Below are positions 1 through 45,797 of a stretch of 45,797 bases of DNA, one piece after another. Under the pieces are notes generated by a model that was not told where the DNA came from, searched no databases, and saw only the letters and a program-made list of their open reading frames with translations. Position 1 is the first letter of the stretch. Every line of letters begins with the position of its first letter. Both the position numbers and the translations under genes were made by a program. Origin of the DNA: Candidatus Yanofskyibacteriota bacterium (GTDB lineage: Bacteria > Patescibacteriota > Minisyncoccia > 2-02-FULL-40-12 > GWA2-44-9). The stretch is from positions 1-45,797 of the forward strand of contig JACPNL010000030.1 in assembly GCA_016185505.1 (NCBI GenBank), in the 5' to 3' direction.

Positions 1-79
1 ACTCCGTGAGTATAGAGTCAATGTGGATAACCTATCGCTACCCTTGTTGCGGATTTTGGATGTCAGAACTTTTTAAATT

Positions 80-673
80 TTAATGAGTATGCTCGTTATC
101 GCCGCCGCAACCATCCGAGAGATTCCAAACCTCGGTGAGCTGTTCGCCGGTGAATTGATAGTTTTTGATTAGATATTTTCCTAAACCGCCATACACATAC
201 CACCGCCAGCACTTGCAACAGCAAGGCCCTTTTTCGTGCGAGTTCTCCATTGCATAATCATACGCCATCTGTTCTTTCGGCGTAAGTTCCATATCATAGT
301 AGCCCAACAATTTTTCAGCCAATCCTGCCTCAATATCATACGGGTCTGGTGGAATTTCTGAAATGTCGGAGTACTTTTTTAGTCCTTCGACCTGTTCGGT
401 ATATCGATGAAGGCTCATTGGCGAACAACAAGAACCTTGGAGCCGCGCTCCAACGGGTAACAACGGAATTGATTCCTTAAACGAAGCAGAACAAGAAGAG
501 TTTCCATTTTGAGATAGATAGTCAAATTTAGCGGCTAATGCCGTTTGAACCTTACCGGTTTCGTTATGAGTAGTATCACTGATCAGAGATTTGTCGAATT
601 GGTTAGTAATATAAAAATAGACACCTCCGACCACAATGATCAAAGCGGTGACAAGAAGTAAATTTCTGTTCAT
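80..673 (-). CDS. Cys-rich, signal-anchored putative metal-binding protein
   Basis: ORF with N-terminal hydrophobic segment, CC and CCCKC motifs, C-terminal CGGDNEHTH; sits in mer-like cluster. Confidence 0.6.
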   Translation of the reverse strand: MNRNLLLVTALIIVVGGVYFYITNQFDKSLISDTTHNETGKVQTALAAKFDYLSQNGNSSCSASFKESIPLLPVGARLQGSCCSPMSLHRYTEQVEGLKKYSDISEIPPDPYDIEAGLAEKLLGYYDMELTPKEQMAYDYAMENSHEKGPCCCKCWRWYVYGGLGKYLIKNYQFTGEQLTEVWNLSDGCGGDNEHTH

Positions 674-688
674 AGATTTAAAATCATT

Positions 689-1198
689 TTAGCACGAATT
701 GCACACCTTGTTTATTTTTCTAGCAGTAAAATAAACGGAAATAATCACAAGCGCTATTGATCCAAGAAGAAAGAATGTTTGGTATTTCAATACAAACGCA
801 ACACTGCCGATTCCTAATCCCACAACGCCAAACAATGAAGCAAGGCATGATGCGCAGGTGGCAGTTCCTACAATCGCCCCGAAAGCTCCCCCGAATCCTG
901 CCGCAGTGCCGCTCGCCGCAGATTTTGAAATGTTGACCGATTGGCTTTGTTTTCTCCGAGCATAAATATTCATTGAAAAATTAAGTCCCACCAAAAGCGC
1001 GAGACATATCATCAAGAAATAATCCTGTATGCGGAAAATAGACAACTGAAACGCAAGCGTATTGCCGGGAGTCGTGACAACGGGAATAAAAACGAATAGT
1101 CCGAAGAAGAATAGCGCAAACAAAAGAACGATAACGACATGCTTTTGTTCCCCGAGCATTTGCCTAGCCGCGCTATGTATTTGTTGTAGTTTACTCAT
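689..1198 (-). CDS. Integral membrane protein, MerT/MerC-like (candidate mercuric ion transporter)
   Basis: Multiple TM segments, TATCASCLASLFGVVGLG motif, C-terminal CNSC; adjacent to MerA-like gene. Confidence 0.5.
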   Translation of the reverse strand: MSKLQQIHSAARQMLGEQKHVVIVLLFALFFFGLFVFIPVVTTPGNTLAFQLSIFRIQDYFLMICLALLVGLNFSMNIYARRKQSQSVNISKSAASGTAAGFGGAFGAIVGTATCASCLASLFGVVGLGIGSVAFVLKYQTFFLLGSIALVIISVYFTARKINKVCNSC

Positions 1199-1237
1199 AT
1201 AAAACCAAAAGGCGCCTTGAAAAAAGACGCCGGAAAA

Positions 1238-2707
1238 TTAAGAACTAGCGGCTCGTTTCATGACCTCAGCCACTTGTTCTTTTGTAATATTTCTTGCTTG
1301 AAGTTCTTTGCCGTAGAGCAGCCAAAACGCTTCTACGCCCTGATTGATCACCATTGGAATTCCATCAAGAATTTCAAAACCGGCGTTTCTTGCTTCTCTC
1401 AAGGTCGCAGTAGGATTTTTTCGGATCATAATATCTGAAATAATGACTCCCCGGGGAAGCTCTTTCAGAATAGAAGCGGCCTCGTCAATATTCTTTTTTA
1501 TATTTTCTTCGGTCGGCGGTAAAGTTATATCACTAAAAGCCGCGTAACTCTCTAGCGGGCTCTTTGGATCATCAATCACGGCAATAATTACATCGGCATC
1601 GAAAATTTTTCCTTTTATTTCGTCCCGGCCGCCGCCATAAGCCCTTTGCTCGCCAAAATATTTATTTATTCTCTCGGCCAAATTCACCGCTTTATCTTTT
1701 GTTCTGTTTAAGATGCTGACTTGCATTCCTTTCTCCGCTAATGCGAAAGCTATGGCATTGCCGGCGCCGCCGGCTCCCAAAACAACCACTTTTTTACCGA
1801 CAAGTTTTTCGTTCCTCTTTTTGAACGCTTCTTCCAAGCTTTGCGCGTAGCCAAGACCATCGGTATTAAACCCCTTGGATTTTCCCTCCGATGTTTTCAT
1901 AATGAAATTAACGGCGCCGATTTCTTTGGCCAGCGGCTCCACCTCGTCAAGAAAAGGAATAACCTCATCCTTGAATCCCGTACCAGCTCCGCCTCCTTTG
2001 TATTTTGTGTCTTTGCGGAGTACATCCAGTATGTGCCCGCATTGCTTCGGATCGCCAACCAGCATAATGTTTCCGGCATCAATTCCAAATTCTTGGTATG
2101 CCGCATTCCACATTACGGGTGTTTTAGCAGGATAATCATGTTCTATGAGTGGAATAGTGTAAGCGGGAAAGTCTAAATTTTCCAGGTTACTTTTAGGTTC
2201 GCGGGCGTAAGCTAAAGTTCTCGTCCTGATTAAATCTCCAGCCTCATTTAGATCGTCCGCGTATTCAAACCTCACAATTGTAACGACATCGCTGTCGGTA
2301 AAATCCTTTCCGTAAAGCCGTTTTAATTTTTCAACGAGCTCTGCTTTGGTTTTTGGAAGCAAGGGTGTACCTTCTAAATCTGCCGGCTCAATTTCTCCAA
2401 GCGTTTTCTTTTCCGCGGCATATACCACTACCGTAGTTTGCCAAGGATCAAATTCCTTATCTTCTTTCTGAATTTTTATCCGAATAAATCGGCCTTCTCT
2501 GTATCCATTCTTGGGATCGTCTGTTTCAGCCGTTCTATCTCCCACCCTGACGCTTGCTGTAATAACTTTATTTTGAAGGAGCTCTTTTTCGTCTTCTCGA
2601 AACCAAAGCTCATTGGCAAAAAACGGCTTTTTATGTTCTTTCTCTCGTGAATTTTCCACTTTTCCGCCCTCCTTATTCAATTGTAATTTTTCGCAGCAGT
2701 TTTCCAT
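1238..2707 (-). CDS. Fusion: N-terminal ASCH-like domain plus shikimate dehydrogenase (AroE)-like domain
   Basis: C-terminal half has GFNTDGLGYAQSLEEA, VVVLGAGGAGNAIAFALAEKG and NQGVEAFWLLYG typical of AroE; N-terminal LLQNKVITASVRVGDR resembles ASCH. Confidence 0.65.
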   Translation of the reverse strand: MENCCEKLQLNKEGGKVENSREKEHKKPFFANELWFREDEKELLQNKVITASVRVGDRTAETDDPKNGYREGRFIRIKIQKEDKEFDPWQTTVVVYAAEKKTLGEIEPADLEGTPLLPKTKAELVEKLKRLYGKDFTDSDVVTIVRFEYADDLNEAGDLIRTRTLAYAREPKSNLENLDFPAYTIPLIEHDYPAKTPVMWNAAYQEFGIDAGNIMLVGDPKQCGHILDVLRKDTKYKGGGAGTGFKDEVIPFLDEVEPLAKEIGAVNFIMKTSEGKSKGFNTDGLGYAQSLEEAFKKRNEKLVGKKVVVLGAGGAGNAIAFALAEKGMQVSILNRTKDKAVNLAERINKYFGEQRAYGGGRDEIKGKIFDADVIIAVIDDPKSPLESYAAFSDITLPPTEENIKKNIDEAASILKELPRGVIISDIMIRKNPTATLREARNAGFEILDGIPMVINQGVEAFWLLYGKELQARNITKEQVAEVMKRAASS

Positions 2708-2802
2708 TTTATATTATAGTATCGTTTTTGCCAAACCTCAGCGAATAATGCTGGTTAAAAATTTAAATCGATAGCGCCGAGGCGATTTTTGTATCCATTA
2801 AT

Positions 2803-4239
2803 TTATTCAGTACAACAGGAAAGTTTCGACACATCTTTCCTGAATGACTGCGCGACCCATTTAATTGATTCGGCTATTGTGGGGAAAATGAATGTGTTTT
2901 TAATAATGTCGTCCAGCTTCATTTTGTTCTTGATAATAAAACTTGCCATTGAAATAATTTCGTCCGCTTTGGCGCCAGCCATGTGAATACCGACAACCTC
3001 TTCTGTTTTGGCGTCTATCGCCATTTTAATTAAGCCGTCTGATGCTTCTAAAATGTGCGCTTTGGGAACAAGTCCCAAACTCAAAGTGCGGCAACTGCAG
3101 GTAAGCCCGCTTTGCTTGACGATTGCCTCATCGGTAAGGCCGACGCTGACGAGCGGCGGGTCGGTGAAAATGGCGTGGGGTACCGCGTGAAAATCAACTT
3201 TAATGCCCTTATTTTCCAAAAGGTTGGATGCGGCAACAAACCCCTCTCTACCGGCAACCGTTTCTAACTTGAGATTGACCTCATCTCCCGCCTGATCAAC
3301 AACATCACCGGCCGCGAATATATGAGGAAGATCGGATTGCAAAAATTCATTGGTTATTATTCCTCCTTTTTTGCCGATGCCGACACCAATACTTTCAAGG
3401 TTCAAAGATTGGGTGTTAGCCCTAACGCCGGTTGCTACCAAAATTTTCTCTGCCTTAATAGTAATTTCTTTATCTTGTATATCGGCTTGAATCTCGATAA
3501 GGCCGTCATGTCGCCCCACGCTTTTTGTTTTGACGGATGTGTGAATGGTAATTCCTTCCTCTTCCAGCTTTTTTTGCAGGAAGTTTGATAATTCCGGCTC
3601 TTCGCGATCGGCTATTCTTTCAGCTGATTGCAGAACCATAACCTTCGTTCCGAAACGGTTATAGATTTGGGCAAATTCAAGACCCAAAGGCCCGCCGCCC
3701 AAAATGATCACTGATTTCGGCAATTCTTTTAAGCTCAAGGCCTCTATGTTGGTCAAATAATCCACACCATCCAATCCGGGAATCGGCGGAATAAAAGTGG
3801 ACGAGCCGGTTGAGATTAAAAACTTTTCTCCCGTAATTTTCTCACCGTTAACTTCAATCGTGTGTTCATCAATAAACCTGGCGGAGCCTTCTTTGAGGGT
3901 GACATAAACCAAGAATTTGAGAGTGCCGGCGTACGCCTTGCTTTGAAGTTTGCTGATAAGGGCGTCTTTTGACTCAACGACTTTTTTAAAATCCAAACTC
4001 GGTACACTATCTGGCACACCGGCAAATTTGCTGTGTTTAGCATTCCAATAGGCCTCCGCTACGGTAAGCAACCTTTTAGATGGCATACAGCCGACATTGA
4101 TACAAGTACCGCCCAGAGGCACTTTTCCGCCTGAAATCATCAAAGTTTTTATTTTTAACGAGTCGGCTTTGATAGCCGCGGCAAATCCCGCTGCCCCGCC
4201 CCCGATAATAATAAACGGATAATCGTATTTATTTTCCAT
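2803..4239 (-). CDS. merA: Mercuric reductase-like FAD-dependent pyridine nucleotide-disulfide oxidoreductase
   Basis: GGTCINVGCMPSK redox motif, FAD/NAD motifs, C-terminal RKDVSKLSCCTE typical of MerA. Confidence 0.8.
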   Translation of the reverse strand: MENKYDYPFIIIGGGAAGFAAAIKADSLKIKTLMISGGKVPLGGTCINVGCMPSKRLLTVAEAYWNAKHSKFAGVPDSVPSLDFKKVVESKDALISKLQSKAYAGTLKFLVYVTLKEGSARFIDEHTIEVNGEKITGEKFLISTGSSTFIPPIPGLDGVDYLTNIEALSLKELPKSVIILGGGPLGLEFAQIYNRFGTKVMVLQSAERIADREEPELSNFLQKKLEEEGITIHTSVKTKSVGRHDGLIEIQADIQDKEITIKAEKILVATGVRANTQSLNLESIGVGIGKKGGIITNEFLQSDLPHIFAAGDVVDQAGDEVNLKLETVAGREGFVAASNLLENKGIKVDFHAVPHAIFTDPPLVSVGLTDEAIVKQSGLTCSCRTLSLGLVPKAHILEASDGLIKMAIDAKTEEVVGIHMAGAKADEIISMASFIIKNKMKLDDIIKNTFIFPTIAESIKWVAQSFRKDVSKLSCCTE

Positions 4240-4241
4240 AG

Positions 4242-4559
4242 TTACGGCGTCAGTTGTTGTTTCACAATACCAAATAAAGGCGACCTTTTATCGATGTGAT
4301 AATAAACGGTCTTAAAATCCCTTCTTGATTTCACTAGACAGCATTTTCTTAAATTTTTAAGCGAATGTGAAACGGCGGAAACGGAAACACCCACCAGTCC
4401 GGCAATCTCCGATACGGATAGCTCTTTGTGTTTGCACAGCAAATAACAAATCTTCATTCTCGTCAGATCGCCAAGAATATTAAAATCACAAGCGCATTTT
4501 ACGAGGGCCTTTTTGTTAGTAAGTTCTTTTTTTATTCTGTTTCTGGTTTTTATATTCAT
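4242..4559 (-). CDS. ArsR/SmtB family winged-helix regulator
   Basis: ILGDLTRMKICYLLCKHKELSVSEIAGLVGVSVSAVSHSLKNLRKCCLV; 2-nt gap to the merA-like ORF. Confidence 0.8.
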   Translation of the reverse strand: MNIKTRNRIKKELTNKKALVKCACDFNILGDLTRMKICYLLCKHKELSVSEIAGLVGVSVSAVSHSLKNLRKCCLVKSRRDFKTVYYHIDKRSPLFGIVKQQLTP

Positions 4560-4647
4560 TGGTAAGGTAAATTAGGCGTTATCATTTGAACAGCCATTCA
4601 AGTATACTACCGGACAAATATAAAGTCAACCGTCAATGTGGATAAAA

Positions 4648-4672
4648 AACAACCCCCTTCGGGGGTTGTTTA
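4648..4672 (-). terminator. Rho-independent-like hairpin
   Basis: aaacaaccccc-ttc-gggggttgttt downstream of the minus-strand flavoprotein gene; bidirectional. Confidence 0.7.
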
Positions 4673-4695
4673 ACTTCTATCGCTGGGCATTTCTT

Positions 4696-5367
4696 TCAAT
4701 AGCACTTCGGTTCCTCCTCTGGTGCCGACCCTTGCGACATGTTTTCTTCAAACTCGTTAATTTCTTCTTTGTGGGCCTTGAACAGCATGGCGTAATTCAT
4801 TAAATTACGAGCCATCACATCAAGCATCGCTTTGGTGGCTTGATTTTTGCGGCGTTTTACCGCGTCCTCATTCATGCCCCCGCCAACCTCACCCACCCAA
4901 TAAGCAACGCTTTCAGGCGGTATGACAAATCCAAGCCATTGCAAAAAGTTATACAAATTACCGACAATATGCTGAACTCCGTCTTCGTGGCCGGTAATAA
5001 CCAGGCCGGCGACTTTATGATAGAGATCGGATTTTCCGGTCATAATATACGACTCATCAAAATGGGTCATCCTTTCCATAACTCGCTGGATCAAACTTGA
5101 TTGTCCGCCCCACCAAATGGGCGTAGCGAAAATAACGATGTCCGCTTTTCGCAGAGCATTGGCGATTTTAGGCCACTCGTCATCATCAGACATCTGCTCT
5201 CCTAGCCCGACCGGAATATTCATATTGGCCAAACGGAACTTCTCTACTTCTACTCCATATTCGGTAAAATACTTTAGAAGGTCGTCAACAAGCTCGTCGG
5301 TATTAGAAAGCTCCTCCCCCGCCTTAAGAGTTCCCAATAAAACTACTGCTTTTAATTTTTCGTTCAT
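4696..5367 (-). CDS. Flavodoxin-like / NADPH-dependent FMN reductase family protein
   Basis: ADIVIFATPIWWGGQSSLIQRVMERM and flavodoxin-like fold pattern. Confidence 0.75.
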   Translation of the reverse strand: MNEKLKAVVLLGTLKAGEELSNTDELVDDLLKYFTEYGVEVEKFRLANMNIPVGLGEQMSDDDEWPKIANALRKADIVIFATPIWWGGQSSLIQRVMERMTHFDESYIMTGKSDLYHKVAGLVITGHEDGVQHIVGNLYNFLQWLGFVIPPESVAYWVGEVGGGMNEDAVKRRKNQATKAMLDVMARNLMNYAMLFKAHKEEINEFEENMSQGSAPEEEPKCY

Positions 5368-5603
5368 AACTTATGTTTTAATCTTAAAAATTTTGCGAAA
5401 AATTTATCCCAAAAATCAGGATGATCGACAACTAGCTCTTCCAGTATAGCAAACGGGATAACGATAACAACGGCTCCTAATATAATACGAGGATTTATTA
5501 TTTGATCGGTCAAAAAATGCAAAGATAACAAATTGTCGGCCAGATTGGATATCAGGCCAAAAATTACAAATTCCAAAATTCTGAATTTAGTCCGTATTTT
5601 CAT
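5364..5603 (-). CDS. Small hypothetical membrane protein
   Basis: ORF overlapping the next gene by 4 nt; hydrophobic segments. Confidence 0.45.
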   Translation of the reverse strand: MKIRTKFRILEFVIFGLISNLADNLLSLHFLTDQIINPRIILGAVVIVIPFAILEELVVDHPDFWDKFFAKFLRLKHKL

Positions 5604-5824
5604 TTGGAAGAAGTTTTTTAAACATTGCGTTATGGATTCTAACTCTAATTATTACATTTATAAAAGCAGCTGACAATTTCTTAAATCAACAAAAAATCAC
5701 CGATTTTTTGTTCTTGAATACTGCACTCCTCCCTACACTATCTCCTTCGCATAAAGCTACGGAAGTACGCGGTAAGACGTTTCTGAGGGTCTTTTCCAGT
5801 GGCCATTTGACCCGCTTGCCCATC

Positions 5825-5906
5825 GCGCCACCGGCATAGCCTTTGGCGACGCACGGCCGTAAGTTTACTGACCGCGTGCCGCCATAGCTGGCTTCAGCGG
5901 TGGCGC
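5825..5906. repeat. Long GC-rich imperfect palindrome
   Basis: gcgccaccggcatagcc...gccatagctggcttcagcggtggcgc arms, plus inner ggcgacgcacgg/ccgcgtgccgcc. Confidence 0.6.
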
Positions 5907-5926
5907 AAGGAGGGTCTCGGTCGGGG

Positions 5927-7173
5927 TCATTTCCCTATGTCTTTTCGGAAAAACATACCGGGAAAAGATATTATTTTTGTAGCTCCATATGCCTTGGAGA
6001 GAGCTTGGTTCAATGTTCTTCCGGTAGCCGTTATCCCAAATACCCTACCCCCGTTCGTTAGAATGTGGCTGTCTTGAATTTTAGTACCAGCATGAAATAA
6101 AACTATATCCTTATTCGAAATCTTATCTAAACCACTGATAGTTTTACCAGATATATAATTACCTGGGTAACCATCCGAAGCACAGACGACACAGCAGGCA
6201 TAGTTATTGTTCCAATGCACATTCACATCTTTTAATTTGCCCCGTACACTAGCAAGTAAGATATCTAACAAATCTGTTTCTAAAATTCTCATATAGGATT
6301 GTGCTTCTGGATCTCCAAAACGAGCATTGAACTCAATTACCTTAGGACCGTCTTTTGTAATCATTATCCCTGGATATAAAATACCAACAAATGGATAGCC
6401 TCTCTTTTTAAGGGCAGAGAGAGTGGGAATAATAATTTTCTGTTCTATTTCTTTTTTATCCCTATTATTAACTGCTGATACGGGAACAATAGTTCCCATT
6501 CCGCCAGTATTTGGCCCCTTATCTCCATCAAATATTCTTTTATGATCTTTGGCCGCTGGAAAGAGAGTTGCATGTTCTCCATCACAAAAGGCATGGATAG
6601 AAATTTCTCTTCCCGATAAATATTCTTCAATAAGTACTTTTTTACCAGCCTTACCATGAACCCCTCTTTTCATCATATCCGTCAAAGTTTTTTTGCCTCC
6701 TCTAAGTTTTTAGCAATTACAACCCCTTTACCCAAAGATAGGCCATCTGCTTTTATTACCAAAGGAAATTGCAGAGTTTGTATGTATTTAAATGCTCGAT
6801 TGTAATTATTAAAAGTTCGGAAACGAGCAGTAGGAATATGCTCTTCTTCCATAAATTTTTTGGCAAAAGACTTTGACCATTCAATTTTGGCTGCTGCTTT
6901 GGTCGGCCCGAATACCGGAACCTTCTTTTCTTGCAATATATCTACTATTCCCTCCGCTAAATAACTATCCGGACCAACAATCACCAGATCGATTTTATTT
7001 TTATCAATCCATTTGAGAATTTCTTTTGATTTTGAAATACCTAAATTTGTTGCGATAAATGAAGTTCCTGCATTTCCAGGAGTAACAAATATTTTTTTCA
7101 CTTTTGACGACTGAGAAAGTTTCCATGCTAAAGCATGTTCTCTGCCGCCAGATCCAATAATTAGAATATCCAT
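5927..7173 (-). pseudogene. purD: Phosphoribosylamine-glycine ligase, split into two ORFs by a frameshift near 6694-6700
   Basis: ORFs 6682-7173 (MDILIIGSGGREHALAWKL...) and 5927-6685 (TDMMKRG...EEYLSGREISIHAFCDG) join by -1 shift at an A7 run. Confidence 0.8.
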
Positions 7174-7404
7174 AGTAGATTGACCCGTCGAGATTAGCTC
7201 GACCCGTCGTGGTCGCCAGAACCTATACTGTGAACATATATTTTACATGGCCACGAAAAATTCGCTGCGTCCCGAAAAACTCACTTCGCTGCGCAAAGAG
7301 GCTGACGCCTCCGCCCAGCTTTTCTTTGTTCGTCTCGGGACAAGCTCATCTCGTGGCACGCTCAAAGCTGGCTTGCCGCGAGGCGGCGAAGCCGCTTTTC
7401 GCGG

Positions 7405-7475
7405 CTGCGGGACTAGGACTCGAACCTAGATACCATGGACCAGAACCATGTGTCCTACCATTAGACGATCCCGCA
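7405..7475 (-). tRNA. tRNA-Gln(CTG)
   Basis: TGCGGGATCGTCTAATGGTAGGACACATGGTTCTGGTCCATG...TCCCGCA-G; U1-A72 and G73 typical of Gln. Confidence 0.93.
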
Positions 7476-7578
7476 ATATTGCCAAATTTTACAACAAAAA
7501 TCACCTTTTTGCAATATAAATGAATGGCTCAATGGATTCATCCATTGAGCCATTCAGTAAATTTATTGACGGTTTAAA

Positions 7579-8487
7579 CTAGACCTTCAAAAATCGGCGA
7601 ATTGCCACAAAACTTGAGATGACACCGAGAAGGACGCCGACAGAAAATACGAGGAATAAGAACTGGAACATATTGGCCGTAAAATACGACATCAAGCTAA
7701 CTCCGGGCATAAGGGATTCTACTTTGGGAGAAACAAAGAATATCGCCGGATAGAAGAGAACAGCCGTAACTGCGGCAGCGAACGCGCCATATAGTCCTCC
7801 CTCTATAAGATACGGGGCCTTGATATGCCAATTGGAACCGCCGACAAGCTTCATTATCTCTATCTCCTGTCTCTGGTTATATATCGTAAGGCGAATGGTG
7901 TTAAAAGTAACCAACACGGCGATGACCGCCAATAACATCGTGATGATAAAGCCCCAGTTCTGAATACCGCTGGAGATACTTTGAAGACGGCCGATGACTT
8001 TCTCGTTCTCGTAAAAATTAATCTTATCTATGACGCTCCTGAATTTATTGGCCTCAAGAAATTGGACTATGGAAGCAAACTGCGACGGATCGTCCGCTTT
8101 AATGTTCAAAGACGCTTGCAAAGGGTTAAAATCAAGTTCAGCCAGCGAATCCTGTATAACGGCGTCGCCGGCATGCCTTTCTTTAAACTCATTCAGGGCT
8201 TGATCGGCTGAAACATACTCAACCTTCTTTACGTTGTCCAGCGACTCCAGTTCTGACTTGATACTCAAAATATCGCCTTCGGATATGTCTGATTTGAAAT
8301 ACGCGCTCACGTCAACCTTTTCCTGAAGATTAACCACTACTTGGGATGACAAAAAGTTGACCGCCATCAAGCCGGAGAACAGTATAAGAACCAAAACCAT
8401 AACCCCCGTTGTGCCTAAACTTACATAGGAATTTCTCTTAAAATTCGTATATCCCACCAAAAAAATCCTATTCAATGATTTTTTCAT
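7579..8487 (-). CDS. ftsX: Cell division protein FtsX
   Basis: FtsX-like permease topology, downstream of ftsE, RLTIYNQRQEIEIMKLVGGSNWHIKAPYLIEGGLYG. Confidence 0.9.
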   Translation of the reverse strand: MKKSLNRIFLVGYTNFKRNSYVSLGTTGVMVLVLILFSGLMAVNFLSSQVVVNLQEKVDVSAYFKSDISEGDILSIKSELESLDNVKKVEYVSADQALNEFKERHAGDAVIQDSLAELDFNPLQASLNIKADDPSQFASIVQFLEANKFRSVIDKINFYENEKVIGRLQSISSGIQNWGFIITMLLAVIAVLVTFNTIRLTIYNQRQEIEIMKLVGGSNWHIKAPYLIEGGLYGAFAAAVTAVLFYPAIFFVSPKVESLMPGVSLMSYFTANMFQFLFLVFSVGVLLGVISSFVAIRRFLKV

Positions 8488-8611
8488 AAACCCTAAATCC
8501 TAAACTCTAAATCCTAAACTTTTTGAATTTTGGATTTTAAATTTTGGATTTATTTAGAAATTAGATATTAGAAATTAGAAATTGCATCTGAAAATTTTAT
8601 TTATAAAATTT

Positions 8612-9295
8612 TCAGATGATGTATTTACCATTGTGACTTTGATCTTTTACTATCCTGCCCTTTTCCATCGTTACCACTCGTTTCCCTATAATATTAACTA
8701 TTTCCCTGTTGTGGGTAGCGAGAATAACCGTCGTGCCAAGTTTATTTATCTTTGTAAGTAATTCTACCACATCGTGCGCGTTCACCTGATCAAGATTGCC
8801 TGTGGGCTCGTCGGCCAGAATTATCCTGGGTCGGTGAATGAGAGCCCTGGCAATGGCTAAGCGCTGCTTCTCTCCGCCGGACATTTGGTGAGGAAAACTA
8901 TTCATCTTGTCCGACAGACCGACAATGTTTAAGACCTTCGGCACATCGTCCTGTATCTGATACTCGTCAACTCCGCAAACCTCAAGAGCAAAAGCGACAT
9001 TCTCAAAAGCGTTCTTATTGGAAAGAAGTTTGAAATCCTGATATACAGTTCCTATCTTCCTCCTTAAAATAGGGATCTCGCCGCTGGAGAGCGTAGCCAG
9101 ATTAACGCTGTCCAAGACCACTTCGCCTTCTTGGGGAGTAAGTTCTCTCGTGAGAAGACGAAGAAGAGTTGATTTACCCGCGCCGGAAGGCCCAACCAGA
9201 GAAACGAATTCCCCCTGTTTAACTTCTAAATTAACATCCTTCAAAGCCATAAAGTTATCGTCGTATATTGTGGAGATGTTCTTGAGTTGTATCAT
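8612..9295 (-). CDS. ftsE: Cell division ATP-binding protein FtsE
   Basis: Walker A GPSGAGKST, ABC signature MSGGEKQRLAIARAL, Walker B IILADEPTGNLD. Confidence 0.93.
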   Translation of the reverse strand: MIQLKNISTIYDDNFMALKDVNLEVKQGEFVSLVGPSGAGKSTLLRLLTRELTPQEGEVVLDSVNLATLSSGEIPILRRKIGTVYQDFKLLSNKNAFENVAFALEVCGVDEYQIQDDVPKVLNIVGLSDKMNSFPHQMSGGEKQRLAIARALIHRPRIILADEPTGNLDQVNAHDVVELLTKINKLGTTVILATHNREIVNIIGKRVVTMEKGRIVKDQSHNGKYII

Positions 9296-9473
9296 GTTAT
9301 AAAAAACACAAAACACAGGAACCAGTTTAGAAATTTCTAATTCCTAATATCTAATTACTAACAAAATGTCCAATGTTTTAATGTCCAATTAGAAATTTGA
9401 AATTAGGCATTTGGCATTTCATTAGAAATTAGTAATTAGATATTAGATATTTGGGTTGTGCTTTTATCTAAAT

Positions 9474-10208
9474 CTACTTCAAATTTATGAATTTGTCGAG
9501 GTCGCCATCCAACACTTTGTCCGGCTGGGACGACTTAACCCCGGTCCTATGATCCTTGACCATCTGATACGGGTGCAAGACGTATGAACGGATCTGGCTT
9601 CCCCACTCTATCGCAACCCCGGGTTTTAGCTCGTTGATCTGGCTTGCCTTTTCTTTCTCCATTCGTTGGACCAACTTTGAGTAAAGCATCTGAAGGGCCT
9701 TCTCTTTATTCTGCGCTTGCGACCGCTCGGACTGAACAGCAACGGAAGTACCGGTTGGCAGGTGCGTCACGCGTACCGCCGTTTCCAATTTATTGACATT
9801 CTGACCGCCGGGGCCGGAGGAACGGAACACGTCAAATTTCAAGTCATTCGGTTCCAGTTTAACTTCAGTGGCAACTATCTCCGGCAGGAACTCCACCATA
9901 GCAAACGACGTATGGCGAAGTTTCTTTGCCGAGAAAGGAGAAATTCTCACCAGACGATGAACGCCTGACTCATTTTTCAAGGTGTCATAGGCGCTGTCAC
10001 CTTTTATCTCCGCGGAAACACTCTTCGCCCCCCCCTGCTCTCCAAGTGACCGATGAAGCGCCACAAAAGACCAACCCTTCCTCGAGGCATATCTTTGATA
10101 CATTCTAAATAGCATTGAAGCCCAATCCTGGGCATCAACTCCTCCAGCTCCGGCATAGATGTTCATTAGGGCTTTATTTTTCGCATATTCCATATTTATA
10201 TTATACAT
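9474..10208 (-). CDS. prfB: Peptide chain release factor 2, lacking the N-terminal domain
   Basis: SPF tripeptide (VRISPFSAKKLRHTSFA) and GGQ (SSGPGGQNVNKLETAVR); ORF begins at the GAGGVDAQDWASML region. Confidence 0.85.
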   Translation of the reverse strand: MYNINMEYAKNKALMNIYAGAGGVDAQDWASMLFRMYQRYASRKGWSFVALHRSLGEQGGAKSVSAEIKGDSAYDTLKNESGVHRLVRISPFSAKKLRHTSFAMVEFLPEIVATEVKLEPNDLKFDVFRSSGPGGQNVNKLETAVRVTHLPTGTSVAVQSERSQAQNKEKALQMLYSKLVQRMEKEKASQINELKPGVAIEWGSQIRSYVLHPYQMVKDHRTGVKSSQPDKVLDGDLDKFINLK

Positions 10209-10279
10209 TTAGCATTGGCTTTTTCCAAACGCTTATGTTTTAATCTGTTTAAATCAGAACCTTGATAAACAGAGGGGTT

Positions 10280-12070
10280 ATGAGAGATAAAACGATCTTA
10301 AGGGGTCTCATATGGATATTTTTAGGGTTATTCACCGTCTTTTTAATCAGTATCAACTCATCTCAAAACAATATTAAAATCAGTTTCAGCGAATTTATCA
10401 AAGGGGTGGATGAAGGGCAAATTGACACTGTTACCATTACAGAAAATAACATTCGAGGCCAGACCGTTGCAGGCGTTCACTTTACAACTTACGCGCCGAA
10501 TCAATACGAAGGTCTCGCCAACCGACTAATTGAAAAAGGGGTAGTAGTCAACGCCGCTGAACAAAAAAATAACCCTCTAATAAGTTTCCTGTATAGCTGG
10601 GGGCCCTTACTTCTGATTGCGGGGTTTTTCATCTTTTTCATGAAGCAAGCACAGACAGGCGGGAAAAACGCCATGTTATTCAGCAAATCCAAGGCCAAAC
10701 TTAATCAAAGCAAAAAGAAAGTAACGTTCAAAGACGTAGCCGGTATCGACGAAGCCAAGGAAGAATTACAAGAAGTTATAGAATTTTTGAAAGAGCCCCA
10801 GAAATTCCAAAAATTGGGTGGCAGAATTCCGAAGGGCGTTCTCCTTATGGGCCCTCCGGGTACGGGCAAGACATTGCTGGCGCGCGCGGTTGCGGGCGAG
10901 GCAAACGTACCGTTTTTCTCCATGAGTGGCTCTGGTTTCGTTGAAATGTTCGTGGGCGTCGGCGCTTCACGCGTACGCGACCTGTTCAAACAAGGTGAGA
11001 ATAATGCGCCCTGCATCATATTCATTGATGAGATAGACGCCGTAGGCCGGCAACGCGGCGCGGGCCTAGGCGGAGGACACGATGAGCGCGAACAAACGCT
11101 CAATCAACTTCTGGTTGAGATGGATGGATTTGAGTCAAACGACGGAGTAATTCTCGTCGCGGCAACAAACCGGCCGGACGTACTTGACCCGGCTCTGCTC
11201 CGTCCAGGCAGATTTGATCGCCGTGTCGTAGTTAACAAACCCGACGTAAAAGGCCGAGAAGGAATCCTGTCCGTACATACTCAAAAAATTCCACTCGGCA
11301 ATGACGTCAACCTTACCGTACTGGCGCGCGGCACATCAGGTTTCTCGGGAGCTGATCTCGAGAATCTAGTCAATGAAGCAGCGCTCAACGCGGCACGATA
11401 TAACCAGCAAACTGTTCGAATGCTTGACTTTGAGTTCGCCAAAGACAAAGTACTAATGGGCGCTGAGCGGCGTTCGATGGTAATCAGCGAAGAAGAGAAG
11501 CGGGTCACCGCGGTTCATGAAGCCGGCCACGCGCTGCTCGCCATGCTGTTGCCTCACGCTGAACCCCTCCACAAAGTAACGATCATTCCCCGAGGGATGG
11601 CAATGGGGCTGACCCAACTACTTCCTTTGGACGATAAGCACAATCACTCGCGTGAATACTTGATGGACCAGATCGCCGTGCTCCTTGGCGGAAGAATTGC
11701 CGAAGAAATAACGAACGACGGTAGGATAACCACTGGCGCCAGCAATGATCTCGAGCGTTCTACAGAACTCGCGCGCAGAATGGTGTGTGAGTGGGGTATG
11801 AGCAAGGCCATGGGTCCGCTGACATTCGGCAAAAAGGACGGGAATATATTTTTGGGACGCGAACTGACACAATACCAGGATTACAGCGAGGATACGGCGC
11901 GGCGTATTGACGAAGAGGTCAAAGAGATAGTGACCGGAAATTATGAACGAGCGAGAAATTTACTTGACTCGCGCAAAGATACCTTATTGATCATCGCCCG
12001 GGAGCTGCTAGACCACGAAACGCTGGACGCGGAGCAGGTCAAACAAATAGTATTAGGAGAAGGACTATAA
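10280..12070 (+). CDS. ftsH: ATP-dependent zinc metalloprotease FtsH
   Basis: [26 protein letters not shown] region, HEAGH motif. Confidence 0.97.
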
Positions 12071-12125
12071 TGGTCCTTTTTTATTATTGAAAAACTGGCT
12101 AATTTAGTATATTTTATACATATTC

Positions 12126-12365
12126 GCCCCCGTAGCTTAGTGGCAAAGTCCCGATAGTCAAAGCTATCGAGGATCCACGATTGTTAGTTGAAAATCAAGA
12201 GCCGCCTTAGCTCAGCTGGTAGAGCAGCACTTTCGTAAAGTGAAGGTCCGGAGTTCGACTCTCCGAGGCGGCTCTTGGTTTTCAAACAATCGGGACAACG
12301 ATTTTCCGCCAGAGGCGGATAAGCTCCAGCCGTGCACGGAAGTCCGATTCTTCCCGGGGGCTCCA
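12126..12365 (+). pseudogene. Interrupted tRNA-Gly(UCC)-like gene: 5' half 12126-12148, 3' segments about 12320-12365 with encoded CCA
   Basis: 7-bp acceptor GCCCCCG/CGGGGGC, D-arm GCTTAGTGGCAAAG, T-arm GGAAG-TCCGATT-CTTCC, U73 CCA; anticodon loop and 3' anticodon strand not found. Confidence 0.6.
12201..12273 (+). tRNA. tRNA-Thr(CGT)
   Basis: GCCGCCT/AGGCGGC acceptor, CACT-TTCGTAA-AGTG anticodon arm, CGGAG-TTCGACT-CTCCG T-arm. Confidence 0.93.
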
Positions 12366-12376
12366 TTTTAAATACT

Positions 12377-12450
12377 GCGGGTGTAGTACAGTGGCAGTAC
12401 GATTGCTTCCCAAGCAATAGACGAGGGTCCGATTCCCTTCACCCGCTCCA
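12377..12450 (+). tRNA. tRNA-Gly(CCC), CCA encoded
   Basis: GCGGGTG/CACCCGC acceptor, ATTGC-TTCCCAA-GCAAT anticodon arm, U73 CCA. Confidence 0.93.
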
Positions 12451-12456
12451 GAATAA

Positions 12457-12480
12457 ATGCCCAAGCCGGCTTGGGCATTT
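12457..12480. terminator. Bidirectional hairpin terminator
   Basis: atgcccaagccggcttgggcattt between tRNA-Gly and the convergent FtsB-like gene. Confidence 0.65.
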
Positions 12481-12859
12481 AATTTCCCGTCAGCCAATCC
12501 CACCATTTCTTGTAGTTTGGCCGTTCTTCAGAAAGCTCCTCGGACGAAGACGCTTTTTGCGAGTTCGCGTCTCTATACACAAATACTACCTCTTCGCCGA
12601 ACAACTTATAGTTTAAACGGAGGCGGGCTTCTTTCTCAAGAAATTCCGGATTTTTAAAATTCTCAATATATCTCTCCAGTAATTGATTATCTCGGCTTAT
12701 ACCGGCCATCTTGTTCTCAATAGCCGTTTCTTCCTTTTTTACTTGGCCCTTTTCAGCTTCAATAGAAATCACGGAAAATAATATCCAGACAGATAAGACC
12801 AAAAGCGGAACAGTTAAAATTTTGGAATTAATCCAGCACATATTTTCCTTTTTCTTCAC
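12479..12859 (-). CDS. Septum formation initiator (DivIC/FtsB)-like protein
   Basis: Single TM plus coiled coil, FLEKEARLRLNYKLFGEEVVFVY. Confidence 0.7.
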   Translation of the reverse strand: MKKKENMCWINSKILTVPLLVLSVWILFSVISIEAEKGQVKKEETAIENKMAGISRDNQLLERYIENFKNPEFLEKEARLRLNYKLFGEEVVFVYRDANSQKASSSEELSEERPNYKKWWDWLTGN

Positions 12860-13322
12860 TTCTGGCTTTATTGATTATTTCAACGATTTTCCCCGGTGAC
12901 GGAGCCTTGTCAAAAATTATCTCGCTTCCCGACGGTGTTTTCATTATTAATTCTCCGTAACGATTAATAAGAGCCGAGAGACCGACCTGTCTGAAGCTTA
13001 TGTCATAGATGTCTCGATAAAGAAGTTCCGTCACGGTTCTTGAGAACACTCCCTGCCTGATATTCAATACAACTCTCTGGTTAGTTATGATGAGAGTATT
13101 TTTGCGCCAAATGTAAATCTTGTATAGAATAATCAGAGTGGCAAGCAATATAGCCCCGACGGCTATTTCCCAAGAATAGCCAAAGATATAAATATCGAAC
13201 CTCAAGAAAGAGAACGTTACGAATCCTGCAAATATAACAGCCCAGGAAACCGCTCCCGCAATAACGGATTTATGTTGCCTGACCATCTTGATTAACTCCT
13301 CATTTTCCCGTAGTGTAAGCAT
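12828..13322 (-). CDS. PH-domain (bPH2/DUF304-like) membrane protein
   Basis: Two TMs followed by TNQRVVLNIRQGVFSRTVTELLYRDIYDISF. Confidence 0.7.
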   Translation of the reverse strand: MLTLRENEELIKMVRQHKSVIAGAVSWAVIFAGFVTFSFLRFDIYIFGYSWEIAVGAILLATLIILYKIYIWRKNTLIITNQRVVLNIRQGVFSRTVTELLYRDIYDISFRQVGLSALINRYGELIMKTPSGSEIIFDKAPSPGKIVEIINKARSEEKGKYVLD

Positions 13323-13325
13323 GTT

Positions 13326-13473
13326 GCGATACTAATATACCCATCCGACAAGCTCAGGGTCCTGAGTTAATCGAAGGACGAATGCATACTAATTATACTA
13401 ATGGCTGCGAATTATTTATCATCAGCATAGTATTTATTTGTATCATTAGAATGAATTAGTATATTAGCATCGC
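13326..13473. mobile_element. MITE-like inverted-repeat element interrupted by a second palindromic repeat
   Basis: GCGATACTAATATAC at left, TATTAGCATCGC at right; inner copy ccgacaagctcagggtcctgagttaatcgaagg at 13345-13378. Confidence 0.6.
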
Positions 13474-13479
13474 ATTATT

Positions 13480-13578
13480 ATGTTCAACAAACGAATACTA
13501 AGAATAGTCACTATTATAGTAGCATTGTTAACCGCTCTAAGCATGTTGGGGTTTTTGCTCTTACCTTTAGCATACTAA
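13480..13578 (+). CDS. Small single-TM protein, 32 aa
   Basis: Read by eye: MFNKRILRIVTIIVALLTALSMLGFLLLPLAY, ATG to TAA; absent from the ORF track (below length cutoff). Confidence 0.4.
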   Translation: MFNKRILRIVTIIVALLTALSMLGFLLLPLAY

Positions 13579-13614
13579 ATAAAAAACTCAATTTCTAATA
13601 TCTAATTACTAATT

Positions 13615-15516
13615 TTAACGCTTAAGCATTTTCAAGAACACCTCTTGAGGTAAATTAACTCTTCCTGTTTCTTTCATTTTCTTTTTTCCTTTCTTTTGTT
13701 TCTCCAGAAGCTTCATCTTTCGCGTCACGTCACCGCCATATAGATAACCCGTCACATCCTTGCGTCGCGCTCTAATAGATTCTCTCGCTATAATTTTGCC
13801 GCTGATAACAGCTTGTATCGCCACTTCAAACCATTGGGGTGGAATAATTTCTTTGAGTTTTGCCGCCATTGCCCTTCCTTCATAATAGGCCTTGCTCTTC
13901 GGAACTATCCTTGAGAAAGGTTCTACAAGTTCACCGGCTACCAGCATGTCAAGCCGCGTTAAATCACCAATCTTCACTCCCGTGAGTTCATAGCTCATAG
14001 AAGCGTAGCCGGACGATACACTTTTTAATTTATCGTAAAAGTCCGTAATTACTTCCGACAGAGGCATTTCGTATTTCAAAAAAGCAGTCTCTTTACCCAA
14101 ATATTCAGTAGCTTTGTAAGTATTCCTGAATGAAGACACGAGTTCCATAACGCTGCCGAGATAAGAACTCGGCGTTATTATTTCAATATCAACTATAGGT
14201 TCGGCGATGCTTCCTATTTTTGACACGTCGGGAAGTAAAGACGCTGACCTTATTTTTACCTCCTCGCCATTGGTCAGTTTAACCGCATACTCTACAGATG
14301 GGCTTGAGATAATCAATGATAAATTAAATTCGCGTTTGAGCCGTTCCGAAATTATCTCAACATGCAGCATGCCAAGAAAGCCAAGACGAAAACCGCGCCC
14401 CAGGCCGATCGATGACTCGGGTTCATATATCAGTGAAGCATCCGTGAGTTTTAATTTACCTAAAGCGTCTTTCAGCAAGTCGTAGTCCTCGGCATTCTCT
14501 GGGAAAAAGCTGGCAAAGACCATTGGCTTGGGCTCCTTATAACCAGCCAAGGGCTGGAAATTTCGATATGTCGATATTTCGATATTTCGAAATGTCGTGA
14601 GAGTGTCCCCCACTCTCACGAGCCCGGGGTCTTTCAATCCGGTGGCTATGTAACCGATATCTCCGGCGGACAGTTCAGCGCTCGCTATAAGCTTGGGAGC
14701 AAAGAACCCGGTCTCAAGAACGTCGAATTTGGCTTTCGTTGCCCAGGACGCAATTTTGTCTCCTCTTTTGAAACCGCCGTCAAAAACGCGAACATAGGCG
14801 ATAACTCCTTTGTATGCGTCAAATGACGAATCAAATATCAACGCTCTCGATTGGTCCTTAATACTTAATTCTTGATACTTAATACTCGCATTCGGCGGAG
14901 GCACTTTTTCTATTACCGCTTGAAGAAGTTTTTCAACATTTTCTCCCGTTTTACCCGACACCTCCAGTATCTCATCTTGTTCTATCTCCAAAAGATATGA
15001 GAGTTCTTCTTTTACCCGCGCGGTTCTAGCATTAGGCAGATCTATTTTATTTACCGCCGGAATGATTACCAATCCCTGTGTCTTGGCCAGATGCAAATTG
15101 GCAAGCGTTTGCGCTTGCACACCCTTTGAAGCATCAACGAGAAGTATCGCCCCTTCAACCGCCACCAAAGACCGCGACACTTCGTATGAGAAATCGACAT
15201 GCCCGGGAGTATCGATCAAATTCAAAATATAAGTTTGATCGCTCTGCTTGTTCGAATTGTTTGATCGCTCTGCTTGTTCGAATTGTTCATTTCGATCAAC
15301 TCCAACATTTCCAACATCTCGAACAGTATAAAGCATTCTTACCGGTTGTAATTTGATGGTTATTCCTCTCTCCCTCTCAAGTTCCATGGTATCCAAATAT
15401 TGCTCCTGCATCTTTCTTTTCTCCACCGTTCCGGTCAATTCTAAAAACCGATCCGCAAGGGTCGATTTTCCATGGTCAACGTGCGCAACGATAACAAAAT
15501 TTCTTATATTTTCCAT
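13615..15516 (-). CDS. lepA: Elongation factor 4
   Basis: MENIRNFVIVAHVDHGKSTLADR, NLIDTPGHVDFSYEV, GFLGMLHVEI; contains three repeat-derived insertions. Confidence 0.95.
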   Translation of the reverse strand: MENIRNFVIVAHVDHGKSTLADRFLELTGTVEKRKMQEQYLDTMELERERGITIKLQPVRMLYTVRDVGNVGVDRNEQFEQAERSNNSNKQSDQTYILNLIDTPGHVDFSYEVSRSLVAVEGAILLVDASKGVQAQTLANLHLAKTQGLVIIPAVNKIDLPNARTARVKEELSYLLEIEQDEILEVSGKTGENVEKLLQAVIEKVPPPNASIKYQELSIKDQSRALIFDSSFDAYKGVIAYVRVFDGGFKRGDKIASWATKAKFDVLETGFFAPKLIASAELSAGDIGYIATGLKDPGLVRVGDTLTTFRNIEISTYRNFQPLAGYKEPKPMVFASFFPENAEDYDLLKDALGKLKLTDASLIYEPESSIGLGRGFRLGFLGMLHVEIISERLKREFNLSLIISSPSVEYAVKLTNGEEVKIRSASLLPDVSKIGSIAEPIVDIEIITPSSYLGSVMELVSSFRNTYKATEYLGKETAFLKYEMPLSEVITDFYDKLKSVSSGYASMSYELTGVKIGDLTRLDMLVAGELVEPFSRIVPKSKAYYEGRAMAAKLKEIIPPQWFEVAIQAVISGKIIARESIRARRKDVTGYLYGGDVTRKMKLLEKQKKGKKKMKETGRVNLPQEVFLKMLKR

Positions 15517-15544
15517 TTTATAACGGCAAATTTCCTGGCTGTTC

Positions 15545-15772
15545 CTAGGATTTTTCTTCAAATTCTTCTTTACACTCACCGCATCTGCCCAAATGGTCAG
15601 TAACAACGTCTTGGACCTCTTTTGGTTGATTGCGCCATATTTTTCTCAACTTGGGATTCAAGTGTCCCGGCATCCAGGGCTTCTCTCTTTCAGAAAGTAT
15701 CCTTTCCCTGTCAGGAATACCGTTTTCATCTATATATTTATGTAATGAGTAGATTTTTTCTCTTCTTTCCAT
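15545..15772 (-). CDS. Hypothetical small protein with CGEC motif
   Basis: 75-aa ORF directly upstream of lepA. Confidence 0.5.
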   Translation of the reverse strand: MERREKIYSLHKYIDENGIPDRERILSEREKPWMPGHLNPKLRKIWRNQPKEVQDVVTDHLGRCGECKEEFEEKS

Positions 15773-15891
15773 AATTATACTGGGATATTACCTCATTCCA
15801 CCTTAAACCTCAACCCCGTTAGGGGTCCGTCTTGTTTAGCGTGGGATTTTGGTTGTATAGTTATGTATTTTATTGCTCATTAAGATTCAGA

Positions 15892-15920
15892 AGAAAAAAT
15901 TTATTTATAAATTTTTTCTG
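15892..15920. terminator. AT-rich perfect hairpin at the end of the DUF4012-like gene
   Basis: agaaaaaatttat-tt-ataaattttttct. Confidence 0.5.
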
Positions 15921-18826
15921 TCTAGGGCCTCTAACGGGGTCAGCTCTAGGTCTTTGTCAAACTCCCCGTTGTAGAGGAGAGCATCGCCAACTTTGAATTC
16001 GAAATTATCAACTTCCAGTCCCGGTTGCTTCTGTATATAAATTCCGTATTGGTCCGTTTCTTGTCCGTTACTGTCTGTGTGGTTAATCGGAACGACATAT
16101 TCAAGTTCAACCGTTTTTTGCTTCCCCGGATCGGTTATGAGCCAGAAAGCAAAGCCGGTTTTGCCTGATTCGTTATAAATGTCAACCCCGATCTCATCGT
16201 CAAAATTAAAACTGGACTCTAATTTGAACAAATCGTTATCTTCCTTAAAATCGATGCCGGAATAACTGATGAGTGGTTTGTATTCTGGACGAGAGTTTCC
16301 ATAAATATTCAATAATTCCGAACCCTCGGGCACAAGCACTCGTACGTAAGCCGGATTTTGTTTGTTATAAAATCCGTACCGCGAGGAGCCACCGTTATGC
16401 TGACGCATTATCGTTAATTTGTGTTTTATTACCGGTTGTGAATTGTGAATTGTGAATTGTGAATTCAATTTCAGGAAATTATCCGTCACTGTATCGGTCT
16501 TAGAACCCTTCACGTTGCTAAGCGTAATCATTAAATAATCTCCGTCAGTATCTTTTATAGCACCGCCAAATCCGTTATCAACAACAAAGCTCTGTAAATT
16601 CAAATCGTTGAAATACATCAATATGTCTTTTTTGTCCAAACCGGACACGAACGCGTTAAATATTTCCAGCCACCGGCTCGGACCCGATGAGTTTATCCTC
16701 TCAAGTAATTTAGGCGCCAGATCTTTTACAACCTGCTTGGGTTGTTCGCGATTGTCTCCGTATTCCACTTCCGCCTGGATGGTAAGTAAAAAGTTCTCAT
16801 CATTAACCGCAAAGCCGTATTCCGACATTTCTATCGGACCGACTACCTTCAGTATGTCCAATATAATCCTCGGGCTTATAGTTATAACGCCATCCACCTT
16901 TCTGCAAGTCAGACTTGTACTACAAGCCGAACGTGTAGTTTTTTCATAGAATTCAATCGTTTTCTGGGCGGACACCGAAAAGTCAATGAACCAACTAGCA
17001 TCTCTCATCCCCCAGTTGGGCGTTATATGTTGTAAGGGTTTAGGCGGAATTATATTTTCTTTCAATTGTCCGTCCAGATTATATACATCGTCAACCAGAA
17101 AGTCGGCCAAACGTCCATCCTTGAACGTTACAACCGCGTAGGTTCCGGGAAACCCGCCGGTCGGCCTTAACTCACTATCGTTCTGGAAAAGAACAATGTA
17201 TTTCTTGGTGGTACCATTGGCACCGAGCAGATTCTCAAGGAAAGAAACGTATCCTACCGCGTCAAAGACAATCCTTTCAAATCCGGGAAGTTTTGATTGA
17301 AATTCCAGAAATGACACTCTTTTGTCTTCCGGTAAGGCATCGGGGCTCACGTCGGACAGGAGAGCATCGGCCTTTGAAAGATTCTTGCTCGCAATCTCAA
17401 GCGACTTTTTAAGCTCGCCAAAGAGGTCGGACCTTATATTAACGAGATCAGACCTCAATAATGTCCCGGTTTTTGACAGAGAATTAACAGCTTCAGACAT
17501 TGACCTGCCGGCTTCCGCAAGCAACTTCCCCGCTTCAACAAGATTCTTTGCCGATTTCAGCTTGCCGGCTCCGCCTGCGGTGAGCTTGTCGAGTCCGGGT
17601 AACTCGGCAAATAAAGAGGTAATACTTGCTCCCAGAAAGTTCAAGCGCTCCCCCGCCCTTGAAAACTCTTGATATGCCTCGGAAAAGTTACTTGACGCCG
17701 ACTCAAAATCAAATGCCCTTAAGTTATCATCCGCCCGCTCTAGATTAGCTACTGCGGAATTACTCTCTTTCATCACCTCGTTCTTTAAGTTTATCCCATA
17801 CCAGCCGAATGAAGTGAAAAGAACAAAAACCAGTAAGCCAACAAGCATGTAAGTTAGCAAGCTCTTATTTAACCTCTTCAACCTCGGCAGTTTAACTCTC
17901 GCAAATTTGATGGTTTTTAGTCTGTCCGCATAAGTTTGTTTATAGTCCGTATCAGTCCGTTCCTTGTCCGTGTTTGTCCGCGTATCTTTGGCGTACCTGA
18001 CCCAGCTTTCTATTTCGGGCGACGGCCTGACATCGCAAGTCCCACGGACTTGCGATGTCGTTAATTCAAACGGATAAATTTCCTTTGGCTCCCCTGTTAG
18101 CACTTCATCGCGGCTTGGTGTAACTTTTTCGTTAATTTGCCTTAATACCGTTTCGTAGTTTTCACCAACATCTTCGTATTTAGTATTAGGTATTAAGTAT
18201 CCGGTATCTGATGTTTTGGTTTCACCTTCCTTAATACTTAATACTTTATACTTAATACTATTCTGTATGGGTCTTATCCTGGGTTTTGCGTTTTGCATTT
18301 GGCTCTTTACGCTTGTTACCGCTCCGACCGCTTTCAGCTCCCTTTTTACGTTAATTCTTGAGTTGAGATACTTTTCCAACTCGTCTTGAGAAATTAACTT
18401 TTCTTGGTATGATTGTTTTACCGTGGGCGGTGTGTAGTACCGGTTCGGGTTCGTCAGCCAGGAACCGACGGGTGCAAATTCCGTACCGTCCACGGAATCG
18501 GAGATATCCACATATGTATTTGACTTGTTAATTCGTTCTGCTATACTTAAACTAGGCTGACGAGCCCGAACCACGGTACTATATGCGGCTCCGACAGAGT
18601 TCACAAGCTTGTTGCTTGCGGCATCTGTCGGAGCTTTTTTGGTATTTTTTTTGTTACCCAAACCCTTACTTACCCCATAATCCCTAATTCCTAATTCCTT
18701 ATTCCCACTAACTAAATTCACAACCGGCTGGACTCTGTAAATTTTTGCAACATTAACCCTCCCCGTCTTGTCTACGGGTTTTATGTCAAATAAAGATTTT
18801 AGAATATTCTGATTTTCTGAAGACAC
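15905..18826 (-). CDS. DUF4012-like large surface/envelope protein
   Basis: TM near residue 320; NDSELRPTGGFPGTYAVVTFKDG and GVITISPRIILDILKVVGPI; disordered repeat-rich N-terminus. Confidence 0.75.
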   Translation of the reverse strand: MSSENQNILKSLFDIKPVDKTGRVNVAKIYRVQPVVNLVSGNKELGIRDYGVSKGLGNKKNTKKAPTDAASNKLVNSVGAAYSTVVRARQPSLSIAERINKSNTYVDISDSVDGTEFAPVGSWLTNPNRYYTPPTVKQSYQEKLISQDELEKYLNSRINVKRELKAVGAVTSVKSQMQNAKPRIRPIQNSIKYKVLSIKEGETKTSDTGYLIPNTKYEDVGENYETVLRQINEKVTPSRDEVLTGEPKEIYPFELTTSQVRGTCDVRPSPEIESWVRYAKDTRTNTDKERTDTDYKQTYADRLKTIKFARVKLPRLKRLNKSLLTYMLVGLLVFVLFTSFGWYGINLKNEVMKESNSAVANLERADDNLRAFDFESASSNFSEAYQEFSRAGERLNFLGASITSLFAELPGLDKLTAGGAGKLKSAKNLVEAGKLLAEAGRSMSEAVNSLSKTGTLLRSDLVNIRSDLFGELKKSLEIASKNLSKADALLSDVSPDALPEDKRVSFLEFQSKLPGFERIVFDAVGYVSFLENLLGANGTTKKYIVLFQNDSELRPTGGFPGTYAVVTFKDGRLADFLVDDVYNLDGQLKENIIPPKPLQHITPNWGMRDASWFIDFSVSAQKTIEFYEKTTRSACSTSLTCRKVDGVITISPRIILDILKVVGPIEMSEYGFAVNDENFLLTIQAEVEYGDNREQPKQVVKDLAPKLLERINSSGPSRWLEIFNAFVSGLDKKDILMYFNDLNLQSFVVDNGFGGAIKDTDGDYLMITLSNVKGSKTDTVTDNFLKLNSQFTIHNSQPVIKHKLTIMRQHNGGSSRYGFYNKQNPAYVRVLVPEGSELLNIYGNSRPEYKPLISYSGIDFKEDNDLFKLESSFNFDDEIGVDIYNESGKTGFAFWLITDPGKQKTVELEYVVPINHTDSNGQETDQYGIYIQKQPGLEVDNFEFKVGDALLYNGEFDKDLELTPLEALDRKNL

Positions 18827-18829
18827 TAC

Positions 18830-18890
18830 CTTAAGAGAGCAGGATTTGAACTTTCCTCAAGTGATGAGAATTAAATCCTGCTCTCTTAAG
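18830..18890. promoter_or_regulatory. Perfect 18-bp-arm hairpin immediately upstream of the DUF4012-like start codon
   Basis: cttaagagagcaggattt (18830-18847) / aaatcctgctctcttaag (18873-18890). Confidence 0.6.
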
Positions 18891-19016
18891 TATACCCTAA
18901 AAAACTTTATTTATTCCTGTTGAGAAGTGGGTTATAAAAATAGTTCGCCTGCTAAGTATAACATCCTTGAGCTTGCGAGATGAACTAAAACAAGAGTGAG
19001 AAGATTTTTGGGACTT

Positions 19017-20198
19017 TTATGTTTTGGCTCTGATTAAGGTCTCCAAGGTTTTGGTGGCAGTACTACGCCAGTTGAATTTAGATGATTGTTCGATTCCCTT
19101 TTTTACCATCAAATTGGCTAAATCTTTATCCAATAATTTGGTCACCCACAGTTCTAATTCGCTTATGTCATAAGGATCTATCATTATAGCGGCATCGCCG
19201 ACAACCTCCGGAAGAGAAGAATTTCGCGAAGTGATGACGGGAATGCCGGATACCATCGCCTCAAGCGGAGGAAAGCCAAACCCTTCAAAGAAAGATGGGT
19301 AAACGAAAACATCGGCCGCGCGATAGTATAGAGATCTTTCCTCGTCGTTGATCTGGCCGGTAAAAATTATATTACCAACATCGCAAGAATTAACGACATC
19401 TGATGTCCAACAGACATCAGATGTCCCGACATTCGCTTCTCTGAAAAGATCATCACACTTCCACCCTTTCGCGCCAGCTATGACTAGACCGACATCGTTG
19501 TATTTTGGATTCGACTTCAGATTGTTGAATGCCCTGATAACGCCTACTGTGTTTTTACGCGGCTCCAGTTTGCCAAGAAAAAGAATGAACCTGTCGGGAA
19601 GATTCTTCTCCCGCTTAAACTTGTTGAGGTTAAACCTCATGTTGAGGTTTAACCTCAACAGAGCGCCGGAATGTATTACTTCAACGCGAGCGGGGTCAAC
19701 TTTGTAAAAATTAACAAGGTCATTCTTTGTTGACTCCGAAACAGCAATGAGCTTGTCGGAGAATTTTGCCTGCCATTTTGGATTCATCTGAACACTGTGC
19801 CAAATTTTTTTTCTTAAAGTAAGGCGCTCGGGAAAATGCACGTAGGAAAGATCGTGGAAAGTCGTCACTCTTTTACAGCTTGGGGACAATGAGGAAAGAA
19901 AAAAATGAGGAAAGAAAAAAACATCCGCTCCCCCGACCATCTTGTCTATGAACGGCCTATTCAAAAACCGAGCTGAAGTGAAAAGTAGATTGTTCGAATA
20001 GTTGAATGTGTGTAGCTCGACATTCTTTTCTTTCAGCCAAGAATAATTGGGGAGTTTATTTTTTGAAGAAGAATAGAAAAGCTTAAACTGAATATCACCG
20101 CCTTCCTTAATCAGGAGGGGTATTAAATTTTCGGCATATTCTTCAATACCGCTTTTCACAGAGTAGCCGAGTACTCTTATATCAATGCCAATAATCAT
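19017..20198 (-). CDS. GT4-family glycosyltransferase
   Basis: [40 protein letters not shown]. Confidence 0.88.
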
Positions 20199-21286
20199 AG
20201 TGAGGACAGTTTTTCAAACACTTTAGTTTTAAACACACCGACGTCAAATCGTTCTGCTTGTTTTCTGCAATTCTCTGAATCAAATTTGCTTGAGTCAAAA
20301 TTCTTCACGGCATAGGCAAGGGAGTCCACCGTTTGCTCATCAAAAAATGCGCCGGTTTTGTTTTCTACTGTGGTTTCCACCGCTCCCCCGCTTCGAAACG
20401 CGATAACCGGCCTGCCGGATGCCATCGCTTCCAAGGGCACAATACCGAAGTCCTCCTCTTGAGGAAATATGAGAGCTTGAGTTTTAGAATAAAGGTCTGC
20501 CAGACGGTCATCAGAAACAAGGCCCAGGAACTCAATGTTGTCATTAGCTATTCTTTTTAACTTTTTAAATTCCGGCCCTATGCCCACTATCTTCAGAGGA
20601 AAGCCGAGTTTGTTGAACGCTTTAACTCCAAGGTCAAACCTTTTATAAGCAACCAAACGACCGGCCATTAAAAAGTAGGTTGTAGGTTGTAAGTTGTAGG
20701 TTGTAGGTTTTGGAAATTTTGAAATATCGATTGGCGGATAAACAAGTTCTGACTCTCTACCGTAGTATTTCTTAATTCTTTGTCTTATAAAATCCGATAT
20801 CGCCCAAAATTCGTCTACTCTACAGGACGCTTCCTTGTCCCATACTCTCAAGTATGAAATAAAAGGTGGCAAAATATTCCGAATTAACTTTGGATATCCG
20901 AATTCTTCAACAAACTTCTGGCTGTCATCCCACAGAAAACGCGGCGGGGTCAGACAAATGCAGATATGCTTGGTATGCGGCTTGGTTATAACACCTTTGG
21001 CAAAAGAGGCGGATATGGATATCACCGCGTCGAAATCCGAAAAATCGAATTGTTCAACGGCAAGAGGCATCAGCAGAGGAAATCCGCGATGATGCTTTTT
21101 TACAAAAGGTAAGTTCTGAAGAAAAGACGTCCTGACGTCCCTCCCTTCAAATACACCCCCGGTGGCATTGGCGTCGTAAAAAAGAGTATAAATTGGGGCA
21201 TCAGGAAAGATGGCGCACAAAGCCAGAAGCATCCTCTCGGCTCCCCCGAATTGGTTAAGATATTCGTGAACAAATGCTATTCGCAT
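20195..21286 (-). CDS. GT4-family glycosyltransferase
   Basis: FLMAGRLVAYKRFDLGVKAF, IFPQEEDFGIVPLEAMASGRPVIAF. Confidence 0.88.
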   Translation of the reverse strand: MRIAFVHEYLNQFGGAERMLLALCAIFPDAPIYTLFYDANATGGVFEGRDVRTSFLQNLPFVKKHHRGFPLLMPLAVEQFDFSDFDAVISISASFAKGVITKPHTKHICICLTPPRFLWDDSQKFVEEFGYPKLIRNILPPFISYLRVWDKEASCRVDEFWAISDFIRQRIKKYYGRESELVYPPIDISKFPKPTTYNLQPTTYFLMAGRLVAYKRFDLGVKAFNKLGFPLKIVGIGPEFKKLKRIANDNIEFLGLVSDDRLADLYSKTQALIFPQEEDFGIVPLEAMASGRPVIAFRSGGAVETTVENKTGAFFDEQTVDSLAYAVKNFDSSKFDSENCRKQAERFDVGVFKTKVFEKLSSL

Positions 21287-21388
21287 TGGAATTTCTAATT
21301 TCTAATTTCTAAATAATTTCAAAATTCAAAATTTTAAAAAGTTTTTGAGATTTGAGTTTAGAATTTGTTTAGAGATTAGAGATTAACT

Positions 21389-22777
21389 TTATACGGCTGA
21401 TTTATCAGTAAGCAGTTTTAGCATTGTTTTGACGATCACTTTGAGATCCAGCCACAAAGACCAGTTCTCAATATAATATGTGTCCAGAGTAACTTCCTGT
21501 TCGAATAGTATATCAGAACTGCCCGAAACCTGGGCAAGTCCGGTCGCCCCCGCTTTTATCGCCAGAACTTTTTTATGATGTTTTTGGTAGAGTGATATCT
21601 CGTCCGGCTGATGTGGCCTCGGACCGACTAAACTCATCTCTCCCCTTAAAATATTTATAAATTGCGCCAATTCATCTATGCGGTATTTTCTTATAATTTT
21701 ACCGACACGGGTAATGCGTGGATCATTTTTCATCTTAAATAATGGTCCGTCTTTGCGTTCGTTGAACGCCGCCAGAGAAGCCTTGAGCGACTCCGCTCCT
21801 CCATCGGGATCATAAGCGATCATCCCCCGAAATTTATACAATAAAAATTCCCTATTCCTACTCACCCGCTTCAAACGCGCGAATACTGGCCCTGTTGTAT
21901 CTAGTTTTATGGCCATCGCCACAATCGCAAACAAAGGAGAAAGTATAATTAGGCTAAGCAAGGATACAAAAATATCAAAAGTTCTTTTGATAACCTTCCC
22001 CCAGCCGTCAAGGCGAGTCCTTTTGAGTTCAATGAGGGGAAGCCCGCCTATGGTGTCTATATCAAAATTGGCTGTCAGGGTCTTGTAAATATTCGGGATA
22101 TATTTGAAAACAATATGATTTTCATGGCAAAAATCAACCAGTTCCAAGACGTTTTTCTCCGGATAATTCGGGTTGGTCAGTATGACTTCGTCCGGCTTTG
22201 CCGACCTAACCATGTCTAGATCCGGCGAATTCGTGCGCTGGAGCAGCCGATAGCCGTATGAAAGATCAGAGCTGATCCCTTCCACCACGGCTGTCGCTAA
22301 CTCGTCGTTACCTACAACCACGACATTATGTACGCCGAAATTTCGTCTTATCACATAGTACTTCTGAAGTAGAGAAACCAAAAGCCGGCCAATGAAAACA
22401 AAAATTACGGCAAAAAACCAGCCGCCCAAAATCAGGAACCTGGAGTCAAAAAGCTCCTGCCTTAAGAAAATATAAATGATGATCATCATTATGCCGGCGG
22501 AAGAGGCAACCAATATCTTCAACAGTTCGTCGAAGAGTCCTCGGCGTATCTTAAGAGAGTAAAGCCCCGAGACGGCATATGACGCAAGAAATAAAAACGA
22601 CACGAAAACAACCAGATAAAAATATTTGTAAAATGGAAGATTAAACTCAAAAAGCACCGGCCTAAAGGAGGACAGTATCTCTGTTCTCAAAAAATATGTG
22701 GAGACGCCGGCGGCAACCAACATCAGAAAATCAACCGGCAGGCGCAAAACATTAAAATAGAGCTCTGATTTCTTCAC
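21389..22777 (-). CDS. Polyprenyl glycosylphosphotransferase (bacterial sugar transferase)
   Basis: KRTFDIFVSLLSLIILSPLFAIVAMAIKLD, RGEMSLVGPRPHQPDE, KAGATGLAQVSG. Confidence 0.92.
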   Translation of the reverse strand: MKKSELYFNVLRLPVDFLMLVAAGVSTYFLRTEILSSFRPVLFEFNLPFYKYFYLVVFVSFLFLASYAVSGLYSLKIRRGLFDELLKILVASSAGIMMIIIYIFLRQELFDSRFLILGGWFFAVIFVFIGRLLVSLLQKYYVIRRNFGVHNVVVVGNDELATAVVEGISSDLSYGYRLLQRTNSPDLDMVRSAKPDEVILTNPNYPEKNVLELVDFCHENHIVFKYIPNIYKTLTANFDIDTIGGLPLIELKRTRLDGWGKVIKRTFDIFVSLLSLIILSPLFAIVAMAIKLDTTGPVFARLKRVSRNREFLLYKFRGMIAYDPDGGAESLKASLAAFNERKDGPLFKMKNDPRITRVGKIIRKYRIDELAQFINILRGEMSLVGPRPHQPDEISLYQKHHKKVLAIKAGATGLAQVSGSSDILFEQEVTLDTYYIENWSLWLDLKVIVKTMLKLLTDKSAV

Positions 22778-22822
22778 GCCTGAAAATTAGCATATTACCA
22801 TCTCATTTACAACCAAACCCGC

Positions 22823-22847
22823 CCTGTGGAGGGCGGCCCTCCACAGG
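22823..22847. repeat. REP-like palindrome copy 1
   Basis: CCTGTGGAGGGC-G-GCCCTCCACAGG, 12-bp perfect arms. Confidence 0.85.
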
Positions 22848-22871
22848 TTTAGAAATGTGGTATAATATGTT

Positions 22872-22896
22872 AAAAATCCCCTTTCGGGGATTTTTA
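22872..22896 (-). terminator. Hairpin terminator of RNase P RNA
   Basis: aaaaatccccttt-cgggga-ttttt. Confidence 0.7.
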
Positions 22897-23348
22897 ACTC
22901 TGTGTTCAATAAGCCGAGTTCTGTCTGAGACAATAATTTATCTGGGCCATACATTACTATATGGCTCTAGCGAGCTAACTTTTCGAACCATGCACTTTCT
23001 AAGTTTCCAAAGAAAGTGCATGGAACGCTGCTCTTGCACCCAAGTAAGGATTTAGCTCCGACGCTCTTACGAGGTCGGAGTCCCGACTGAAACGTCGGGA
23101 CCGTTTCACCCCGATACTTCTAACCCACCGTATCGGACTAGACTCAAAATGATTAAATCAAATTTTTGGGTTGTCTTCCTCAAGGTTGCCCTATCGGACG
23201 TCTCTGCTCGCACCTCTCACATTACTGTGGACGGGCGTTACCCGCTACCCTGCTCCCAGCCCTCTTTTAAAAAAAGTAGAGCCGGGGAATGCTCGGACTT
23301 TCCTCCCCTGCCAACTGACAGGAGTAATTGCCTAGAACACAGAACATG
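22897..23348 (-). ncRNA. rnpB: RNase P RNA, bacterial type A-like (boundaries approximate)
   Basis: Minus strand has GAGGAAAGTCCGAGCATTCCCCGGC near 5' end and CAGACAGAACTCGGCTTATTGAACA near 3' end. Confidence 0.93.
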
Positions 23349-23385
23349 TTAAGCATATCACAAAAACTAGTGCTAAGCAATCGCT

Positions 23386-23406
23386 TGTGGAGGGCCGCCC
23401 TCCACA
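23386..23406. repeat. REP-like palindrome copy 2
   Basis: TGTGGAGGGC-C-GCCCTCCACA just downstream of the Y1 transposase gene. Confidence 0.85.
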
Positions 23407-23414
23407 GGTTTAAT

Positions 23415-24020
23415 TTAGTCATCAAATGTTAAGTGACTTATTTGTAGCTCGTCCTTGTTAGTATAATCATGAAAAAATTCTTTATAAGTTTTTGTAGTTC
23501 CGCCAGTCATTTTAATAATCAAATCTTTATCAACTAATGGATCTCTCCCTCTCCCAACATAGTCAGTTAGACTGGAGTACGGCCACCTGAAAGGTTGTTT
23601 TGGATTTTTGTGTATGTAAACCGAAAGGTGTGTCAAATAAGAATCGTCATCTACTAGTTTGGCCTTAAATCTGCCTTGAAATACGGCTCCGATGTTTTCA
23701 TACTTTTTATTAAAGTAAATACTGTATGAGGTGCATAATTTACTAATAAACTTTGAGGTAGGGAGGTTTGTTTGTTGAAGAATCAGAAAGTGAAAGTGAT
23801 TCGGCATAAGACAGTAACTTAATACCGAAAAGGACCCTTCAGGTAAAGTGCTCATCCACTTGCTCATTCCTGTCTTTTGCAACCCTAAAATTTGTTTAGC
23901 GCGTTTAATAAAAAACAAATAATCTTCCTCGTCTTTAAAAACTAGGTCTTTATTGTGCCCACGGTTATAAATATGGAAGAAACCTCCCGTATGAAAATTT
24001 TTATAATCTCGGTAGCGCAT
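23415..24020 (-). mobile_element. REP-associated tyrosine transposase (RAYT, Y1/IS200-like)
   Basis: GGFFHIYNRGHNKDLVFKDEEDYLFFIKR, YCLMPNHFHFLI (HuH), YIHKNPKQPFRWPYSSLTDYVGR. Confidence 0.9.
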
Positions 24021-24052
24021 AACGGTACAATATTATACCACAAATCAATTTG

Positions 24053-24072
24053 TGTGAAGGGCCGCCCTCCAT
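24053..24072. repeat. REP-like palindrome copy 3 (degenerate)
   Basis: tgtgaagggc-c-gccctccata upstream of the RAYT gene. Confidence 0.7.
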
Positions 24073-24090
24073 AATACAGTATTTTAGCGG

Positions 24091-24528
24091 TTACAAGTCG
24101 AGTTTGTTGGTTTCCTTGTCCAAGACCTGATTGACTATCCTGTCGGCTTCTACATTTTCCTCCCGAGAAATATGTTTGAAAACAACTTTGCCGAAATCGG
24201 TCTTAAGATTCCATATTTCAAGAAATAGTACTTTGATGTCCTTGTCCTTTATCTTGTATCCGCCATTAAGCTGGCGTTCAAGCAGTTCGGAGTCAACATG
24301 AAATTCCACGCTTGAGTCCTTCGCTTTCTCGCCACCGATAAGATGCTTTAATTTTTTCAGCGCGATAACTACCGCTCTATATTCAGCTTCATTATTTGTG
24401 AGCTCGCCCAGATATTCTCCATATTCCTTATGGCCTAGCGGCTCGCCGTCTATCACAACACCGGCGGCCGCCGGCCCCGGATTGCCTCTTGCTCCGCCAT
24501 CGGTATGAATTAAGAATTTATGTTTCAT
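24091..24528 (-). CDS. Ribonuclease HI family protein
   Basis: HTDGGARGNPGPAAAGVVI, NNEAEYRAVVIALKKL, HVDSELLERQLNG, EENVEADRIVN. Confidence 0.93.
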   Translation of the reverse strand: MKHKFLIHTDGGARGNPGPAAAGVVIDGEPLGHKEYGEYLGELTNNEAEYRAVVIALKKLKHLIGGEKAKDSSVEFHVDSELLERQLNGGYKIKDKDIKVLFLEIWNLKTDFGKVVFKHISREENVEADRIVNQVLDKETNKLDL

Positions 24529-24533
24529 AAAGT

Positions 24534-24625
24534 GCGATGCTAATATACTAATTCATACTAATGATACGAATAGCATTTCGTTTTTCATTAATATAATTAG
24601 TAGGTCATTTGTATGTTGGTATCGC
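24534..24625. mobile_element. MITE-like inverted-repeat element, second copy of the GCGATGCTAATATACTAATTC family
   Basis: gcgatgctaatatactaattcatactaatgatacgaata matches reverse complement of 13435-13473. Confidence 0.65.
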
Positions 24626-24626
24626 A

Positions 24627-25544
24627 TTATACTTTTTTCCAGGGAAGTTTGAAACAATTCTCAAGCTTAAAACCGGCGGCTCTTTTGTGCCCTCCGCCTC
24701 CTTTAAATTTTGAAGCAATTTTAGAAACATCAACCGCGCCATTTGACCTTAGAGAAACATGGACACTACCGTCATCGTTCTGAACCCACACTATCCCGAT
24801 AGGCGGAAGTTTTTTATACAAGGCATTGCCTATCTGGGAGTTAAAGACCGGCGAGTTCACGGCATAAGTCTTGTGGCCAAAAAAACTAACAAGCTCAGCA
24901 TGATTTGAAATTATCCTTTCTATTATTTTGTCTTCGTGCTTTAACAATAGAGAGCCCTGTTTCACATACGCGTCAAACTTGGATTTAACTTCCACGTTAG
25001 CAGCGATCTTGTCCCATTCTTTAAAATCAAACTCTACCATATCAAGATAAGCTATCAGCGCCTTAACCTTAGGTAATTTCAGTTTCCAAAGGTCCATATC
25101 CTCAACATATTTAAGAAACTTGGGTACCCTAACCTTCGGGTGAAAATAATTCCAGGCCAGAACAGCACCGGAATGTTTTATATCAAAGAGGCCATTCAAG
25201 ACAACTTCAAAAGAATTCTTATTGGAAACATGGTGGTCAACGGCAACAAATTTTTTATTGTCTGTTATCAACTTTTTTAAATATTGTATCGGATAAATAA
25301 CGTCCACCATATATATCTCTTTATTTTTAAGTCCTTTTAGCGGTTCGCTTCCGGGATCTATGCCAATATAATCAGCGTCGGAACCAAACCTCTTCCACGC
25401 AGTCCATGCAGCACTGAAACCGTCAGTACAGTCGTTGTGATAAAACACAACAATATCTTTAGTTGGTTTTCGTGTGCTTTTTCTTTTTTCTTTAAATCTG
25501 ATCATACTTCGTATAACCAGTTCATTCGGATAAAGTGTAAGCAA
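24627..25544 (-). CDS. DHH-family phosphoesterase
   Basis: FYHNDCTDGFSAAW, VAVDHHVS, GGGGHKRAAGFKL. Confidence 0.88.
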   Translation of the reverse strand: MLTLYPNELVIRSMIRFKEKRKSTRKPTKDIVVFYHNDCTDGFSAAWTAWKRFGSDADYIGIDPGSEPLKGLKNKEIYMVDVIYPIQYLKKLITDNKKFVAVDHHVSNKNSFEVVLNGLFDIKHSGAVLAWNYFHPKVRVPKFLKYVEDMDLWKLKLPKVKALIAYLDMVEFDFKEWDKIAANVEVKSKFDAYVKQGSLLLKHEDKIIERIISNHAELVSFFGHKTYAVNSPVFNSQIGNALYKKLPPIGIVWVQNDDGSVHVSLRSNGAVDVSKIASKFKGGGGHKRAAGFKLENCFKLPWKKV

Positions 25545-25560
25545 TCTTTCACTTTACTCC

Positions 25561-26709
25561 TCATTCACGATTATAATATCCTAAGGCCTCGAGTCCGGAC
25601 AGTTTGTTGCCAGCCAGAAATGCCAGCATCGCTCCCCCGCCGGTAGAGATGAAATTAAATTTCGACATATCGATATTTCGAAATTTCGATATCGCGGCCA
25701 TGGTATCGCCGCCACCGATTATTTTATAAGCAACCGACTCGGCTACCGCTTCGGCTATTTTTTGAGTACCCGTCGCAAAAGACGAACTCTCAAAAAGCCC
25801 CATCGGACCGTTCCATATTACCACAGAAGCGCGACTGACCGCGTCGGCGTATTTTTGTATCGTCTTTTCTCCTATATCAAGAATTTTATTGTCAAAAACA
25901 ACAAAATCCTCCGGCACAAGTAATCTGGGGTCGTTGATATCCAGGCCGACAAGCAACTCCTGATAATTCTCGTCAACGACGGAATCGCCCATATCCTGAC
26001 CTCTTGCTTTAAGCACGTCGTTGGCCACTACTCCGCCAAGCAATATCAGTTCGGCTTTACCAACAAAATTTTTAATAACCGGCACTTTCGTCTCCGCTTT
26101 CGCGCCGCCTATTATCACGACCTTGCCGGCTTTGGGAGAATCTATGGCTTTTTGAAGTCCTGTCACCTCTTCTTTAACCAACAACCCGGCGTAACTCGGC
26201 AAAAATTCGGTAATGGCTGATACGGAAGCATGGTTGCGATGAGACACGGCAAAATCATTATTAACGTAAATATCAAATCCCTTCGACCCTTCGACGAGCT
26301 CAGGACTGCCTGCGGCAGCAAGCCGTTTTGCAAATTCCGGGTCGTTTTCTTTTTCTCCCGGGAAATTGCGGATATTATCCAAGAGACCGACGCCCGGATA
26401 GTTAGCGAGGTATCCCTCAATATCTTCTACCTTTTTGATAAACCCCACCTCGCGCCCAAGAAGGATGAGAAGTTGAGGGATCAATTCTCCAAAAGAACCA
26501 TCGTCCTCGTGAAGGTGAGCAATCATTACCACCTTAGCCCCGCGTTCAACAAGCCAGTCAATCATCTCCTTTTGTTTCTTTATCCTGAAACCTTCTACTA
26601 TTTCTAACCCCCTACCTCCAACTTCTAACTTCTTAATTGGTACATCAAAATCAACTCTCAACAAAACTTTTTTATTTTTCAGGTCGGGAATATCGAATAT
26701 TGTTTTCAT
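25561..26709 (-). CDS. pgk: Phosphoglycerate kinase, with repeat-derived insertions
   Basis: KKVLLRVDFDVPI, VIWNGPMGLFE, GGGDTMAAI, FISTGGGAMLAFLAG. Confidence 0.96.
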   Translation of the reverse strand: MKTIFDIPDLKNKKVLLRVDFDVPIKKLEVGGRGLEIVEGFRIKKQKEMIDWLVERGAKVVMIAHLHEDDGSFGELIPQLLILLGREVGFIKKVEDIEGYLANYPGVGLLDNIRNFPGEKENDPEFAKRLAAAGSPELVEGSKGFDIYVNNDFAVSHRNHASVSAITEFLPSYAGLLVKEEVTGLQKAIDSPKAGKVVIIGGAKAETKVPVIKNFVGKAELILLGGVVANDVLKARGQDMGDSVVDENYQELLVGLDINDPRLLVPEDFVVFDNKILDIGEKTIQKYADAVSRASVVIWNGPMGLFESSSFATGTQKIAEAVAESVAYKIIGGGDTMAAISKFRNIDMSKFNFISTGGGAMLAFLAGNKLSGLEALGYYNRE

Positions 26710-26768
26710 CTTTTTGCCTTATCTGATATATCAAACAAATTTTATGATATATCATAGTATCATAAAAT

Positions 26769-27575
26769 TTATAATTTACTGGCTATAGCCAGAATCTTCA
26801 CGAATTCTTCTTTGTTAGTACTTGCGCCGCCAATTAAAACACCGTCAAAACCGTCATTACTCAAAAATTCACGAGCATTAACTGACGTTATGGAACCACC
26901 GTATAAATAGCGCGGTAGCGCAGTAGATTGTAGCGCGGTAGCAAGAGTTTCTTTAATCACCTCTACTGACTCAAGGGCCGATTCCGGGGTGTCGGGACGG
27001 GCGCCGGGGGTAGTGCTTATTGCCCAAACCGGCTCGTAAGCAATAATACACCTTGCCACTTCTTCGGCCGAAAGACCGGCAAAGGTATTCAAAACCTGTT
27101 CTTTGAGGAAATCCTCAAAATTATCGTCGCGAGTTTTCTCGCCTACAGCGACGATGGGCATCATTTCATTCCGCAAAACTGCTTTCAACTTTTTATTAAC
27201 CACTTCGTCTGACTCGCCTAATTTCCAGCGACGTTCAGAATGACCAACAATTACATACCTAGCTCCGAGTTTCTTGAGCATGGGACCCGACACTTCTCCG
27301 GTTAGAGCCATTCTGTCGTCTGTTGATATATCCTGCGCTCCCAATCCCGACTGATGAAGAAGATGTGATGTCTTTAAAATTTTCCCCACTTCTTCCGTAA
27401 AAACGAACGGCGGACAAAACACCAAATTCAACTCCCGCTCACTAAGAGAGCCGAGATATTCATCAACCAAATCTAAGATCTGCTCTGCTTCGGCGAGAGT
27501 GGTGGGTTGCATCTTCCAGTTAGATACTATCAACTTCTTTTTCATGGTATTTTCTCCCGATTTGTCCCCCGCCAA
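26769..27575 (-). CDS. tpiA: Triosephosphate isomerase
   Basis: VSNWKMQPTT, RYVIVGHSERR, IIAYEPVWAI, YGGSITSVNA, GVLIGGAS; likely ATG at about 27545. Confidence 0.96.
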   Translation of the reverse strand: MAGDKSGENTMKKKLIVSNWKMQPTTLAEAEQILDLVDEYLGSLSERELNLVFCPPFVFTEEVGKILKTSHLLHQSGLGAQDISTDDRMALTGEVSGPMLKKLGARYVIVGHSERRWKLGESDEVVNKKLKAVLRNEMMPIVAVGEKTRDDNFEDFLKEQVLNTFAGLSAEEVARCIIAYEPVWAISTTPGARPDTPESALESVEVIKETLATALQSTALPRYLYGGSITSVNAREFLSNDGFDGVLIGGASTNKEEFVKILAIASKL

Positions 27576-27641
27576 GGCGGGGTTGACAAATCGAGGATCC
27601 TCGATTTTCTAATCGCGCTTTGCACGAAGAAAATCGGGACA
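27556..27641. repeat. TGTCCCGAT...ATCGAGGATCCTCGAT hairpin repeat, copy B
   Basis: cccgatttgtccccc...gacaaatcgaggatcctcgat...aaaatcgggacag upstream of tpiA. Confidence 0.6.
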
Positions 27642-27690
27642 GTTCGATACAATTAATTTTTTCATAGTGATTACTAAAGTAAATCAGTAA

Positions 27691-28317
27691 TTAATTGTGG
27701 GTTAAATGTTTTTTTCTGATATGGCGAATAATATACCAAACAATTACCGCCGCCAATATTAAGATCATAACAAATTGGCCTTTTTCCAGAAACTCGATGA
27801 CTTTTGACCAATTCTCGCCTAGCGTAAAGCCCAAAAATATCAATATGAAATTCCTGGGCAAAGAGCCAAACAGCGTATAAATAGAGAATTTAGCGAAATT
27901 CATCCTGGCCAAACCGGCGGGAATGGAGATAAAAGTGACAATAATAGGAATAAATCTGCCCCAAAATATAAGTTTGCCGCCGTGTTTTTCAAATAATTTC
28001 TCGGTATGATTCAGGTCGTGGGCAGAGATAAAAAAATATCTTCCAAACTTCTCAACAAATCTGCGACCACCCCTCAGAGAAACCCAATAAATAATCGCGT
28101 CGCCGACAAAATTACCCCCGACTGTTAAAGCCAGGGCGAGGGCAAAATTAAATTTCGCCTGGCTTATCAAAAAACCAAGCAACGAGAAAACAACTTCTCC
28201 GGGGATAAATTGGAATGTAAGCCGATCGGCGATGGATAACAAAAAAACACCAAGATATCCTCCTTGGTTTAAAACATCCAAAGACCATTGGCCCACTAAT
28301 GAAATAAAGTTAAGCAT
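27691..28317 (-). CDS. DedA/SNARE-associated family membrane protein
   Basis: FIPGEVVFSLLGFL, GRFIPIIVTFISIPAGLARMN. Confidence 0.88.
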   Translation of the reverse strand: MLNFISLVGQWSLDVLNQGGYLGVFLLSIADRLTFQFIPGEVVFSLLGFLISQAKFNFALALALTVGGNFVGDAIIYWVSLRGGRRFVEKFGRYFFISAHDLNHTEKLFEKHGGKLIFWGRFIPIIVTFISIPAGLARMNFAKFSIYTLFGSLPRNFILIFLGFTLGENWSKVIEFLEKGQFVMILILAAVIVWYIIRHIRKKHLTHN

Positions 28318-29305
28318 TTCTCAATAATTCCGCCGCCTCATCGGGATCAATAATATTCACGTCCACCCCCGTACCCATTTCAACGCCGGCGTCAATCTTG
28401 ATCTTTGGTAAAATCTCAATGTGCCAACTGTAAAATTCGTGCACACTCTTCAGCTCTGTTTCCGCCGGCGCGGTATGAACAAATAAATTGTAAGGAGGGT
28501 TTCCAAGCGCTTGTCTTATTTTTTTCAGAACTGTAAGTAAAACATCGGCTAAATATTTATCAAACTCGTCTGGCATTTTTTCAAAATGAGCATGGCTGTC
28601 TCTGGAAAATATTCTGACCTCATAAGGCGTCTTTGAAACGAACGGACAAAAAGCAATAAAAAGATCGTTCTCGTATATAGTTCTGTTGCCATGCTCTCTT
28701 TCCCACTTCATAAGCACGTCATAGACCCTCTCTTTATGTTCTTTGTAAAAATTATAAGAGCCGTTTATGCTTCTTGATACATCGGGCGGCAGGATGGGCA
28801 TTGAGATTATCTGGCTGTGCGGATGGTAGATACTCGCTCCAGCGTCGCGGCCGAAATTGTGGAATATTAAAACATAACGCACGCAACCTTCCGATTCAGA
28901 TATTTCGCGGTATCTTCTTTTATACGAACGTATCACTTCAACAACTTCTTCTTGAGAAAAATCAGCAAAGTGCTGATCGTGGTTTTTGTAGACAAACACA
29001 TCATGGAATCCTACTGCTTCCTGAATACTAAAAGGGCCGAAATCGGTTGCCTGTTTACATACACCCGGCTTAACTGCTGGGAATTTGTTCTTAATAACGG
29101 CAATACGCCAGTCGGCTTCGTTAGGATAGAACCATACCGGTTCATTGCCTGACCTTTTAAGGTCCTCAAATGGGCAGTTTTGTATTGACTTGTATTCTTT
29201 ATCTGCGACATCATTATTTTCGTCGGCATGGGGCCGCTTAGCTCTTCCAGTGGCAAAAAGCACCCATTCACCGGAGACAAGATCTTGTCTAAATTCATTG
29301 AGCAT
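28310..29305 (-). CDS. galT: Galactose-1-phosphate uridylyltransferase family protein
   Basis: FRQDLVSGEWVLFATGRAKRP, NFGRDAGASIYHPHSQI. Confidence 0.88.
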   Translation of the reverse strand: MLNEFRQDLVSGEWVLFATGRAKRPHADENNDVADKEYKSIQNCPFEDLKRSGNEPVWFYPNEADWRIAVIKNKFPAVKPGVCKQATDFGPFSIQEAVGFHDVFVYKNHDQHFADFSQEEVVEVIRSYKRRYREISESEGCVRYVLIFHNFGRDAGASIYHPHSQIISMPILPPDVSRSINGSYNFYKEHKERVYDVLMKWEREHGNRTIYENDLFIAFCPFVSKTPYEVRIFSRDSHAHFEKMPDEFDKYLADVLLTVLKKIRQALGNPPYNLFVHTAPAETELKSVHEFYSWHIEILPKIKIDAGVEMGTGVDVNIIDPDEAAELLRNA

Positions 29306-29418
29306 AGCTCAACATAATGCAAAACTACAAATCTATGCGAATACTACAAATAGTCTGCTGACGCAACATAATGCGATAGCATTTGCGGCATTCGCATGTC
29401 ATTCGCGGATTGGCATTG

Positions 29419-30138
29419 CTACTTATATCTTCCAGATATAAGGTTCCATCTTATTTTAACCGTTTCTATAAGCACTTGAAAGTAGGCCTTCAGGCCGACG
29501 TGGGATTCGGGAGCGTTTTTCCAATCAACGGGCACTTCTTTTATCTTAAAGCCAAATTTTCTGGCCAGAGCCAACGCCTCAACATCAAAACCCCATCTCT
29601 CAATAGTTAATTTCGGAAATATCTTTTCCGCCGCTTCGGCAGTGAAAAGTTTGAATCCTCTTTGGGTATCATATATTCCTGGCACAGCTATTATTTGAAT
29701 AAATAAGTTGCCGAGTTTGCCAAAAACCCTCCTCCACGCCGGCTCGCTTCCAGCGGCAACTTTGTGTCCGGCAACGGCAATGGAACCGATAATGACAGAA
29801 AAACCATCATTGATATAAGGAAGGAAAATTTCCAGATGATTTATCGGGGTTGAGTTATCGGCATCGATAAAAAGACGCAGATCGCCGCTTGCTTTGGACA
29901 TGCCTTGCTTTACAGCGTAACCCTTGCCATGGTTCATTGTATAATCAAGAAGTTGGAGAGTCGGTATTTCAGAAATTAACGAATGAACAATTTCATTGGT
30001 CTTGTCATTCGATCCGTCGGTTACAACTATTATTTCATATTCGATGTTCTTGGGCTTTAAATAATTAAAAATCGACCTGACGGTCTTTTCTATATTCTTC
30101 TCCTCGTTGTAAGCGGGAATGATAACTGACAAAAACAT
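29419..30138 (-). CDS. GT2-family glycosyltransferase, dolichyl-phosphate glucosyltransferase-like
   Basis: SVIIPAYNEEKNIEKTVRSI, LFIDADNSTPINHLE, TQRGFKLFTAEAAEKIF. Confidence 0.88.
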   Translation of the reverse strand: MFLSVIIPAYNEEKNIEKTVRSIFNYLKPKNIEYEIIVVTDGSNDKTNEIVHSLISEIPTLQLLDYTMNHGKGYAVKQGMSKASGDLRLFIDADNSTPINHLEIFLPYINDGFSVIIGSIAVAGHKVAAGSEPAWRRVFGKLGNLFIQIIAVPGIYDTQRGFKLFTAEAAEKIFPKLTIERWGFDVEALALARKFGFKIKEVPVDWKNAPESHVGLKAYFQVLIETVKIRWNLISGRYK

Positions 30139-30190
30139 AATTTAAAATGTAAATATCAAAATGTAAAATGACAGTTATAAAATTGCAAAA

Positions 30191-30562
30191 TTATTTTTTA
30201 CCCTTTAGAGTTAGTATGCTGGAAGCTAACACGTTAGATATTTCTATGAGTTCTTTAAGCAGCCATTCTAATTCATTCCGGTCCCCTTTTTCAGAATCTC
30301 GCAATAAAGTTAGCCAAACTTTTGATTCATTTGAGGACTTGAGAGAATGGGTAAAAAAGTTTATAAAGTCCTTTCTAGAACTCGCGGAATTTGCTTCTAT
30401 GTAGTTAGCAAGTATACTAGTACCGCTTCTTAGCAGTTGTTTCCCCATAACGTCGCTTACGGAATCTTTAGGTAGTTTATCAATAAATTTGATCAAACGC
30501 AAAACCCAGCCATATAGACGTTTTTTGAATTCATTTTTAAATTTTACATTGTCATTTTGCAT
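30191..30562 (-). CDS. Four-helix bundle protein (23S rRNA IVP/S23-like)
   Basis: LRLIKFIDKLPKDSVSDVMGKQLLRSGTSILANYIEANSASSRKDFINF; flanked by AT-rich inverted repeats. Confidence 0.88.
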   Translation of the reverse strand: MQNDNVKFKNEFKKRLYGWVLRLIKFIDKLPKDSVSDVMGKQLLRSGTSILANYIEANSASSRKDFINFFTHSLKSSNESKVWLTLLRDSEKGDRNELEWLLKELIEISNVLASSILTLKGKK

Positions 30563-30603
30563 TTTGATTTTTAAACTTTACATTAAAGCATCATAAACAT
30601 CAA

Positions 30604-31485
30604 ATGACGTATCCCATTACCCAAATAAGATTAGGTGAGAAGAATTACCCTAAATTATTGGCCCAGATCTCCGATCCGCCAAAGCAACTATACTGCCGAG
30701 GGAATTTGGAATTACTTAACAGCGAATGCATAGGAGTGGTCGGTACAAGAAAACTTACGCCATACGGAAAAGATTCGGCCCAATATATAACTCGGGGGTT
30801 GGCAACAGCCGGTTTTACAATAGTAAGCGGCCTGGCGATGGGAATTGACGCTATCGCTCATCAGACAACCTTAGACATCGGAGGAAAAACGATAGCCGTT
30901 TTGGGGGGCGGAGTAAGCGACGCAAAAATAGGTCCTAAAATAAACTTATCCCTTGCCCAAAAAATATTGGGGAACAATGGCCTTATTATTTCCGAATATT
31001 CCGATGAAGAAGAAATTCATGCCGCAAACTTTGCCGCCAGAAACAGAATAATAAGCGGCCTGTCAAAAGGCGTGGTCATAGTTGAAGCAGACAGAGACAG
31101 CGGTTCCTTAATTACCGCTAAATGCGCGTTGGATCAGAACAGGGATGTTTTTGCCGTTCCGGGAAATATATTTTCTCAAAAATCAACCGGCTCAAACGAA
31201 CTGATAAAAAGCGGAGCAAAACTTATTACATCCGCTCAAGATATAACCGATGAGTATGGTTATAATCTAGATATTTTTAACGGCGCTGGGAGCAGTGTGT
31301 CAACAGAAAATTCTATACAACAAAACATACTTGCTATACTTAAAGAAGAAGGAGAATTATCAACCGACGAAATAATGTCTCACTTGCCAGACGCAAATAC
31401 CTCTGATATATTGTCGTCCTTGTCCGTGCTTGAAATAAACGGATTGATAAAACAGTCGAGTAATGGGAAATATAGAAAAATGTAA
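30604..31485 (+). CDS. dprA: DNA processing protein DprA
   Basis: GVVGTRKLTPYGKDSA, TIVSGLAMGIDAIAHQTTL, IAVLGGG, VVEADRDSGSLITA. Confidence 0.95.
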   Translation: MTYPITQIRLGEKNYPKLLAQISDPPKQLYCRGNLELLNSECIGVVGTRKLTPYGKDSAQYITRGLATAGFTIVSGLAMGIDAIAHQTTLDIGGKTIAVLGGGVSDAKIGPKINLSLAQKILGNNGLIISEYSDEEEIHAANFAARNRIISGLSKGVVIVEADRDSGSLITAKCALDQNRDVFAVPGNIFSQKSTGSNELIKSGAKLITSAQDITDEYGYNLDIFNGAGSSVSTENSIQQNILAILKEEGELSTDEIMSHLPDANTSDILSSLSVLEINGLIKQSSNGKYRKM

Positions 31486-31620
31486 AGTTAAAAAATCAAA
31501 GTGTAAAATGACAATTTAAAATTCAAAATTAACGAGTGATAAAACTGCTTAAAAATTCTTCCAGTTTTACATTTTAATCTGTCATTTTCCATTTTGATAT
31601 TTACATTTTAAATTTTAATC

Positions 31621-33786
31621 ATGCACCTACTCATCGTTGAGTCACCCACCAAAAGCCGCACTTTGTCCAAGCTTCTTGGGAAGGATTTTAACATACGCGC
31701 ATCCGTTGGCCATATACGCGATCTGCCAAAAAGCGATAAAGACGCCGTCGACATAAAAGGTGGTTTTATCCCCCATTATGAAATAAACGAGGACAAGAAA
31801 GAAATAATAGAGGAATTGAGAACCAGTGCCGCCAGGGCCGATGACATCTACTTAGCCACTGACCCTGATCGCGAAGGCGAAGCAATCGCATGGCACATAG
31901 CCCAAGTTCTGAACTTAGGAAACTCCAAGCGGATCGTTTTTCACGAAATAACCAAAGAAGCTATCCTAGAGGCATTGAAGCATCCTCGCGCAATAGACGA
32001 AAAACTTGTGAAAGCGCAAGAAGCGCGCCGGGTTTTGGACCGACTATTCGGATACGACCTCTCCGGTCTCATTTGGAAAAAGGTTCGCTATGGACTTTCA
32101 GCCGGACGCGTCCAGTCGCCGGCGCTTCGCATCCTTGTCGAACGCGAAAGAGAGATAAATTCTTTCAAAAGCGAGGCCTATCATATCATCACTGCTGATG
32201 TTTTCGGGAACAATAAGACGGTCTTCAGGACAACCTGTGAAGAACAACCGAAGGAAAAAACAATCGCCGAAAGCATACTTAAAATGGGTCGTTCCGGTTC
32301 ATGGTTTGTCAAAGACGTGACCGAAAGCGAAGTCAAGCGCTCGCCACGGCCGCCATTCACAACTTCGACACTCCAACAAACGGCAAGTTCCCGTCTTGGT
32401 TTTTCTCCATCACGAACTATGGGCATAGCCCAAAAACTATACGAGCAGGGATACATTACATATATGAGAACCGACAGCGTTAACCTCGCCTCAACTGCCC
32501 AACAACAGATAGTCGGTCTCGTTGAAAGGATTTACGGCAAAGGATATGTGGAGCCGAGAACGTATAAAACGAAAAGTAAAAGTGCCCAAGAAGCCCATGA
32601 AGCGATCCGACCGACTGACGCAGGCAGAGAAAACGCCGGAAGTAACGAAGAACAGAAAAAACTGTATAGAATTATCAGAGAACGGGCCATCGCTTCCCAA
32701 ATGGCTGACGCCAAACTTGTCCGCACAAAGATAACTGCAACCATAAAAGAAGGCGGTATTCCCGATTTTGCGGCTACAGGTTCACGCGTTCTTTTTGACG
32801 GCTGGCTTGCTTGCGACACCAGATCCCGAGGCGAAGACGTGGAACTTCCTAAAGTTGCTACAGACGAGTCATTGACCCTTAAAGACATCGCAAGCGAAGA
32901 GAAACATACTGAACCGCCGCCAAGGTACACCGAAGCCGGCCTGGTCAAAGAACTGGAAAAGAGAGGCATCGGAAGGCCGTCAACTTACGCGTCCATCATC
33001 AAGACCCTCTATGACAGGAAGTATGTGTCAAGGGATGGCCGGGCAATGAAACCCACCGATACGGGAGAAGTGGTAAGTTCATTTCTTGAAAAAAACTTTA
33101 TGAATTACATCAACGACACCTTTACCGCTGAAATGGAAAACGAGCTTGACGAGATAGCCGAAGGAAAAAGAGAATATGTCAAAACGTTGAAGGAATTCTA
33201 CGAGCCGTTCCACAAAGACGTCAGGTCAAAAGAAAATATAGAAAAACTCACCAATCTCGGCCCTGCTCCGGCCAAGTGGAAATGTCCCAAATGTGATAGT
33301 TCGATGACTTTCAAACTCGGCAAAAGCGGCAAATTTATGAGCTGCGAAAATTACCCCGAATGTAAAGGCGCCCGCCGAGCAGACGGTTCGGTGGTTGAAC
33401 CGAACAAACCTATGGGAACAGACCCCGCAACCGGTCTGCCTATATTCGTTATGGAAGGAAAATTCGGACCTTATGTTCAGGTCGGAGAAACCGTTAAGGG
33501 GGACGAAAAGCCACGAAGAGCCAGCTTGCCCAAAGGCAAAGACCCGGCAACAGTCAGCCAAGAAGAAGCCCTTAAATACTTGAGCTTGCCGCGAGTGCTT
33601 GGAACCCATCCGGAAACAGGCAAAGAGATAATCGCCAGTATCGGTCGCTTCGGACCGTATATTATGCACGACGGGGACTTTCGTTCACTTAAAAAAACCT
33701 CTGGTGACGACGTCTACACAATTGAACTGCCAAGAGCTCTTGAAATACTTAAAGAAGAAAAGAAGAAAAAGAAACATCGTAATTAA
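31621..33786 (+). CDS. topA: DNA topoisomerase I with C-terminal Cys4 zinc finger
   Basis: LLIVESPTKSRTL, DPDREGEAIAWHI, YITYMRTDSVNL, CPKCDSSMTFKLGKSGKFMSCENYPEC. Confidence 0.97.
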   Translation: MHLLIVESPTKSRTLSKLLGKDFNIRASVGHIRDLPKSDKDAVDIKGGFIPHYEINEDKKEIIEELRTSAARADDIYLATDPDREGEAIAWHIAQVLNLGNSKRIVFHEITKEAILEALKHPRAIDEKLVKAQEARRVLDRLFGYDLSGLIWKKVRYGLSAGRVQSPALRILVEREREINSFKSEAYHIITADVFGNNKTVFRTTCEEQPKEKTIAESILKMGRSGSWFVKDVTESEVKRSPRPPFTTSTLQQTASSRLGFSPSRTMGIAQKLYEQGYITYMRTDSVNLASTAQQQIVGLVERIYGKGYVEPRTYKTKSKSAQEAHEAIRPTDAGRENAGSNEEQKKLYRIIRERAIASQMADAKLVRTKITATIKEGGIPDFAATGSRVLFDGWLACDTRSRGEDVELPKVATDESLTLKDIASEEKHTEPPPRYTEAGLVKELEKRGIGRPSTYASIIKTLYDRKYVSRDGRAMKPTDTGEVVSSFLEKNFMNYINDTFTAEMENELDEIAEGKREYVKTLKEFYEPFHKDVRSKENIEKLTNLGPAPAKWKCPKCDSSMTFKLGKSGKFMSCENYPECKGARRADGSVVEPNKPMGTDPATGLPIFVMEGKFGPYVQVGETVKGDEKPRRASLPKGKDPATVSQEEALKYLSLPRVLGTHPETGKEIIASIGRFGPYIMHDGDFRSLKKTSGDDVYTIELPRALEILKEEKKKKKHRN

Positions 33787-33878
33787 GTAATTGAGTAATT
33801 GAGTAATTGAGTAATTGAGACGATTAATTACCATAAATTACGACAAATTACTTAATTACAATAAATCTTTAACAGTTG

Positions 33879-33907
33879 AAAACTACTCCAAATGGGAGTA
33901 GTTTTTT
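33879..33907 (+). terminator. Terminator downstream of topA
   Basis: aaaactactcc-aaat-gggagtagtttttt. Confidence 0.75.
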
Positions 33908-33935
33908 ATTATGGTCGACATAAGTGTGGAGTAAG

Positions 33936-33976
33936 TGTAGAGGGCGGCCCTCCACACAAACGGCCCTCCACACAAA
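33936..33976. repeat. REP-like palindrome copy 4 plus a partial copy
   Basis: tgtagagggcggccctccacacaaacggccctccacaca. Confidence 0.8.
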
Positions 33977-33994
33977 GGCATTTGTGGTATAATA

Positions 33995-35803
33995 ATGGAC
34001 AATTTATTAACGAAAATACTGGAAAGTCCGGGTAGGAAGAAAGATCCCGGCTTGATAGAGAAGGCCTACAAATTCGCCGAATATGCCCACGGCGGACAAA
34101 AACGGCTTTCTGGCGAGGACTATATAACCCACCCTCTGTGTGTGGCCTATTTTCTGGCCGACCTGGGGCTGGACTCGCCGACCATAGCGGCCGGATTGCT
34201 GCATGACGTTATCGAAGATTCCGGCATTACTCTCGAAGAACTCAAAAAGGAATTCGGCGCGGATATCGCTTTTTTGGTTGAAGGCATGACCAAACTAAGG
34301 AAAATATCCGACGCGGCTAACAAAGAAGATGGCGCTCATCGAAGCCACTTTAATTCGCTCAAAAAAATGTTTTTCGCCACTGCCGAGGACATAAGAGTCA
34401 TCCTTATAAAACTGGCCGACAAGTACCATAATATGGAGACCCTCAAATTTATGTCCAAAGCAGACCAAAAAAGAATAGCGCTGGAGACATTGGAAATATA
34501 CGCCCCCATTGCGGCTCGACTGGGAATGGGCCGATTGAAAGGCCAGCTGGAAGACATGGCTTTCCCGTATGTTTATCCGAGAGAATATTCCTGGCTTTTA
34601 AAAAAAGTTAAAGAAAAATACTCCGACCGCCTCAACTACATAGAAAGGACAAAACCGATGATCAGGCGGTATCTGAAAGACGCTGGTGTTGCGATAATTG
34701 ACCTTAATTCAAGAGCAAAACACTATTATAGTTTGTATCAAAAATTGAAGAGGAAAGACCTAGACCCAGAAAAAATACACGATCTTGTCGCAATGCGGAT
34801 CATCGTTCCCGACATAAGTTCCTGCTACGAGGCGCTGGGGGTCATTCATAAACACTACAAGCCCCTCCCCGGCTTAATAAAGGACTACATAGCCCTTCCC
34901 AAGCCCAATGGCTACCAGTCGCTTCACACAACCATATTCTGCGAAAAGGGCAGGCTTGTTGAAATACAAATACGAACAGAGAGTATGCACGACTATGCCG
35001 AAAACGGTATCGCGGCTCATTGGGCTTATAGCGAAAGCGGGAAAACAAAACCGATCGCGGCTAATGCCAAAGAGGTTGAATGGGTAGCCCAATTAAAGAA
35101 GTTCCTTGGAGAATCAAAAACAGGTGAAAGTTTAGCTAGCTTGAAAATTGATTTCTTCAAGAACAGAATATTCGCATTCACACCAAAAGGCGATGTGAAG
35201 GATTTGCCTGAAGGCGCCACTCCGATCGATTTCGCTTACGCCATTCATACAGATCTTGGCCATACTACCAAGGGAGCAAAAGTTAACGGTAAAATCGTTT
35301 CTCTGAATTACGAACTAAAGAACGGCGATGTAGTTGAGATAATGAAAGGCAAAGAAAAGAAACCGTCTTTTGATTGGTTGAAAGTAGTAAAGACGGCTAT
35401 GGCAAAAAAGGCGATCAATTCATGGCTACGAGAGGCGGGAGATAAAACATCGGATGTCGCGCTGAAGACATCGGATGTCCAACGGCCAACGGAGACCCGG
35501 CTACGCACGGGTCCCTCTCCAGGTTCCGATGTCGTTAATTCACGTCGTAGAATTAACGCTAAACACCAACCAAAAACTCCTTCCGTCGTTATCCAAAACA
35601 AGCAAACCGGCGAACCGCTTATAGCCGGCCAGCGCGGCCTACTATACAAAGTAGCAAAATGCTGCAACCCCATACCGGGACAAAAAATAGCAGGATATAT
35701 GACGTTGAACCAGGGCGTTTCGGTTCATACTGCTACTTGCACCAACCTTAAAAAATCAAAAGGCGACGGAAAAAGGATCGTAGCGGCAAACTGGTCAAAG
35801 TAG
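33995..35803 (+). CDS. RelA/SpoT family (p)ppGpp synthetase/hydrolase without a C-terminal ACT domain
   Basis: HGGQKRLSGEDYITHPL, GLLHDVIEDSGIT, LVAMRIIVPD, KPNGYQSLHTTIF, TGS domain, CCNPIPG. Confidence 0.93.
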   Translation: MDNLLTKILESPGRKKDPGLIEKAYKFAEYAHGGQKRLSGEDYITHPLCVAYFLADLGLDSPTIAAGLLHDVIEDSGITLEELKKEFGADIAFLVEGMTKLRKISDAANKEDGAHRSHFNSLKKMFFATAEDIRVILIKLADKYHNMETLKFMSKADQKRIALETLEIYAPIAARLGMGRLKGQLEDMAFPYVYPREYSWLLKKVKEKYSDRLNYIERTKPMIRRYLKDAGVAIIDLNSRAKHYYSLYQKLKRKDLDPEKIHDLVAMRIIVPDISSCYEALGVIHKHYKPLPGLIKDYIALPKPNGYQSLHTTIFCEKGRLVEIQIRTESMHDYAENGIAAHWAYSESGKTKPIAANAKEVEWVAQLKKFLGESKTGESLASLKIDFFKNRIFAFTPKGDVKDLPEGATPIDFAYAIHTDLGHTTKGAKVNGKIVSLNYELKNGDVVEIMKGKEKKPSFDWLKVVKTAMAKKAINSWLREAGDKTSDVALKTSDVQRPTETRLRTGPSPGSDVVNSRRRINAKHQPKTPSVVIQNKQTGEPLIAGQRGLLYKVAKCCNPIPGQKIAGYMTLNQGVSVHTATCTNLKKSKGDGKRIVAANWSK

Positions 35804-35868
35804 TCGCTCAACCGTCAATTAATTTTTGAGCATTGAAATCCTTAAGATAACTTAATTGTAGATAACTT

Positions 35869-36753
35869 TTAGTCAATTATGCTTTTAGCGATCTTGTTGA
35901 GATCTTGGAGAGTGGCGAATCGGATGACTATCTTGCCGCCTTTTTCGGTGCTGTGAATTAAAACCGGGGTTTTAAGCGTGTCGGCGAGATTTTTCTCAAG
36001 TTCTAAGAATTTGCTGTCTTTTTTGGCTGAAGATTTTCCCTTTTTGGCAGTTGAAGCGATACTTTCAACTTCCCTTGAAGAGACGCCTCCGGCCAATATT
36101 TGCTTATACATCTCTCTCTGCTTAGTCTCGTCGCTAAAAGCAAGCAACGCTCGTGCATGGGCTCGGCTTAGTTTACCCGAACGCAGGGATTCCCTGATAT
36201 CTTTGGGAAGATTGAGTAAACGAATGGCGTTGGCAACAACCTCTCTTGATTTTGCCACTTTCTCGGCAATTTCTTTTTGAGTTAAACCAAATTCTTTGGC
36301 AAGACGATCGTACGCTTCCGCTTCTTCAAGAGGATTGAGATCGGTTCTCTGCAGGTTCTCTATCAAAGCCACCTCAAGAGCAACTCTTTTGTCCCCGCCT
36401 TCCGGAGAAAGATCGTCTCTGATAATAACCGGCACATGGGGCAGACCGGCCTGCTTGGATGCTCTTAATCGCCTTTCCCCCGCTATCAACTGATAGTAGA
36501 CATTCATTCCCCGATTGCTTTCTTCTTCAACTTTAGACACAAGCAAAGGCTGAAGAACTCCGTATTTTCGTATTGACTTTGACAACTCTTTCAAACCTTC
36601 GTCGTCAAAATCATGCCGTGGCTGCTGGGGATTCGGCCTCACCTTATTTATCTCAACATAAAAAACACTGTCCTTCTTTATATCAGGAGTTATGTGTTTT
36701 GCGTCGGGAATTAGTGAATTGAGACCCTTGCCTAGTCCAAATAATTTTTTCAT
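35869..36753 (-). CDS. parB: ParB/Spo0J chromosome partitioning protein
   Basis: IRPNPQQPRHDFDDEGL-type ParB box, YQLIAGERRLRASKQAG, HTH KEIAEKVAKSREVVAN. Confidence 0.95.
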   Translation of the reverse strand: MKKLFGLGKGLNSLIPDAKHITPDIKKDSVFYVEINKVRPNPQQPRHDFDDEGLKELSKSIRKYGVLQPLLVSKVEEESNRGMNVYYQLIAGERRLRASKQAGLPHVPVIIRDDLSPEGGDKRVALEVALIENLQRTDLNPLEEAEAYDRLAKEFGLTQKEIAEKVAKSREVVANAIRLLNLPKDIRESLRSGKLSRAHARALLAFSDETKQREMYKQILAGGVSSREVESIASTAKKGKSSAKKDSKFLELEKNLADTLKTPVLIHSTEKGGKIVIRFATLQDLNKIAKSIID

Positions 36754-36867
36754 TCGCTAATCGCTCTACTACTAATTACAAATTTCACAAATATACAAAT
36801 TTTACAAATATGAAATTCCATTCGTAAGATTTGTATATTCGTAAAAATTAGTAATTCGTAGTAAAGG

Positions 36868-37632
36868 TTAACTTGTCAACCTAATGATTTCCTCTGCCAA
36901 CTGCCGATACGCTCTCGCCGCGCGCGAACCGGGGTCGAATTGCAAGATGGTCTTCCCAAAACTCGGCGCTTCGGCCAGCGACACCAACCTTGGTATTACG
37001 GAATTAAAGACGCGGCCGGGAAAACTTTTGTGAACTTCATTCAGCACCTGTCGCGACAACTGATTCCTCTTATCATACATTGTAAGCAATACTCCGAGTA
37101 CTTGCAAATCAGGATTAAGCCCTTGTCTGACAAGGTTGATAGTATTGAGAAGCTGACTTAACCCTTCAAGGGCGAAATACTCCGTTTGAACCGGAATTAT
37201 CACATGCTCGGAAGCGGCAAGAGCATTTACCGTTAAAAGCCCAAGCGACGGCGGACAATCTATTAGAATGTAGTCATAGTTCGTGCGGATAGAATTAAGA
37301 ACCTTCTTCAAACGGGTTTCTCTTTCATCCATCGTCACCAACTCAACCGTCGCTCCGGCTAAACTCTGTGAAGCGGGAAGAATGTCAAAACCAAAAATCG
37401 AGGTTTTTCGTATTATTGTTTCGGGGTTCTGGTCAATAATAAGAGAATGATAAATATTCGGATGGTCGGGATTCATATTAATTCCCAAACCAAGAGTGGC
37501 ATTTGCCTGTGAATCCAAATCAACTAATAAAACATACTTCCCCATCGCGGCAAGATAAGCGCAAATATTTGTGGCGGATGTACTTTTCCCAACCCCACCT
37601 TTTTGATTACAAACACTTATTACTCTAGCCAT
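36868..37632 (-). CDS. parA: ParA/Soj ATPase
   Basis: VCNQKGGVGKSTSATN, DLDSQANATLGLG, DYILIDCPPSLGLLT. Confidence 0.96.
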   Translation of the reverse strand: MARVISVCNQKGGVGKSTSATNICAYLAAMGKYVLLVDLDSQANATLGLGINMNPDHPNIYHSLIIDQNPETIIRKTSIFGFDILPASQSLAGATVELVTMDERETRLKKVLNSIRTNYDYILIDCPPSLGLLTVNALAASEHVIIPVQTEYFALEGLSQLLNTINLVRQGLNPDLQVLGVLLTMYDKRNQLSRQVLNEVHKSFPGRVFNSVIPRLVSLAEAPSFGKTILQFDPGSRAARAYRQLAEEIIRLTS

Positions 37633-37691
37633 ATAATTAACTTTATTTTATACTTACTATCAAAACTTTTCAAATTATAAAGGCCAAGGAG

Positions 37692-38048
37692 ATGGAACTC
37701 TCTGGGGTTTTACACTTCTGGTCGGAAACAGGCACTGAAGGCGGCCATTGGGCATTTCAAGATGAAAAGTTTATTTTCCCGCCGACTCCCGATTGGCCAA
37801 ATGAGAGGTGGTCTTACGACGGCCTTCATGTGTTGGAAGACGATGACGAGCTCATAATTTATTCGAAAGAAGATCCAAACCAAATTGTATGGTCCGGTAA
37901 AATCGAACTCATACAACATCCACTCTTTACCGAGTCGGCTCATGGAATGTGGATCCATACTGACCAGAAAGGAGTTAACAGAGATACCTGGGCCAACTGG
38001 TTCATTAAAAAATACCCGGCCAAACTTATTAAATCCAGACCTCGATAA
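37692..38048 (+). CDS. Hypothetical protein
   Basis: 118-aa ORF, Trp-rich, no recognised family. Confidence 0.6.
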   Translation: MELSGVLHFWSETGTEGGHWAFQDEKFIFPPTPDWPNERWSYDGLHVLEDDDELIIYSKEDPNQIVWSGKIELIQHPLFTESAHGMWIHTDQKGVNRDTWANWFIKKYPAKLIKSRPR

Positions 38049-38104
38049 CGAGGTCTTTAAAATTGTAAAACGGCCGGAAAAGTGATAAAATAATGTAGTA
38101 GATT

Positions 38105-38189
38105 GCCGCTGTGGTGGAATTGGCTATACACGCACGACTCAAAATCGTGTGGTCGCAAGACCATGTCGGTTCGACTCCGACCAGCGGCA
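38105..38189 (+). tRNA. tRNA-Leu(CAA)
   Basis: GCCGCTG/CAGCGGC acceptor, CACGA-CTCAAAA-TCGTG anticodon arm, long variable arm tggtcgcaagacca. Confidence 0.93.
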
Positions 38190-38243
38190 CAATTGAACCT
38201 GTACAACCACGCCTTTCAGGCGAGTCGGACCTCTAGCGGGGTG

Positions 38244-38345
38244 AACCAAAACAGCCGCCAATCGGAGTTTTAAGTTTTTGAGCATTATTTCTTCTTTCAG
38301 CTCTTTCAAAACTTCCCGAGCGACTTGTTTGCCGTCAATTATCAT
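38244..38345 (-). pseudogene. folD: N-terminal stub of FolD
   Basis: MIIDGKQVAREVLKELKEEIMLKNLKLRLAAVLV matches FolD N-terminus; frame then runs into repeat sequence and tRNA-Leu. Confidence 0.65.
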
Positions 38346-38348
38346 TGT

Positions 38349-39806
38349 CTAGATATTAATTATTCCGGTCTCTAAATCCTTTCTTAAACGTTTTCCTTTA
38401 TCAGTCAATTTATAATTTTTATTCACGAAACCATTTTTTCTCAACCATAATTTCACCCAACTTGCGGGTCGGTGTTCATTTAATAAAAACTTGACGGCTC
38501 CGACCGTATTTAGACGTTTAAAAAACGTGGCTCTTCGCTTTGGATAATAATTAAATATATGCGGTATGATAAATGGGAAATTACGAAGAAGGTCGAGTGC
38601 TCCAATTCTAATAGAGCGTCCGTGCCCTTTTCCGGAAATAACTTTAAATTTCAAGCCAATAGTAAAAAGCACTTGTTGAATAACATTATATTCAATATCG
38701 TTGGTTGATATAGAAAGATGCCCCCTCCTGGTTGCGGGAACGCACCCATCTCCCTCTAATACCCCGTGCAAAAACTCCCACCCCAGTTTTTTATCTTTTC
38801 TGCGATATATTTGTTGAATAAGTCCATCCAGCAGTCTTGAATATACATCTAAAAGAATCTGTCGTGGCTCACGAATTACAAGCGATCCGTACTTATTCCA
38901 CTTAGACCCGTTGGCGCCTTTTGCTTGCAATACCCTGATACTATTCACTTTTTGTCCGAGTTCGGTTTCCCACTTTTTGCGCAATAGTGTAATTTCAGCG
39001 CCGTCAGCGTTATGGTTTGTATAAACAAGAACAAGTTCTGGTTTTGCGTCTTTAATCAGCTCTTTGTGCATACGTAAATACCATCGCGCTTGGAGAAAGG
39101 TGGATGCGGTAATTGCCCAAGAATTACCTTTTTTGGTGCCATCAGAAAAGTAAGCGCCGAGGTACCTCGCCAGTTTCTCCCAACTTACACAAGGATTCAC
39201 TATTACTGGCACTTTATTACCTTGAAATAAGACTAAAAACCCGTTTTTGGTGAAAGCATAATTCATCCCTTGTCTTAAATGAGTCCGCAACAAACTAGAT
39301 TTCGGAGGTTTTATAGGAAGTTTTTCCAACCGAAATAATATGTCGGCTCTACAAAACTTGGGGCTAACTCTTATTATATTTTCGTTGCTACGACCCGGGC
39401 GTTGAAGCGAATAAATCTTTTTATAAAAAACTTGTGATTTATTATTTTGTTCGATAAGCACAATCTTAACTATGTCGTTTTTCTTTAAGTTATACTTGGC
39501 GACTACGTTTCTTGGTATATAAACTGTTCCATCTTTGGCTATCGGGGCATAAAACCCATCCGGTGATTTAGCCTTCCACCTTAAGACACTCCGAGGTAGG
39601 CCTAGGGCGATCCGCTTAGGAATATATATGCCTTTTCTTCTACGAATATTTAAAACAGGAGCATAGAAATGCTGTTGCTTTTCATACACAAACATACGCA
39701 ACAACATTCCGTCATTAAGCAATTCTTTCTTTTCGTCAGGAAAATGAATAGCCCCTGTACCTCGACCGTTTCCCTCTATTACCCTCGCCCTAAAATTAAT
39801 CGTCAT
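38349..39806 (-). CDS. LAGLIDADG homing endonuclease-like protein with AbrB-like N-terminal segments
   Basis: LARYLGAYFSDGTKKGNSWAITAS and LGWEFLHGVLEGDGCVPATRRGHLSISTND; IAKDGTVYIPRNVVAKYNLKKNDIVKIVLI resembles AbrB/MazE. Confidence 0.8.
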   Translation of the reverse strand: MTINFRARVIEGNGRGTGAIHFPDEKKELLNDGMLLRMFVYEKQQHFYAPVLNIRRRKGIYIPKRIALGLPRSVLRWKAKSPDGFYAPIAKDGTVYIPRNVVAKYNLKKNDIVKIVLIEQNNKSQVFYKKIYSLQRPGRSNENIIRVSPKFCRADILFRLEKLPIKPPKSSLLRTHLRQGMNYAFTKNGFLVLFQGNKVPVIVNPCVSWEKLARYLGAYFSDGTKKGNSWAITASTFLQARWYLRMHKELIKDAKPELVLVYTNHNADGAEITLLRKKWETELGQKVNSIRVLQAKGANGSKWNKYGSLVIREPRQILLDVYSRLLDGLIQQIYRRKDKKLGWEFLHGVLEGDGCVPATRRGHLSISTNDIEYNVIQQVLFTIGLKFKVISGKGHGRSIRIGALDLLRNFPFIIPHIFNYYPKRRATFFKRLNTVGAVKFLLNEHRPASWVKLWLRKNGFVNKNYKLTDKGKRLRKDLETGIINI

Positions 39807-39817
39807 ATACTTCTATT

Positions 39818-41650
39818 CTACTCGACACTAACGGCCTTTGCAAGATTTCGAGGGTGGTCCACGTCGTATCCGCGCATTACACCGACATAATAAGCAAAAA
39901 GGTGGAGTGGCATCACCGAAAGCATCGGAGTAAGCATTTCAAGCGTTTTGGGAATGTAGATGACATCGTCGGCAATTTTGGAAATTTCCTTGTTGCCTTC
40001 GGTGGCTATGGCTACAACTTTTCCGTCCCTCGCTTTGATTTCTTGAATATTGCTTAGTACTTTTTCCCGCATACTATCAGATGGAATAATAACCATACTC
40101 GGAAAGTTCTTGTCTATCATCGCTATCGGCCCATGCTTCATTTCCCCCGCTCCATATCCTTCGGCATGAATATATGAGACCTCTTTCAGTTTAAGAGCGC
40201 CCTCCAGAGCGACTGGATAATTGTATTTTCTGCCAAGATAAAGGAAATGATCATATTTATGATACTTCCTCGCGATCTTTTTAATATTTGGCGCTTCTTT
40301 CAGAACTCTTTTCATTTTGTCGGGCAAGACCGAGAGTTCAGAGGCAATACGCCTTCCTATTACCAAAGACATATCTCTTTGACGGCCTATGAAAAGTGCC
40401 AGCAGAGACAATACCGCCAACTGTGAAACAAATGCTTTCGTTGAAGCAACTCCTATCTCCGGACCGGCGTGGTTGTACACTCCAGCATCGACTTCACGGG
40501 CAATTGACGAACCGACAACATTGACCAAGCCTAAATTGAGCGCCCCTTTTCTTTTCGCCTCTTTCAACGCTCCAAGCGTGTCAGCCGTTTCGCCCGATTG
40601 GCTTATGGATAAGAGCGCGGTTCTTGCGTCAAATTTTTGTTTCTTGTATCTCAACTCGGAAGCATATTCAACTTCAACCGGTATCTCTCCGTATTCTTCA
40701 AGCATATATTCTCCTGTCAGACCGGCCAGATATGCCGTGCCGCAAGCGGAAATTATCACTCGGTTCAATCGTTTTATCTTATCTTCTACCAACTCGAGAC
40801 CGCCAAGTTTGGCAAGTCCGTCCTTCACAATAAGCCGGCCCCTTATGGCGTTCTCTACGGCATCCGGTTCCTCATAAATTTCTTTGAGCATAAAATGCGG
40901 AAACTTATTTTTCTTGACTTCATCCTGTGACCACTCTATCAGCTCTTGATCGCGTGATACGGCTTTCCTGTCAAGCGTAGCGATACGAAAATCAGACGGC
41001 GTAAGAATTGCAAATTCTCCGTCGTGAAGATAAACAACTTTTCGTGTATGAGGCAGGATGGCCGATGCGTCGGAGGCAACAAACTTATGAGTATCGGAAA
41101 GACCCACAAGAAGTGGGCTTGAGTTCCTGGCTACTATCATAGTAGTCGGATTATCGGCATTGACGATAACGAAAGCGTAAGTGCCGACTATGGACTTAAG
41201 AGCCAGCCGAACCGCTTCTTCAAAACTATAACTCTTTGAAAAATCTTCTATGAGATGAGCCGCAACTTCGGTATCGGTATCCGATCTGAAAACATGCCCT
41301 CTTTTTTCAAGTTTGACCCGAAGCTCTTTGAAGTTCTCAATTATGCCGTTGTGAACCAGGTATATTTTTTTATCACAACTAAAATGGGGATGGGCGTTTT
41401 TATCTGAAGGTTTCCCGTGCGTAGCCCAGCGGCTTTGGCCGATCCCGATATTGCTTTCAATGTTATTGCCGACAACTTTTTCCAGCTCAAAAATCCGACC
41501 CGCCTTCTTTCGACAAAAAATACCTCTTCCGGTCATTAAAGCTAAGCCGGCCGAATCATAACCCCGATATTCCAGACGCTTTAAGCCGTCGATGATAACA
41601 GGTGTCGCGTTGATTTTTTCTTTGGATACAAAGCCGAAGATGCCGCACAC
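39818..41650 (-). CDS. glmS: Glutamine-fructose-6-phosphate aminotransferase
   Basis: MCGIFGFVS, SIS domains, LKLKEVSYIHAEGYGAGEMKHGPIAMID, PRNLAKAVSVE. Confidence 0.97.
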   Translation of the reverse strand: MCGIFGFVSKEKINATPVIIDGLKRLEYRGYDSAGLALMTGRGIFCRKKAGRIFELEKVVGNNIESNIGIGQSRWATHGKPSDKNAHPHFSCDKKIYLVHNGIIENFKELRVKLEKRGHVFRSDTDTEVAAHLIEDFSKSYSFEEAVRLALKSIVGTYAFVIVNADNPTTMIVARNSSPLLVGLSDTHKFVASDASAILPHTRKVVYLHDGEFAILTPSDFRIATLDRKAVSRDQELIEWSQDEVKKNKFPHFMLKEIYEEPDAVENAIRGRLIVKDGLAKLGGLELVEDKIKRLNRVIISACGTAYLAGLTGEYMLEEYGEIPVEVEYASELRYKKQKFDARTALLSISQSGETADTLGALKEAKRKGALNLGLVNVVGSSIAREVDAGVYNHAGPEIGVASTKAFVSQLAVLSLLALFIGRQRDMSLVIGRRIASELSVLPDKMKRVLKEAPNIKKIARKYHKYDHFLYLGRKYNYPVALEGALKLKEVSYIHAEGYGAGEMKHGPIAMIDKNFPSMVIIPSDSMREKVLSNIQEIKARDGKVVAIATEGNKEISKIADDVIYIPKTLEMLTPMLSVMPLHLFAYYVGVMRGYDVDHPRNLAKAVSVE

Positions 41651-41665
41651 GTTAGAAAATCAAAA

Positions 41666-41763
41666 TGTCCCGATTGTTCCGATATAATTCTTACGAATTA
41701 TATCGAGAATCCTCGATGCCTTTGGCATCGGGACAATCGAGGATCCTCGACAAAGTCGGGACA
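41666..41763. repeat. TGTCCCGAT...ATCGAGGATCCTCGA hairpin repeat, copy A
   Basis: Contains cgatataattc-ttac-gaattatatcg, gatgcc-ttt-ggcatc and atcgaggatcctcga; flanked by tgtcccga and tcgggaca. Confidence 0.65.
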
Positions 41764-41828
41764 AAATGACAACTTAAAACTCAAAATCATACAGACAGAA
41801 TAGCAATTGTGAGGTTAAAAAAGAATGT

Positions 41829-41857
41829 TGACAAACGCTAAAAAGCAACGTATCGTA
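41829..41857 (+). promoter_or_regulatory. Candidate sigma70-type promoter for the metallopeptidase gene
   Basis: ttgaca, 17 nt, tatcgt. Confidence 0.35.
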
Positions 41858-41893
41858 TCACAATACGGCATCTTGAAAACACGGGGATGAATT

Positions 41894-42568
41894 ATGAGAT
41901 ATCGTTCTTTCCTTTTAGCCACAAGCTTTGTCTTTTTGACATCTGGCTTTTCGCCTGTACTGTATCAAGAAAATCCAGAAGAAAAAATAAACCGTCTTTT
42001 AAGTCAGCTCTACTTGACGCCTAATTTCCCCAAACTTTCTCCTGTTAAAGCGCGAATAGACAAAGTTGAAAAGCAACATAAGGCCTATTACTTGAGAAGT
42101 CCTAAAAGATTTTTCGGCCTCACAACATCCAGAACCCCAGAAATTCACTTAAGTGAGAAATTTATAAGAAACTACCCCGACGATGCTGTCCTTGTTATAC
42201 TGGCCCACGAACTAGGCCACCATTTTGGTATGGCAAATGTGACCGAATTTAATTTTGGTTCAAAGGAGCCGCTTGATCGCTTGCTTAGAACACGTGAACT
42301 GGAAGAAGAAAATCAATATTTTGCTGAAGCATTCGCTCTTTATGTTCTCGGAGAAGAATTATACAGAAAAGGTAAGCTGGACTATGCCGTAACTTATTTC
42401 AAAGAACAAAATGGCGTCTACTGGCTATACATAGAAACAAACCCGTTACTTTATAACTACCACATGAATCAAGCAGAACTATGGATTAGTTATTGGTTTG
42501 AGGGAGCAAAAAGCAGATTAGACGACATAAAATTTAAAGTTAGGTTAAATCAACTTCTTGCACGATAA
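41894..42568 (+). CDS. Zinc metallopeptidase-like secreted protein
   Basis: N-terminal signal-like segment and AHELGHHFG HExxH motif. Confidence 0.7.
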   Translation: MRYRSFLLATSFVFLTSGFSPVLYQENPEEKINRLLSQLYLTPNFPKLSPVKARIDKVEKQHKAYYLRSPKRFFGLTTSRTPEIHLSEKFIRNYPDDAVLVILAHELGHHFGMANVTEFNFGSKEPLDRLLRTRELEEENQYFAEAFALYVLGEELYRKGKLDYAVTYFKEQNGVYWLYIETNPLLYNYHMNQAELWISYWFEGAKSRLDDIKFKVRLNQLLAR

Positions 42569-42592
42569 CAGCTCGCGGATGCGAGCTGATTT

Positions 42593-43174
42593 TTATTGAG
42601 TAGAAGGTTGAGGTTCAACAGAGCTGGCTGGACTAGCCGGAGCCTCTTCCCGCTCCTCTGAAGCGCCCGCTTCGCTCTCGCTTAAGCGAGGCGAGAGGCT
42701 CGCCTCATCTGATGAGGCGGCTTGTTTTGGCTCTTCTACTGTAGCAGTTTCGGTTTTAACTTTCTCTTCTTCCGCGTTTTCCTGATTTTTCTGTGCTGTG
42801 CCCCGTACCGTGCCTTGCTCTGGTACCGGGGTTTCTGTGGTGTCTGTAATCTCTTTCTGTGCTTCCTTACCCTTCTGTATTTCTGTGGTGTCTTTTCCGT
42901 GTTTCTGTGGTTTGGGCTTCCAGCTCTGGACCTTCGGCTTATCCCAGTATTTATAGTTCACAAGAAGATTATTGACAGTAGGAGACACCTGCGCGCCCTT
43001 GGATACCCACCCATTTACTTTTTCCATATCGACTTTGAGCTCTTTTTTGTGGGGGTCATAAGAACCAAGTAGCTCTAAAAACTTCCCTTTCGGCTTTTTA
43101 GTGTGCTCTAAAACAACCACCCTGAAATAGGCCTGTCCCCGTTTACCGGTTCGTTGTAGTCGTACTTTTAACAT
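42593..43174 (-). CDS. rpsP: Ribosomal protein S16 with long low-complexity C-terminal tail
   Basis: MLKVRLQRTGKRGQAYFRVVVLEHTKKPKGKFLELLGSYDPH. Confidence 0.95.
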   Translation of the reverse strand: MLKVRLQRTGKRGQAYFRVVVLEHTKKPKGKFLELLGSYDPHKKELKVDMEKVNGWVSKGAQVSPTVNNLLVNYKYWDKPKVQSWKPKPQKHGKDTTEIQKGKEAQKEITDTTETPVPEQGTVRGTAQKNQENAEEEKVKTETATVEEPKQAASSDEASLSPRLSESEAGASEEREEAPASPASSVEPQPSTQ

Positions 43175-43218
43175 GGGTTAGATAATATCAATTTTTCTAA
43201 ATTTTAGCAAGGTTTTGC

Positions 43219-43491
43219 TTAATAAGTAGTAGAGGTGCGACGCTCTATTTCATACACATAAACTATTTTCTCGGTGTTTATAATTTGGAACCTTATTCTA
43301 AAAGAACCGACCCTGCGACGCCACAAGTTTTCACTACTTTGAAGTTTTATAATATCTCCCGCAAAAGGATTCTGGCTCAACTCAAAAAGGACCTCCTTTA
43401 TTCTTTCTTGGTCCTTTTTAGAAAAACCCAGAACAGATCTTTTAGCTTTTTCTCTTACGAGTAACGCCCAACTCATGTTTGAATTCGTCAA
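43219..43491 (-). CDS. RelE/ParE family toxin
   Basis: LSQNPFAGDIIKLQSSENLWRRRVGSFRIRFQIINTEKIVYVYEIERR. Confidence 0.85.
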   Translation of the reverse strand: MTNSNMSWALLVREKAKRSVLGFSKKDQERIKEVLFELSQNPFAGDIIKLQSSENLWRRRVGSFRIRFQIINTEKIVYVYEIERRTSTTY

Positions 43492-43717
43492 AAGTTAAGT
43501 ACTTTCCTTGTTTATAGTCGTTTTTTGCTCTTTTCCACTCACGCTTCTCGGCATCAGTCATTTCTACCGCTTTAACATTCTTCTGCCATACCAAAAACTC
43601 CTCATAAACGTTCTTGGGAACAGCAATAAGGTCTTGATTTTTGCTTAATTCTTTGGGGATAATTACAACTGCCATGATTTTAATAATATCAATTTCCCTT
43701 AATTTTAGCAAATCCAC
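43442..43717 (-). CDS. Cognate antitoxin-like protein (AbrB/Phd-like)
   Basis: AVVIIPKELSKNQDLIAVPKNVYEEFLVW; overlaps start of toxin ORF. Confidence 0.7.
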   Translation of the reverse strand: MDLLKLREIDIIKIMAVVIIPKELSKNQDLIAVPKNVYEEFLVWQKNVKAVEMTDAEKREWKRAKNDYKQGKYLTFDEFKHELGVTRKRKS

Positions 43718-43730
43718 ATTCTCTGAAAAT

Positions 43731-43764
43731 TAAGAGGCGTGGTTCAGTGAACCACGCCTTACAA
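43731..43764 (-). terminator. Hairpin terminator
   Basis: aaggcgtggttca/tgaaccacgcctt-type inverted repeat downstream of 43781-44149. Confidence 0.65.
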
Positions 43765-43780
43765 CTCACACTACCTAAAT

Positions 43781-44149
43781 TTATGCAATAGCGCCCGCTA
43801 TTTCTTTCAATTTAGCGACTTCTTCAATACTGATGCCTTGGGACATAAAAGCAACATAATCCTCAAGTAGTTTTTTAAAAATCGGTTTTGATTTTTCATA
43901 CAACTGTTCGTTTGTGTACATGCCCTTTATAGTATTCTGGATTTCTACAAATTTGGGATCTCCCATGTCCGGCGCGGCTTGACTAAGCCACCCCTGCTGA
44001 TCCTGCGGTAACTCTCCTTTGACAGATTCGAGCAATTCAAAAGCGAGTTTTTTCTTGAACGTTTCGAGAGCTTCTTCTTTTTCAGATTGCATAAATTCTA
44101 AAACGTCGAAGATATCAAATAATACTCTTTTGTATTCTCCCTTGATCAT
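43781..44149 (-). CDS. Hypothetical helical protein
   Basis: 122-aa ORF with good codon structure, no firm family. Confidence 0.6.
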   Translation of the reverse strand: MIKGEYKRVLFDIFDVLEFMQSEKEEALETFKKKLAFELLESVKGELPQDQQGWLSQAAPDMGDPKFVEIQNTIKGMYTNEQLYEKSKPIFKKLLEDYVAFMSQGISIEEVAKLKEIAGAIA

Positions 44150-44154
44150 TTTAA

Positions 44155-44295
44155 TTAGAATAGATCTTCAAAGAAAAAACTGAACATAAAGACGGGAAAG
44201 AGCAACAGCCCTATCACCGCCTCTTTACCCTCCCACTGTTCATGGCGAGAATGGTTTTTTGACTTTGCCTCTTTTGTTGGAAATTTCTCTTTCAT
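44155..44295 (-). CDS. Small protein, 46 aa, C-terminal hydrophobic segment
   Basis: Read by eye: MKEKFPTKEAKSKNHSRHEQWEGKEAVIGLLLFPVFMFSFFFEDLF; absent from ORF track. Confidence 0.45.
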   Translation of the reverse strand: MKEKFPTKEAKSKNHSRHEQWEGKEAVIGLLLFPVFMFSFFFEDLF

Positions 44296-44458
44296 CCTAT
44301 TTATTATAATACTTTATTTATTTTTATTGCAAACACTTTATTCCGGTGTTTTAGTAAATCCTAAAATTTCCAGCCGTTCGTGTTTTATAAATTTTTTATT
44401 TTTGGATTTAGAATTTGTTTAGAAATTAGGATTTAGAAATTAGAAATTGTAAAAAGAA

Positions 44459-45148
44459 TTACCAATTCTTTTTACTTAGCGCGTCCTCCGCCGCCTGCTG
44501 TTGGGCTTCTTGTTTGGACGGTCCTTGGCCTGTGCCAATCAGTTCCTTTTCAAGAAATACTCCCACCTGAAAATTCCGGGCATGGTCCGGACCCCATTCT
44601 TTAAGAACTTCGTATGTCGGAGTGATGCCTACCTTATCCTGGGCCATTTCCTGAAACAAGCTTTTGGCGTCACGATAGAGCCGCTTTTCTATTATCGTAG
44701 GCAGTTCTTTAAGGATGAACCGATTTATGAACTTCTCGCAGGGTTCGTATCCTTGATCAAGATATATCGCTCCTATCAACGCTTCTATCGCGTTAGCTAA
44801 AATATACTGCCTTGCTCTGCCTGTATCCTTTGCCTCTCCGCGAGAAAGAAGAACATAATCATTCAAGTCAAATTCCCCGGTAATTTTAGACAGGATGTTC
44901 GCGTTCACCAAAGCCGCCCGCCAGTTAGTCATTTCCCCTTCGGGATTGGGATAGTTCTTGTACAGATGCTCGGTAACCACCAACTCCAAAACAGCATCCC
45001 CCAAAAACTCAAGGCGCTCATTGTGGTCTAAGTGCCACTTAGGATTTTCGTTCAAATAAGAACGGTGGGTAAGAGCGATAAGAAGGAGATCTTTATTTTT
45101 GAATTCGAAACCGATCTTTTGTTCGAGTTCGGAATATTTGTCAGACAC
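44459..45148 (-). CDS. rnc: Ribonuclease III
   Basis: LTHRSYLNE, NERLEFLGDAVLELVV, C-terminal dsRBD GTGQGPSKQEAQQQAAEDAL. Confidence 0.96.
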   Translation of the reverse strand: MSDKYSELEQKIGFEFKNKDLLLIALTHRSYLNENPKWHLDHNERLEFLGDAVLELVVTEHLYKNYPNPEGEMTNWRAALVNANILSKITGEFDLNDYVLLSRGEAKDTGRARQYILANAIEALIGAIYLDQGYEPCEKFINRFILKELPTIIEKRLYRDAKSLFQEMAQDKVGITPTYEVLKEWGPDHARNFQVGVFLEKELIGTGQGPSKQEAQQQAAEDALSKKNW

Positions 45149-45276
45149 TTAAAAATTTCTAATTATTCTAATTGACCTAATTGACCTAAATAAATCCCAA
45201 TTATCTAATAACTAAAGTTTAGTCATTAAGAAATTAGATATTCTTTAGAATAATTAGAGCAATTAGAATAATTAGG

Positions 45277-45753
45277 TTAATTATTCACCTCTTCCTCTTT
45301 TTCCTTTTCCTCTTTAACATGTTCCTTTCCCGGTTCGCCTATCTCTCGATATACCGTTCCCAGAACGCCGTTCACAAACTTGCCGGATGATTCTCCGCCG
45401 AATGATTTTGCCAATTCTATGGCTTCGTTTATGGCAACTTTGGGAGGAACTTCTTCTCTTTTACCAAACAGCAATTCAAATAATCCAATTCTTAAAACAT
45501 TACGATCAACGACGGCTATCTGCTCCAGCGGCCATTGAGGGGCGGCTTTTTCTATTATCTTGTCCAGCTCTTTGATGTGTTTCATAACACCATCAACCAA
45601 ATCGTGGATAAATGACGGATCTTCCATTCCGGCCGCGAATTCTTTGATATTTCTCTCAACCACTTCCGGCAGATCACTCTTTTTTCTGCCTCGAAAATCC
45701 CACTCATAGAGTGATTGCATAGCAACTGAACGACTTAAGTGTCTAGAAGCCAC
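45277..45753 (-). CDS. nusB: Transcription antitermination protein NusB
   Basis: RSVAMQSLYEWDF, VAINEAIELAKSFGGESSGKFVNGVLG. Confidence 0.93.
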   Translation of the reverse strand: MASRHLSRSVAMQSLYEWDFRGRKKSDLPEVVERNIKEFAAGMEDPSFIHDLVDGVMKHIKELDKIIEKAAPQWPLEQIAVVDRNVLRIGLFELLFGKREEVPPKVAINEAIELAKSFGGESSGKFVNGVLGTVYREIGEPGKEHVKEEKEKEEEVNN

Positions 45754-45797
45754 TTAAAATTTCTAATTATTCTAATTGACCTAATTATTCTAATCAA

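Follow-up and report, generated by a model that had tools for sequence, protein, structure and literature searches.

Several classes of genetic element are known to insert into genes, or into tRNA genes in particular, in bacterial genomes. Phages, ICEs and genomic islands that integrate into tRNA genes supply sequence that keeps the gene working: they restore one end of the tRNA through an identity segment and come with an integrase. Rickettsia palindromic elements are palindromic repeats found inside the genes of a reduced genome; to our knowledge, they are not reported to carry a tRNA or to rescue the gene that they have entered. We also know of no BHB-type tRNA splicing in bacteria. Disrupted tRNA genes, including intron-containing, split and permuted forms, have been reviewed, and the tRNA introns of bacteria are self-splicing (PMC4390854).

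The locus described here lies in a window of 45,797 nucleotides, the whole stretch of DNA that was analysed, from a Candidatus Yanofskyibacteriota bacterium (contig JACPNL010000030.1). At positions 12126-12365 of this window, a palindromic repeat cassette that carries a complete tRNA-Thr interrupts another tRNA gene. The cassette is like the REP/RAYT systems (IS200/IS605-like Y1 family) in that it belongs to a set of short, dispersed, paired-hairpin palindromes, in that the main family lacks a target duplication, and in that a Y1_Tnp gene is present. The repeat core occurs at 39 sites in the genome, as compared to 0 sites for the reversed pattern, and the Y1 transposase matches PF01797 with an E value of 2.5e-10. 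Unlike REP/RAYT, however, a hairpin here has a complete tRNA gene at its tip, and the insertion lies within the cognate tRNA gene; further, no GTAG-type foot was identified in the repeat, which has only a G..C flank preference, and transposition is something that we infer. As with the integrative elements of tRNA genes, the incoming element would supply a working tRNA sequence. Yet here a whole separate tRNA sits in the middle and the old gene is left split, and a cassette of about 150 bases without a protein gene has no room for an integrase gene. The interruption falls near the D and anticodon arms, as in disrupted tRNA genes, but matches no intron family and holds another complete tRNA. The presence of palindromic repeats within genes of a reduced genome recalls the Rickettsia elements, and the cassettes are MITE-like in having inverted repeats, with target duplication absent for the TCCCGA family and seen, as CCAAG, at a tRNA-Gly nest in another genome (G016). 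No report was found under nested tRNA genes and related phrases among 5.39 million open-access papers, a set from which subscription journals are mostly absent.

Anatomy of the split tRNA gene

All features of the locus lie on the forward (+) strand. The 5' half of the outer tRNA (12126..12148; GCCCCCG-TA-GCTT-AGTGGCA-AAG) comprises the acceptor strand GCCCCCG and the D arm and is split after G24; the 3' half (12325..12365) comprises the 3' anticodon strand, the T arm GGAAG-TCCGATT-CTTCC, the acceptor strand CGGGGGC, U73 and CCA. Re-reading confirmed the halves as an earlier, sequence-only reading had described them, with 7/7 pairs in the acceptor stem and 5/5 pairs in the T stem. Neither ARAGORN nor Rfam calls the outer halves. 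At the junction G24^C25 lies the palindromic repeat cassette TCCCGAT..ATCGGGA (12149..12297, ends approximate to 1-2 bases). It consists of hairpin 1 (12149..12171; CGATAG-TCAAAG-CTATCG within TCCCGATAGTCAAAGCTATCGAGGA), the core ATCGAGGATCCACGAT (12166..12181), the 5' arm of hairpin 2 (12178..12200), which has an AGT bulge and continues into the acceptor stem of the inner tRNA-Thr, and, beyond this tRNA, the 3' arm of hairpin 2 (CTTGGTTTTCAAACAATCGGGA; 12274..12297). The inner tRNA-Thr(CGT) is intact at 12201..12273 (or to 12274) and is the sole tRNA with a CGT anticodon found in the genome; it is recognised by both ARAGORN and Rfam (62.7 bits), and in this respect, too, the sequence-only reading, which had placed a whole tRNA-Thr inside the split gene, was correct.

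The outer gene resumes at 12298..12305 with C25, A26, the 5' anticodon strand (CA ACGAT) and the start of the loop, as compared with the genomes G083, G126, G194 and G113. A second small hairpin insert, TTCCGCC-AGA-GGCGGATAA (12306..12324, limits approximate), then occupies the outer anticodon loop, and the same insert is present in G083 and G126. In addition to this loop insert, the outer anticodon stem of the window has only 3/5 Watson-Crick pairs. The fold of the whole locus, which is closed by the outer acceptor, has an energy of -110.9 kcal/mol and lies 7.8 SD below shuffles. Palindromes can stay perfect through template switching at the DNA level, and the conserved long helix was for that reason set aside as proof of RNA function. 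No tmRNA was detected in the window by ARAGORN.

The outer gene had been taken for a tRNA-Gly(UCC). U73 and the CCA end had pointed to Gly, yet both are normal for tRNA-Thr in the clade, and a TTCC loop is absent; the stretch AAGCTCCAGCC, interpreted as a Gly anticodon arm, really forms the 3' part of an anticodon loop with the hairpin insert TTTCCGCC-AGA-GGCGGATAA. The Gly identity is ruled out by synteny. In G001, a genome of the same genus, a plain tRNA-Thr(CGT) at the corresponding place is followed 7 bases on by tRNA-Gly(CCC), and the outer halves of the window occupy the place of this tRNA-Thr, 11 bases before an intact tRNA-Gly(CCC) (12377..12450) that serves as the synteny anchor. The check for another intact tRNA-Gly(UCC), proposed along with the Gly reading, found tRNA-Gly(TCC) elsewhere in the genome, which has intact tRNA-Gly genes with TCC, GCC and CCC anticodons. 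The outer parts in G113 (GCCGAAG..GAG and CATTACTTTCGTAAAGTAG..CTTCGGC) join into a complete tRNA-Thr(CGT), and the outer tRNA-Thr(CGT) of G194 has the loop TTCG^TAA. Position and sequence identify the outer gene as the old tRNA-Thr(CGT), and its halves are probably a remnant of the resident gene. The suggestion of a pseudogene left by repeat insertion therefore stands in so far as the gene is split by a repeat, one that bears a tRNA-Thr; its status as a remnant is probable, and its identity as Gly is not retained. It should be noted that a five-nest alignment of this locus covered the rows of G173 and G113 partly and was not used for counts; both were read by hand.

The insert (12149-12297) represents a single copy of the two-hairpin palindrome TCCCGAT-loop1-ATCGAGGATCCNCGAT-loop2-ATCGGGA. 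All 17 full copies of the repeat have C as the right flanking base, and 11 of them have A after it; the left flanking base is G in 14. The tRNA junction G24^C25-A26 (GAG^CA) fits this G^CA preference. In many ordinary copies, hairpin 2 consists of a stem, an AGT or AAT bulge, a further stem and a CTTTG-like loop. The window copy keeps the stem and the bulge, and the tRNA-Thr replaces the loop, its acceptor stem extending the helix. The two-hairpin repeat also occurs at 27550-27640 and 41660-41760 of the window, the latter being two copies that run together, and at four loci (L134, L136, L143 and L148) it lies within a larger palindrome, GGATAAACGACTT..AAGTCGTTTATCC, i.e., palindromes are nested in palindromes. 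Outer Val and Pro genes have another dispersed element, of ~150 bases (GCCGGARCGATG - hairpin - CGTGAGGCGG ..), in their variable loops, and the element also follows several other tRNAs (its loci are L009, L014, L040, L053, L057, L098 and L027); it belongs to no credible Rfam family. A comparison of the repeat with viral contigs returned no exact match.

Recurrence of nested tRNA genes

A search of the window's own genome gathered 36 distinct tRNAs, each of the 36 anticodons being found in single copy, and the flanks of each were tested for matching outer halves. This yielded five matches, comprising four true nests (Thr, Lys, Val and Pro) and one spurious match, against an expectation of 0.11 with mismatched flanks, which excludes chance. 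A wider control that took in the flanks of every retrieved locus was loose (15 matches against an expected 3.3), partly because shuffled flanks still hold real outer halves, and the own-genome control is the one relied on. In total, 5 of the 36 tRNA genes of this genome are nested: Thr(CGT), Lys(CTT), Glu(CTC), Val(CAC) and Pro(TGG). The Lys and Glu tRNAs occupy hairpin 1 of the TCCCGAT repeat, each within a complete outer gene of the same anticodon; the Val and Pro tRNAs occupy other palindromes, within outer Val and outer Pro genes.

Searching with the insert recovered the same nest in G083, G126 and G173 and, more distantly, in G194. The G083 counterpart is Candidatus Giovannonibacteria MFIM01000026.1, a named GenBank record with the same architecture. 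As an independent approach, a pattern in which a tRNA D arm runs straight into the repeat, and which is blind to inner tRNAs, was applied to 384 genomes of the class. It matched in 10 genomes, of which one match was a normal tRNA-His and nine were split tRNAs, and every one of the nine repeat-split tRNAs contains an inner tRNA; the reversed control pattern had no match in the 384 genomes. About 15 more nests, several of them read by eye from flanks without individual scores, were found in other Paceibacteria, and over a dozen related species have nests. They include nests of Thr(TGT) (G138, G141, G116, G096 and G294), Thr(CGT) (G308 and G235), Gly(CCC) (G016), Pro with GGG (G012), CGG (G017) and TGG (G003 and G011) anticodons, and Lys with CTT (G023) and TTT (G032 and G043) anticodons, as well as one triple nest, in G080, of three concentric tRNA-Val. 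Wherever the outer anticodon is readable, the inner tRNA is of the same isoacceptor as the outer one. We regard the anatomy, its recurrence, this same-isoacceptor rule and the single copy number as established.

Two other arrangements were noted among the tRNA genes. At L101 (G294), tandem units of ~40 bases resembling tRNA 5' pieces lie upstream of tRNA-Thr(TGT), whose 3' half is copied downstream. In G000, tRNA-Thr(GGT), the only one seen in the genome, appears to be interrupted in its anticodon loop (C1:45322-45411 to ~45570; L189 ~523-770) by ~200 bases that have group-I-like motifs (AAGATA, GACTG/CAGTC), no inner tRNA and no match to an Rfam intron.

Origin of the nests and fate of the outer gene

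Comparison with plain tRNA genes bears on which copy of a nest is the older. The best match of the outer Lys gene (0.88) is the plain gene of G002, of the same genus, that adjoins tRNA-Arg(TCG), and the inner Lys gene is identical at 75/75 positions to the plain gene adjoining tRNA-Arg(TCG) in G020, which belongs to another genus. By these matches, the outer gene of the Lys nest is the resident and the inner one is foreign, and this, too, we regard as established. Of the two Pro genes, the outer has its nearest matches within its own family, and the inner has them in other families. For Thr, the inner type is common in the family and the outer gene resembles the other type, which is intact in G002; the direction from old to new can be read less clearly here than in the Lys nest. 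Family f32 offers a decay series for Thr(TGT): the nest in G116 retains an outer gene, that in G096 is without the outer 3' half, and G072 has only the inner tRNA and a repeat stub.

In the explanation that we consider probable, a palindromic cassette bearing a tRNA enters the one gene for the cognate tRNA, and the inner copy replaces that gene. At the locus in the window, a REP/MITE-type cassette with a complete tRNA-Thr(CGT) as the apical loop of hairpin 2 would have entered the resident tRNA-Thr(CGT) between G24 and C25, breaking the resident gene and supplying a substitute with which the cell survives. The inner tRNA-Thr would then become the sole copy and hence be locked in. It would be transcribed, presumably from the old tRNA promoter, and cut from a long precursor by the ordinary enzymes of tRNA end processing. 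The outer halves, with the second small hairpin in the anticodon loop, would be leftovers of the resident gene, and repeated insertion would give rise to nested shells. Where each anticodon is served by a single gene, disruption of a tRNA gene by a repeat should do harm if no substitute comes with it; survival only with a cognate tRNA would explain both the same-isoacceptor rule and the absence of a split tRNA without an inner tRNA among the nine. A candidate mover of the palindromes is the IS200-like Y1 transposase (RAYT type, the type that moves REP sequences) at 23415..24020 (- strand) of the window; G005 encodes another immediately upstream of tRNA-Val, and the G096 nest is directly followed by a broken one. 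We infer transposition, perhaps by the Y1 transposase, together with expression, processing and the loss of outer function, from these arrangements of sequence. Several observations stand against this explanation. The outers have better-preserved stems than would be expected of dead genes, the acceptor being perfect in most of those found. Several unrelated palindromes would each have had to catch the right tRNA, which random insertion alone does not explain. In addition, no cassette has been caught moving, and no tRNA-bearing repeat has been demonstrated outside tRNA genes. As a separate observation, the Y1 transposase gene of the window is adjoined by an RNase P RNA (class A; 22895-23343) with several insertions relative to the consensus.

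The well-kept stems would be accounted for if the outer tRNA were still made, with splicing, or the processing that releases the inner tRNA, taking out the insert so that one gene gives two tRNAs; in the processing version, the acceptor stem and the long palindrome would keep the outer pieces together. The outers of Lys in G000 and of Thr in G113 and G308 (L109), which, read without the insert, are whole or almost whole and have their stems and an anticodon, are consistent with this, as is the Pro nest of G000 and G011, from two genera, in which the acceptors covary (CGGACTG/CAGTCCG versus CGGGATG/CATCCCG). Two outer acceptor pairs of this nest have changed on both sides, and the T stem of G011 lacks six bases. 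Such covariation may mean that the outer acceptors are still selected, that the nest moved onto different residents by recombination, or that insertions occurred in parallel. However, the outers of G138 and G141 are without the 5' anticodon strand, the outer 3' halves in G116 and G032 are copies of the inner tRNA that fit their 5' partners incompletely, and the window outer has the defective stem and loop insert noted above. Further, a spare tRNA, present in 9 of 9 split genes, would not be needed under splicing, and a group I or II intron was rejected after no Rfam match was found in the window. A continuing supply of outer tRNA is, on balance, improbable. That nested tRNA genes constitute a distinct, working gene organisation, with the inner tRNA released by end processing, the outer one used in two pieces or rejoined, and both under selection, seems to us quite improbable.

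Nests could also arise by recombination between an incoming, related tRNA gene and the resident gene at repeats or short homologies, the arms being perfected later by template switching. The identity of the Lys inner gene, but not of its flanks, to a gene of another genus would fit such exchange, as would a central part shared by the window and G083 with differing outer ends and the outer 3' halves copied from the inner tRNA in G116, G032 and G235. This route is possible but unlikely, given that the cassette begins and ends precisely where the dispersed repeat does, at the target that this repeat commonly uses, and that one nest (Gly, G016) has a 5-base target duplication, CCAAG. A one-off pseudogene or an assembly artefact of no wider meaning might be suspected from the damaged outer anticodon arm in the window and from a draft genome in 32 contigs. 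Yet the same architecture recurs across numerous independent assemblies, among them long contigs and MFIM01000026.1, and in four other tRNA genes of the same genome; misassembly, which the sequence-only reading had raised, is discounted by this recurrence, and an isolated accident of either kind is hardly credible.

Proposed replacement of tRNA genes in reduced genomes

Insertion of a tRNA-bearing cassette with replacement of the resident gene would account for split tRNA remnants that are missed by annotation programs. The nests offer a direct test system for the pick-up of cargo by palindromes and raise the question of whether a cell can still use an outer tRNA into which another has been inserted. 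The results suggest that, in a tiny bacterium of the Paceibacteria type (CPR), small repeats break tRNA genes and bring a replacement along. Small repeats may in this way invade tRNA genes that a strongly reduced genome has in single copy, and yet leave the cell alive; by the same route, a tRNA gene may be swapped in place for another, even one from another genus.
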